A stretch of DNA of 64,000 bases from Capsaspora owczarzaki ATCC 30864 (taxonomy: Eukaryota; Opisthokonta; Filasterea): contig NW_011887296.1 of NCBI RefSeq assembly GCF_000151315.2, positions 529,095-593,094 of the forward strand, given 5' to 3'. A program made the translations under genes and the position numbers. Below the pieces are notes generated by a model, which worked only from the letters and a program-made list of their open reading frames with translations, did not search any database and was not told the DNA's origin. Within the stretch, counting starts at the first letter, position 1. Each line of letters starts with the position of its first letter. Below are positions 1 to 64,000 of this stretch, piece by piece.

Positions 1-68
1 TGACTCTTGCGAGCGGCGATTTACCACCGGAGCAGTAAGAATGGCGTACTGACGGAGGGGATGGACAG

Positions 69-1161
69 TCTGAATCAGAACCAGATTGGCGATGCGGGAG
101 CGCAGGCAATCGCAGAAGCATTCAAAGTGAACACGAGGCTGGCCGAGCTCAAGTAAGTCATTTTCACTGCTACTGATGAATGCGAGTGGATGGTTTCCGC
201 CGGGAGCATTCAAAGCGCTCACTGAGGGATGGTCAGTTTGGACAAGAATCATATTGGAGATGTTGGAGCGCAGGCGATCGCAGAGGTGCTGAAAGTGAAC
301 ACGACGCTGTTGTATCTCAAGTAGGTTACTCTCGACGCTTCTTTTCGGGTCCTGGATGTCGAGCCACGGCGAGAACTGAACCTCCTACCGTTGTCAATCC
401 TGCTCACCCATTGAGCGACAGTCTAGAATACAATTGCATTGGCAACGTTGGTGTGCGAATGATAGATACGGCACCCAAAGTCAACGGCAAGCGTGATATC
501 CAGTAAGTTAGCCTTCCCAAAGATTGCCACTGATGCACACTGTTCTTTCGCAGCAATACTTGTTGAACTGGCCCTCCCGACTGGCGCGTATATCTTGCTT
601 GTATTGTACAGCATCGACCGCCAGATAAACCCGCTTGCATTCTCCATGCTTCCACGGTTAGCAGCCGCCGAGGACCTTCAGGCTGTGTTTCGATTGCTGG
701 TCAGCGGACCGGAGCTGGAGGCGGCTCAGGCGCCGACGTCTCTGCCAGCACTACCAGTCGAGATTGCCGAGCGCATGATGGACGAGGCGTATTACTGGCA
801 AGGCGTGCAGCACGCCCAACGAGAATGTGCTGATGAGGGTCTGAACGTTACGGTGCCACGAAGCACCGATGGAAGTTTGATCCGCGTGAAAGCAATTCAA
901 GTGCTTCGTGACAAAGTGGAAGCTCCCTACATCACCGATGGCGACATTTTTGATGTGATTGTCCGCGATGAGCAAGGTGCTGTTCGATACGAATGTGCTG
1001 CGCAGCCAACTGTGACCGATTCGACGCTGGGACTTGTGACGATCTTGCCAGCGAGCTCTCCAATCATTCGACAAATGCGCGAGGGTTGGCAAGTACAAGT
1101 TCGACCCAGCAAGGTTGCCTTTTACGTGGTGTATGAGGCTCTTTATGTCGGATACATCTAA
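69..1161 (+). CDS. Leucine-rich-repeat protein, 3' part (NLR/RNH1-type repeats)
   Basis: C-terminal part of an LRR protein whose 5' exons lie before the window. Exons read as 69-152, 237-320, 422-502 and 612-1161. The first two internal exons are exactly 84 bp, and each encodes one 28-residue ribonuclease-inhibitor-type repeat of the form N-L-x-x-N-x-I-G-D-x-G-A-Q-A-I-A-E. All junctions here are phase 2. The third exon is a degenerate 27-residue repeat. The last exon starts with HIDRQINPLAF and gives a non-repeat C-terminal domain of about 180 residues that I do not recognise. The nearer acceptor at 553 would give an immediate stop, so 611 was chosen because it keeps phase. Such LRRs bind proteins; no catalytic domain is visible. 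Upstream domains (for example NACHT) cannot be seen. Confidence 0.72.
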
Positions 1162-1555
<394 letters not shown>

Positions 1556-3115
1556 ATGGCTGCGCTTCTGAGACACATTGGCGGAACGGTCGTCGGTGCC
1601 GCTCCGCTGGCTGTGGCGTTCGCGTGCGCGCCGTCTTTCACCATGCTGTGGAGTGTGATGCGCGTTGCCACTGCGCCGCTGCCCATCCGCGTGTTTGAGC
1701 GCTGCGATGTCGTCCTGTACGATCTGTACCAGTCCTTCGTCTCGTTCTTCTACGAGCACTGGGCTGGCGTGCGCCTCGTCTTCCACGGCGATGTCCTCCC
1801 AAGCAGCGCCCAGGCTGCCACGATCGTCCCGCTCACGGCCGATGGGACCAAGCCGCTCCTCGAAGTCCAAGCCCATGGAGCGGCAGCCGTCGGCAATGCT
1901 GGTGCTGCCTCTGCTGCTGCCACTGCGACTGCTGCAACTGGTGCTCCCGAGGCCGAAAACGTCCTGTACATGTCCAACCACCAGTGCGCGGCGGACTGGG
2001 TGATGGTCGACCTGATCGCCTTGCGCCACGGGGCGCTGGGCCGCATCCGATACATGATGAAGCGCTCCCTCCGACTCCTCCCGCTCTACGGCTGGTACTT
2101 TGCCATGCACAGCTGCGTGTTTGTCCGCAAAAACTGGAACCACGACCAGCGCGGTTTGCTCGTCGTGCTCGATCGCTTCCGCTCGCGCAACATGCCCATC
2201 TGGCTCGTCGTCTTCCCCGAAGGCACCCGTTTCGAACCCACCCAGAAGCCCGCCATTCTCGAGCGATCCAAGCTGTACTGCGCCGAGCGTGGCTGGCCCC
2301 AGTTTGAACAGGTACACAAGTCGCAGCTGTCGAGGGCGGCGAAAAAGTCGCATTTCTTCCATGGGCTTTTTTGTTCTTTTTCTTTTTTTTTGCTCCTTCT
2401 TCTTTCTTTTTCACCTGCATGCCCGGAGTGTTGGGAAGAACTGCCAACACCGACGTACTCACCACGCACCCTCAAATCCCCCCCCCAAAACCTCCCGGGT
2501 CAATCATCCAAACAGGTTTTGCCACCCCGCATCAATGGCTTCCGAGGCTGTGTGAATGGTCTGCGCAACCACATCGACGCAGTGTACGACGTCACCGTCA
2601 TGTACAGCACGTCCAACGATCTGGCTTCTGGCCGGACGGTTCGCGATCGCACTCCTAGCATGCTTGGTACGTCGGTGGTGGACCGGACGTTTGTGGTTGC
2701 CTTTCTTTTTTTGTTCGTTTTTCTGCGCTCATTTTGCTCTCTGTTTGCAGATTTGCTCGCTCGTCGGTACAAGCGCATCGATATTCACATTCGCCGCCAT
2801 CCTGTAGAGGCGCTCCCCATGTCGGACGAAGGCATTGAGCAATGGCTTGTGGACAGATTCCAAGAGAAGAACAACCGCATCAAATCCTTCCTCGAAAACG
2901 GCACCTTTGCCATTCCGGAGGACGAGCATGCCACGTTTGTGCTTCCTCAGCTGGTGCGCGAAGAGCGCGTGAATCCTTGGCGCACCTTTTTCAAGAGCGT
3001 TCTGCTGGTGGCCACGCTGGTTCCGTTCGTTGCCCTTGAGAAAGGCCGCAAGATTCTTTTCTACTTTTGCACGGTTGGTACGCTTGCGGGCATGGCAGTT
3101 TCCTCGCGTTATTGA
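1556..3115 (+). CDS. AGPAT5: AGPAT5-type lysophospholipid acyltransferase
   Basis: Transfers an acyl group to lysophosphatidic or related lysophospholipids at a mitochondrial/ER membrane. Exons 1556-2311, 2516-2666 and 2751-3115 give 423 residues (human AGPAT5 is about 364). The first intron is in frame and open, so the gene can be misread as uninterrupted there. The acyltransferase motif NHQxxxDW lies near residues 141-148 (His142, Asp147) and FPEGTR at 220-225. The segment PRINGFRGCVNGLRNHIDAV after the first intron matches the AGPAT5/LCLAT1 branch. A hydrophobic N-terminus and a C-terminal hydrophobic stretch (about residues 385-420) fit membrane anchoring. An Ala-rich insert precedes NHQ. 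The start at 1556 (CAATGG) was preferred over an in-frame ATG at 1406 that abuts the AAC array. Confidence 0.93.
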   Translation: MAALLRHIGGTVVGAAPLAVAFACAPSFTMLWSVMRVATAPLPIRVFERCDVVLYDLYQSFVSFFYEHWAGVRLVFHGDVLPSSAQAATIVPLTADGTKPLLEVQAHGAAAVGNAGAASAAATATAATGAPEAENVLYMSNHQCAADWVMVDLIALRHGALGRIRYMMKRSLRLLPLYGWYFAMHSCVFVRKNWNHDQRGLLVVLDRFRSRNMPIWLVVFPEGTRFEPTQKPAILERSKLYCAERGWPQFEQVHKSQLSRAAKKSHFFHGLFCSFSFFLLLLLSFSPACPECWEELPTPTYSPRTLKSPPQNLPGQSSKQVLPPRINGFRGCVNGLRNHIDAVYDVTVMYSTSNDLASGRTVRDRTPSMLGTSVVDRTFVVAFLFLFVFLRSFCSLFADLLARRYKRIDIHIRRHPVEALPMSDEGIEQWLVDRFQEKNNRIKSFLENGTFAIPEDEHATFVLPQLVREERVNPWRTFFKSVLLVATLVPFVALEKGRKILFYFCTVGTLAGMAVSSRY

Positions 3116-3475
3116 TGGGCTGTCTATGTAAGCGCAATAATAGTATGCATTCTTTTAGTTCTTTTTTTTTTTGTTTTTCCCCTCTCCCCGTCCTTTGATC
3201 TTCGAGCTAAACAATGTCAAAAGGGAGTCGAAAAAAAAACATGATATCACAATTCAAAATCACATTTAAAACGGTACGCGCACCAACATCCTCAACAGCA
3301 ACACATTACAAACACAAAAAGGACTCGATTGCACGACCAAAACGTCCAAGGAGAGTTTCGCACTCGACCAGAAAGACAAAGGAGCAGCAAAGAAAAAAAA
3401 ACATGCACGCACCAAACACAAACAAACAAACACACAAACAAACAAACAAGAAAAAAAAATTGCAGCCCACTCCAT
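3116..3475. other. Tail-to-tail spacer
   Basis: A- and T-rich spacer between the ends of the acyltransferase and beta-adaptin genes. It contains CAAA-type runs at about 3420-3450 and nothing else that I can support. Confidence 0.6.
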
Positions 3476-6400
3476 TTACGAGCGAAGAATGCCAGAAAGA
3501 GCGGCCTCGACCAAAGGTACCAACTCGACAGAGCGAGTACGAACAGAGATATCGACAGAGTTGGCCTGCGGGCGAAGGCAAAGCTCAAACAAGACCCACA
3601 GTCCGTTGGTTAGCTTGGCAGAGAGATAGAGCAAATCTTGGCCTTCGACTGTGCGCTTGGCAATCGTGGAAATGTTGTTTTGACCAAGCTTGGCCTGGAT
3701 GGTGTCGGGGTTGTTGGACGACAGCTGTGTGACGGTGAACTTGCGCTCGTTTGTGTCGGGGATTTCCTTCCATGCCGACAAATAGGCCGATCGTTCCATC
3801 TCGCCGTCCTCGCCAAAGTAGCTGTTAAGCAGCACGTGTGCCGTGAAAACAAAGACGTCGACGTTGTTCTTGACTGCGATTTGCACAGCGTTCAGGGGGT
3901 CGGTGCGTTGGACGACACCGCCCGTGGTCAGCGGCAACGAAACCTGCGTCGATTGGTTTGGCGGAATTGGGGCAGGGAGATTGAGGGGTTGGGCAGGCTG
4001 AAGACCAAAGCTGTTCTTGTTGAATTGGATGGCAAAGTTGCTCATGGGCTGCATGGCGCGGTTGCTCAGTGTCATGTCCAGGAAGATTTCACCACCGCGG
4101 CGAGCAAACGTGCCGGAAACCTCGAGGCCCTTGCCCTGAGCGGCAGCCAGCATGGTCGCCTTGGGAGCAGAGTACAAGCCTCGGCCAAACGAGGCAGCAG
4201 GTGCAGCAGCAGCAGCAGCAGGGTTGCCACCAAAGACGGCGTCCAGACCACCGCCGCCGAGAAGATCGACAGCGCCGCTGCCGGCACCACCAGCACCGCC
4301 ACCGAGGGAAAGCGATGCGGGGGCAATGCCGGCGCCAAAAGCAGGAGCAGGAGCAACGGCGCCGCCAAAGCCGCCGCTGCCGTAACCACCGCCATAGCCA
4401 GAGCCAGCACCGTAATCGCCGTAGCCGCCGCCATAAGCACCGGACTGCGGGGTGAGATCAAGATCAAGCAGAGACTCGCCGCCCATGGCGCCGCCAGCCT
4501 GCGGCGCAGGGGTCGGGGCATTCGAGTCGGTGCGACCGCCGCCAAGGGCGCCCTCGTTCTCGTTCGAGTCAAAGGCAGCATCGTCGTCGCCGCCGTTGGC
4601 CTTGGAAGGAAGAGTGCGACGCGCGCCAGGGGTCTTGCCCTCCACAAAGGTGCTTGGGGGCTTGTGGTAGACGGAGGCGAGCGAGCCAATGTGGCAAATG
4701 AGCTCGTTGAGGAGGCCCGGCTCGAGCATGTCCGTCTCGTCGGAAATGAGGGGCTTTTCGCCGAGGACGACCGTCTTGGCGGCGGCAGGGTCGGACGAAA
4801 GCAGACGCCAGTAAATGTAGCCGCGATCGCGGAGATCTGGGTTGTCAGAGTCCTGGGTGGCCATCTGAAGAACCTTCTGAACCATCTCTTGGGCGCCGTT
4901 CGGGGCCTTGAGGAAGAGCTTGACGATGGCAGACAGCAGCTGCAGCTGGACTTGGGCATTCTCCTCGGGGAAGGAGTCGAGGAAGGCGCCGAGAAGCGAG
5001 GCAGCATTGTCAATGCGCTCCGCGTACTCGCCAACAATCCAAATCATGGACGCCTTCGCCTCGGGCTCGTCGAGCGTCTCGAGATTTTCGCACAGGTTGG
5101 CGATAATGCTCTCGTAGCGGTTGGGGTACTTGCGGAAGATGTCCTTGATGACGACAATGGCCTCCTGGACAACGTAGTTGACCTTGGTCTGGATGAGATC
5201 GAGCAGCGCCTGGATGCATTGCTCGGCAGCCGGCTCAATCTTGATGGCGCAGCGGCCAATGGCGCGGACGGACTTGCGAACAAAATCAACGTCGACTTCG
5301 GTGGCGTACTCTTTGAGTTCGGCCAGGACTTGGGCAACGTTGTGCTCTGCGGCCAGGCGAATCATAATGTCGAGCTTTTCCATCTTGACATAGATGGGGT
5401 CGTTGTACTGGACAAAGAAGACCTTCATTTCGTTCTTGAGAATGTCGGGGCGCTTCTGGACGACGAGGTTGATGTTACGGAGGGCAACATACTTGATCTC
5501 CGCCTCGGTCGACAGGAGCGAAATGAGCGGCGGCGCAAGCTTGCGGCACAGCGTGGAGACGAACGCGGGATCCTCAATCTGCTCCATGTACTTCATCAGC
5601 ACCTTGACGGCAGACAGCACAACGGCACCGTTGGCGTGCGAGAGACGTGGGGTGACACGCTCGCAAATGCTCTGTGCTTCGCGACCGTCGCGCGGGTCGT
5701 AGACGGCGAGCGAGTCGAGAATGAAAATCTGGCCCCACTCGGTGCACTCGTTCAAGGCGGTGAGCAGCTTGTTCAGGGTGCCAGCATTCAGCTGGAAGAA
5801 CTTGCCACCCGACGTCTCGTTGATCTCGCTGAGCGAGGCAACTGCGTTCGCAACGACCATCGGGTTGGGGTCGGCCAGCAGATCGCGCAGATCGTCAATG
5901 AAGCCCGAAGACTCGGTCTGCTCGGGATCAATGTCGTACAGCTTGGCCACGCAAACAGCCGCAGTCTTGCGGACGTAGGGGTCCTGGTCCTTCAGGCATC
6001 GGCGCAACGGCTCGAGCACGTACTCGGTGATGTCGCGCACGCGAATGCAGCCCATGGTGCGGATGGCAAGAGCGCGAATGAGGGGGTTGTCGTTGCGGCA
6101 GTCCTACGGAGGGGGGGGGGAAATTCAAGAGGAAACAAACAAAACAACAGGAGCAAAGCAAGCAAACAAAACAAGGGAGGGTCGAGTGTGGTGAGAAAAA
6201 AAAAAAAAAAAAACTCAGTTGGGAAAGCTGATGGCGTGCAAAGTGGCCAAAAGCAACCGACACCAGCAGAGAGAGTCTGCACGCTTGGACAAAATGCGAA
6301 AAAACAAAAATGCACAATCAAAAACATACGTTGACAAAAGTGTTGACGGCCATGATGGCAACGTCGGGCTGGCTCTTGGCATAGTTCATGACGTAGAGAT

Positions 6401-6747
6401 AGACCAGCTTCTTGAGCTCGAGGTTGTCTGTCTGCATGCAGTTGAGCACGTCGGGGAAGAGGGACGAGACGTCCTTGCCGACAGTCATGCTGGCAATGAC
6501 CTTCTTGACGGCATCCTTCCTGCGATCGCGCTTGTCGCTGTGCAGCTCAGCCTGGAGTTCGACGAGCTCGCCTGTCGATTGCAAAAAAAAAAGACAAGAC
6601 AAGACAGCCATCCGAGAATCGTCAGTGATTCAAAACAACAACGTAAGGTCGGCAATACAACGAATTACAAAAAAAAAAAAAAAAAACCATTGTTCAACGA
6701 AATTTCGTACCCTTCTTTGTCGTGGAGAAGTACTTGGCGTCAGACAT
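3476..6747 (-). CDS. AP-1/AP-2 complex beta subunit (beta-adaptin)
   Basis: Large beta subunit of clathrin adaptor complexes, acting at the trans-Golgi network/endosome and/or plasma membrane. Exons on the minus strand are 6711-6747, 6330-6571 and 3476-6103, giving 968 residues (human AP1B1 about 949). The N-terminus [18 protein letters not shown] and the following HEAT-like trunk match beta1/beta2-adaptin closely. The Gly/Ala-rich hinge holds a clathrin box LLDLD at 4457-4471. The C-terminal ear is complete. Many unicellular eukaryotes use one beta subunit for both AP-1 and AP-2, and sequence alone does not decide here. A long open frame on the opposite strand (about 3638-6334) is a codon-bias shadow. 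Confidence 0.96.
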
Positions 6748-7625
6748 CCCGGAACAAAAGCTGTATGCAGAAGAGCGTTCGTCGTGTCAAACGGCAATCA
6801 GTGCAAGCGGGGCAACCAAACCAAGCAAGCCAAAGATCAACAATAGAAAAAAAAAAACAATAGAAAAGCAATAGAAAAGATTAAACAAAAAAAAAAAAAA
6901 AACCAGGATCGCTTCAATTTTTCGCTCGTTTTTGAGGGGGTTGATTTGCGAGTGCGCGCTGCTGGTCGGGCGACCGCTGAAACGAATGGATGGCAAGCGT
7001 CGCATTCGAAGGCGGAGGGACGTGCTTTGGAGGACAAGGGGGCGGGCTCAGGCGGAAACGCGCGAGAAACGCGATCGAGTCACCAAAAAAAAAAAAAAAA
7101 AAAATCACTTCTTCTTCTTCAACGACGCTGGGGCTTTTTGTGGGACTGCTCAGCTCGGGCAAGCACTTCAGCGTGGGCAGTCGCGGTGGCAAGTGTGCAG
7201 GGGAACGCAACAGGGGGCAAAATGGAGAACGCCGCAGCCGCCCAGTCACAGAGCCATCGCCGCAGAAACGCAAAACAAACACGAAAAAAAAAAAAAAAAA
7301 ACGCTCCAATTCAAACAGGAAAAAAAAAAAAAAAAAAAAAAAAAGCTTTACAATCAAAATTCAATACAAAAGACTGAAATTTTGAGCTTTTGAGCATTTT
7401 GAGTTGAGATTTGGATTTTGGATTTTGGATTTTGGATTTGCAACGACAACAACAACTGAAATTTCAATCACGAATGAGAAAATGTAGTCAAAGAGTGAGG
7501 GTTTGCATGTTGCTGCTGCAGTGAGTGAGTGAGATTGAGACCAGTCGTCCATCTTCAGGTTTCATAGGAGTGCTCGCGTTTCCGCTCTACCACGCTGCCT
7601 CGCGCTCGCTCTGCCGCTTCAAGCC
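6748..7625. other. Divergent promoter region between beta-adaptin and importin-13
   Basis: An 878 bp spacer between two divergently transcribed genes. It holds at least five A-runs of 12-25 bases and a short ATTTTGG repeat at about 7408-7440. No coding signal or RNA gene is recognisable. It presumably contains both promoters. Confidence 0.6.
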
Positions 7626-10600
7626 ATGAACACGTTGGAAAGCGGATTGTCAGATGTGGCCGCTGACACTCTGATGCCTGACGTGCAGCAGGTTAGAGCG
7701 CGAATGGAGCACTTTGGGATGCTGTGGTCTTGCTCCTCCTCACTTGTCGCTGGTTGTGCCCGCTCGCATCCCGACAGGCGATCGCCACGCTGTACCCTGG
7801 CCCGGATGTGCCGTTCAATCCGGCTGCAGTCGACGCGGCGCAGGCCTTTCTGACCCGGGTTCAGCTCATGCAGGAAGCATGGCTTCTTCCACCACGGCTG
7901 CTCGATCCAGCCCAGGTGAGTTGGGTGTTGGATGATGCTGCGAGTTTAAGCATGCTTGTCCACCATCCCCTTTTGTATTTATGGGAGAGGCTCAACGATG
8001 AATGCGAGCATGGAGGGGGCTCCAAGCGAGTGGCTCACCGCCCTGATTTCCAAAATCTGTTTCTTGCTTCGTCCGGGGTGAGCTGCAGTCGCCAGAAACA
8101 CAGTTCGTCGGTGCTATCATTCTACGCGAAAAGATTGCATCGCAATTCTCTTCCTTGCCCCGGGCGGACTTGCCTGCCATCCACCAAGTGTGCTTGACAT
8201 CTCTGCTTGCTGCAGCAGCACAATCGTCGCGCCGTCTCGTCCTCAAGCTGTCATCGGCATTGGCGAGCTTGGTTGTACAAGCGGCAGCGGCAGACCTGCT
8301 CGGAGGCCCGCTGGAAGACCCCATCCTGTCCACAATCGCCATGATCGAGTCGGCTCGACTGCAGAATGCCGCAGAGACGTCGCAGAGCCATCTGTGCGCC
8401 ATTGCCAACTTCCTCCTCATGATTGCCGAAGAATACCACAAGGCCATCTTGCAGAGCAGTGCTCGCCAGCGAGCGCGCGCAGTATTGCTGCAAAATGTTA
8501 CGGCGGTCTTGTCGACAGCGATTGCGCTCTACGATCCGACACTTCATCAGCAGCTCGTCTATTCTGGTCAATTGCCAGCCTCCGTTAGCACTCAGCACTT
8601 CAATCCTGCCACCCTTTCCGCCCAGCTGGGGCCGAGCTCGGACAATCTCCGCGCAGACGCGGCCGCAGCCATGGCGGCCTGGATTGAGTACCTGCCGCTC
8701 GTGTATTCCCAGCGCGACCCTTCTTCAAGTACCGTGTTGGTCATCTTTGACATTCTCCTCCAAGCGTTAGTCGATCCAGTGCTGCTGCAGGCGGTCATGG
8801 ACCACGACGATGCTGCGTCCACGTTGGCCAACAGCGCCACCGATGTCATCTCTGCCGTTCTCGCCAGCAGCCCGAGCGACGTTGGGCAGCAGCTGCTGCC
8901 TCGCGTGGCGTCGCTGGCGCCCACGTTTGCAAGTGCCTTGGCTCAGCCCAGCGAAGCCGACACTGTCATCTTCCTGCTCACCAACATCCTGGCCAGCCTG
9001 TTTCACGCGCACGCCGGTGCCTTTGTTCGGATTAGCACCGAGGAAGAGCTCTCCGTTTGCCTCGCGCTTGTGCACATGCTAGTCGGGTGCGTTGCGATCG
9101 AGGGCTGCTTTGGCCGCGACGAAACGGTCAGCGGTGCAGCCCTCGAGCCGCTCCATGACTTTCTCTATGAGCTTGGTGACCACTCTGACGCCAGTGTGCA
9201 GACCGCCATTTCAATGTTTGCGCCCGTCTTTTCGAGCCTCGTCCATGCGGCTTTGGCCAAGGCAACCATCCCGCTTGACTTTGACTCGTGGCAGGCACAG
9301 GAACGGATGGCGTGGCGAGAGCACCGCGTTCAACTCGGCGAGCTGATTGCTCGACTGATGGACGTGTGGCGCATGCCCTGTCTGGCGCAAATCAACTCAG
9401 CCCTCGTAAATGCCGTGAACGCTTCGTTGGACCCAACCCCGACAGACTCGCGATGGGTTTCCGTGGAGGCTGCGCTGTTTGCACTCAAGGCACTGGCAGA
9501 GTCCGTCTCTTCGCCCGAAATCGAAGCCGCAGTACTCGAGTTACTTCGTCAAATCGCCTCCCTTCCTCCACTTCACTTTCGTGTCACGTTCAACACGCTT
9601 TCTTGCTTTGGCGCATTCGCCGCATGCGTTCGGAAGGACGGCGAGCTGCTGGGTAAAGTGTTGACCACCACCGTCAATAGCCTCGCTGACAGCCGTCTCG
9701 TGCAAGCGGCTTCCACGACGCTGCTTCGGCTGTGCAACGAAGCTGGCGGATCGCTCGTGCCGTGGCTGGACCAGCTTTTGGACGCCTGCCTGACGCTCAA
9801 CCAGACGCTCGAGGCCGGCGACGCTGCGCGTGCTCAGCTCCATCTCCAACAACGCAAGCAGAGGGCCGCGCTGCAGCAACACCGAGCCTCTGTGGCGGGC
9901 TCGCGATCAACTCAGTCGACTGCGATTGCCAAACTCCGCCACGTCCAGCAGCAGCACATGGATTGGATTGAGGTGGTGACTGCGTTGTGTCACGTCATCA
10001 GCTGGGCACCGCCCGACCAACTGTTAGGCTTGACCGAGCGCCTTGCTGGACCATGTACAGCGCGCCTGCAGCAGCTGGCTTCACAACTCGGCGACGAGTC
10101 GTATCTAAATGCCGTTCTGGTGGATGCTGACATGCGAGAAGCGCTGCTGGACACGATTTCGCGTGAGTTCCGCTGTTTGGCACGCATGTGCCTCCACATT
10201 GATCCCGCTGCAGCGCGTCAGTCCGAAGAGGACGACGAGATGGACGGGTTTGTCAATGTCGATGGAGACGACGATTCCGCGCGACTGCGCCTCCAAAATG
10301 CCTATCGACAAAGCCAGCTGCAAGAGCAGCAGCAAGCGGATGAGCAGCAGCGGCAACTGAGACAACAGCAGTTCATGCAACAGTCGCTCCAGGCAAGTCA
10401 GCAAGGGGCGCAACCTGTGGCCAGCCTGGTGGCCATGACCTGGCCAGCAGTCAGCGCCATTCTCACCCAGCTGTCGCGACTCGCCGCTGCGTTCAAGGAC
10501 TCTGCACTCGATCAAGAAGCGGTCGATCAAGTGGTTTTGGCCGGCTGTCTCGCACTGAAAAATGCGCTGCGAACGGTTCGAGGAGGTTTGCTCGAGTTTG

Positions 10601-11543
10601 TGCCCGTCCTGGTGGAGACAATCGAGCAGTACCATGCAATGGCGCCCAGCGCTGGGTTTTTGGATTTGGCATGTCCATTGCTTGCTCAGTTTGGCGTCGT
10701 CGAAAACTGCCTCCCCAGCATGGCGTTGCTCGTGTCGCGTCTTGGGCAAACAAACTTGAGTCTATTCGCAACTGCTGGGCTCGATGGACATCCGACGGTC
10801 TTGGCTGGTCACTTTTCGCTTTGTGCCAGCATTCTAGGGCTCCCGCAGTTGTCTGCCGGCGCCGAGTGCTGGCAAGTTCTGTCTGCCACATTCCAACTCG
10901 CGTGCCAAGCCTTGCCCGTGGTTCAGCTCGGCAATATTGATCCGATTGCCAATTTCCTTGAAAAGACAGCACGGGCCTCCGATCGCTCCCCGGCCGTCTC
11001 GCAGCTGCTGCAGGAGGAAGGTCTCAATCTCACACATCAGCTATTTTTGGTACAGCTCATGATTGAATTGATTTGCTGTTGTTTTTTGTTGTTGCAGGGG
11101 GGGGGGGGAAGGCTGCGGCGATTGGTTTACCCATGCAATTAATTTACTAATAGTGTGCATCTTACCAGTCTATTGGCGGCGCACAGCCACGGGGCGCCTG
11201 GCCTCTGCTTGGCAAAGTCTTGTTTGTGCTTGCAAAGCGCTTGGGCCAATCGTTTGTTCAGTGGGCTGCGCAGGTTCTCGGCATCGAAGGCTTCCCGTCT
11301 CCGCATGTCTCTGAGCAGCAGAAACGAGATTTTCTGCAGCAAATCGTGCGGTAAGCGTCGACGCGCAAGAAGGCATTCTCGTGCGCGCACAATCTCATTT
11401 TGCATCTGATTTGGTCGACTGTGATTTCATCCGACAGCACGAGTGCTCAATCAACGCCAAAGCAATTCAATTCCAATGTGGTCGACTTTGGCTTTTTATG
11501 CTGCGGTTTTACTGCTGGCGCGTCGAGGACGGCGGTCTTGTAG
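7626..11543 (+). CDS. IPO13: Importin-13 / transportin-3 family karyopherin
   Basis: Karyopherin-beta for Ran-dependent nuclear import/export. Exons 7626-7691, 7778-7915, 8089-11049, 11169-11350 and 11438-11543 give 1150 residues (human IPO13 about 963). The first four junctions are phase 0/0/0/2 and agree. The N-terminal segment around QFVGAIILREKIASQFSSLP aligns with the importin-beta N-terminal repeat of IPO13. The C-terminus SIGGAQPRGAWPLLGKVLF and a later SEQQKRDFLQQIV stretch match IPO13's last repeats. A Gln-rich insert at about 10300-10420 replaces an inter-repeat loop and partly explains the extra length. IPO13 fits better than TNPO3, judged by the C-terminal resemblance only. Confidence 0.88.
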
Positions 11544-11667
11544 CAAGCGCACCAAAGTCGAAAAAAACAAAACAAACCAAAGAAACCAAAAAAGAAGGGA
11601 ATGGGGTTTATGATAAATGTACAAATAGATTAACGAGTAACCAACAAAGTGCAATTGCGAGGGTGTT

Positions 11668-14600
11668 TTACAAATCATCCACAAGGGAACCAAATGCGGA
11701 AAACTGCGAAGGCGGCAGCTCGGGCGGTGAGCTGGGAATGTCGATGTGCGAGGACGAGTGAGAGGATGGCGACGACCTCCTCGCGCGTTTGGTTGGCGAA
11801 GATGAGATTCTGGAGGAAAGGAGAGGTAGCCCACTCTTCACTTTCGGTCGGGCGGTTTGGTGAGGGTCATGGCAAACAAACGCATCGTCTGGGTCTGGCT
11901 GAGAGACGATCTGCTCGTCAAACAGCATCAAGGTCTGCGGGATGCCTGCTCCAGTTGCAGTCCAGTTCACAGAGCCGGCGGGCAGCGAGTTGAGCGAAGT
12001 GTGATCAAGGACGGATCGGTCATCGGGTGCCGGAGCAAGGAGTGACGGTTCAATGGCCGAGTCTTGCGAAGCGACAGGCGCAGCGTGGGGACTTTGCAGC
12101 GCGTCGTTCTCTGGATCGGGCGATGCGTCCCTGGCTGCTGCGGGTGCCTGACTAGCGGGATGCGCTGAATGGTCCTGAAAATTCAACCCGCCATTGTCCA
12201 TGGATGGCTGCCACGCATGAATACTGGCATAAGAGTAGGCGACTGGCTCTGGATTGCGTTGTTGCGAGTAGTCATCCGGCGGCCGTGCAGCGATACTGCT
12301 AGACAGCCGAGGGATTGCCTGTGAGAGCACAGCTGCTCGAGTGACGTTGTGGCTAGCCTCGCCGCCCATTAATACGTTCAGCTGGTCAGTTAATGACGAA
12401 TTGGACGAGTGGTCGTGTGCATGCGATGTTGACGAGCGGCTTGGGAGGGCATTCCGAACGATGAAGCGCCTCGGAGTAGCGTTGGCCAAGGAGTGTTCTG
12501 AAGCATGCTGGCTGCTTGCAAAACTGTCGTTCGAGTCCTCAACGCTGGGATCGGATTGAGGCGGCAGCGAGCCGTCGTCGTTGGCAAACATGGCGCTCGG
12601 CTGTCGGCGCTTCTTTTCTCGCCGCTTCTTGTGTCGCTTTGCTGAATCCGCTTGGCCATCGGAGAGACCACCGCCTCGCTTGTTGGAGACCAACGTGTTG
12701 GTGTTGGTGGCAGCAGCAACCTCACGAAATTGAGGAAACCGGCTCATGTCAAACGAGCAGGCGTCGACCCAACTGGCTGGCTCTTCTTGGTACTCGACAT
12801 AGTGCTCGGGGATTGCTGGTCGGGGAAAGATGGCATCGGCGACGATGGGCGCAGGTTGCAGACCGACAGCAGGGGCGTGAGCTGCAGCAGATTTCAATGC
12901 TGTTGGCAAGATTGGACGCCGCTCGCTGCTGCTTGCACTGCTTGGCTCGCGCTTGAGGCCATGTGCGGGGCCAGCAGGACGAGCATCTTGGAAGAGATCC
13001 GGTGAGTGCATGCGTGGCTGGGCCGACGAGACGGAGGAGTTGCGCTGCTGCTGCTGCTGCTGCTGTTGAACGAACGGGAGGACGTTTGGATCGGACAGTT
13101 CAAACGTTTGCTGACGACTAATGGGCCGAGTCGATACAACTGTCGTGGAAGCGGTGACGACGGCTGTAGTTGAAGCATCGGGTGGTGAATACAGGTCCAG
13201 TGCTTCGCTAAATGCGGAGCTCTGACTGAGATGAACAAGCGGTTGTGCAGCATCCTCCCCACCTGCAGCCAAATCTGCGCTCGCGCTATCGCTGAAAACA
13301 ATCAACGAATTGGAGGCAGTAGTCGCTGATCTGTTGCGTCCGTGTCGGGAAATCGATGGAAGCCGACGAGGAGACTTGGGCGAGTTGGATACAACAACCA
13401 CGTCCTCACTGGGAGGACCAGTCGGACCGCTCGAGCTCAAGGACACGACAGACGCCTGTCTGAAACGCTTGCGCGAATGCTGTTCAGCGTCGATAGACGA
13501 GGCGGTGAAATCGCGCTCGGAAACAGTTCGCCGTTGACGAATCGGTGCAGCAGCAGCCACCTCGCGCTCTTGCGATGACATGTCCAAGGGTTGCGAAATG
13601 TTGTCCAGCTGCTCTGCTGGAGATGATGGCGTTGCTGCTGTTGTTGCTTGAGGCTGTCCCAGTGAGTCCTCTCCTGCTGTCGATTTTCGTCTGGAGAGCG
13701 ACAGGGATTTCTGGGGGCGGGAAGACGGCACCAAGGTTGGTTGTCTTGTCACCGTTTCTTCCCTGGGATGAGAGGGGGCAGGGCATGACAATGCCTTTCG
13801 AAAATCATCAATCAAGGACTGCCGCATTTTTGGCCCTCGCGAAGGCGGTTTGGGCGCTTTTGGTGTGAGAAATGCGTCAATCTTGGCCTGGTGCAGAGCT
13901 GAGGCAGCTCGAGCAGGTGCGCTTGAGCTGCTGAGCGACTGCTTTGAAGCCGCTCTTGCATCTGCGGAATTGGAGGACGCTCGCAAATTGGGCGGGGCTC
14001 CGCTGAGCGACTCTGAGTTCGACAACGATCGCGAGCCTGCGCGAGACAGCGCTCTGGCCTCGACATTCGCCGAGGCTGCAGCAGCTAAGCCTGAGTTGGT
14101 TTTCGATGAGTTGGCGGAAGGAGCCGAGGTTGTTGCGTCTGCACTGCCATTGCTACCGCTCGAAGCGCTCCGCGTCAAGTCAAATCCTTCTCGATGCTCG
14201 GCGGACGATCGCTGCCGCAGCACTGGCATGAACTTGTGCCTGGATGCAGTCTTGGTCGGACGAGGCGGTTGCGGAGCGGCGGCGCTCGAAACATCGGTTT
14301 CAACAACGCGTCCTTGCACGGGTGGCGGTCGCGGCGGCGCCAAATCGACGGCAGATTTGGGAGTGGTATTACCTGCAAGAGCACAAACAAATCCAACAAC
14401 AGCAAAACCCCCAAGTCACGGAGATTCACAGTGAGTTCCAAGCGTCAATGAACCACAAAAATTTGGCGGGAAACGCGAACTTGGCGCGGCAAAAAGTTGC
14501 AACTTGACAAAGGAACGATGAGCGATGAGCGGGTGCGACACGAGAGCACGCGAAGACAATGAATGCAATGCAAGAAGCGTTTTTTGTAAAAGTGATGATG

Positions 14601-14859
14601 GGAACGAGGTCGAAGCAGAGAGAGAGAGAGGGAGTGAGGGTGGAGCAGCACCTGAAAGCAATGGCAATGCATTGGGCGGACGTGTGCTCCGGCTACTACT
14701 ACCACTCGCGATGTTGGTCGTGTTGGTGGACTGCTGGCGCTTGTGCTGGAATCGCGAGTCGACATGCTGGTCGAGCGGACGGAAGAGCGAGCGCGGTTGC
14801 TGCTGCTGCTGCGGACCAGACGAAGACGACAAAGCAGAAGCTGAGATCGACTTCACCAT
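11668..14859 (-). CDS. Ser/Ala-rich low-complexity protein, probably nuclear
   Basis: I do not recognise this protein. Exons 14652-14859 and 11668-14372 (phase 1 junction, minus strand) give 970 residues from ATG 14859; an in-frame upstream ATG exists near 14943. It is mostly Ser/Ala/Pro-rich and disordered, with a polyQ run (complement of about 13040-13070) and basic clusters such as KRHKKRREKKRR near 12610-12640 that look like nuclear localisation signals. Two QxxIxxF motifs (QAKIDAFL and QSLIDDFR) lie about 20 residues apart near 13800-13895. The C-terminus is Ser/Pro-rich and ends FGSLVDDL. No folded domain is evident. It lies tail-to-tail with importin-13, 124 bp apart. Confidence 0.75.
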
Positions 14860-15174
14860 TGCATTTTGCAGCAAAACAAAAACCAACAACAAAGGGACTG
14901 AATCTGAACGAAGACGAAGGTGATTGGAATTATCAGCAAGCACGAAAAACCAACCACTTCACCTTGCAGCGGATCACTGTGCAAAGTGAATGGTATTGAG
15001 AGGTGGCAGAAGAGTTTGAACAAGCGATGATGCATCGAACACAAGTACTGTACTGTAGATTTGTAATAGAACAAGGAATCACGCAAAGACAGACGCACAC
15101 ACACACACACACACACACACGCACAAACGGCAGAACAAACTACACCAACAATCACTGCACAAAAAACGCCTTTT
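14860..15174. repeat. Spacer with (CA)n microsatellite
   Basis: Spacer upstream of the Ser-rich gene and downstream of the VPS55 gene. It holds a CA dinucleotide run at about 15093-15120. No gene is seen. Confidence 0.75.
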
Positions 15175-16542
15175 TCACCAGCTGTCTTCCGCTTGGAACA
15201 TGATGTTGTAAAGACCAATCGTGGCAAAGATGAGCACGTTGCCAAACACGGTCAACAGCATGGCGCCGACTTCAATCTGGTCGAAGGAGCACGAAGGCGA
15301 CGTTGAGCACAAACAAATCACAAAACCAACGTCAATTCCAGCCAGCGTTTCTCGCCAACGTACCGCTCCGGCGTGTGCCATGACTAGTGGAATACCTGTA
15401 CAAAGAATAGCAAGCAACAGTGGCCTCAATGATGTCAATCGATTGTGAACATGCAGTACAAAACAAACAACTCAATCACACCAACATACCAAAGCCTGAT
15501 ACTGTCAGCGCAGCCGTCATGAAGCGACCCAAATCGATACACGGACTGTCAAGTGTGCCAGGCAACAGTTGCGACATGGTGGAGCGACAGCACGAGCGAG
15601 AGTGTGAGAAGAGCAAAAGCCCCCCCCCCAAAAAAAAAACAAATCTAACTCTACTTCCTCCTTTCCCAACGCACCTGCTGGCTGTGTAGCTGAAGGAATC
15701 TCGCGTGCATCGCTTTGCAATGTAATTTGGCAAGGGCGACAGAATGTAGGTTGTCACTGTTTCAAAAGCACAAGAGCAATGAGCGATTTCGACCTTAGAA
15801 TTTGGTTCAAAATTTCGCTCTCAAGGGCCACTTACAGACCATCAGCGGCCAGAATTGGCTGATCATCCAAAAAGCAATCACCCAAGCACAACAACGCCAA
15901 CCAGGTTGTTAGCACGCAACTGGCGTTTTGGTCAATGCAAAAATATAGAACGAACTCACTTGTTGTAGAGGACGCAGCCGAGAATGACGAGCATTGCGCC
16001 GACCGCGGCCATGAACGACAGCGCGACCAAGCTGCGAGGTGGAATCGTCCATTTTGTATCAATGCAAGATCCACATCCGTTAGTTGTAAGTTCAAGCACC
16101 CCATAGTGCAATGGATGCAGATTGAGTTGAAGAAACGCGTCACTCAGTCACTTGTCGCTGCCCCCCCCCCCGCGCTCCCGGCTGCTCCTCCACCCACTGC
16201 TGTGTGCTTGGAAGCACAGCACAACAGGAACAAGTGTTGCCCCTCCATTTGTCGTTTTTCGGCTGCTTGAGGCGGGAGATTGTTCGCTCGTCAGCAATGG
16301 TCGCCACACAATCTCACGACCGCCGTTCGCGTCTGCCACTTTGACACTTGAGGCTTGAGAGGGGGGAGTTACCCTGAAGGAACGCAAAACAGGACCACAT
16401 GTCAGTCAGTCAGTCAGTCAGTCAGTCAGTCATTCATTCAAAAATGAGCTCAAGCAAGAGTTGAGTTCTGAGACGAAAAAGACACTCGAAATCTGACTCG
16501 AAATCTGAGCGAGATTGTCAGTTTACTTCGAATGCCTGGCAT
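15175..16542 (-). CDS. VPS55: VPS55 / LEPROT family endosomal membrane protein
   Basis: Small four-helix membrane protein that acts with VPS68 in endosome-to-vacuole sorting (LEPROT in animals). Confident minus-strand exons: 15960-16031, 15836-15858 (only 23 nt), 15675-15756, 15490-15545, 15364-15395 and 15175-15276; every internal phase agrees. They encode SLVALSFMAAVGAMLVILGC, then WPLMVLTTYILSPLPNYIAK, then GIPLVMAHAGA and IEVGAMLLTVFGNVLIFAT, in register with VPS55/LEPROT. The first exon is uncertain. ATG 16542 (MPGIR, matching the family start M-A-G-V-K) fits the protein but its GT donor at 16526 leaves the phase one base off. An alternative is ATG 16704 with a weak donor. Confidence 0.85.
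16401..16440. repeat. (CAGT)n / (ATTC) microsatellite
   Basis: About seven CAGT units followed by CATT units, in the presumed first intron of the VPS55 gene. Confidence 0.85.
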
Positions 16543-16824
16543 CACTGCACTGGATGAGAGATGAATTACAAGACTGACTGATGATGCAGCATCCAAAAAG
16601 TGTAATAGTAGCAAGGGGACTTGACTCTCAGTAAGTTTGATACAGTGCTGAGGCAGCAAAATCCGCTATTGCTCCCTGCCTGTTACTGCTGACTGGTCGA
16701 CCATTCGCTCAGACTAGTATAGCCGAACGCAGCAGTCCAGAGTTTTCTAATTCTAGTTTTCCGACAAGGCCCCCGCCCCCACCAAGTTTGTTTCCAATTC
16801 TGAGAACTCGAGCCCCGATTCTTG

Positions 16825-18236
16825 ATGCGCGCGAGTCGATTGGCGCTGACTGGCGCGTTTGCCATTGTCGCCCTGCTGGGACTCTTCTGGCTGAGACAGC
16901 CGCAGCCGCCATCGTCGTCGTCGCAGCATGGTGATGACGGCCATTCAGCTGCAGCGGATTCAACGCGTGATGGTGATTTGGCCGCCGAGCTCGCCTCGTG
17001 GCGCGTGCATTGGCCGACGACCGTCCACAGCGACCCGCTGAGCGTGCGTGCTGCCGTCGGGAGGCCTGCTGCATGGACGTACCTCGATTCGCAGTGCTCC
17101 AGCCCGGCGATCTGCGAGTCGCTGCTCGAGAACGCGCCCTGTCCCGACGGCCCGACGCCCGCACTGACGCCCAGCGATCCGCGGTTTGGCAACCACCCAG
17201 AGCTCAACCTGCCAAGGTGCTCGTATCGCCGCATTGCGTCGTGCTTCCCGCGGGACTTGCAGACGTGCTTTGCGCGGAGATTGCTGAGCAACCACTGGCT
17301 CGTCATTGTCGGCGATTCCGTCACGAGGAACACGCTGATGGAGTTTTTCATGCGACACCTGCCGCAGTCCGAGCAAGTCAAGCTGCAGCTGTCCAGCGAG
17401 CGGAATCTGCATGTGCCGAGCTCGCAGTACCAGTTGAGTCATGGTCAAAGTTGTTTTGGTTTAGTTTTGTATGTTCTCAGTTTTTCTCACTCGAACAAAT
17501 ACTTGTTTTTTGTTTGTTTTTGTTTGTATTGTTGGTGCTGCATCACACGCTACCGTGCATTGGGCTGCATCTCGTTCCTATGGTTGGATTTTTTGTTTTT
17601 TGCAGAAACGAAGACTACTTGCTGTTTGGCAGGTTTCTCGTCACCTTTCGATTCATCGGTGGTGCTGGCGGCAACCAGACGCGTGACAATCTCGTTCAAG
17701 GCGTGAGCTTGTCGGCGGCGGCGCGAACTGCTCTGCTGTCTCGCTTGAGCGCATTGCTGCAAGCGCGAAACGAGACCATCCCGGACGCGGAGCTAGACGT
17801 GCTCTACCGCAAGCCGGACATTGTGGTCATCAACTCTGGCTTGTGGGACTCGCGCTCATCCTCTCCTTCCTACCGTCCAAACTACTATGGTAGCATGCAC
17901 ATGTGGCGACGCGTGCTGCAAGAGCAGCTTGGCCTCGATGCGAAACAGCTGTACTGGCGGAGCTCGACGCCCGTGTCGCCCGAGCTGCATGTGACCGACC
18001 AGCAGCGCAAAAACATGACCAACGAACGGATTGCCGAGCTCAACTGGATTGCGCATGATGTTCTCGTACGGCAAGCGCATTGGCACAGCATTGACGCGTT
18101 CACGGCGGTCGGCGGCTTTGTTCCGCCTGTCGACGCGATCAGCTACGATGGCTATCATCCGACGACCCTTGCATCCTGTGCGCTGAACGACATGGTATTT
18201 GGAGCAATATGTGACAAAGAGGCCTCTCCGCTATGA
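16825..18236 (+). CDS. PC-esterase / GDSL-type membrane protein
   Basis: Exons 16825-17432 and 17606-18236 (phase 2 junction, donor CA|GTTGAG) give 412 residues. An N-terminal signal anchor (residues about 5-23, hydrophobic with few charges) is followed by a Ser-rich stalk and a luminal domain. The catalytic Ser motif GDSVTRN lies at about residues 163-169 and the D-x-x-H motif DGYH at 384-387. Both are hallmarks of the PC-esterase/TBL/CAS1/NXPE SGNH superfamily. Cys residues between 90 and 150 suggest disulphides. Members in plants and fungi O-acetylate cell-wall glycans; the substrate here is unknown. It is probably a Golgi type II protein. It lies divergent from VPS55. Confidence 0.82.
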
Positions 18237-18602
18237 CATTCCGTGTCATTGTCCATCGCATACGCCCTCTTTTTGCGAGCCTTTTTGTACGTCATCCCCC
18301 CCCCCAACTCGTCAATGTTAATACACCGTGCGATCTGCCTCTGTCTGTTGCCTTTTGCGTCTGAGTCTGGTTTTCTCCATTTAGCTCTCTTCCCAATCGC
18401 AGTATCCATGGCTTTGTCTTTTTGACATGTCCTCTCGTACGCCTGGTCTTCCAATCCAAAATCCTAATCCTTCATCCATCATCCAATATCATCATCATCC
18501 ACCAAATCCGTAATCCAACCCAGTTCTTGTTCCACATTGAAAAACTCGAGCCAAATCCCAATTTCCCATTGCAATACAAAATCAATACAACAACGACACA
18601 AC

Positions 18603-20523
18603 ATGGCAACATCGCCCGCAGCAGTCGCTCTCCCGCCGAGCAACTTCTCTGCGGCTGCATCATCATCATTATCATCATCTGCGACCATGAGCACTGGCAG
18701 CGGGGTGGGCAGCAGCAGCAGCCTCGACGACCCATCCGCTTTGAGCACCGCCGCTGCTGCTCGACGGGCTGCTCAGTCGCCGACGACGCCGCGGTCGCTG
18801 AGCCCCGTCGGCACCTGGCAGTCGCATGTGCTCAAGTCGGCCTACTTGCTCAAGGAAGGCGCGAATGTCAAGAACTGGAAGCGGCGGTTTTGGCGTCTGC
18901 ATCCGAACGCGCTCTCGTACTTTAAGACCGAAGCGGTAAAGGGACTCTCGTGCCGCTCATACAACAAGAGAATCCAGACCAGTGACGAAAGCATTGAGTA
19001 TTCGTTTGAGGGGAGCGGGGTCGGGAGGGGGGCGAAGTGGTGGTGGATTGAGTCGAAATGGCTCAGAAAAGCACGATTCCGGCCTTGTTGACGAGCCATC
19101 GTCAGCAACAACCAGAGTCATGGATGGATGGACGTAGTGATTGAGCAATGTCACAACAAAAATTACTGCAAGCATCGCATTGATTGTTGGGTGAAAAACT
19201 TACTTTCTGCTGTTGAATAGGACTCGGCTGCAACCGGAACCGTCAATCTGAAGGACATTCTGGGCGTCCAGCGATCAGGACGGCATGCGACTCGCCCATT
19301 CACATTTGCAGTCATCACCGAAGGCAGGACGTTTTACATTCAAGCGGAATCGTCCGACGAGCAGGACGCCTGGATGGACGCAATCGTGGCTGCCGTCATT
19401 GCGCGCGACGGAGACGTCGTCTACCCCGAATGGTTTGTTGCGAAAATGCGTGTTGCGTTTGACCGATTCGACCACGACAAGAACGGCTGGCTGGACCGCG
19501 ACGAATTGTTTGAGGTGAGTTTGGTTTTTGTTTTTGCTTTTCTTTTTTTTTTTTTTTTTTTTTGTTTCAAGTTGGTTGCGTTCGTCTCGACTCTTCAACT
19601 CATATCGTCCAACAAACCAAACCTACACCACAACCCTCCGCAGCTCTTGTCCACACTTGGCCGAACTGTCTCGACCTCGGATGTTGAAACAACAATCTCG
19701 CATCTGGACACAACTGGGAAATGCGCCATTGACCTTCTCGAATTTGTGACTGGAATTGTTTACATTTTCAGAACTTTCCGAGCGCGCTCCTTCCTTCCCG
19801 ACGGCATGGACGACGAGCCGATCGAGTCTGGCGCTGCTTCTCCGCTGCAGCAACAGCCACCACCGCTACCGCCACAACAACAGGCAACCAGTGGTGTGCT
19901 AACTCCGCCTCCTCGCACTAAACGTTTAGAGCGACAAGCCGCGGCAGCACAGCAAGCGGCGTCTAGCGGCACATTATCGGCCACCGCCCAACTCCAGCTT
20001 GTGCTATCGCAGCAGCAACAGCAGCAACAGCAGCAACTGCAACAGCAACAGCAACAGCAATCACAACAACAACAACAACAACAACATCAACAACATCCCA
20101 CACAGCTAAGCACGGTACCGGAAACACCGTACTCGCCTTCGGAAGCAACCAGTCCCCAATCAGGAGCAATTACCCCTCGCAGTGCGGATAGCGTGGCGAG
20201 CGTTTCGTCAACCGACATGGTGAATCTTCGGCTTGAATTGGAAGAAACCAAAGCACGTGCGCGAGAATTAGAGGTCAACGTGAAGGTGGGATTTGCACCA
20301 GTGATTTCTGTTGTGCTGTCACGTTGGACTTTTGTTTCCTACGCGATTGGAAACGACACACTTCTCACTTTGCCACCGACTATTGTTTTTTCTGTTTCAT
20401 TCGTCCATCATCCAGTTGTTAATGACGGAAAACCGGGAACTTCGCAATCTTGTTGTGGAGCTGCAGGCTGAATTGGAAAACTCAGGCGCGTCCAAGTCCG
20501 CTGCAACAGAGTCATTTGCTTAG
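18603..20523 (+). CDS. PH domain - EF-hand - polyQ - coiled-coil protein
   Basis: Exons 18603-18935, 19221-19514, 19644-20285 and 20416-20523, all phase 0, give 458 residues. A Ser/Ala-rich leader is followed by a PH domain split by the first intron (from SAYLLKEGANVKNWKRRFWR to about EQDAWMDAIVAAVIA). Next comes a canonical EF-hand loop DHDKNGWLDRDE and a second, weaker loop DTTGKCAIDLLE. A Gln-rich segment (about 20007-20097) and a C-terminal coiled coil (LRLELEETKARARELE onwards) complete it. The order suggests a Ca2+-responsive phosphoinositide-binding adaptor, broadly like SWAP-70/PLC-type N-termini, but there is no catalytic domain. I do not recognise a direct orthologue. It lies tail-to-tail with the KLF-type gene. 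Confidence 0.85.
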
Positions 20524-20821
20524 GCGAGTTGCTACCTCGGTGCGGTTGTTGTTGAAAAAGGCATGCTTTTTTTTTTTTTGAGTGTTTCTCTCTTGCGTTT
20601 ATTCTGTATTCCATCTTGCGTTTCATTTCAGGTGTTGGTGTATCAAACCACAAGTTATTTGTGCTCTATCGTAGCCGAAATTCAAATCTTTGAAGTGATG
20701 AGGTGAATTAAGAAGAGAGGGGGGGGGGTATAATGGATAACAATGAAAAAATTGGGGCACCGACAAAGGAAGAACAACGAGCGTACAGCACAACAATAAA
20801 AACCAGTTCACGTTGTGCTGC

Positions 20822-21437
20822 TTATTCGTTCGCATCAGAATGAGAGGCCGAGTCGTCATCCTGATCTTCTGGCTCTTCATCATATTGGTCAGCATCGAAA
20901 CCAGTCGCTGCTGACTCTGGATCATCGGTTAGATCGCCATTATTTGGAGCATGGGAGCGACTCGCAGACCGCGTCGCTACATTGGGGGGTTCGAGGTGCA
21001 GCACTTCATACTTTTTGTGCATTCGCTTGTGCTTTTGCAAGTGATCTGAGCGTGCAAAACGGCTGCCGCAGACTTCACACCCGAACGGCCGCACACCAGT
21101 GTGCGAGCGCGTGTGACGCGAGAGCTCGTCCGAGCGGCTAAAGCGCCGACCACAGCCAGTGTGGGTGCACTCGAACGGCTTTTCGCCAGAGTGCCGGCGA
21201 ACATGTGCCGAAAGGTGGGAGCTCTTGGTGTAAGTCCGCGTGCACCCGGCAACGGGGCAGCGGTACGAACGATCCTTCTGCGAGGCAATCGTAAATTTCG
21301 TCTGCCGCATTCGATTATTGATTTCTGCCAGTTTGTTTGGCGAAAGTTGCGGTTCATTGTTCCGATGCTGCTCCAATTGCTGCAGCCAGACATGCTGTGG
21401 TGTTTGTTCTGCTTGTCGTGGTTGTTGTAGTTGTTGT

Positions 21438-21469
<32 letters not shown>

Positions 21470-23882
21470 CTGTTGTTGTTGTTGTTGCAGGTTGGGGTGC
21501 ATCGGTTGAATCGGAATTGGATGCAATGACTGTTGAATCGGAGCTGGCTGCTGTTGTGCCTGTTGAAGTGGACGCTGCTGTTGAAGTGGACGCTGCTGTT
21601 GCTGCTGTTGCTGCAACTGCGGTTGTGCCAGCTGCGACTGTTGATGATGAGCCTGGTGCTGGATTGGCGGGAATGCCACCAATTGCTGCTGCGGCTGCTG
21701 CTGGAGCATGTGCGTCGGGTTTGGCACGAACTGCCCGGGGTGAGACCCGTACAGTATTGGGGTGACGTTGTGGGCATCGACTTGGAGCTGCTGGTGCGCA
21801 TGATTGGGCAAGAGGAGTGCAGGATCGGTCAGGTTCGGATGCGTGTTCATCTTGCCAGAGTACAGCATTGCGCCGTCCAAAGAGAGCTGTAGCACTGGCT
21901 GCTGGTGTTGCTGCTGCTGGTACGGATAGGGGTTCCATCCAGACCCGCCGCTCATACTCGGATTGCTGACCGACGAAGAAGACGAGGATGAATGGCTGGG
22001 CGGGTGCGAAAATCCCGAAGAATTGAACGTCGTGGGAGAAGGAATGCTGCTCATGAAATTCAGTCCGTCGGCCAGGACTAACGGCGCTACGAGTTGAGAG
22101 GATTGGAGCCCAGTGCTGCCTTGCACAAAGGATTGCTGGTGTTGGTGATGCAGTTGAACCTGTTGCTGAAATTCACCCTTCGGAGCGTAAGCATCAACAG
22201 CACCTTCAAACTGAGAGGCAGCTTGTTGCTGCTGATACGGATGGAGAGATCGCCCCATGGGTTGCTGGAGCTGAGGTTGCTGGAGCTGGTGTTGCTGCTG
22301 CGGCTGCTGCTGCTGCTGCTGCGGCTGGTGTTGTTGTTGCTGCTGCTGTAGCGCAATGTTGGAAAACATGGCCGGTTGCACCATGGCAGAGCTACCTTGG
22401 GGTCGGCCATAAGACCCATCCATAAGCCCAAACGGCATTTGCTGAGCTAATGCTGGATGGGAAGCATTCGGTGCCTGCGGCAGCCGCTGTTGGGCAGACA
22501 CTTGGAATGGGCCTTGCTGCATCTGCAGCTGATGCACTTGCTGCAAATGCTGCAACTGCAACTGCTGCTGCTGCTGTTGTTGTTGATGGTGTTGCTGCTG
22601 CAGTTGCATGTGTTGTTGGTGTTTTAGTTGCTGTTGCTGCAACTGATGCTGATAGTGCTGATGCAACTGCTTTGCTTCTGGCCAATAGTTGTGCGAGTTT
22701 ATGGCGCCGACCGCGGAAGGGTACTGATACGCCTGTCAAACGTCAAACGCAGAAAAATCAATCAGAAACACAGGGGTGGTTGTGTGGTGTGAGAAGTAAG
22801 CGAGGAACAACAGGCTCAACAAAATCGTTCGCAAACGAGCAAACAAAAAAACTTACCCATGCTTGCGCTTGGTTGGAGGGTTCTGGCGCAGAGTTGTTGC
22901 TGTTGGTAGTACGTGTATGATGATTCGGCGAGGTGGAGGGCGATCCTGAGGTGGCTTGATCACCTGCAGATGATTCGCCTCCTGGAATCGTGAAAGGGTT
23001 GCTGGGCAATGCCGGGCCACTGCCATTGTTGTGATTGTTGTGGCCAGTCGAAAATCCAGCAGCACTTGGTCCACTTGTAGAATTGGGCGTTGGTGCGATG
23101 GTTGCCATCGTGTGCGGGGCGGGGTTCAGAACAATCAAGCCTGAGCTGCTGTTCGGCGTCGGAGGTTCTCGTGCACCTCGGGTGCTGGCCACACTCGTGC
23201 TCATGCTTTTTACACTACCATCCGATCGCGAGCCGACCGTACTCAGGGCACTGCGATCGAACGGGGCTGGCTGCTGTTGAAGTGGCGGCAGTGCCTCACC
23301 CTGCAAACTCGCGCCACCACCATTGCTCGGTGCATTTGGCGCCGCGCCCGTGTTGACCCGTGATGCGGCAGCAACCCATACCAAGGTGCTTAATGGCGAC
23401 GATGCGTCTGAGGCAGCGTGTACGCTCGATGGCGTTTGAGGCGGAGATGCAACTGCCGACTCGTGCGCCTGCTGCGAAAACAAGAGCTGCTGCTGCTGCT
23501 GCTGCGGATTTTGCGCGAGGCCATATAATTGCTGCTGCTGCTGCTGCGGTTGTTGTTGTTGTGGTTGTTGTTGAGAGTGTAGCATGCTGCTACCAGTGCC
23601 GCTGCTGCTGCTGCTGCTGCGCATGCTTTCGTGGTGTTGGAGGAGTGCCGCGGTAGCCGCAGACCCTGTTGTTGGTATTGTTGACTCCACCGCATGCTGC
23701 TGTTGGGGCGGGTTGAGCAGGCGCTGCATGGCATACTGCTGCTGTTGTTGGTGGAGTTGGTGCTGTTGTTGGTGTTGCTGTTGTTGTTGTTGTTGTGGTT
23801 GTGGCTGTTGTGGCGGTTGCTGCTGCTGCTGTGCCGGGTGTTGGTGACTGTCCACCAACGACGGCGGCGGCGTGCAGTACAT
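20822..23882 (-). CDS. KLF/SP-type three-C2H2 zinc-finger transcription factor, polyglutamine-rich
   Basis: Exons 22857-23882 and 20822-22732 (phase 0, minus strand) give 978 residues. An in-frame TGA directly precedes ATG 23882, which supports that start. Residues about 1-800 are Gln/His-rich. Three C-terminal fingers follow the KLF/SP pattern: C-x4-C, C-x4-C, then C-x2-C, each with x12-H-x3-H. Their recognition helices read [16 protein letters not shown] and RSDHLQKH, the same contact residues as animal KLF/SP factors, so GC/CACCC-box binding is expected. An acidic tail ([14 protein letters not shown]) ends the protein. Polyglutamine tracts are coded by mixed CAA/CAG. Confidence 0.93.
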
Positions 23883-24796
23883 TCAACGCGCGATCCGGGT
23901 TTGTTTTCTTGTTATTTGTCTCTGCACGAACGACGATCAAGCACACCTATCTTGAGAACAGCCAGCCCTGGTCAGACAAAGCGAGAGAGAGGAGAGAGCG
24001 AGGCAAAGTCAGATAACAGCACAACAGCACAACAACAAGTGAGATTGAGCAGCAACGCAACGCAACGCAGAGAGTGGAAACGCATCGAGCGGATGAAAGG
24101 TGGACGACGAGTTAGGGTGAAGGGGGGTGAGGGTGAGGGAGTCAGCTGCTAGGAGACGGTCGCGCAGGCATCATGAGCCGGAATTTCGCACCGGTGGATG
24201 ACTCTTTAACTCGGCACCGGTTTGAGATGTGCGAGTTGTGATGCTGGTGTGTTTCGGTGCAGCGATGCATCACTCAGCAGCTGTGCAACGACATGGTGAT
24301 GGCGGGCGCGTTTTGTGGGTTGTGGGTTGTGTCGCGAAACAAGGCGAGGCGACGGAATGAACAAATGCTTGACAATGCAAATCCGCAAAAATCAAAAGAA
24401 AAAAAAAAAAAAAAAAAAAGAGCCAGAAGCGGGAGAACGACCGACGACAACGCCGCGAGTGATGAATGGAGGGATGGATCTCAACGCCAAAACAAAAAAA
24501 AGGGGGGGGGGAAAGCAGCAGCAGATGGAACGGCGAAAAAATAAAAACAAAAACAATACAAAAAGCACGAGGCTGGCGAGACCTTGTGTGTGAATTCTGT
24601 GGTTTGGGCAAAAGAATAAAAAATAAAAAAATTATAGAAAGAAAAACGAACTCGCTCTTCATCGCCGACGCCAGGCGTGAAAAGAGTCGGCAGAACGAGA
24701 CAAGAGCGAGACAACAAGCCAAAAGGGACGAGAGGCACGACGAGGCGTGCAGCGCAGAGCCCCACGCACGACACCCCCGTCGCTCGGGGAGGAAAC

Positions 24797-24835
<39 letters not shown>

Positions 24836-27800
24836 GTTTTTTCGCCATTCCAGCTTCCACTTAAAAGAGCAGGCGACAGAGTTTCGGGCTCTCCCACTCT
24901 GAGGCTCTGGCATCCAGCCTCCGACGGCCATCGCTGCCCTCTCGCTCTCCTTCCTGCCTGCGTGCGTTGATCCACTGATTGCCAGCAGCTCTGGTAGCAA
25001 AGAGGAGGGAGGGAAGCGACTCACACTTGAAGAGAAAAAATATAAAACATAAAAAAAAAAAGACACACACACACAGAAAAAAAAAAAAAAAAAAAAAAAA
25101 AGGAAAACTGGCCGCAAAACGAGATCAAGTCGCTGCACTTGTGGCTCATATGCATGAAAGCACGATACGCTCAACAAACCACCAAGAGCAAGCAACTGGA
25201 TGACCGGTTGTTGCAGTTGTGGAGATGGCGGCACACAACGTGGGGCTCAAGAGCAATAGCCGAACAACGTCCAGATCAAAAAGGCAAAACAAACCCAACA
25301 TCTCATCAAAACACCATGCGTCGAGGCACCCCGAAGGGCCCTCGCGCCTCTCTCGCACGCGGGGGGGGGGATGACGCATGTGTGCTCGAGTGGTGCGATA
25401 TCAGCGACTAGAGCGGCAAGTGCCGGACGAAGAGCCGCAAGACACCAAGAAAAAAGCCAAAGCACACAAAACGCGTGACACGGTGCGAAAGATGAGAATG
25501 GCGTGGGAGGGAAGCAACCCGAAAAAAAAAAAAAAAAAAACTCGACACACCCTTCCACATAGCATGCCCGTCCACATCGCCCGGGGAAGGAAAGGAACGA
25601 CACGTAAAAAGATGTTGCTTTGATAGTGGAAGACATCCGGCAGGGGAAAGAGAAGGGCACAAGCGAGGTGTTGGTGCGAAAAAGCAAAACCATAAACAGC
25701 AGCGGCGAATAAATTGTTCTCCAGCGCGCGCCATGTTTGTGTGTTTGCGTATGTGCGGGTGCGTCTGTTGGGTGGGATGGAACGAAGCTGCATAGGCCGC
25801 ATTTAATCGTAGCTGTTAGAGTCAATATGCTCCTACGCATGGTATGCTTTTGCTCGTGACAGGAAAGGGGCGAAAACAATCATCAGAATGCAGCTAAAAT
25901 GCACCACCGCTCATTCCGTTTCGAAAACATCCAGGTGTTTTCGGCTTCCTTCTTCCCTCCCCCGCGCATACCCGAGGTGTCGCATCTCAAAATCGCTCGC
26001 TCGCTCGAGACTGTACTCGTGCTTCAAATCCCTTGTACCGTTCAGGGACTATGGGCAGCGTGCCGCTCTCATTGCGGGGCTTGGAAATTGGGCCTTTTTT
26101 TTTTTTTTTTTGGGTCTTGGCGCATGACGCCCATGACCCCGAGTGGATACGCCCTGCCCCCGCCCCTGCTCTCCCTCCAGACGAGATGCAAGATATGCAA
26201 GTGGTTTCCACTGCATGCTTGCCCTCTCTCTCTCTCGCACGCTCTCACGTCGGTCTGAACGCTTCTCTGCGGCTTTGTTTTTGTTGTTTTGCATCGGACG
26301 TTAGTTCTCCCAGCAACAACAAGGAATATGGTTTTGTTTGGTGTGCGGTTGCCAACGTTGTCTTGACTCTCAACTGACTCGTCCACCTCAACAGAGTCTC
26401 GAGAGTGGAGCTTTTTTTGTCAACCTCCCAGACGTGCGGCAAACCGGACGGGGATGGTGAAGGGATGGGAGGAAACGGGCGGGGGGAAAAGAGGTGTCAA
26501 GAAGGAAAGTAGGGCGGATTTGAGCATTCACAAACATCGCCTTGCTCGGCTGCGCCGCATGCGTGCCCCATGTCTACCGTCGCGACTGGACGTGCACCGA
26601 CGTTAGGTGTTTCGCGGTGAATCGGGGTTGGATTGTGGGTGGCAGGGATGAAGGCACGCGATGGGGCGAGAAAGTGTGAAACGAAGGAGGGGTTGGTCGT
26701 TTGGCTTTTTGGACTCGCTCTGCCCTCCGACGCCGCCCCTTTGTGTGTCTTTTTTTCCCACTGCCACTCAGCCACCGCCTCCCTCCCTCGCTCGGGCGAC
26801 ACTTGGCGTGACGCCTGTGTCTTTTCGAGGGCATCCCCGCACACGACGTTTCTCGCCTCTGCTCTGCATGTTCTTTCAAAACGCGAGCAACTGACTTACT
26901 CAACCAAGACAGCAAAAATAATAATAAAAACAAAAAACAAAAAACAAAAAAAAAATAAAAATAAAAATAAAAACAGAAAAAAAAAACTGGTTTTTGACCG
27001 TTTTGGAAAGATTGACCAGCAGTTCAAGGTCCATGCGAAGGTGAGGCCGCACAAAGCAAAAGGGTGGAGACGGAAGAAAAGAATGCTCCAGTCCGTGCAA
27101 AGAAGACATCATGAAAGCAGTAGGGAAGAGCAAGAGCGAGAGAGAGGAGCTAGAGAGAGAGAGAGGAGCGAGTGTTTGTGTGTGGGAGGCGTCAACAAGA
27201 CAAGCCAAACCGGCAAGTCTACAACGAAGGAGCTGAACATGGGGGGAGAGGTCGTTTGGATTGATTCAAATAATGAATGAATGGGGATACTTGCCTCGGT
27301 TGCTTTCCAAGCCGTGGGTTGTTGGCGTAGTGGATCGGCCCTTTGCCCCCTTCTACCAAGCCGCGCCGTGCTCGCTGCTGGTACTGCTGCTGCTGTTGCT
27401 GATGCCAAGATGTGCCGTGACGAGGAGCGCCAAACACCAGGTTGACAAGCGAGGGCACAGAAAGCGCAAAACAAGACTGGAATTCAAAAAACCGCCAATC
27501 AACAAACCAAGTGAGACGTTATTTATCGCACGACATTGTGAATCTCACTCAAGCACGAGGTCAATGAGACACGGCAGAGCATGGGTCGACACATTAACGA
27601 AAGAAATAGAGTGATGAAAGTGGGGCTGGATCGGAAGCGAGTGCAATTGCACCAGTGAGTTGATCCAAACGGCAATGTGATGGAATGGTCAAATCCCACA
27701 CATTTCGCCGACGCCACTCGGGAGGAATAGAAGGAAGAGGCGCGCTTGTGTGGTGTTGCATGATGTCGGCGTTGGGGCAAAGACAGCACTACAGCCCAGC

Positions 27801-30342
27801 ACCACACCTTTGCAACGCGCGAGCACGAACAAAAGCTCGCATACATGATGCGGAGGAGCAAAAAACTCAATAACTGCCGCACTCTCACCTGTGGAGCACC
27901 ACCAGCACCTCCCAAACCCCCGCTCCCAGCACTGCATCTGTGGGGATGCATGCGTGCATCTGTGAGAGCGCTTACGATGGATGATCTCGTGAACAGGAGA
28001 TGGCAGCACGCCCTGGGCTATGAATCCAAACGACTGCGCCCTTTTTTTTGTGTGTTGTGTGTTTTTCCACTGTCGCCTCCGCTTTCTTCCCATCGGTTCC
28101 CAACAAACGTTCTCCTTATTGATGCAAGCAGTGATGGCTTTTGTGGAGGTGGGTGGTTTCGTGTCAGCCCCAGAAGTACTGCTCTTGGTTGTTGTGCAAA
28201 CACGACGTTTGACCTCGCTTTTTGACCCAGCTGTCTTCTTCGCCGTCATGAGTCGTACTTGCACCCAGCTACTCCTCATTCGTTCTTCTTTTTGATCTTG
28301 TCTTTTGCATTCGCATTTAGTTGTTGTTGCTAACGCGAGCCGCCCTTCCCACGCTTACAGCAAGCGTGATGTTTGTTGTTTGACCTAATCCATCGCTGTT
28401 GCTGGGTGGATCTCAACCGCAAAATTCGCACCTCCTCACGTTTGCGCAATCACTCACAGCGCTCTCCCAGACCCTGGAGCCCGCATGCCCCCTTTTTTTT
28501 GTGGTCATGGCTTGCACTTTCATTTCTTCTGTGCCTCGTGGTCGTCGCAGTGCAAATGGAGTCGACCGTGATAACGTAAACATTTTTGGAACCGGATTTG
28601 CGCGTGCAGCGTCATTTTTGACCCCTTTCCCTCTCAACGAGCGGCGCGCCCCACTCCCTTTGAGATCATCGCGCCTCGCACGCACGTAAGACCACAAACG
28701 AGAAGCATAAGAGTACTAGCAGCATAGTACACAGCAACTGTGCTCAGTTGTGGCTGACGCGAGGGCGAGGCTGGACAGGTTGATGACGAACAACAACCAC
28801 AACAGATCGTCGGATTCCCTCCCCCCAATACTTCAGCAGCACAAGACGAAGATAGGAGCAGCCTGCACCAGCAACCCCCTCATTTGCGCGATCGTGTTGT
28901 ATTTGTGCGAGGGGTGTCTGCGCCATGGAGAGGGCGTGAGGCATCAGCCTGGCGGTGTAAATCGTGCTGTCAACGGCAACTCAGGATCTGAGTCACCAAC
29001 CGCCACAGCAGAATGACGCATCCACGCCACCACCGCGCGTTTCTTTGTGGTTGCACCCTTCGCATCCAGCAGCGACATCTCACATCGTGTGCGAGGCACG
29101 GTCGTGGGCTCATCCAGCAATGGGCTGGTGCCTGACTGTTTGCTGGACGGAAACAGATCCATAGCTGTTTGACCGCAACGATATGATTCGCCCGATCGAC
29201 ACCCAGCGACCTGCGCTCTTCTGCCTCTACTCTCACGGGCGGGGGAGGTGGGGGGGGGAAGTCATAGCAAGTGGATCAAAGTGTGATGACGGCAAAGGGC
29301 GATCTTGCGGGGGCAGAGAGGCCAAATCTCTCACGCTTTCCTTTTCGTTTGTTGTGTGATGTGGATTGTTTTGGCTGTTCCCCCCGTGTTCATTGTTTTT
29401 ACCTGCCACTGGGAGTGCAGCCAGTGCCTCCTGAATCACAGCGACTGTTTGAACTGTCTATAGTGCCGAGCGACGCAACCGCTCTAGCTCTTGCTGATTT
29501 CGAATCAGCAGACAGGAGAGAATGGCGTTGGCAACGAGCGTCGACGACAACAAACCAAGAGTGAGTCAAACGCCTCCGCTGCGTTCTGGATCGGATGAGC
29601 TGGAGATAAATGGGTCGGGGTATGTTCGTACACTCGCCGAGTCCATTGGGGGAAAATCCTCCCCAGCAAGGAGCAGGCGAGAGATCGCACAGCGGCAATC
29701 GCGAGCACAATTGTCAACACCCTCTCCCATCATCCACTACCCGGCTATAGATAGATAGGCCACTTTGCCTCGATTCAAAGCACCCTCTTTACGTCATAGT
29801 CGCGATTGTACAGCTCAAGTGTCCTTGCTCATCGCGGGGGAGGGGATAAAATGTTGACAACAGTGCTGCATTTGGTCCTGTAGATCTAGGACAAACCGCC
29901 GCTTTACAAAACACACATGAATGATAGCTGGAGGCCTCCTCCACTTCGTCGAGACCCGTTTTGGCTTGTACGTGTTGGAGGACGGGGTTTGGGTCTTGGC
30001 AGGTCCGTTGGCAGTACGAAATGGCAGTCACCCCTCGTTCATCACAATGCTCTTTGTACAAGTCCTGTTCAATTCATATCTGGCATTTGTCTCACCAATA
30101 GCTTCCTGGGTTGTTGTTCGCCGGAGCTGATTGCTTTCCAGGGTTGTCAATCTTTCGTCAAAAGCATATTCGTTCAGAATCTGCACAAATTTGCAAATTC
30201 ATCCGCACTCCTACAGTACAGTAGATCTACAACTCGTCCACCCTCCCAATTTCGACCATTCCGAACTTGCGCAATAAAACTCAGAAGACGACAAGACACC
30301 CTCAGTCATCAAATTTCTCCATCCAACACAGTTCACACACAC
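23883..30342. other. 6.4 kb gene-free region upstream of the KLF/SP-type gene
   Basis: I find no supportable gene in this stretch. Open frames on both strands are made of Lys/Phe runs from homopolymers or arginine-rich shadows and do not splice into anything recognisable. It holds poly(A) at 24399-24419, 24798-24832 (35 A), 25078-25100 and 26938-26955, poly(T) at about 26096-26110, G-runs near 24503, 25363 and 29242, and a short CAG-rich stretch at about 27375-27400. It separates the divergent KLF-type and SLC25 genes. It may hold regulatory elements or unrecognised noncoding transcripts. Confidence 0.6.
24798..24832. repeat. Poly(A) tract, 35 bases
   Basis: Homopolymer within the gene-free region upstream of the KLF/SP-type gene. 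Confidence 0.9.
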
Positions 30343-31911
30343 ATGTCCGGGTCCACGTTGCCACCGGCATTGCATCCGACGCCCGGATCGCCCGTAGCAG
30401 CGACTGCAGCAGCAGACCCGAGCGACTCTGAGCAGTTCTTCTCTGGCGCAGTGGCTGGCGTTGTGCGCACCGTCTCGCGGGTGGTTGCGTCGCTGGGCAC
30501 CAAGACGATTGCCGGCACGATCGCCGGTCTGAGCGAGGAAGTCATGGGCTACCCGCTCGACCTCGTCAAGGCAAGTGTCTCTGAAGAGCTGGATGTTCCA
30601 TCGATGATGCTTCTTGCAATTGAAGTGGAGGTTGTCGTTGTTGTTGTTGTTGCTGCTGTTCGCATGATTCAACAACAAAGCTTGCCAAACCGCCAAGACT
30701 GCCGAACGAAACGTAACGTAACTTGAGCGATACTGACTGACGTCCGTACATTGCCCCACTCTCCTAGACTCGAATGCAAGTGCACACAAAGCCAGTCTCA
30801 GCGCTGACTGTATTCCGCGAAGTCATTGCTCAGAACGGTGTATGTTGGGTTTTGTTTTTTCGTGTCCGACTGTAAATTTGTTCGATTATTCTGACGCTTT
30901 TGGAACACTGGACGACATTTGTCTTGTCTCGTTGGGTGTGGAATATCGCAACCATCGGAAACCACGCAGGTCACAGGAATTTTCAAAGGTCTGGGTCCGC
31001 CGCTGGCCGCATCCGCATTCGTCACGTCAGCACTGTTTGGCAGCTACTCGGCGGTTCTCGCTCAACTGCACACTCACCCCGTCATCCACGAACATAGCTT
31101 CTTGCGTATGTTGTAATTTCTTTTTGCTGCTGGGAGATTGTCGTGCTTTGGGGCTTCTCATAACATGCGTTGCATTTTCCAACGTTGAATCTGTCCCTGC
31201 AGAATTGAACGTGCACAACGCCATCGCAGGTGCTGGTGGTGGCTTGGCGCAAGCATTCCTTACGTGCCCCATTGATGTCGTCAAAAACCGGCTGCAGGTA
31301 GGTGTCGTCTCAACACTGCGGCGCTCTGTCGAGTTCTTCGCGTTGCGGCTTGCTCAAAATGAAGCAACAACCCCTCAACCCAGATCGAAGGCATGGGGCA
31401 CGGCGACGGCGGCCATGGACATGCTCATGGAGGCGGCGGCAGCGCCTTCAAGCTCGCTCGGCACATTGTTTCGTCCCACGGGTTGCGCGGATTGTATCTT
31501 GGCTTTGGTCCGACCCTCATGCGTGATGTGCCCGGTTACGCCGTGTTCTTTGCCTCGTACGAAAGCCTAAAGCATTTGATGCTGGGCGATGCCAAGCGTG
31601 GCGACGACGCAGAGCCGGACGGTGGCGAGCACGCTGGCGGGCCCTTGGCCGTCATTGTTGCAGGCGGCACGGCTGGCTCCCTGTACCACCTGTCCACCTA
31701 TCCGTTTGATGTGGTCAAGACGGCCATCCAGACGCAGCCAGATACCTATCCGCGCATGTACAAGAACACGTTCGACTGCTACAAGCAGTTGGTCGCGCAG
31801 TATGGACACGGCGCGCTCATCCGCGGCATTGGCCCGACCATGGTCCGCGCCTTCCCTGCAAACGCGGCGGGCTTCTTGGCATACGAGCTGACTCTTCGTT
31901 TGCTCCCGTAG
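30343..31911 (+). CDS. Mitochondrial carrier (SLC25 family, carnitine/ornithine-type)
   Basis: Inner-membrane metabolite carrier. Exons 30343-30570, 30768-30839, 30970-31105, 31203-31297 and 31384-31911 give 352 residues. The three carrier signatures are visible: PLDLVKTRMQ, PIDVVKNRLQ and YPFDVVKTAIQ. RDVPGYAVFFASYE and RAFPANAAGFLAYE are typical of the SLC25A20/A29/A15 branch (carnitine/acylcarnitine, basic amino acids). The first intron uses a GC donor (AAG|GCAAGT at 30571). A His/Gly-rich segment (31390-31443) is inserted just after the second signature, in the matrix loop. Its end lies 175 bp from the end of TIM8. The substrate cannot be assigned from the sequence alone. Confidence 0.9.
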
Positions 31912-32086
31912 AAGGACGATTTGTCGTCGCTCCACGAGACAACACGATGCCTTTTTTGCGTTCTTGGTTTTTTTTTTTATGGAGATTCATTGATGAAACA
32001 AAACATACGACAATTCCACAACAACAACAACATACACCACTAGCTGGATGATACAACTGCGCGCGTGAGGTGACTTTTTTGTTTTG

Positions 32087-32979
32087 TTACTGCTGCTTTC
32101 GGATCTCGTCGAGACGGTTGACAATGAAGTGGGTCGAGTCCAAAAAGCGCTCCACACACTGGGTCAAGCAAGCCTCCTCCTTGGCCTCGAGGCGGTTGCC
32201 TGGCTTGTCGATGCACTTGTCCCAGCACATTTCCGTAAATTTGTGAACCTATTCAGCCAAGTTTGTAACCATATCCGTTGAGTGAAGATGGGAATCGGGT
32301 TTTCACAGGGAGACTTTTTTTTTTTTTTTTTTTGTGGTTGGAACTGTAAATTGCACAGTAATCTGTGATGATACTATTTCTGGTGTGACTTCGGCTTCAA
32401 ACCGTCGCGGGTTGTGCGAGTTGACGGTTTGGCTGCCCCGTGCATTGCGCTGCTTTTGTCGGTCTTGGCAGTTCAGCACTTGCTCCGCTCACCAAGCAAC
32501 GATCGCCCCTCGTTCTTGTTGGGCTTGCTTGTTGCGTGTGCTTTCGGCTTGACTGCCGATGCAATTGAGGTGTTGCCTCCGAGCTCAGGGGTAGGCGAGG
32601 GACGCTCGACGGCGCGCTCAGCTCAAAGCCATGCGTCTCGCAGCCCAAAAACGCCTCGCTCGTCCGTCCACCTGCTTCCCCTCTGCCTCTTCCTCTGTCT
32701 CGCTCTCTCGCTCGGTACCATGAATGTAAACACTGCGTAAACAGCATGTGCTAGAATTGTCACTGCCGAATCGGATCGGATCTCGTCCTGTCTGCTCTCT
32801 CTCTCTCTCTCTCTCTCTCTCAATGTTCCACTCAGTCACCGCTCATGCTCAGATGGATGGGCAAAAAAGACCCCCCGTACTTGTGCGTGGAAGCGAGCTT
32901 TTTGCTGCTCAATCTCGACAAACTGCTGGAGCTCCTTGTCCGTATCGTAGCCGGGAATGCTGGAAATCTGCTGCTCCAT
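32087..32979 (-). CDS. TIM8: TIM8 small mitochondrial chaperone
   Basis: Intermembrane-space chaperone that partners TIM13 to escort hydrophobic precursors to TIM22/TIM23. Minus-strand exons 32881-32979 and 32087-32248 (phase 0) give 86 residues, the normal size. The twin CX3C motif is CWDKC (Cys41, Cys45) and CLTQC (Cys60, Cys64), with 14 residues between the pairs as in the small-TIM family. The flanks (FTEMCWDKCIDKPGNRLEA and FIVNRLDEIRKQQ) match TIM8 rather than TIM9/10/13. Neither exon stands out as a long open frame, so the gene is easy to miss. A CT microsatellite sits in its intron. Confidence 0.95.
32795..32821. repeat. (CT)n microsatellite
   Basis: Thirteen or so CT units in the single intron of the TIM8 gene, about 60 bases from its first exon. 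Confidence 0.85.
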
Positions 32980-33141
32980 TGTGTGCTCTTAGTGAAGAAA
33001 AGAAGACTGTGCGTGTGTCGAGAATAAAAAATAAATAGGGATGGGCATTGCACATGGGGTACAAAGCATACACGCAAGCTCAGCTGTTGTACAAGAAAAT
33101 AAATAAATCGAGGGAGGAAATGTTGTGGGACGGCTCGAAAA

Positions 33142-36100
33142 TCAATGGAGATCAATGACACGGCTCGGGCTCGGGCTCGACGCCTGCCATGGTGTGCGGC
33201 AGACAGGACAGGGCTTCTGTCCCTTGGATCCTTGAGCACACGGTTCGCACACACAAGCGTGGCGACATGGGAGAAGCGACACGCTCCGCGCTCGCTTGAC
33301 ACACCACAGACACTCGCCTCGGCGAACCACCTTGCTGTCAGCAGCCGAGGCCGTGCTCCTCTCGGTCAAGCGCTGCAAAACAGTGGAAAAGTCTGGACGC
33401 TCCTCTGGTGAGTCGCGCAGACACTCAATCGCAACGTTGCATGCGTCTTCCGCAACGCGTTGCATGCGCTCCTGCCACTCAACCTCTCGGTCGAGCTGGC
33501 TGGCCAAGCCGTCGCTGTCCAGACGCTTCAGCTCAAAGCTGGGCAATTGGGCAGTCCACATCTCAAGGATTAGCATGCCAAACGAATGCACGTCCGTCGT
33601 GAGCGAGACTTTGCCCAAACTCAAATATGCGGGGCACAATGTGGCGCGGACGGCAGAGCACAATAACTGCGCAGAGGACGCTCCTGCAAAGGGGGGCACA
33701 AAGCCAAAGTTGGTCACTTTGGCAACGCCCGCAGCATTCAGCAGCACACTCGCAGTTGAGAGTCGAAGATGGAAAATCGGCTGGTTGCGGCTGGCTGTTT
33801 GCGCGTAGAGCATCGCGCGGGCGACGCTTTCGATAACGTCCTGACGCTGGTGCCCGGTGAGGCGAGCCTTGTGCTTGCCATCCAGCCAGTCGCGCACCGT
33901 CCCGTTCGGCAGGCATTCGTAGATCAAGTTGATGCCGCCAGTTGGCACCAGCGCGTGGTCGAGAAGCGGCGCAATGTGCTCGTGCTTTAGGTGATTGCTC
34001 ATGAGCTTAATCTCTCGGTCGACCCATTTCTTGTCAGTCAGCACGGTCGCAGACATGGGTGAGTGATAAACAACCACCTGGTAGCCATTCCATTCACCGC
34101 GAAGGTGGGGTCCAAGAGTCCCGTTGGTCGCAGCCTCGGGTGGCTGATCGACAGCCAGTGACAGACGATCGTCGGGGTAATCGTCCATCGGCTGGGACGC
34201 CTCGAGTGAGGGCATGTTATCGAAAGGCGAGCATGGGCGCGCGGGCACGGAAATGTCAGGGCGCAAGGCAGCCAAATGAGCGCTGGTGCTAAAGAGTCCG
34301 TTGTTGTTGTTGTTGTTGTTGTTGTTGTTGCCGTTGTTGTTGCCGTTGTTGTTGGAAGATTGGGCGTGAAAGGGCGCAGAAACACGACGCGCATTGGAGG
34401 AGGAGGAGGTCTGGTCGGACGATGGCGATTCTGCTGCAAGTGATTCTACATGCATGGCCACTACCGCAGCTTGAGTCTCGTCCATTGACGAATCGTCCAT
34501 GCGATCGTGGCTCGGAGATGTCGCGTAGTTAAGGCTAGGTGGCAGGGTGCCCAAGCTCAGTATTGAAGGCTGGACCTCGACGACGCTTGGCGTGATGGTC
34601 TGGGCAAAGTGCACACTTGGATCGTCCGAATGCGCAATGACATCGTCATCCTCTCCATCAGTGTGCTTGTCTCCGTCACCCTCAACGTCCACATCAGAAT
34701 TGGTCGGAGGCTGCTCTTGCGCAAGGCTTGCGACGAGATTGCGCATCGCTGTTCGCTTGTTGGAAATGTCGCTGGGCGAGAACCAGGTTGCGTTCTACCA
34801 CAATGGCGCAAAGGAGAGTATGTCAACAAAGATGAGCCAAGGAGTATAATCAGCGCAAACAACGCTCGCAACAGTTCTGCAGTCGCGTACGCAATGAAGC
34901 CCCGCGGTCGGGTCGATGATGAATCGCTCCATCAACTCCAACAAGTACACGCCACAGTCGCAATAGTTGGTTTGTTTGGGGCACTATCGCAGCGAGGTGA
35001 AAACGAAACATTGGTTGAGCACAGACCCGCAGCGAAAATAGAGTGAAATAGTTTAAAAAAACAATAAAACAAATAAAAAAATCACCTTGGCCACGCTGCC
35101 TTTCATGGAACGAAAATCGACAGGTGGCTGCTCGGCCCGTTTGTTTTTCCACTCGGATGATAGATAGCTGTGTGCAGCAATGAGCGAAGAGAAGGAGACA
35201 GAATGAAACGCCACGCTTCCTCAGACCAACGGAAGCAAAAGAGAATCTTCTTACCCGAGCAACTGTCTGGAGACTTGGGATCGAAAGGATCCGTTTAAAG
35301 AATCAAACATGATAATTTGAGGCATCGTGGTTGAGGACCTGTTCAGCCCAAGAACAAAACAAAACATAAGCAACAACAACAAAGAAGAAAAAATGATTCA
35401 GAGCTAAATCTACGTACTTGGAAGGAGCGTTCGCCTCGGACGGCAGCTCAAGCAAGGAAGGAGTGGACAGCTGAGTATCGTCACTTGGCGAGTCGGCGGG
35501 CTCGACAACCAAGCTGCTGGCGCTGGGGACGGGGCTGGCGGCAGGGTCGGCTGGCTCTGTCGGCTCCTCAGGCGACGACGACTTGTGGACGGATCTCTCA
35601 GCACTATCCCCATTCATCGGTTGTGGCCCAGAGTCGGTTGAGCCTGGGCGACTTGTGGCAGCATCCGACTCTGACTGGGCAAGGAAACTCTCTGCAAACT
35701 TTCCAGGGTAGCACACGACCATAAAGTACCAGTGTTGGCTGTGGGGAAATCAAAAGGTGAGCATGCGCGTTCTTGTGGACAAAGACCAAACCTCGCGCAT
35801 TTCAAAGAGGAATCGGGCATACCTGGCGTTGATGGGAAAGAACAAAAAGTCCTTGGAAAAAATATCGACGTTGCGCGTCCAGGTCCGAACATGTTGGTAC
35901 TTGATGTCCATGAGATCTTGCGAGCTGGATGGGGTCGATGGCGAAGAGTAGGCAACGCAAAAAAAAAATCAATGAACAGCGCGGTGACACGCCGAGAAAG
36001 CTCAGACATCAACAAACCTGGATTTCTCAGTCGGGCTGGTGCCGTTGCGGTCCCGGGAGAAGGGATCGCTGCTACTATGAGTTCCAGTCAGTCGACTGTA

Positions 36101-39100
36101 AAAGAAGGTGCTGAAAACGTGGCATTGATTGCGCTGCGCGTCCGATGCTTTGACGGTCAAGAAATAGCTGAAAACCGAAAACCAGAAGAAGCAGAGTGAG
36201 CAAAAGCTGGGACTGGAGCAACAACGAACGAACGAACGAACGAACGAACGAACGAACGAACGAACGAACGAACGAACGACGCAGCGCAGGAACGAGGAAT
36301 CGAGCAAGAATGCTTACTTGATGTAAAAGTCCAGAATGACATCGTTCAAGTACTCTTCCTCGTACAGTCGCATCGCATCGGCATTGCGAACAGTGATTGG
36401 AGCGCCGATTAATGGGCGGTAGATGACGTCGCTGCGTCAAAGAGGAATCACCCACCGAAGCAACAAGACAAAGAAAGCGAACGATCAATCACACAAGCGG
36501 TTAGCGCCCTTGGCTGTTGACAAGTACAACAACCTGCGCAATTATTGAGCAACATGAGTGCGCATACCTAGTGAGCAGCTTGGGTCTGGCTTTGACCACC
36601 TCGATACCAGACAATGCGGAAAAGTCACTCCCGGACGAAATACTGGACCGCGTTCGGCGTGATGTGAGCCCAACAGCGCTCGTACCGGCACCAGAACAGA
36701 TAATTTCGTCCTTGGCTGCGCGACCACGATTGATTGTGTTTTCAACGAGCTGCACATCGTACGACGTGGAACTGCACAGGATGATCATGCGAACGTCGGA
36801 GAGTATCGACTGCTGCTCGGCCTCTTGAGCAGCAGCAGCAGCGGCGGCGGCGGGGCGAACGCCAGCAGCAGAGGAGGGGTGCTTGAATTGCTTGTCCCAT
36901 AGACTATCTTGACCAGAGGCGACAGAGAACAAGGGCTCTGTGCGTCGCGGCGCAAGCGCCCCTTTGCCGACAGTTTCGTTGACTTGAGGGAACAGATCGG
37001 CAGAAAAGTCCGAGCCGGGATCATCCGTCGTGGTGGGAACTTTGCTCGAGCGCGAGGCAGCGGTTTCTTGGTTGGGCTCTTTGCTCGGGCGCACATGAAT
37101 GGTGGTCTTGCGGGTTTGATGCTCAAACTTCCAGTCCGTGATTTGAGCCAACGGCACCACTACCTGCAAGAGGTCTCCGCCGCGAGTGTTTGACGTTTGC
37201 GCTTGGAAAAGCGGGGGCTCCGTGTCTTGCGTGGCAATGTGGGATTGGTCGAGCGCCGAGTCGTCATCATCGCAAACAATGGGAGTGCCTGTGCTGGCGG
37301 AGCGGGCGGTGGTTGGGACGAGAAGGAGGCTGAGACGCGACGCTTCGAACGTGATTGACACAACCCTTCCAGTGATTGTCTTGCCGTCAGGCAGCTCAAT
37401 GGCGGCAGTGTCCGCGGGAATGCTCTCCAGCGAGTCCAAGTGGCTCTTTTTGGTCCGGTGCGAGTCCGGGTCGTACGGTAGCGAGCGGCGTCGCTTCAAT
37501 CCTCCTTGCTGGGATTGGAATGCATTGTCATCGTTATCGCCCTCGCTGACCTGGGCACTCGAGCCACCATGGAGTGGTTTCGCCGCAGCAAAACTGTCTT
37601 TGATGTTACTTTGCCGTGTGCCGCGTGTGACGACGGTCCGTGTCGACTCTGCCGCTTGCGTCATCCGCTTGCCGGGGCGCCGGTTTGCGTGCGAAGACAT
37701 TTTGTCGTCGGCATCGTCATCGTCATCGTCCAGTGTTTCGTCGCTCATCCGGAGCATGGGCGATGCCGGACTCCGAGATGATTTTCTGGCGGCCGATGAT
37801 GTTGGCGAGGCACTCGCTCTGGAGTTCCGACCCGGATGTTTGGAGCCGCTCGATGAGGTTGCAGCTGCTGCAGTGGGGGATTTCAGATAAAACAGCTGGG
37901 CGCTGGCAGGAAGGCCGTCCTGTGACTTGCTCAAGGACGACGATTGCCTCGGGTCTTTGGCAGCTGGCGACACTCGGCGCTGCCCGGACGAGTCCTGCTT
38001 GGCTTCGAGGACCCCGAGGTCGTGGTGGCCGGCATCGTCATCGAGAACAATCATGGATTCGTTGAGAGAGTGGGACGGTGCAACGTGCTGGTCCCACTGT
38101 GCCGCCGCTTCGTCGTGTCGCAATTGGTCGGGGTCTGCGGCTCTTTGACGTGGTGGTTGCGCAGTCTTTGGCTTGACTCGTGCGAGCCCTGAACCTATTA
38201 TTGTGTGATTCGGCAAACTCGAAAAGCCACGTACTGGGTGTGAAGGTCTGGGTTCCGGAAGTGTCAATGCGGGCTCGGCTCCGAGCTCGGACTGTTGCAA
38301 GTCGGGGGGACGGTCGCGCGTGACTAGAAATGCGGAATCGATTGGCTCCGAGTCTTGCACAACAAGCACGTCTCCGTGCGCCGAATCGTCGCCGTTCCCG
38401 TGATGGTTTGAGTGATGGTTTGCGGTGATGGGTGCTCTGTCGATGCCTTGTTCTTCTTCCAAGTCTTCTTCTCGTTGTTGCTGTTGCAAGTCTTCTTGTC
38501 GTCGGTGGCGTCGTTGTTCTTGGGTGCTCCGGGTGGCATGTCTGTCATCAGTGTCGGCACGATCTTGCGATAGATTGGCAGGTGCTCGAGCGGCTCGGAC
38601 GGCACGTCGACCACTGAGCGACTGCGAGACTGTGGATTCTGTCTGCTCGCTTAGCACTGGTGTAGTCCTAATGCTACCATCACCACCACCACTGTGGCCG
38701 GCACTCGTGGTGATCGTGGCAGCGACACTGGCGGGAACTTGTCTTCGCTCCAGCGACAAGTTCTTGCGACCGCCCAAACCCGCAGCATTAGGCAGTCGTT
38801 CTGAGTAGTCCGGATTCAGTGCGCTGGTCATACCGACGCGCATCAATGATGGTGATGATGAGGACAATGCTCTCGACGGTGTTCTTGCAACTTGCGCTTC
38901 AGCGTTGCTGTGGTCGTAGTCCTCGTCGTCGCCGTCGCCCGGTGCTGTGAACTGCTTCCGTCGTGTTGTCGTTGCGGTCTTGTCTTGCTTGCTTGTCAGG
39001 CTTGGTTCCATTCGCGTCGTCGTCGCCGTCGTCGTCATGCTCGTCCATCGGTAGTCGTCGTCGTGGTCCTGCTGGCTGTCCTCAACGCGCTCGTCCTGCT

Positions 39101-39105
39101 CCTGT

Positions 39106-39139
<34 letters not shown>

Positions 39140-39221
39140 CGTCCTCCTGCTGCCGCCGCTGCTTGCTGGTGGCTTGCTCGTCGTCATCGTCCTCGTCCAC
39201 AACATGCACCGTGTCTGGCAT
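33142..39221 (-). CDS. SENP6/7-like SUMO protease fused to pseudokinase and RING finger
   Basis: Nine minus-strand exons: 36568-39221, 36318-36431, 36018-36167, 35823-35924, 35418-35738, 35255-35338, 35086-35167, 34891-34983 and 33142-34794; all phases agree, giving 1750 residues. Residues 1-885 are acidic/Ser-rich. The Ulp1-type protease core follows: YEEEYLNDVILDFYIN, HVRTWTRNVDIF, HWYF (His1009), IMFDSLNGS (Asp1126) and PKQTNYCDCGVY (Gln1173, Cys1179). The full catalytic set is present, with a Ser-rich insert of the SENP6/7 kind. The last exon opens with WFSPSDISNKRTAMRNLVASL, the family's C-terminal helix, and runs without a stop through a disordered linker into a kinase-like domain (about residues 1430-1690). 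That domain lacks the VAIK Lys, the HRD Asp and the DFG Asp. A C3HC4 RING (CLWC...CRH...CPVC) ends the protein. The start is the first ATG of the long first exon. Confidence 0.85.
36223..36279. repeat. (AACG)n microsatellite in intron
   Basis: About 14 tandem AACG units within the second intron of the SUMO-protease gene. Confidence 0.9.
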
Positions 39222-39709
39222 GTCGCGTTCGAATGTGCTTGTGTTTGCGAGTTTTGCTCGCTTGAAACCAAGCACACGACTGGAACAAGAACTGAGCTCC
39301 TTCTGAGCAACCGAGATTGACGTTTTTTAAAAATGGTGGCGAATGTCAGTCACTGGCATGTAACGCGCTGAAGAGTATTCAGCCTGCTTGTCTGGATGGC
39401 AAACAGTTGAAAGCAATCCGGACTGACTCGGTGCCGGTCCACTTTGTACTCTAGGGCTGGCATGGGTGGCTTGGAGTGCATCACTTCATGTTGTGCTAGA
39501 ATGACAATTCTCCAACCTCTGCTAGATCTAGATATCTCTCTACAGTACGATGCATGAATGAATGAATGAATGAAAGCTTGTTTGTGTGTGTGTGTGGTCG
39601 ACCTTTTCTGAGCCTTCTTTGCGCCTTGAGATCTCAACCCATTTGATTGTATTTGTTTGATTCGTCTTCCCGAATTTCCACTCTTCAAAATCCCCCATCT
39701 CTTAGAAAA
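39222..39709. other. Divergent spacer between SUMO-protease and NDUFS5 genes
   Basis: A 488 bp spacer between two divergent starts, presumably holding both promoters. A short TGAA run at about 39553-39571 and a GT run at about 39584-39596 are the only patterns. No gene is seen. Confidence 0.55.
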
Positions 39710-39907
39710 ATGGCTTCTGGCTTTGGCGCGTTTGGCGGCCGAGGACGCTGCTTTCCATTGTGGAGCGACTTTGTCGACTGCGCGCGCGACGCCACCCAGC
39801 CGATGCAGTGCGCTGCCCAGACCGAGGACTACCTCGAGTGTCTGCACCACGTCAAGCAGGTGAGTGATGCGACACGAAAAAAGCGGGGACATCACAAATC
39901 ACAAAGG

Positions 39908-39959
<52 letters not shown>

Positions 39960-40560
39960 CAATGCAAAAGCAATAGAAAAGCGCATGGAAAAAAAAAAAA
40001 AAAAAAAAAAGTTTTGCTTTTTCGTTTCTTTTCGTATGTGTTTGCATTGAGTGAAGCAGGGTGGCAGAGAACGAACACTTCTGGATGGATGCAGGACCAC
40101 GAGTCAGCCAACGAAGTGAACTCGGGCACTGTTTGTGCTGTGGGGGAAGCCGGGGAAGGGGTGATCCGACCACGGCGATAGAAGGCTCAATGGAAAAGCC
40201 GTTGTGGCCGTCCTTGTGAGCTCGGACAGCCCGATGGACTGCATGAGTGGGGGGGGAGGTGGTGGCGAGTGCTTTGTTGTGCATGGGGGATTGCCGGACT
40301 TGGATGAGCACGGTGCGCGGCGCGGATGGAGGACGAAGGGAGAACTGTGATCCGCTTCCATTGACCTCCTTCAATCCAATGCCTTAGACCATCGGGTCAT
40401 TGACTCTTGCATATGAATTCTCATGAATGTGTGTGTGTGTGTGCTTGTTTTTTTTTGTGTGTGTGTGTAGGGTCGCCGTGATCGTGCCATCGAGGCCGAG
40501 CGCAAGAAGCAAGCCGCCAATCCACCAACTCATGCTGCTGCAGCTCCGCCAGCACACTGA
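39710..40560 (+). CDS. NDUFS5: Complex I subunit NDUFS5 (15 kDa, twin CX9C)
   Basis: Intermembrane-space-facing accessory subunit of respiratory complex I. Exons 39710-39859 and 40471-40560 (phase 0) give 79 residues. Twin CX9C motifs are complete: Cys14-Cys24 (CFPLWSDFVDC) and Cys34-Cys44 (CAAQTEDYLEC). MASGFG...GRC and EDYLECLHHVK resemble the plant/protist form of NDUFS5. Import through the MIA40 disulphide relay is expected from the motif. The 611 bp intron contains a 47-base A run and a second run of about 20 A. Confidence 0.9.
39910..39956. repeat. Poly(A) tract, 47 bases
   Basis: Uninterrupted run of A in the sense strand of the NDUFS5 intron, one of the longest homopolymers in the window. 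Confidence 0.9.
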
Positions 40561-40806
40561 TTTCTGATTGATTCTGATTGAAGTGCCGCTGCTGCTGGGG
40601 GCCCGTTCCTGTGTGCAACAAAACAAGCAAAATTTCAACCAACCAGTGTTGCTTTTGCCTGAAAATGACGCGTGTGGTGTCAACAGAGAAAAAAAAAATA
40701 TCAAAAAATACATTGCAAATAATCCTTCCTTCCTTCCTTCCTTGTCTTTGTTCAACGTTGTTGTTGAGGCTCAATCTATGGCTTGTCCAACAAAGCATGG
40801 CAGCAA

Positions 40807-42039
40807 CTACAGGGCACGGTCACATCCGAGCTGAGCAGCGACTTGACGAATCGCCGTTTCTCGCTCCTCAAACATTGGATGCGAGAAACTAGCACGATCG
40901 CCATCGGGCGTGACGCCAAGCACGACCCACTCACGCGGAATACCCACGGGCGGCGGCCACGAGATACTCTTTCGTTTACTAAGGTACTCTGCAGCGGCGG
41001 CGGGCGTGTCACGGAGATGGAGGGGCACGTAGTCTTGCGGGAATTCTGTCGTGTAGTTGTCGAACAGGAACTTGTTGAATGCCCGCGATGCAGCAAAGCG
41101 CGCAAAAGCACCATCGACAAAGTCACATCCCAAGGCAGCTGCACGACGGTCTGCTTGTAGCTCGACAAACTGGCTCGACAACGCGTGCATGCTCGTGACT
41201 GGAATGACGGCGAGCAAGCTGCTTGCCACCGTTCGCACAAGTCTGCCGCGGCGCGCGAGTATGCCGCGGCGTGCCAGGAAGGCAGACAGACCACAGAACG
41301 TCACTGCAAGCACATTTGCGCGTGCGATTGCCCAAAAGCCGTGCGCGTGCTGAATGTGCGAGAGCTCGTGCGCAATGACAAAGTCAACCGCCTCGATCGG
41401 CATGTCGTCGTAGAATGTGAGCGCGTCCTTCAAGACGGGATGCAAGATGGAGTTCTGCGATGTCACTCGCCGCTGCGGCGGAGGGCGACGGGACAGTATT
41501 GCTTCCCCGGTTGCCTTGCCCGAATGGTCGCTCGTTGAGGCGGATTTTGGCAGACCATCCTCACCCTCGCCCTCGCGCGGCACTGAGGCATCACCAGATC
41601 CGAACGACGACAATGATGATGATGACGCCATTCTTGATGTCGACGCATTCGTGTCGTCGCTCGGGACGAATCTTGATCCCGCCTTGTAGTGACGCTTGAT
41701 CGCGGCGGCCATCGCGTCTGGCAGCACGACGAACGGACCCGGCCGCGACGACAGCGAGCCCTGCGACTCTGCATAGATGGCTTCGTGGACTCTGACGCGG
41801 ACTGACCGCGCCTCTTGGTCCGTGTAGCCGAGCAGCTTGGCAATGCGCCGGACGCGCTCAATCACCTCGTACTCTGTGGCGAACGTCGGCAGCGTCGCGT
41901 CGTCCTCGCTCGGATAGAGCGGGTTGAGTTGCAGGTTGACGGCCGACGCGTTCACGTAGCCATACAGGCCGATGCCGCATCCGACCGCGAACGTCGTAAC
42001 CGGGTTGCGCAGAAACGCAGGGACGATGATTCGGACCAT
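40807..42039 (-). CDS. Membrane M48-type metallopeptidase, TMEM177-like
   Basis: Single exon of 410 residues from ATG 42039. The zinc motif HELSH is in VIAHELSHIQHAHG, and the downstream E-L-Q-A-D supplies the usual third ligand Glu, so the active site looks intact. Hydrophobic segments lie near the N-terminus (FAVGCGIGLYGYV) and just after the zinc motif (two hairpin-like stretches). The string VELQADRRAAAL lines up with V-E-x-x-x-D-R-R-x-A-x-L of animal TMEM177, a mitochondrial COX20 partner whose peptidase motif is degenerate; this is recalled, not searched. OMA1-like or another M48 protease is the alternative. It shares a 304 bp divergent promoter with the IVD gene. Confidence 0.8.
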   Translation of the reverse strand: MVRIIVPAFLRNPVTTFAVGCGIGLYGYVNASAVNLQLNPLYPSEDDATLPTFATEYEVIERVRRIAKLLGYTDQEARSVRVRVHEAIYAESQGSLSSRPGPFVVLPDAMAAAIKRHYKAGSRFVPSDDTNASTSRMASSSSLSSFGSGDASVPREGEGEDGLPKSASTSDHSGKATGEAILSRRPPPQRRVTSQNSILHPVLKDALTFYDDMPIEAVDFVIAHELSHIQHAHGFWAIARANVLAVTFCGLSAFLARRGILARRGRLVRTVASSLLAVIPVTSMHALSSQFVELQADRRAAALGCDFVDGAFARFAASRAFNKFLFDNYTTEFPQDYVPLHLRDTPAAAAEYLSKRKSISWPPPVGIPREWVVLGVTPDGDRASFSHPMFEERETAIRQVAAQLGCDRAL

Positions 42040-42343
42040 CAGCACGACGTCTGAGAAACGGTGATGAGAAAAGAGAAGAGTGAGACTGAGAGACTGAGAC
42101 GCGAGACGTGAGACGTGAGACTGAGACTGCGAGACGTGAGACGTGAGACTGAGACTGCGACTGAGACTGAGACTGAGTTTTGTCTCCTCGAACGTGCTGA
42201 GCGCGCGTTGATCTTTGAATCTCTTTGTCCATCCCCGTCTCAATCTCAATCCCCATCTCAATCCCCATCTCAATCTCTCAGTATCTCAATCCCATCTCTC
42301 ACCATCTCTCAGTCTTCTTCCATCCACCCCTCCATTTCCAAAC
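42040..42343. repeat. Bidirectional promoter with GAGAC/CTGAGA minisatellite
   Basis: Spacer between the M48 peptidase and IVD starts. At 42080-42177 it holds GAGACGTGAGACTGAGACTG-type units, including two exact copies of a 28 bp unit from about 42103 to 42158. It is followed at 42238-42310 by a CT-rich stretch of CTCAATCCCCAT units that is partly complementary to the first array. Confidence 0.8.
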
Positions 42344-44711
42344 ATGCTTGCCGCCTCGAGCGCCATTCTTCGCCGCGCTGCCGTCGCTGCTGCTGCCGCT
42401 GCTGCCGCTGTGCCTGCATCATCCGCAGTGCCTGCCCGTCGCGGCATCATGACGCTGACATCGTCACTCAACGGCTTTACCGACGATCAGAAGCAGGTAA
42501 GACAGCAAACCCCCCTCTCAGCTGCTGCAATGCGAGCTCCCAACAAAGTCACGTACAAGGCGACTCACTGGGATTGATCCTGACCCTCTGGCCTCGATGG
42601 GGTCGCACTCACTGAAACGATCTCTCGTATATGCATTGCATTGTTGTAACAATCATGATGCTGATGATGACCATGATGACTGGGTTGGCGATGGAGTAGC
42701 TGCAACAGGTCGCTGAAAAGTTCGCCCAGGACAACCTCGCGCCGCATGCTGCCGCGATCGACAAGAACAACAACTTCCCGGGCCTCCGCGACTTCTGGAA
42801 GAAGTGTGGCTCGATGGGCTTCCTGGGTGTCACTGCGCCCGAAAAGTACGGCGGCGCCGGTCTGGGCTACTTTGAGCACGTCCTCATCATGGAGGAAATG
42901 TCCCGCGCAAGCGGTGCGATCGCGCTCTCGTACGGTGCGCACTCCAACCTCTGCGTCAACCAGATTGTGCGCAACGGCACTGAAGCCCAGAAGCAAAAGT
43001 ACCTGCCCAAGGTGAGCGATTTGTGACGAGCTGTCGCGTTGTGTTTGTTCGCTCTCGTTTCTCACGGCTTTGAGAGGTTTTGCTCTCTCTGTCCCCCTCC
43101 CCCGCCCCTTCCCTCCCCTCTGATTGATAATCGTGCTGCAGCTCATCAGCGGTGAGTTTGTTGGCGCGCTTGCCATGTCGGAGCCCGGATCTGGCTCGGA
43201 TGTCGTCTCGATGCAGCTTCGCGCTGAAAAGAAGGGTACGTTTTGCTGCTATAGTGCGTCTGTACTTGCTTGCAACGCTGCTTGTACATCTTCGAGACCA
43301 ACAACTATCGCACAATCCTCTGTCCTTTCTGAATCGTCAATCGCGACCGGACAGGCGACAAGTACGTCCTCAACGGCAACAAGTTCTGGATTACTAATGG
43401 CCCCGACGCTGATGTCCTTGTCGTCTACGCCAAGACCGACGTTCGCGGTGGATCCAAGGGTGTCACTGCCTTCCTTGTTGAAAAGGTGCGTGACTGAATC
43501 GGATGACGATTTGAGACAGTTTAGCCGCAGTTGTTGCATTTGTTTTTTTTTTTTGTTTTGTTTTTTTTTTTTCATCGCTCACCGCTCCATCGTGCTCCTC
43601 TGGTCTCTGCTTCCACAGGGCTTCAAGGGCTTTACCACTGGCCCCAAGCTTGACAAGTTTGGCATGCGTGGATCCAACACTTGCGAGTTAATCTTTGAGG
43701 ACTGCGAAATCCCCGGTAGGTTTTCGGTTTCGTTTTTGGCGGCACGGCAGCAGGTCACTGACTCATCAAGTCGCTCGTGAAAACGTTGGGTTTTGTAGCC
43801 GAAAATGTCATGGGTGGCGTTGGCAAGGGCGTCTACGTGCTGATGAGCGGCCTCGATTACGAGCGTCTTGTTTTGGCTGGCGGCTCCACTGGGTAAGGGG
43901 TGAATTCCCTTGAAAATCGCTGCGTATCTCTTCTTTGTCGCGCTGAGAATCGTCGTGGTGTTGCGCTGTCGGTCACAGTCTGATGCAAGCCGCCCTGGAC
44001 ATTGCCATCCCCTACGCCCACACTCGCAAGCAATTCGGCCAGAAGATTGGCGAGTTCCAGGTGAGTGGCAATGACCTGTGGAGCTGTGTTCCAAACCTTG
44101 TGCTAGCACTGCATTCTCACCTCTCCATGAAATATTCCAGCTCATGCAAGGCAAGCTTGCTGACATGTACACCAAGCTCGCGTCGTCGCGCTCGTTCCTG
44201 TACGCCGCTGCTCGCGCTGCCGACCGTGGCGAGATTGACGGCAAGGTGAATGAGCTCAACACAAACAGCAATTGGTGTGCCAGTTATGCCCTTTTTCGTT
44301 GAACGCGAACGCCAACCCGAATATCTCTTTGTTTGTTTTCTTTGTTTTCTTTCTTTTTTCTTTTTTGGTAGGATTGCGCTGCTGTCATCCTCTTGTGCGC
44401 TGAGAATGCCACTCAAGTGTGCCTCGAGGCCCTCCAGACCCTTGGTGAGTTTTCAATCTCTTCTGCAGCGGCAACGATGGGACCCGTCTGAGCTGACTTG
44501 CCGTTTCTCCCCCTTTCATGTTTTTGTTTTATTTTTCGTTTTTTTTTCTGCCCTCTGGTGTGGCGCAGGTGGCAACGGTTACATCAACGAGTACGACACT
44601 GGCCGTCTTGTTCGCGACGCCAAGCTGTACGAAATTGGCGCTGGCACGTCTGAGGTCCGTCGCCTTGTCATTGGCCGCCATTTCAACTCGCTCTTCCGCG
44701 ACAAGAAGTAA
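42344..44711 (+). CDS. IVD: Isovaleryl-CoA dehydrogenase, mitochondrial
   Basis: FAD-dependent oxidation of isovaleryl-CoA in leucine breakdown, in the mitochondrial matrix. Ten exons: 42344-42496, 42700-43011, 43142-43235, 43355-43485, 43619-43715, 43799-43892, 43979-44060, 44141-44245, 44372-44444 and 44569-44711; all phases agree, giving 427 residues (human 426). The N-terminus is an Ala/Arg-rich targeting peptide. MSEPGSGSD and GGNGYINEY are acyl-CoA dehydrogenase signatures. [12 protein letters not shown] carries the Glu at the IVD-specific catalytic position, which separates it from [27 protein letters not shown] is near-identical to animal IVD as recalled. Confidence 0.97.
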
Positions 44712-44982
44712 AAGCGCCAGCAAGCACAATTTGAGGCGCCCTTCCCCCCCCCCTCCCAATGCTAACAACAACATCATCATCAATGTGCGTGACAACTACC
44801 ATGGATGTTGATAAACCAAAATATACTTTTCGACACAAAACCAATCGTCCCATTTCATTCACAAGTCGGCAAGAACGGAAACAGTAATAATTCTCAAAAT
44901 ACTAGCTCGCTCTCATGAATCAACTCTTTGACAAAACAGAATCTCAGTTCGCTCTTTGTGGGTTTGTTTTTTAAAAATCCTG

Positions 44983-46010
44983 TTAGTAGAATGCAATGGA
45001 GTGAAGAAGCGTTCTTGCGTGTTTGCGCTGAAACTCGTCAAGAACCTCCTCAATCTTGACCTCGAGATCGTCGGCTTGGTCGAATGCTTGGCACATTTTG
45101 AAGATGAGCGCGGCACCAACCGTCGCCTCTTCGTGGTTATCCTTGATGTCAATGTTGATAATGTGAACTGGTCGAAAGGTCCGGCTGTCGCGCGCCTCGA
45201 GCACCTCAAGCACTTGATCGAAAACACGCTCCTCGCAGGTAATAATGACATCAAACAGCGGCTTGGCGTCCGCAAACCGTTCTGGTGCTGTCTTGATCTT
45301 CCTATTCCGGTCGAGCATGGACAGAATTCCATTTCCCGTGTAGAATGCGTTATCTTTGGATGCCAGTTCGGCATAAATGTCGTTGTATGGTGTGTTGAAT
45401 TCATAGACGTTTGGCTGGTCGGGTGTAGGTCCTGGCAGCTTGACATTGTTGCCTGATCCGTACGAGCAGACGTCAAATCCCTTTTTGCTGCAGCGACAAC
45501 AACAACAAGACAAAACAACAACAGCGAAACAAAACAAAACAAAAAAAGAAAGTCAGAATATGCGAATTTCGCTCAGACATGAGAATCAAGATCGTTTTGA
45601 GTGTCAGATCAGCTTCCAGCCAGAGTCAATAGAAACAGCTGGAAAAACGGAAAAAAAAAAAAAAAAAAAAAAAAAAGGTTGCCGGTGTGACCGAAACGGA
45701 GCAACCAAAACAGGGCCACTGCGTGATCTCGTCACAAGCGCCAATCACACCAAATGAAGCCCCATAAACCGATGGACGGGAATGGACTGATGGCCCAACT
45801 GGACTATTCATGCTGGTTGCTCAGGCTGTTGCGGCTTGGAGCCGGGCCTTGGTGTTGCGCCCATTGCTCCACAACGCCGCACTCGATGCGCTCCGCCGCT
45901 GGACCGAGGCAGCAGAATCAAGCAAGCTACCACCTCACGCAGCGGCACCGGCGGTAGAGCAACCGCAACGTGGTCTTGTGGCTGTTGTTCCCACAGCAAG
46001 CACGAAACAC

Positions 46011-46054
<44 letters not shown>

Positions 46055-46165
46055 AAAAAAAAAAAAAAAAAAAAAAAATATCACGACCAACCTGAGAAGC
46101 GCATGGGCTTCCATGCTTCGGTTCTGGTTGCTGGAGCAGATCACTGCGTACTTGACTCGACCCAT
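44983..46165 (-). CDS. SSU72: SSU72 RNA polymerase II CTD phosphatase
   Basis: Removes Ser5 (and Ser7) phosphate from the Pol II C-terminal domain, coupled to 3'-end processing. Minus-strand exons 46092-46165 and 44983-45487 (phase 2) give 192 residues (human 194). The CX5R loop CSSNQNRS (Cys10, Arg16) is intact, as are GNNVKLPGP, YTGNGILSMLDRN, FDVIITCEERVFDQV and NIDIKDNHEEA, which includes the catalytic acid segment. The 604 bp intron has three A-runs, one about 67 bases long with a single interruption (46012-46078). Confidence 0.97.
46012..46078. repeat. Near-continuous poly(A) tract in SSU72 intron
   Basis: About 66 A with one C interruption on the plus strand, so poly(U) in the SSU72 pre-mRNA, ending about 14 bases from the first exon's donor. 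Confidence 0.9.
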
Positions 46166-46505
46166 TCGCTGAGGGCAAGATTTGTTAGTGGTAGTATCGC
46201 TTTGAGTGGCTGGTTTGGTGTTTTGTAACGAGAATGCGCAGGGCGATTTGGAAAATGAAGTGGAACGAGAGTTGTTCCAACAATGAAACAAGAAGACTGA
46301 GAATGACTGAGAATGACTGAGAATGATGGAGTCTCAGTCCACAAATGCTCATTCGTTGCTGTCATTGATTCACTGGTGGTGCTTGAAATGAATGATGGCT
46401 GGATCAACAAAAAAAAATGGTATTTTGCATTTGCACCAGGACAAGAACATAACATGAATGCACGCCCAACCAACAAAAAACACACAGCCCCTCTCGCCAC
46501 CTCGT
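46166..46505. other. Spacer between SSU72 and PMP70 genes
   Basis: A 340 bp spacer upstream of SSU72 and downstream of the PMP70 gene, with three GACTGAGAAT units at about 46297-46326. No gene is seen. Confidence 0.55.
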
Positions 46506-49219
46506 TCAAGACCCAAAGTGCTCGGCCTTGTGATCAATAGCGCGGTACTCGTAAACACCCTTGCCGTCAAACTGAAGGACGTACTCGTGGTGGCGCCAGA
46601 GCGACTTGCGGTGGGACACGGTGAAGAGGGTAATGTTGAGCTTGCGGCAGTGGTCGTACATGAAGCCCTCCACGTCGACCGAGACGGCGCTGGTGCACTC
46701 GTCGAGAATGGCAAACTGAGGACGGTGGTAGAACAGACGAGCCATGGCCACGCGTTGCTTTTCGCCGCCGGAAAGCACGTCCATCCAGTCCTGCACGGCA
46801 TCCCAGCCGTTCTCGCGGTCGGCCAAGTAGTCGAGCTTGACTTGCTTCAAAAACTCGAGCAGGTCGGCGTCGGTCATGCCGCGCTTGGCGAGGTCTGCTT
46901 GCGAGTGCGGGTAGATGACCTGGTCGCGGAGGGTGCCGAGCGTCATGTAGGGACGTTGGGGCACGTAAAAGAGCTTCTCCTTTGCGGGCTTTGTGAGCTT
47001 GCCGCCAAAGATGGGCCAGAGCTCGCCGAGCGTTCGGAAGAGCGAGCTCTTGCCGCAGCCGTTGGGGCCTGCCACGAGGACGTTGCAGCCCGACTTGACC
47101 TCGAACGAGAGGGCGCGCACGAGAATGTCGCCGTTGGGCGTGACCAACGGCACGTTCTCAAACTTGATGACGTGGTCCTGGTAGAAAATCTTGCCAGCGT
47201 TCGGCGCCACTGGTGGCAAGCCCGAGTTGTCCTGCGCAGCGGCGGCAGTGGCAGACGCGCCTGCCTGCTGGCTCTGGACCATGGTGCGCTTGTAGCGGTC
47301 GTGGTTGAGATCGTGCAGCACCTCCATCAGGTCGGTCATGCGGGTGGTGAAACCGGCAAGACGCGTGAGCTCGCGGCCCGCGAGGACGAGACGGCCGACG
47401 GCGGTGGCCAGGTTGATGAGCATGCGTCCGCTCTTGTAGTAATCTTCCATCATCTCCGAGTGAGACATGCCCTTGAAGCGCTCGCTGGTTGGGTCCATGA
47501 AGGGACGGCTGACGACAGTGAAGCCGATGATCGTGGCAAAGTACTTGGCGACGAACGAGTCAATGACGCCCATGCCAAAGCGGAATTGCATCGAGCGACG
47601 GAGCATGTTCACCAGGCGGTTGAAGGTCTGGGTGATGACGAGCTTCTCCTTCTCGTTGCCATTGTAGAAGGCGATTTCTTCGGCGTTCGTGATGAGACGC
47701 GAGTTGACAAAGCGGAACTCGCCCTCGAGGCGCTGCTCGTTGACCGTGTACCAGCCCGTCGGGCGGCGTAGGCGGGTGAGGAAGGCGCCAGAGACGGCGA
47801 GGTAGGCGAGCATGTACGCCGGGCCTTGGGCGCCGATCGAGCCGGCGAGCTTGCGTGCGTAGATGAAAATGTCCAGAATCGGCTTGGACACGTTCGAGTA
47901 CAAGTCGGCGATCGAGTCGCAAAACTTTTCCAAGTCCTGGGTGAGCAGCTGGTCGGCGTTGGCAATGCGGTTGTCGAGGTTGGAGATCTTGTAGTAGGTG
48001 AAGCCGCGCAGGTACTCGCTGTACAGGTGGTTGGTGAGGCGTGTGCGGAAGCGCAGCGCCAACTCGTTCAGGCCGTACTTGAGCAGGTTGGTCACGCAGC
48101 TGATGGGCAGCAGGGCGTTGAAAAAGTGGACCAGGCCCTCACGGAAGCCCGCCGCGTCGCGGCTAATGATGGTCGACTCGATGGCGGTGGTGGTCTTGAT
48201 CATCCACAGATCGCAGTAGGTTCGTCCGACCATGGCTGCTGCGACGAGCACAATGAATCCCATCTCGGGAGTAAAGACGCCCGGAATGACAATCCTGAGC
48301 AGCTTGCGCAACCGCGCAAAGAAGACGCCGTCGACTGCAATCTTGGACTTTGCTTGGCGGCTCGCGGCAGCGGCTGCGGCGGATGTTGCGACCGAGTCAT
48401 CCTACAAGCGTTGCATTCGTGGGGGGGGGGGGTGAGCAAAATTGACAAGCTTTGAGTTTTTGCGAGAAGCTCAGAAGATTTTCTCAGAAATTCTGATTTT
48501 CTGTGTTTTTTTTTTTTCTTTTTCTTTATGATGATTTGAAGCTGGTTTTTTTCAGTTGCTTTATCGATATCAGCTTGCGATATTCACATGTTGAAATCAA
48601 TAGAGAATGGAGAAATGGATTGAATGTCCAACTGCTTGATTCAAGTCGAGCGTCGTGTTGCGGAAGCGGAACCCGAAACATCCGACCTGCTTCCAGCGCT
48701 TCCGCTGCTGCTGCTGCTCCTGTGACCAAAGCCCCAGCGCTGCAGCACCCGCGGCGATCAACGGGTCGCGCCGACCCACGATTGAATGGTGAGCTTGTTT
48801 TCCGCTCTACTGCAACAAGCCACTCGAAGGGGGTCGATCGCGACTCGGGAGGAAATTGAAGTGAATGAAGAGCGGAGAGCATCATTGATCTAACAATGAC
48901 CACCACCAGCACCAGCCACCCCTGCCCCATCCAGACACACACATACACGCTCGAATGGTGAACAATGAACATTTGGCGCCTTGGGTGGAGGAAGGGCTCG
49001 AGTGGACGAGTCGTACGGCGTTGGCTCTCTTTCCCCTTAACTACTGACTGATTCTACTGGCTGATTCTACTGACAGTGACTCTGACTGACTTGGCTTTCG
49101 CTTACCTTGGAGCTTGACTTTGGGTTGCGCGTGACGGCAGAGTAGATGCCGACGAGCAGGAAGGCGCTGCCGACTGCAATGCCGTAGGACTTTGTGTGCT
49201 TGGACAAGATGGACGGCAT
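46506..49219 (-). CDS. ABCD3: Peroxisomal ABC half-transporter PMP70 (ABCD3)
   Basis: Imports acyl-CoAs into peroxisomes as a dimer. Minus-strand exons 49106-49219 and 46506-48401 (phase 0) give 669 residues (human 659). The short first exon encodes the N-terminal membrane and targeting segment. The EAA-like motif NSRLITNAEEIAFYNGN, Walker A GPNGCGKS, signature LSGGEKQR and Walker B FAILDECTSA are all intact, and SHRKSLWRHHEY is PMP70-specific. PMP70 is favoured over ABCD1/2 by the close match along the transmembrane region (for example RTYCDLWMIKTTTAIES). The 704 bp intron holds a poly(G) run at its 3' end. Confidence 0.96.
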
Positions 49220-49440
49220 GACTGGATTTTGCTATGAGAAAAGAAAAAAAGGACTAGACTTTTGTAGGAGAAGTCAAGTGGATTTAGTATGTGAAGGAGT
49301 GTAAAAAACGGAGTGGGTCGTATGATGTTTGACTCTCTGACTTTTCGCTTGCATTCACTTTGGTTTTTCTTTGTCATTTATTCTATTCTTTGTCCAGTCT
49401 TTTATTGTACTACTTTGTGTTTGTATTGGTGAATTAATCA

Positions 49441-52132
49441 ATGCCTGGCAGCAGTGGATATACTTGGATTGCTCGCACAAACTCAACCTCGAGTCTGTCA
49501 GTGAGGTACAGTGACTTGCTCAAGCCCCTTTAACCCACCGCCGACTCTTCATCATCATCATCATCATCGTCATCATCATCATTATCATCACCATCAGCTG
49601 CAGCTGCAGCAGTTGATTGTCCTGCGATGCAGACCCCCTTCTTCGTCCAGTCATGAGAACTCAATCACACACCGGTGACACGACTCGCTCACCACATCTA
49701 CGCGCGTGTTTTGCAACTGTGCACTTTTGCATTCTGACTATTGTTTTGTTTTTTGGGGGGGGGGGCTGGGGGCGGGGCGAACACTGGTTCAGGTACGGTC
49801 ACAGCCTCACGCTGCTGGACGGCTCGCTCTACCTGTTTGGTGGCACGACCAACGACGTGAGCAACACTGCGTCCGAGGACACGTACGCAGAGTACTTTGG
49901 CGACTTGCATGTAGCCGCGAGTAAGTCTCACAGTGATGAGGAAGTAGCTACTACTTGAGTTACGTTTTGAATTGGAATTGTTGTACGGAACGTTACTCAC
50001 AATCACTGTGATCTGTGTGTGTGTGTTTGTGTGTTTGTGTGTGTGCGAATTACGTGTCGCTGTCGTTTTGCCGTTTGGTAGCAACGGGACCAGATGCATA
50101 TGCGTGGAAGAAAATCGAGCAGCAAGGCGACCTGCCCAAGGAGCGCGAAGGCCACACGACGAACGCGTTTGCAGGCCAGCTGTATCTGTTTGGAGGCAGC
50201 GCCGACCATGAGACAAACCTGAGTTTCAACACGGTGCATTCGTTCAATCCGGGTGAGCTGGGAACAAGCTGTTGACCAGAAGACCAACAAAAGAAGGGTT
50301 TGATTGTTTTGTCAACTCACCGTATTCTTCCATGTATCCCCCTTTTGTTTGCAGCCACGAATGCGTGGACGCTGTGCAAGCCCGCAGGCTCGCTGCCAAA
50401 GCCGCGACTCAACCACACTGCGACGGATTTCGGTGTGGGCAAGGTGCTGGTTTTTGGCGGCTATTGCAACCGCGAAGCCATTAACGATTTTGCCGTCCTC
50501 GACATCCGTAAGACAGCTGAACTGTTGTAGCAGCGTGTCTGTCTGTGTGTGTGTGTGTGCCTTGGTTTGAATTGATTTGATGGCATTATTATTTTGCACG
50601 CTCCATCCCTTAGCGACCATGTCCTGGTCTGTCCCTTCCACGAGCGGACCGGTCCCTTCTCCCCGATGCGACCACGCGGCTGCATCCATTGACAGCCGTG
50701 TCTACATTTTTGGAGGCACGGCCGGGTCGGATGTGTGGCTCAACTCTCTGCACTGCCTCGACACTGGTAGGGGCAAATCTGCAGAACTTTTGTCGTTCAA
50801 GGGAGTTGCTTTTGGTTTTTGACTGACGAAAAACAACAAAAAAAAACGGTTTGTTCCACACCCGATGCGTTGGATTTCACAGCGACCATGGCGTGGACCA
50901 GCATTAATGTCGCCAACCCTCCAATTGCTCGCGACTTTTGCACCTTGATTGCCTTCCCAGAGGCTGATGGGGACGCGCTTGTGCTCTTTGCTGGCACGAC
51001 GGGTGCTCAGGACGGCGACGAGGGCGATGCTGTTCATTTCAACGATGTGCATGTGTTCCAGTCTGGTAAGGGCAGAGTTGTGGTGTGAACGTTGTACAAG
51101 AGAGCTGAAACCCGCGCTGATTGTCGTTGCTTGTCTTGCTTGTTGACATTACTTGTGCAGCGTCTAGCAACTGGCGCCTTGTCGCGCCGGAGGGCAAAGC
51201 CCCTGCAGAGCGCTGGGGACACTCGGCGGTGCTTGTAAACAGCGAGATGATTGTTGTTGGCGGCACCAACGACACGTGCGACTTGAACGACACCATCGCG
51301 CTGACCCTTCCCGTGCATGGTATGGTTCAAAAATGGCATTTGTACAACTACCTCTTTGGCTTGTGGCTCACGTTGCTTTTGATTGGCGTTTCAATGGTTT
51401 TTCAATCACTTTGCAGTCGAGTCCAAGGTCGCGCAGCTCAAACGAACCATGCAAATTCCCGTGGGCAAGCCAAGCCAAGCAACCCCGAATGCCACAAAGC
51501 CTTCTGAACCCATTGCGGCTACTGCTGCTGCTGCTGCTACTACTACTACCACTACCACTACTTCTACTGCCGAAGCTGCTGCTCCTGTCACAGCTGCACA
51601 GAGTGCTGCCAGCTCGGTTTCGCCGCTTCCTCGCACAACGCCACCGCAAGTTTCGTACGCCATCAACACTCCCGTCCCCGCTCCTGCCCCGGTCATCATT
51701 CCGACCGTCATTCCAAGCAGTGCTGTTGGCAGCGACGTGACTGCGCCGGTTGATCAGCTGGAGCAAAACATGCTCTCCACGCTCAAGCAGCTCTTCGAGA
51801 CGCTCCGCGCGCAAACAGCGCATGTCGACCACCGCTTGCTGCAACTGGAGGAGGACAACCGCGCACTCGAAGCAACGCGGACTGTGCAGACCGAGATTTT
51901 CGCTCAGCAGCAGCAGGAGGTCGAGCAGCTCATCCAGGAGCACAAGCGCGACAACGAGGCTTGGCTGGCCGCGCTGACTTCCGAGAATGACGTGCAACGG
52001 GCTGCGCTGAATGCTGAATGGGCTGACCTGCGCAACCAGCAAGCGCAGCTGGTCAAGGATCGCGAAATGTTTACCGAAAAGTCCAAAAAGATGGAGGCGA
52101 TCATGCAGCAGTTTTCGTCGCTGGGTCAGTAG
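49441..52132 (+). CDS. Kelch-repeat protein with C-terminal coiled coil
   Basis: Eight exons: 49441-49505, 49793-49920, 50082-50252, 50355-50507, 50614-50766, 50883-51065, 51161-51319 and 51417-52132, giving 575 residues. Exons 2-7 each carry one kelch blade with the pattern R-x-G/D-H-x-x-x ... V/L-Y-x-F/V-G-G, starting RYGHSLTLLDGSLYLFGG. Six blades suggest one closed propeller. The last exon has an Ala/Thr/Pro-rich linker and a coiled coil from about DQLEQNMLSTLKQLFETLR to the end. The overall plan resembles RABEPK or Tea1-type kelch scaffolds, but no orthologue is certain. The start at 49441 was found by phase: its exon ends V-R and completes the first RYGHS. A (CAT)n run lies in the first intron near 49549-49590. 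Confidence 0.85.
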
Positions 52133-52409
52133 GCGGACTGCGGTGTCTGTGATGTGTGTTGTTTCTTTCTAGGGACAGCTTCTCGTCGGTTTTGTGGTGT
52201 GTGTATGTGTGTGTGTGTGAGGACAAGTCTCTTGTTTGCCCCAACGTGAATGTCGTTGCTTGAACTGCTCCGTCTCAATCGAAATTGTGCAATGAATTCT
52301 GCTCCTGATCCAATTTCATCATCTTTGCTCAAACCCACCAATTTTTTTTTATTCGCAGTCATTTCCCATTTCTTGTATCTTGTTGCTGGAGTTTTCGCTA
52401 CCGAGTGTG

Positions 52410-53577
52410 ATGATGACGGACACTGGAGTGAACGCCGCATGGCTGCTGTGCGACGAGCGCGCGCCTGCTGCCGACGACGACGCTGCGGGCCTTGAGGAAG
52501 AGCGCCTGTTTGGCCTGTTCATTGACGCCATTGACGCAGTGTTCCATCGCTGGACTGCGCTGCAGCTCGCGCTGGAGCAAGGCTGGGGCGGCAACGGCTC
52601 GGCGCGCAAAGTCGCGTGGATGAAGGACGACGTGATTGTGCAATTCAAGGACGCCCTCCGCGCATCGGAAGGACCCCTCAAAGGTAAAAACTACTGAGGT
52701 CGTTTTTTGCTCACTTTGAGTGAGGATGACGGCCCGGGTGTTGGGAGCGAGTGGCGCGAATGGGACTGCCGGACGTGTTTTCCTTGCTCACCCTTGATGC
52801 TTGATGTCTTTGTATGGGTTTTGACAGGATCACCAGTCTATGCCGACGAAATTGATCAGCAGTTGCAGGCTGCTTTGGAGGCTGATTTCAACATGCAGCT
52901 CGAGGACAACAGCTCACGAGAGGTAAAGATCACACTACAACAAAAGAGACAACAAGGCCCGATTGCTCGCGTTGTTCACCTCTGAGCGAGCGCGGTTTGG
53001 GGTTTTGCACGCATCGTCAAACCATGCTCACCAACATCACTTGAACAATACTACTCGAATGGCATGCTATGTGCGCGTGGTGATGCGGAAATTTCCTGGA
53101 TTGCAGGTCGCACGATTGATTGTTGACGCGTTTACCAAGATTGCCACCGGACAAAGCCAGCTGATTGAAGAGTTTGTGGAGAAGAGCCAACGCCATGCTG
53201 GGGGTGCCCGAGCATCCCAGCAAGGCGCGACTCCCTTCAGTCAGGACAATGACGACGACGACGACGACGACGACGACTATGAGGATGACGATACTGCAGC
53301 GGCAGGCGACCAAGCTGCGACCAATGCCATGGTACGTACAGAACGTTGAGGCTATCGGGTTTGTCGAGATTGGCCTGTTGGACAAATGGGCACTGTTTCC
53401 GCAGTGAGAGTTACCCGTCAAACTCACTTTTGTCGCTTGTCTTGCACCTTGACGACTCAGCGCGCCATGTCCCTGAACGATGGGCCCAGCTCATCGTCCA
53501 GCAGCGCACCTGCAGGCCCACAAGTCGATGCCGATGGCTGGGAGGTGGTTTCGCCAAAGCGAAAGGGGCGAAAGTAA
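52410..53577 (+). CDS. TSR2: TSR2 pre-rRNA processing protein / eS26 escort chaperone
   Basis: Binds newly made ribosomal protein eS26 and hands it to pre-40S particles. Exons 52410-52683, 52828-52922, 53107-53331 and 53461-53577 give 236 residues (human TSR2 about 191). The N-terminal helical domain (LFGLFIDAIDAVFHRWTALQ, then EQGWGG) and the C-terminal VDADGWEVVSPKRKGRK match the TSR2 family. An acidic run of about nine Asp (53250-53277) sits before the C-terminal motif, as acidic stretches do in yeast Tsr2. Two adjacent ATGs (52410, 52413) could start it. It follows the kelch gene on the same strand after 277 bp. Confidence 0.9.
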
Positions 53578-53933
53578 TCCTTGAGCGATTCAATACTACA
53601 ACTTTTGCTCATCATTCCTGTGCGTGCATCTGGATCCATTCAACGGATTCTAACCATGAACACTTTTATATGGAGATCAACGGTAGGCACCGTTTCCCGA
53701 GCACACACAACAAACACGAAAACAAAAAAAAAAAAAGTCATAACAGTCAAACAAAGAAAGATGGAAAGAAAGAAAGAAAAAAAAAAACAGCCTTTCGTCG
53801 CTTTTCAAAAGCTAACGTACATGCATGCAATGAGGAAAACAACAACCACAGCGTTCAAATCACAACAAAAAAGGCAATTTTTCTCAAACAAGAAAGCGCG
53901 GCAAACCACAATACAACGTTGCGGTCAAAAAGT
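53578..53933. other. Tail-to-tail spacer
   Basis: A 356 bp A-rich spacer between the ends of TSR2 and the dystrophin-like gene, with GAAA runs near 53755-53790. No gene is seen. Confidence 0.55.
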
Positions 53934-56900
53934 TTAGAACTTGGTCTTCTTCTGGTTGCCCAGGGCAATGACAGTCTCGAGGCAGTTGACCACCTTGATG
54001 GGTCGGCGACCTTCCATAATGTCGTAAATGTTGCACATGGACTTTTCTGGGACGCCGAGCGTCTTGCAGCCTTCGAGGAACTTTTCGAGATTCTCCATGA
54101 TGCGAATGGTGGGGAGGCTGGTGCCGGGTGCTGGCTCGACGGGCTCAAGCGAAGCTTCGTCGGGCAGGAAGGCGCGCAGCAAGTGGCAAGCAAGGACACC
54201 ATCCTTGAGGCGGCGAGGCATCTCGTTCAGCACGTTGTCCTCGGTGACTCCGGGGACATCCATGCCGGCCTCCTCCTCGATGGCGAACATGATACGCAGC
54301 CAGCGATCGGCCACAGCCTTGTCTTGAATCGACTGGCGCTTGAGTGTCAAGCGCTGAGTGAACGAGCCACCCTTCTGACGGAGGCCAGACAGAGGACCAA
54401 ACTCGCTGTGGGAAGGTAGGTCGGAAAGCAAAAAAAAACAAGACAAACGCAAGAAAAGTCAGTTCCTTCTTCCACGACCCGTGAGTCAGAGCCCAGTCAG
54501 CACCACAATCGTACTCGTTGTTCTCGCCAGAGACAGAGATGGTGGTGCCATCATCGTCATCGTCTGCCTGAGCCTCAGTCTCGGCAAAATCGACAAGCTC
54601 GTCGAATTGAACGCGGGCCTTGCGAAGCGTCGACTTGGCCTCCTTGGCCATGGGAGTAAACCTAACCAAGAAAAAAATAACAGCAGAGAGCGGTGAGTAT
54701 ACCAGTTCAGCGTCCCCCAAAAGTCTCAACGAAAAAAAAAACCAGACGAAAAAAAAAAAAAAAAAAAACGCTTGCGCTGCGCAACAAAAAACACATACTT
54801 GGTCTCATCCTCGTTGTCAACAACTTGGAGAAGAGCGTCAGAGGCAGCCTCGACAGCCTTGGCGGTGGCGATGAGCTGCTCCTCAGACACTTGACCACCC
54901 TCGGCGTCGGTCTTGATCTGCTCGGCAAGCTGTGCGGCAGCAGTGTGCATGGCCTTGGCCTTGTCGGCAACATCCTCCGACCAGCCGACATTGGTGCGGC
55001 GAGTCGATGCAGCCTGGCTGACAAGCATCGAGGTCGACTCGGCAATGGCGCGAGCGGCTTGGAGCAGCTGCTCACCAAAGCCGGGCTCTTCGTAGTCGTC
55101 GACGGCGTTGAGGTGCTTGACAACAGCCTCAAGATCGGCAGAGGCCGCAAGCAGCTCCTCCTCGGCCAACAACTCGAGCTCGGAAGGCTCGATAAGGCCG
55201 TTGGGGTTTTGGCGGTTGAGGGTCGACTTGCGCTTGATCGACTTGCCGGCAGTGAGCGTGGAGCCAGCGGCGCCAACAAGGCCGGCTTGTGCGAGGTACT
55301 CTTCCACCGTAGAGTCCGAAACAGACTCTTGATGCGGCACCGAAGCGACAACGGCCGGGCGGGCCATCGCAGCTTGACCAGCAAGGGCGGCATAGTTGGG
55401 GTCGTTGTACACGTTGCCAGCACCAGCAGTCGAGTCCAACGGCTTGACCGATGAGTTGGGGGAGATTGGGGTGACGGCGTTCTTCACCTGCAGGCCGCCA
55501 GCGCCAGCAGCGTACATGACAGCGCCATCCATCTCGTCGGCATCGAAAGCAACGCGACGGGGCTCGGCCAAAAAGTCGGTTTGCGTGCCAGCGTCCAAGA
55601 ACTCGGTCGCTTGGACGCCAATGTCGTAGCGGGGCGAGCCCGAACCAGGCGGCGCTTGTTGAATAATGTGCTGGTGAATGATGGTAGGACCAGCCTGAAC
55701 AGTGGCGGGAGCAACCTCGCCCTCGGCACCCAACGCACCGAGGCTGCAAAAAAAAAAATGACAAAGGGAACAAAACAAAAACGCACAAAAAAACCAGTGG
55801 TAAGTGGTTAGTCGCTTGAAGGTGCGCAGACGAAACAATGAAACAGGGCAACAAAAGTCTTCAATGTACCGGTTGGCAAGACGGCCGATGAGAACGTGCG
55901 TCTCTTGGTCTTCGGCAGCAGTCATGGCGCGCATGTTGCTGTCGTCGCCGCCCTCGGTGACATCGACGCCCTTCTTGGGCAGCGCTGCCAGCTCGGTGGC
56001 TTGCATGCGCTCACGAGCAATGAGCAAGTCAATGTCGCTCGACTGGCTAATGTAGTCTCCGGACTGTGTAGTGTTGCGAGGGAGAACAGCATCAGAAAAC
56101 TGCAATGATGGATGCCAAAAACAAACAAACGCACAAACAAGGACAACACAAAACGGGAACACGCTGCTTACTGCGGGGAGCTGCCAGTCCCACTTCTTGC
56201 CAACGTTCTTGAGGCGGTTGCCAAAGACGTTCAGAGCGTTCTTTTCGGGGTAGCAGTACTCGAGCAGAGGGTGGTTGACCTTGTGCTTCTGGGCCTCGCG
56301 ACCGCTCAAGAAGCAAGTCTGGCACACGTCAAAGCCAAAGCACTTGAGGCATCGGTAGCGCAGACCAACGATGGGGTTGCGGCCGCAGACCTTGCAGCGA
56401 GCGTTGTGCACCACTGGAACAGGGCAACACAATGTCAGATATTTCGGTTGTGTTTTTCCTCCTCCTCCTCCTTCCCCCCCCCAAACAGCCTCCTGTAGAG
56501 CACTTACCAGACTCGGCATAGTTGAAGCGAGCGAGAAGCGGCACAAAGACAATGACCGACTGGTCAGCGAGCATCCAGTGCATGAACGCCTTCAGAGGGA
56601 GCTTGTTGTCCTTCTGGGCGTGTGCGGCATCAAAGCAAGCAGTGACCGTCTTGTTGATGCCCTCCTCGGAAGTGTCGAGGTCGGCGCTCATCTCGGCAAG
56701 ATCAACAACAATCTGTGCAGAGCAGCATGCGTGAGTCACCAGAACTATGCAAAACCCAAAGCTTGTGTGGCGACCGTCCATCCTACCTTGGCGAGCGACA
56801 CAATGTACTGGGCGAGCTGTGTCTGGCTGATCATGCCGTCGTTGTCAGAGTCGACGAGGCTGAAGGCGTCTGCAAAAACCAAAACAAGTCAAGCGATGAG

Positions 56901-58605
56901 GATACAGAGGTCAAAGACAACGTGTGACGCAAGTGTCATCGCTGCACGTACAGCGGAACTTGTCAGCCAGCTGACCAGACACCAGGGTGCTGGTGCCAAT
57001 CTTAAAGTCAAAGGCGCTGATGGCGCCAGTGCGCAGGCTACAAATGTTCGAGAAACGTCGGTGAGCAAAAAGGATGCCGGCTTCAACACCAACCGCGCTT
57101 CAACGAACGCTTTGTTTGTGGGGGGGGGACGTACCGGTCATAGACGCACAGCAGCCAGTGAACTGCATGTGTAGCGCACTCCTTGGGCTCGCTGATCGAA
57201 GCAAGCTCAAAGGCAAATGTCAAGCAGCGCAGCATCTCGCCAGAGGTGAAGGTCTGCAGTATTGCATGAGCGGGACACGAAAGACAAACGTGAGCGAACG
57301 AACAAACGGGGAGAAAGCTTCACTGCAACACGGTACGTACATCATTGCGGCCAGCAAGCATCGAGTTGTGGATGGCATCGAGCAGGTTGCGGAAGGACAG
57401 CTTGCGCACTGTGGTCGTCACAAAGCAGAGGTCAGCGACATCAACCACCATCACATCACCAAAAAAACAGGTGCAGTCGCAGCAACATACACGAGGTGTG
57501 CATCTGGACGTGGCGCAGCTTGATCACAGCGCGGTAGGCGGCAAAGCGAATGTTCTTGTACTCCTCTGCTCAGGTGTGGGCGTGCAAGTGAGCAAAGCCA
57601 CACAAGTAGTGCAATGCAGAACATGGTTCATACCGTGCTTGAACTTGAAGTCGATACGGGGATCGGTCCACTCGGTTGTGCCATTGTTGTGGCTGTCGTG
57701 TATGAAAACAAGCGAGGGTTTGAGTGAGCAAAATCACACAATAAAATAATTCAAAAAACACCAATCTCAGCACAAGGTGGGTTTGTCGACAAAATTCAAA
57801 ACATTTGGGGGTGTGAATGCTCTTTTTTGAAAGTTGGCACCTAATCTGAAAAAAGGGGGCGTTTTGAACCCTAAAGAATCTCCAAAAATCAAGGAGGGCG
57901 GGATTTTGTCATTTTTGAACTTTGAAAAAAAAAAAAAAAAAAAAAAGGCAAAAGCCACGAGATGAGCTTGTCAACGCTTGCACGCGGTTTGACGCGAGCT
58001 CAGCCAAACCGCCAGTACCACCCACGGGTGGCAGGCCATAGCGGGTTGTCAACAAAAAGGATGGATGACAAGACGTGGTTGAGCTGGGGGAAAGGGAGAG
58101 CCAATAGAACAATGTCGTCAAAATGCCGACAACCCAAAAAAAGAAGCTGTCAAAATGGTTGGAAAAAAAAAAAAGAACCTCCTCTTCCACAAGGTTGCTA
58201 GATTGCCCACGAATGCCTGACAAGAGAAGCCCCGGGGGAAGGGGGCGGGGGGGGGGGGCAAAAAGCAGATAGCGAAAGGAAGAAATGGGACAAGCCACTC
58301 AAAGCAGCACCAAAAGCGACGGTGGTAGGTCGTGGGGATGAGCGAGAGCGAGAAGGCGAATACTCACTCGACAAAGTACGGAAGACCCTCGTCCGTGCGA
58401 GACTGCTCCCAGCCAGACGGAAGGGGAGCTGAGGCAGCGAGAGCAAACACAGCAGAAACAGTCAGCGGTTAGGGTGTTGGAAGCAAGGAGCGCCGTGAGC
58501 AGCACAGAATACATGAAAAACCTAAAAAAAAAAAAATAAAAAAAAATAAAAAAAATCCATACTTGATGAGGAGGGCGATGCCTGGACGGCAGCGGCATTC
58601 ACCAT
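53934..58605 (-). CDS. Dystrophin-like protein: WW-EF-ZZ core, helical segment, C-terminal CH domain
   Basis: Fourteen minus-strand exons: 58563-58605, 58368-58428, 57634-57692, 57491-57565, 57341-57408, 57135-57253, 56952-57037, 56787-56869, 56508-56712, 56172-56413, 55870-56099, 54799-55743, 54515-54661 and 53934-54405; phases agree throughout, giving 944 residues. A WW domain (Trp21, Trp43, Pro46) precedes two dystrophin-type EF regions (NIRFAAYRAVIKLRHVQ; loop DSDNDGMISQTQ at 177-188; AFMHWMLADQSVIVFVPLL) and a ZZ finger (from about Cys273: CKVCGRNPIVGLRYRCLKC). After a low-complexity stretch come amphipathic helices that resemble the I/LWEQ actin-binding module of talin/HIP1 (AARAIAESTSMLV, SEEQLIATAKAVEAASDALL). 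Residues 788-944 form a calponin-type CH domain. It is likely a cortical actin or membrane linker. Confidence 0.9.
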
Positions 58606-60530
58606 GGTCTGCGTAGAGGAGCAGCAAGGTCAAGCAGAATGGCAAGGGGGGGGCACAGGTCAGGTGAGTGGAAGCGGGGCAGTTTCAAAGATACGAGAGC
58701 AGGAAGCACATTTCGAAAAAGGACAAGTTTTGAAAAAAGAAAACCAAAAAAAAACTGTCAAACTCATTGCCAAAGGTCGCGTCACCGCAACCACCACCAC
58801 AGAGCACAAAGGCGGGGGGGGTGGTTGGAGGTTGTCCATCTATTAATGTTCTAGCGCAGCAAGAGTGGGACGAGGGTTGAGAGGGTCGTGCAAAGAGCAC
58901 AATCCACTTTGCTGTGAACGAAAACCGACAAAACAGGAGGTTCGTTCGCTTTTTGTTCTTTTGGTTTCTTTTTTGTTTTTGGGCTGAGTCGCCTTTTCTC
59001 AGCCCACACCGCAAGCAGACACTCCAAGGCGGCTTGTCGCGTTCATTGCTAATGTTGCTGCGACGAGAATCAGCAGGAAGAAATTGCTCCGGACGAAACA
59101 GGAAGCGCGAAACGAGCAACATACAGAAAATTGAAGGAAACCAAAAAAAGACTGACTGTCTTTCTTTCTTTCGCCTTAGCATCATGGAATAGAATCGGGA
59201 CGCATTTTGTGCGCAGATAAATGGTCGTTCCGCGAGCAGTAATGAAAACAATGACAGATATGATTATGATGGTGATGATCTTATTATTGGAACGATTCGA
59301 GCGAAGGTGCGGAAGCCGGGTTTCAATCTCACGTCCATCCTCTTGACGCCGGTCATTCCCCCGTTCTCGATAAAATTCATGTATCTGACCCCACTTGAGT
59401 AACTTGCCAAAGGGTTGGGGCTGGCGGTACCTCCTGAGCCGACTTCGATTTGGCTGGCTGTCAGCGCTCAAGGCTCAAACCCCTTTCACCCCCCCCCCCG
59501 TTTGTACATATAGGAGTTTCACTTTGAGCAAAGGGAAAATACCCAAATGTTCTTCCTTCAAACTTCACCGCCCTTCATGTGTTTTTGGTTGTTGTTTTGT
59601 TTTTTTTCAATCGAGGTGTGAATAATTTCACTTACCACATGAAACCAGCCTCGATTTGTTTCACTTTAAATCGCTTTTACAGGATGATCCCATTGCACCA
59701 ACATCCCAATGGACCAAAATTCACCCTCGTTTCCCCTTTTCTGATTGCCACCATCCTGAACATTAATAATTCAGAGGTGGTGGGCTAGGAACGGGCGCAT
59801 CTCGCTTGAGAGACCCCCCGCTGTCCCCATCGTCACCTATCGCCTTCCTCCTCTAGAATTCGACACAAGACTATATTCCAAGCACCTGTCGGGGGGTGAT
59901 CGGGACGGGGATAGGAAAAAGGGATTCGGTTTTTGACCTTTTTCTCTTCTTTTTGGTCTTTTGCTTGGGCCAGTGTCTATAAACCCATCATTGATTTATT
60001 CCACATAAAGTTTAAGTTAGATATAGGATGAACACGCCCCCGAGTTGTGTTTTGCCCAGGCCAAGTCAGCGAGACGGCAACCCTCCAAAGCGTTGCGGAG
60101 CTTTTTTTTTTTTTTTTTTTTTGTTCAAATTGAATGCGCGAGTGGAACTTTTGGTGTGATTAACCGATGGGTCAAGCGTTGTCGATGCCCGCAAGTCGGC
60201 CCCCCCCCGCTCCCACCTTCCTCAAGAATACTCAAACGAAAGCTAGTTACCTAGAAGCGCATCGGGGGACAACAGGGGACAAACAGTGGTGCTGCGGGGG
60301 GGGCTGGCCCAAATACCACCAGATGACCCCGGACACAACACTTTTGATCTTCTGATTTCAATCTTCTCATGGTTTTCATCCTTCTTCATCTTCCTCCTCC
60401 TCTTCATCTTCCTCCTCTTCATCCTTCTTCATCCTCTTCTTCATCTTCTTCATTCTTCCTCTTCGTTGCCTTGTTTCTTTGTCTTCATCTTGTAAACATT
60501 TTTGATTTGTTTTTGATTTGTTTTGTTTAC

Positions 60531-60570
<40 letters not shown>

Positions 60571-60597
60571 CAATCTTTGTTTTTGTTTTTTGTTTTG
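58606..60597. other. 2 kb divergent spacer
   Basis: Region between the starts of the dystrophin-like gene and the zinc-module gene. It holds poly(T) at 60102-60122 and 60536-60570 (35 T, ending 28 bases before the start codon), CTTC-rich repeats at about 60370-60460, and scattered C/G-runs. No coding exon or RNA gene is recognisable. Confidence 0.55.
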
Positions 60598-63500
60598 ATG
60601 ATGAGTTCCTCCACTCTTGGCGATGGACCGCACGAAGTCACTGCTCATCCGCATCCGGTGAGCTTCAGCTCCACTGCGGGATGGAGCTGTGACGGTGCAA
60701 GGACTGTCCCTGGCGGCTGCAGCGGCGGCTCCGTGTCGGGCGCACGTCGGTTTCGGTGCTGCGAGCGCTGCAATTTTGATCTGTGTGACAAGTGCGTTGC
60801 TGCAAGCCTGAAGAGCCCGCCTGCTGCCGATGCTGCTGCTGCTGCTGCTGCTGATGCTGCTGGTGCTTCTGCGTCCAACGCAGCACCGATTGGCGATGAT
60901 GAGCTCGTGTTCACCAAGCAGCACGGACATCCCGTCAAGTACTGCTCGCAGGCTGGTTGGAGCTGCGATGGATGCCGCGGCCGCCCTGAAGCCCCGATCA
61001 AGCGGTACAAGTGCGCGCAGGGCTGCAACTTTGACGTGTGCACGCCTTGCCTGATGAGCTCTCGGCTCGCGGCGGACGACCCCTCGGTGCTGCAGAAGGA
61101 AGTCGACGCGGCGACAGAGTTTTTCAGGTCGAAACTGTCCTACGCCAAGTCCCAGCCCGTGACCTGGATGGAACGCGTGACAGAGGCGTACACGGAAGTG
61201 CGTGCCCGGATTGCGACGCTGCAGGCCAACACGGCGTTGGCGACCAACAACGACCTGCAGGCCCTGATTGCACAGACGCAACTGACCATGGCAACGCACG
61301 AGGACAGCCTGATGGCGCAGGTGGCAGAGCGCAAGCTGGACGACGACAAGGGTTTTGTGCAGCGTCGGATTGCCTACGCCCGCCAGAATGGGCTGCGATT
61401 CATGGACCGTGTCGCTGAGGCACACACCGACGTGCAAACCCGACTGGCTGCGATGGAGACCAACGTGCACTACCAGCGCCTGGATCCTGGACTGCAGGCG
61501 TACATTGACGAGCAACGCGCGGCCGTGCAGGCGTACGAGCGCGAGCTGGCGCTGGAGAAGCGCAAGTCGGATCTGAGCGACGACATTGGCTACGTTCGTC
61601 GTCGGCACCAAGAGATTGTGAACAACCACCTGCCTCGTTTCCCCGACCGTGCTCGGGATGCAGCCAAGGAGGCAAAGCAGCGACTGGACAAGGTCGGTGA
61701 CTGCGAGGCGTTCTACGGCCTGGACGAGGTGGACACGTTCCTGGCCGAGTTTACACCAAAGCTGCGCGACGCACTCGCCGAGGCCGACCGACTGCTGCTG
61801 GAAGACGCCGTGTCCAAGGCGGTGTGGAACCCCAACCACTTTGTGGGCATGGCCATCGACACTCTCGATCGTATTGGCAGCTACGGTGATCAGGCACTTG
61901 GTCACTTCACCTCGTCGGAGGAGGGCTGGGCGCGACTCGAGTTTGAGCACGAAGACTGGCTGCAGCAGCCCGTGTTTCTGGAGGCCAAGCAAAAGTTCCG
62001 CGCCAAGGCGGACGAGTTCCGCAAGCGTCACGACGAGGTGGTGCTGAAGGAGGAGGCCAAGAAGGCGTTGGAGTCGGCGAGGTCCCTGCTGAGCTTTGTG
62101 GAGAGCTACCGACGCGGACACTTTGGACAGGCGCTCGACTACCTGCGACAGAGCAAGGACAAGACCGAGGCCATTCGTGCCGACGCCCGCTTGACTCGTC
62201 TGCCCGAAGTGCAAGAGTTCCTGCTCGAGCACACGGCTGCTCTGGCCGCCAAGCAGGCCGAGCTCGATGAAGAGCTGCTGACCAAGGAGGTTGCCGATGC
62301 GACAAGCAAGGCACTGCAGCTGCTGAGCTTTGTGCCCACCTACTTCAAGTCGGGGCACGAAGGACAGGCGCTCGACTACCTCCAGCAGAGCAAGGAGGCC
62401 TGCGACGCAGTGCTGACTGAGTCCAGGTTTGTTGGCCGACCGGAGCTCGAGCCCTTCTTGGTGCAGTACGGCGAAGGTCGGAAGGCCTTCGAGCAGCAGT
62501 ACCGCGAGACGGTGTTGGCCCGTACGTTCAAGGAGGCGACGGAGAAGGCGACACAGCTGCTGTCACATGCGTTCACCTACGATAACAGTGGACACTATGG
62601 GCAGGCGCTCGACTACCTGCGACAGGCCAGGCATGCTCACATGGATGCGATGACCGACGCGCGACTGCTGCAGGACATGCAGCAGGAGCTCGCGGCCTTT
62701 GATGGCCAGTTCAAGGCACGAGCGGCCGAGTATGAGCAGCTCTACAATGCCCGCACGTACGCTGAGCAGGCCAAGGAGGCTCGCGAGAACGTCAGCAGGC
62801 CGCTGGGCTTTGCGCGCATGCACCTGGACTCGCACCGCAACGGCCAGGCACTCGAGGACTTCCGTCGAGCCCAGTCTGCCTTGAAGGAGCTGCAGGACGA
62901 TCCACGATTCGCTGCCGATGCTGAGCTGCAGTCGTTCGCTGCCCAGCAGAGTGCACAGGTCGATGCGTTCAAGGCCGACTTTGAACAGCGCGCGGTGAGC
63001 GCCGACTACAAGCAGCAGAGCGAAGGAGCCCTGCAGCTGTTGTCACATGCCAACACCTACTTTGACTCGCACCACCGTTCACAGGCTCTCGACTACCTGC
63101 AGCAGGCCAAGCGCGCGGCGGCGGTCGTCAATGGCAGCACCACGTTTGCCAACGCAGCGTGTCTGCAAGAGGCGCTGGCCGCGTTCCGTACCCGCTTCAC
63201 CGCCGAGGCTGTTCGTTTTGCCGAGCGCTACGACACCGCTGTGCTTGATGGAGAGGTGCGCGAGGCGCTCGACACTGCGCGCCAGCAGCTGAACAACGCC
63301 AACACCTACTTTGACTCGCATCACGACGCGCAGTCGCTCGAGTACTTCCACAACGCGCGAGCACGCAGGGAGGAGATCCTTGGTAACGCTCGCTGGCGGG
63401 AACGACGTGGCGACGAGCTGCGTCGCTTCCAGACCGAGTTCGACGCGAATGCAGCAGACTACCTGCGTCGCTATGCGGATCGTGAGTTTGCCACCGAGCT

Positions 63501-64000
63501 CAACGCCGCAGAGTCCCTGTGTAACGACAACCTGTCGCATGCCAACACCTACTTTGACTCCCATCGCACTGGTCAGGCCCTCGACTACTACAGCAAGGCC
63601 ACGGCTGCTGCCGGCGCCCTGGCTGCTGACGCCCGGTTTACAGGCGTGCCTCGTGTCACCGCCTTCCTGCCGGACTTTGCGGCACGCGCCACCGCCTTCC
63701 GCACCCGCTTTGCCGAGCGCGAGTTTGCCGACCGCTTGAAGGAGGCACGCGACAAGGTCAGCACCAATCTGTCGCACGCCAACACCTACTTTGACTCGCA
63801 CCGCCGTTCGCAGGCCCTCGAGTATCTGCAGCAGGCGCGCACCGCACTGCTCGCCTATCGCGCCGACTCGCAGCTGTTGGCGGAAGAATCCACGTCAGCG
63901 TGGCTTGCTGATGTGGATGCAGGCATGCGCAGCTTCGAGCAGCGCTTTGCCGAGGTGGTCTTCAAGGAGCAGCTGGACAAGGCCATCGGCGGCATCACAC
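60598..64000 (+). CDS. Zinc-module protein with about 80-residue helical repeats (3' end beyond window)
   Basis: Uninterrupted reading frame of at least 1134 codons from ATG-ATG at 60598, running off the window. Two Cys-rich modules open it: GWSCDGA...FRCCERCNFDLCDKC and HGHPVKYCSQAGWSCDGC...YKCAQGCNFDVCTPC. Their W-x-C-D-x-C and C-N/D-F-D-x-C-x-x-C pattern is like DC1/C1-like or ZZ fingers. The rest is charged and helical. From about 62085 a repeat recurs every 78-84 residues with consensus L-S-H-A-N-T-Y-F-D-S-H-R-x-x-Q-A-L-D-Y-L, near 62085, 62320, 62556, 62801, 63036, 63289, 63528 and 63768. I do not recognise the family. No intron is needed anywhere in 3.4 kb, which is unusual for this window. 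Confidence 0.88.
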   Translation, partial: MMSSSTLGDGPHEVTAHPHPVSFSSTAGWSCDGARTVPGGCSGGSVSGARRFRCCERCNFDLCDKCVAASLKSPPAADAAAAAAADAAGASASNAAPIGDDELVFTKQHGHPVKYCSQAGWSCDGCRGRPEAPIKRYKCAQGCNFDVCTPCLMSSRLAADDPSVLQKEVDAATEFFRSKLSYAKSQPVTWMERVTEAYTEVRARIATLQANTALATNNDLQALIAQTQLTMATHEDSLMAQVAERKLDDDKGFVQRRIAYARQNGLRFMDRVAEAHTDVQTRLAAMETNVHYQRLDPGLQAYIDEQRAAVQAYERELALEKRKSDLSDDIGYVRRRHQEIVNNHLPRFPDRARDAAKEAKQRLDKVGDCEAFYGLDEVDTFLAEFTPKLRDALAEADRLLLEDAVSKAVWNPNHFVGMAIDTLDRIGSYGDQALGHFTSSEEGWARLEFEHEDWLQQPVFLEAKQKFRAKADEFRKRHDEVVLKEEAKKALESARSLLSFVESYRRGHFGQALDYLRQSKDKTEAIRADARLTRLPEVQEFLLEHTAALAAKQAELDEELLTKEVADATSKALQLLSFVPTYFKSGHEGQALDYLQQSKEACDAVLTESRFVGRPELEPFLVQYGEGRKAFEQQYRETVLARTFKEATEKATQLLSHAFTYDNSGHYGQALDYLRQARHAHMDAMTDARLLQDMQQELAAFDGQFKARAAEYEQLYNARTYAEQAKEARENVSRPLGFARMHLDSHRNGQALEDFRRAQSALKELQDDPRFAADAELQSFAAQQSAQVDAFKADFEQRAVSADYKQQSEGALQLLSHANTYFDSHHRSQALDYLQQAKRAAAVVNGSTTFANAACLQEALAAFRTRFTAEAVRFAERYDTAVLDGEVREALDTARQQLNNANTYFDSHHDAQSLEYFHNARARREEILGNARWRERRGDELRRFQTEFDANAADYLRRYADREFATELNAAESLCNDNLSHANTYFDSHRTGQALDYYSKATAAAGALAADARFTGVPRVTAFLPDFAARATAFRTRFAEREFADRLKEARDKVSTNLSHANTYFDSHRRSQALEYLQQARTALLAYRADSQLLAEESTSAWLADVDAGMRSFEQRFAEVVFKEQLDKAIGGIT
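62085..63850 (+). repeat. At least eight tandem coding repeats of about 240 bp
   Basis: The core AACACCTACTTTGACTC is nearly identical at DNA level in the copies near 63050, 63300, 63540 and 63780, and more diverged in the four earlier copies. This gradient suggests recent duplication or gene conversion towards the 3' side. Confidence 0.88.

Follow-up and report, generated by a model that had tools for sequence, protein, structure and literature searches.

Gene structure and domain order at the locus

The window, a stretch of 64,000 nucleotides from the genome of Capsaspora owczarzaki ATCC 30864, carries on its minus strand (positions 39221 to 33142) a gene for which nine exons and eight GT-AG introns were modelled, yielding a single frame of 1750 residues. 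From N- to C-terminus, the predicted product consists of a disordered N-terminus, a complete SENP6/7-type SUMO protease, a linker, a kinase-like domain and a C3HC4 RING. A Pfam search with the whole protein returned Peptidase_C48 (residues 911-1195, E 3.7e-28), PK_Tyr_Ser-Thr (residues 1437-1676, E 9.9e-18) and zf-C3HC4_3 (residues 1693-1737, E 4.4e-11), i.e. the domains and the order that a preliminary description of the locus had proposed. With NCBIfam only kinase matches were obtained, all far below cut-off.

All exons lie on the minus strand. The first ATG of the exon 1 open frame is at 39221, and this exon (36568..39221) encodes a long disordered acidic N-terminus with a KRRR cluster at residue 576, and a possible PH-like region ahead of the protease. 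The latter was recognised by eye at about 36568-37410 (minus strand) and this stretch gave no match in Pfam; in a fungal homologue (P0003), a Pfam PH_35 domain precedes the protease. The SENP6/7 catalytic domain begins in exon 2 (36318..36431, SDVIYRPL...EYLNDVILDFYI) and continues through exon 3 (36018..36167, HVFSTFFY segment) and exon 4 (35823..35924, VRTWTRNVDIFSKDFLFFPINA). Exon 5 (35418..35738) provides the catalytic His (H1009 in QHWY) together with a long low-complexity insert that separates it from the catalytic Asp, exon 6 (35255..35338) that Asp (D1126 in IIMFDSL), exon 7 (35086..35167) a further protease segment (YLSSEWKNKR...), and exon 8 (34891..34983) the catalytic Cys (C1179 in NYCDCGVY) with its preceding Gln (Q1173). 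After intron 8 (34795..34890, 96 bases, GTACGC...GGTAG), exon 9 (33142..34794) encodes the SENP6/7 C-terminal helix (WFSPSDISNKRTAMRNLVASL, 34723..34785), which aligns with SENP7 and with a second gene of this type described below; a Ser/Asp/Asn-rich linker, presumably disordered (34132..34722); a TKL/IRAK-like pseudokinase domain (33367..34131), supported by Pfam and by motif comparison with related genes; the RING (CLWC...CRH...CEPC...CPVCR, 33184..33318); and a C-terminal tail (SPSPSRVIDLH) with the stop codon (33142..33183).

The exon of the SENP helix had been described as running without a stop through the linker into the kinase-like domain and RING, with every upstream junction in phase. 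Both statements hold: the open frame spans 550 codons (33142-34794), and the eight introns maintain one frame throughout. The observation of protease, kinase-like domain and RING in one reading frame is thus confirmed for the modelled gene.

The likely start codon of the next gene on the same strand lies just 162 bases beyond the stop of the fusion gene, so genes are packed tightly in this region. This next gene, at about 32100-32979 (minus strand), presumably encodes a small Tim protein, as its twin CX3C motifs (CWDKC...CLTQC) resemble those of that family. Other neighbours are an M48 peptidase gene (40807-42285, minus strand) and a mitochondrial carrier gene (31363-31911, plus strand).

The protease half and its unfused relative

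Among solved structures, the protease is closest to SENP7 chains (E 1.3e-39), followed by Ulp2 (9.4e-17) and SENP1 (2.3e-13), and is hence nearer to SENP7 than to SENP1. H1009, D1126, C1179 and Q1173 align with the catalytic residues of SENP7 and are found in all five homologues aligned, one from Capsaspora (L058) and four from the database (P0001-P0004). The catalytic His and Asp are 117 positions apart, with the low-complexity insert between them, as is characteristic of SENP6/7. Identity over the protease domain amounts to 109/264 aligned positions with L058, to 109/323 and 101/298 with the animal homologues P0001 and P0002, and to 89/319 with each of P0003 and P0004. The proposed SENP6/7 identity of the protease is therefore upheld, with its catalytic residues retained and SENP7 as nearest solved structure, and the comparison supports an Ulp2-type enzyme predicted to cleave SUMO chains. 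A SUMO gene with QTGG is present in the Capsaspora genome. SENP6, SENP7 and yeast Ulp2 have in common with the fusion protein the catalytic domain, the triad, the Gln before the Cys, long inserts and the C-terminal WF..KR helix. We know of no kinase or RING domain on any of them, and none was found by Pfam on P0001 and P0003.

The contig that carries the fusion gene features a second SENP6/7-type gene, L058 (G000:C5:1531000-1537500), whose last exon ends at its own stop, 114 codons into the open frame, and encodes neither kinase nor RING. As L058 terminates in this way after an intron shared with the fusion gene (see below), the unfused form is, on this comparison of two genes, the ordinary one. 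The other junctions of L058 resemble those of the fusion gene by eye, and a candidate SUMO-interacting motif (VVDLSD) precedes its protease. Neither L058 nor the fusion gene was recovered in a Pfam search of the genome for C48 domains, probably because both are cut into short exons. The WF..KR helix was not seen in the open frames inspected at three other C48 loci (L001, L052 and L053); L001 and L052 appear SENP1-like by eye.

The junction between protease and kinase-RING

The open frame of exon 9 begins directly after the TAG that serves as modelled acceptor of intron 8. Across the intron 8 gap, eight GT/GC-to-AG joins lead stop-free into the WFSPSD frame; they share a single acceptor, and the modelled donor is singled out among them by the homologous intron of L058. 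Position and phase of intron 8 are common to both genes, with breaks at GMRC | DKDWFAATDVSGKRPAIRGLI in L058 and GLHC | NATWFSPSDISNKRTAMRNLV in the fusion gene. This places the last exon of the fusion gene, as far as gene structure can tell, within the protease gene.

Coding potential across the junction was assessed by codon-usage log-odds in overlapping windows, with other Capsaspora genes as the training set. Between 34794 and 34135, codon usage favours the reading frame in all ten windows, and across exon 9 as a whole it does so in 24 of 26. In the other two windows, which cover RING and tail, another of the three frames scores better, and this weighs against the importance of the RING. 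The score is negative in the two windows immediately beyond the stop and climbs again in the next gene. There are no ambiguous bases (N) between 32001 and 40000. None of six poly(A) motifs was found on the minus strand between 32700 and 36600; since this includes the region beyond the gene's own stop, their absence from the linker is uninformative. If intron 8 were retained, the first in-frame stop would be the acceptor TAG itself, ahead of the pseudokinase-RING, and retention would therefore yield a protease-only product. Regulated intron retention is described as widespread in Capsaspora in the part of the literature considered here (PMC3870316), and retention of intron 8 is a possible isoform switch between a protease-only and a fused protein.

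A Capsaspora family of kinase-RING proteins

Twenty other places in the Capsaspora genome match the kinase-RING query across both domains with E <1e-41, and weaker places follow. A RING match was found separately at all 20 of these strong places, identity to the fusion copy at the 20 strongest is 35-40%, and the best sister (E 5.4e-50) is 37% identical across both domains. When RING and tail of one sister were used as query against the database, all 12 proteins returned were from Capsaspora owczarzaki ATCC 30864, several of them named TKL/IRAK protein kinases; the three kinase motifs are present in 12/12 and the RING pattern in 11/12. Members such as CAOG_07233 and CAOG_08263 have the kinase followed by the RING in one open frame, like the fusion copy. 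The N-terminal modules seen in the family are LRR, SH2 or COR (Pfam) or a coiled coil (by eye), in contrast to the protease in the fusion. By sequence relationship, the kinase-RING half is a cassette of this Capsaspora family. In a tree of the family the fusion copy sat on a very long branch (5.7) with uncertain placement, and the tree was not relied on. Two tandem RINGs follow the kinase in CAOG_08263 (P0007), which additionally has a COR-B match, and at G000:C19:101013-101330.

Motifs were compared with the 18 sister rows that cover them (L008-L021, L026, L027, L039 and L045), a set that leaves out four of the 20 strong places. The VA[VI]K lysine and the DFG aspartate are present in 18/18 sisters and lost in the fusion copy alone; the HxD aspartate, present in 17/18 (L020 has Asn), is lost there as well. 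The fusion copy has VVVY for VAVK, HLRLSTAS for HLDLKTDN and NFG for DFG, and thus lacks the kinase signature VAVK, HxDLKxxN, DFG, while its glycine loop reads TNGTLG for GGGGFG, with the first glycine lost and two of three kept. The label of pseudokinase given earlier is accordingly well founded, the ATP-binding lysine, the catalytic aspartate and the DFG aspartate all being absent. By comparison, 49 of the 69 columns invariant among the sisters are retained (36/52 in the kinase, 13/17 in the RING), against agreement with the family majority residue at 109 of 329 positions overall, and the 20 invariant columns lost include the kinase Lys, the Lys and Asn of the catalytic loop and the DFG Asp. 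Retention of invariant columns together with loss of the catalytic residues thus suggests that the fold was kept and catalysis dropped, as would be expected of a kinase that is maintained after losing its catalytic function; by this evidence, the fusion copy is a diverged descendant of the family rather than an active kinase member. At another locus, L020 (G000:C9:220470-221333), HLNLK replaces HLDLK and the glycine loop is altered, and this gene is possibly a second, less decayed pseudokinase.

All eight zinc ligands of the RING and its linchpin Arg, residues expected of a RING E3 ligase, are kept in the fusion copy. Between its first two cysteines the RING has a Trp; this position is Val in BIRC7 and MGRN1, and V, L or I in the 18 sisters apart from a single Y. 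In the fusion copy, a low-complexity SPSPS stretch has replaced the family tail G.[YF]..T[FY]V, which 17/18 sisters carry (L039 ends with TFT instead). The family tail resembles those that aid dimerisation of IAP and MDM2 RINGs. Ligase activity of the fused RING is thus putative and unproven, owing to loss of the family tail, even with its zinc ligands kept.

SUMO-interacting motifs

In residues 1-640, a single candidate for a strict SUMO-interacting motif was detected (VHVVDEDDDD, residue 5), a count that is equalled by 21.75% of 2000 shuffles and so is not above chance; two further disordered stretches were scanned and contained no strict motif. A looser definition gave four places, one of them within the protease, a figure that comes without a shuffle control. 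The fusion protein would, like the SUMO-targeted ubiquitin ligases (STUbLs) RNF4 and Slx5-Slx8, couple recognition of SUMO to a RING; those ligases bind SUMO through SUMO-interacting motifs, whereas the number of strict motifs in the fusion protein is at chance level.

Proposed function and alternative explanations

According to the parts of the literature considered here, SENP6 and Ulp2 shorten SUMO chains, RNF4 and Slx5-Slx8 attach ubiquitin to proteins that carry such chains (PMC8161396; PMC6891891; PMC3991395), and Ulp2/SENP6 and STUbLs act as antagonists on shared substrates (PMC6891891; PMC8161396). Against this background, the best reading is that of a domain-shuffled SENP6/7 in which the protease delivers the RING to proteins with SUMO chains or holds its own abundance down. 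In its specific form, to which we assign a tentative probability of about 0.4, a single gene encodes SENP6/7 with a kinase-RING cassette at the C-terminus, and the protease would dock the RING on SUMO-chain targets for ubiquitylation while trimming them. The protease half, perhaps with N-terminal SUMO-interacting motifs, would dock the protein on its targets; the kinase half would no longer phosphorylate and may instead be a binding platform or a folded spacer; the RING would recruit an E2 and transfer ubiquitin to the target, to the SUMO chain on it or to the fusion protein itself; and the protease would trim the SUMO chain concurrently. Since SENP6/Ulp2 and STUbLs normally compete for shared chains, the fusion protein would set the balance between them inside one chain. 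The steps that we infer in this proposal are the single mRNA, E2 recruitment, the targets and the direction of regulation. Of the initial interpretation of the locus, the domain order, the single frame and the pseudokinase have stood up to Pfam searches, splice modelling and motif analysis, whereas the self-contained SUMO-to-ubiquitin switch stays conjectural: RING ligands are kept, but the family tail is lost and the count of SUMO-interacting motifs is at chance. It is also conceivable, on the doubtful side, that the protein, as protease for SUMO chains and SUMO-directed ubiquitin ligase at once, forms a “countdown timer” which rescues a substrate by trimming or condemns it by ubiquitylating, the pseudokinase setting which half acts.

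The main rival, though itself unlikely, is that the RING works chiefly in cis, with self-ubiquitylation as a built-in stability control of the SUMO protease and no conversion of SUMO to ubiquitin in trans. Retention of zinc ligands and linchpin Arg fits this role. As the sisters carry a similar RING behind unrelated modules (LRR, SH2, COR, coiled coil), the RING need not be SUMO-specific, and RNF4 itself is reported, in the portion of the source considered, to be degraded upon accumulation of SUMO chains (PMC3991395). On the other hand, the unfused sister L058 does without such control, and present sequence data fit action in cis and in trans alike.

Next in rank, and quite unlikely, is an inactive docking appendage, i.e. 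a RING incapable of ubiquitin transfer on a protein that is SENP6/7 with an extra binding region. Exchange of the family tail for SPSPS, the Trp at an E2-facing position of the RING, the loss of kinase catalytic residues and a codon-usage signal that is weakest over RING and tail are all consistent with decay of this part. Persistence of 8/8 zinc ligands and the linchpin Arg, in a copy with 109/329 identity to the family majority, speaks against this reading.

A still smaller chance attaches to two transcription units or isoforms, with a protease mRNA ending by intron 8 and a kinase-RING mRNA starting in the linker. In-frame ATG codons are available in the linker at 34500, 34485, 34455, 34215 and 34188; retention of intron 8, a kind of event described as common in Capsaspora (PMC3870316, in part), would stop translation exactly at the acceptor and leave a protease-only product; and the database searches returned no protein from the locus, hence no published model that confirms the fusion. 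This two-gene reading is weakened by the intron 8 held in common with L058, which places the last exon in the protease gene, and by the linker being one coding-like open frame continuous with the conserved SENP helix. An assembly or frame artefact at the linker repeat (GTT/GCC, from 34300) is hardly credible, given that this in-frame repeat has trinucleotide units, lies away from any N and is flanked by coding signal on both sides.

Novelty and significance

The whole-protein database search, covering the 7999 candidates of about 962-3062 residues that share most words with the query, yielded four proteins, each of them a match to the SENP-type protease according to Pfam, and no relative with this domain order. 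A kinase-RING search over the same kind of candidate set, at about 303-963 residues, gave two weak kinase matches; it missed Capsaspora sisters that are present in the database and within that length range, so it is weak for distant relatives, but an identical protein should nonetheless have surfaced. No protein from the fusion locus itself appeared in either length range, so that its published gene model may be absent or of a length outside these ranges. The top-ranked open-licence PMC matches listed contained no fusion of a SUMO protease with a pseudokinase or a RING, and a survey of the ubiquitin system, in the passages considered, reports general diversification of SUMO peptidase and RING architectures and does not name the fusion (PMC4327156). 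The contention that no protein with this order had been described thus agrees with the protein database and open-licence PMC literature within the scope of these searches: the parts were known already, and their combination was not found elsewhere within that scope.

Arabidopsis KEG, like the fusion protein, combines kinase and RING in one chain. It has another domain order and other partners, and carries no SUMO protease. SENP6/Ulp2 and SUMO-targeted ubiquitin ligases have been studied as opponents on shared SUMO chains. Capsaspora, a close relative of animals, can be cultured, and its natural fusion would make these opposing activities testable in one molecule; matched controls are at hand in the same genome, namely the SENP6/7 without the fusion and some twenty sister proteins of the kinase-RING family. 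The distribution of this family suggests that domain shuffling has been carrying the kinase-RING cassette to various recognition modules, and its SUMO-linked copy suggests that in this setting the kinase decays while the RING ligands persist. If the fusion is real and active, two normally opposed activities would sit in one molecule.
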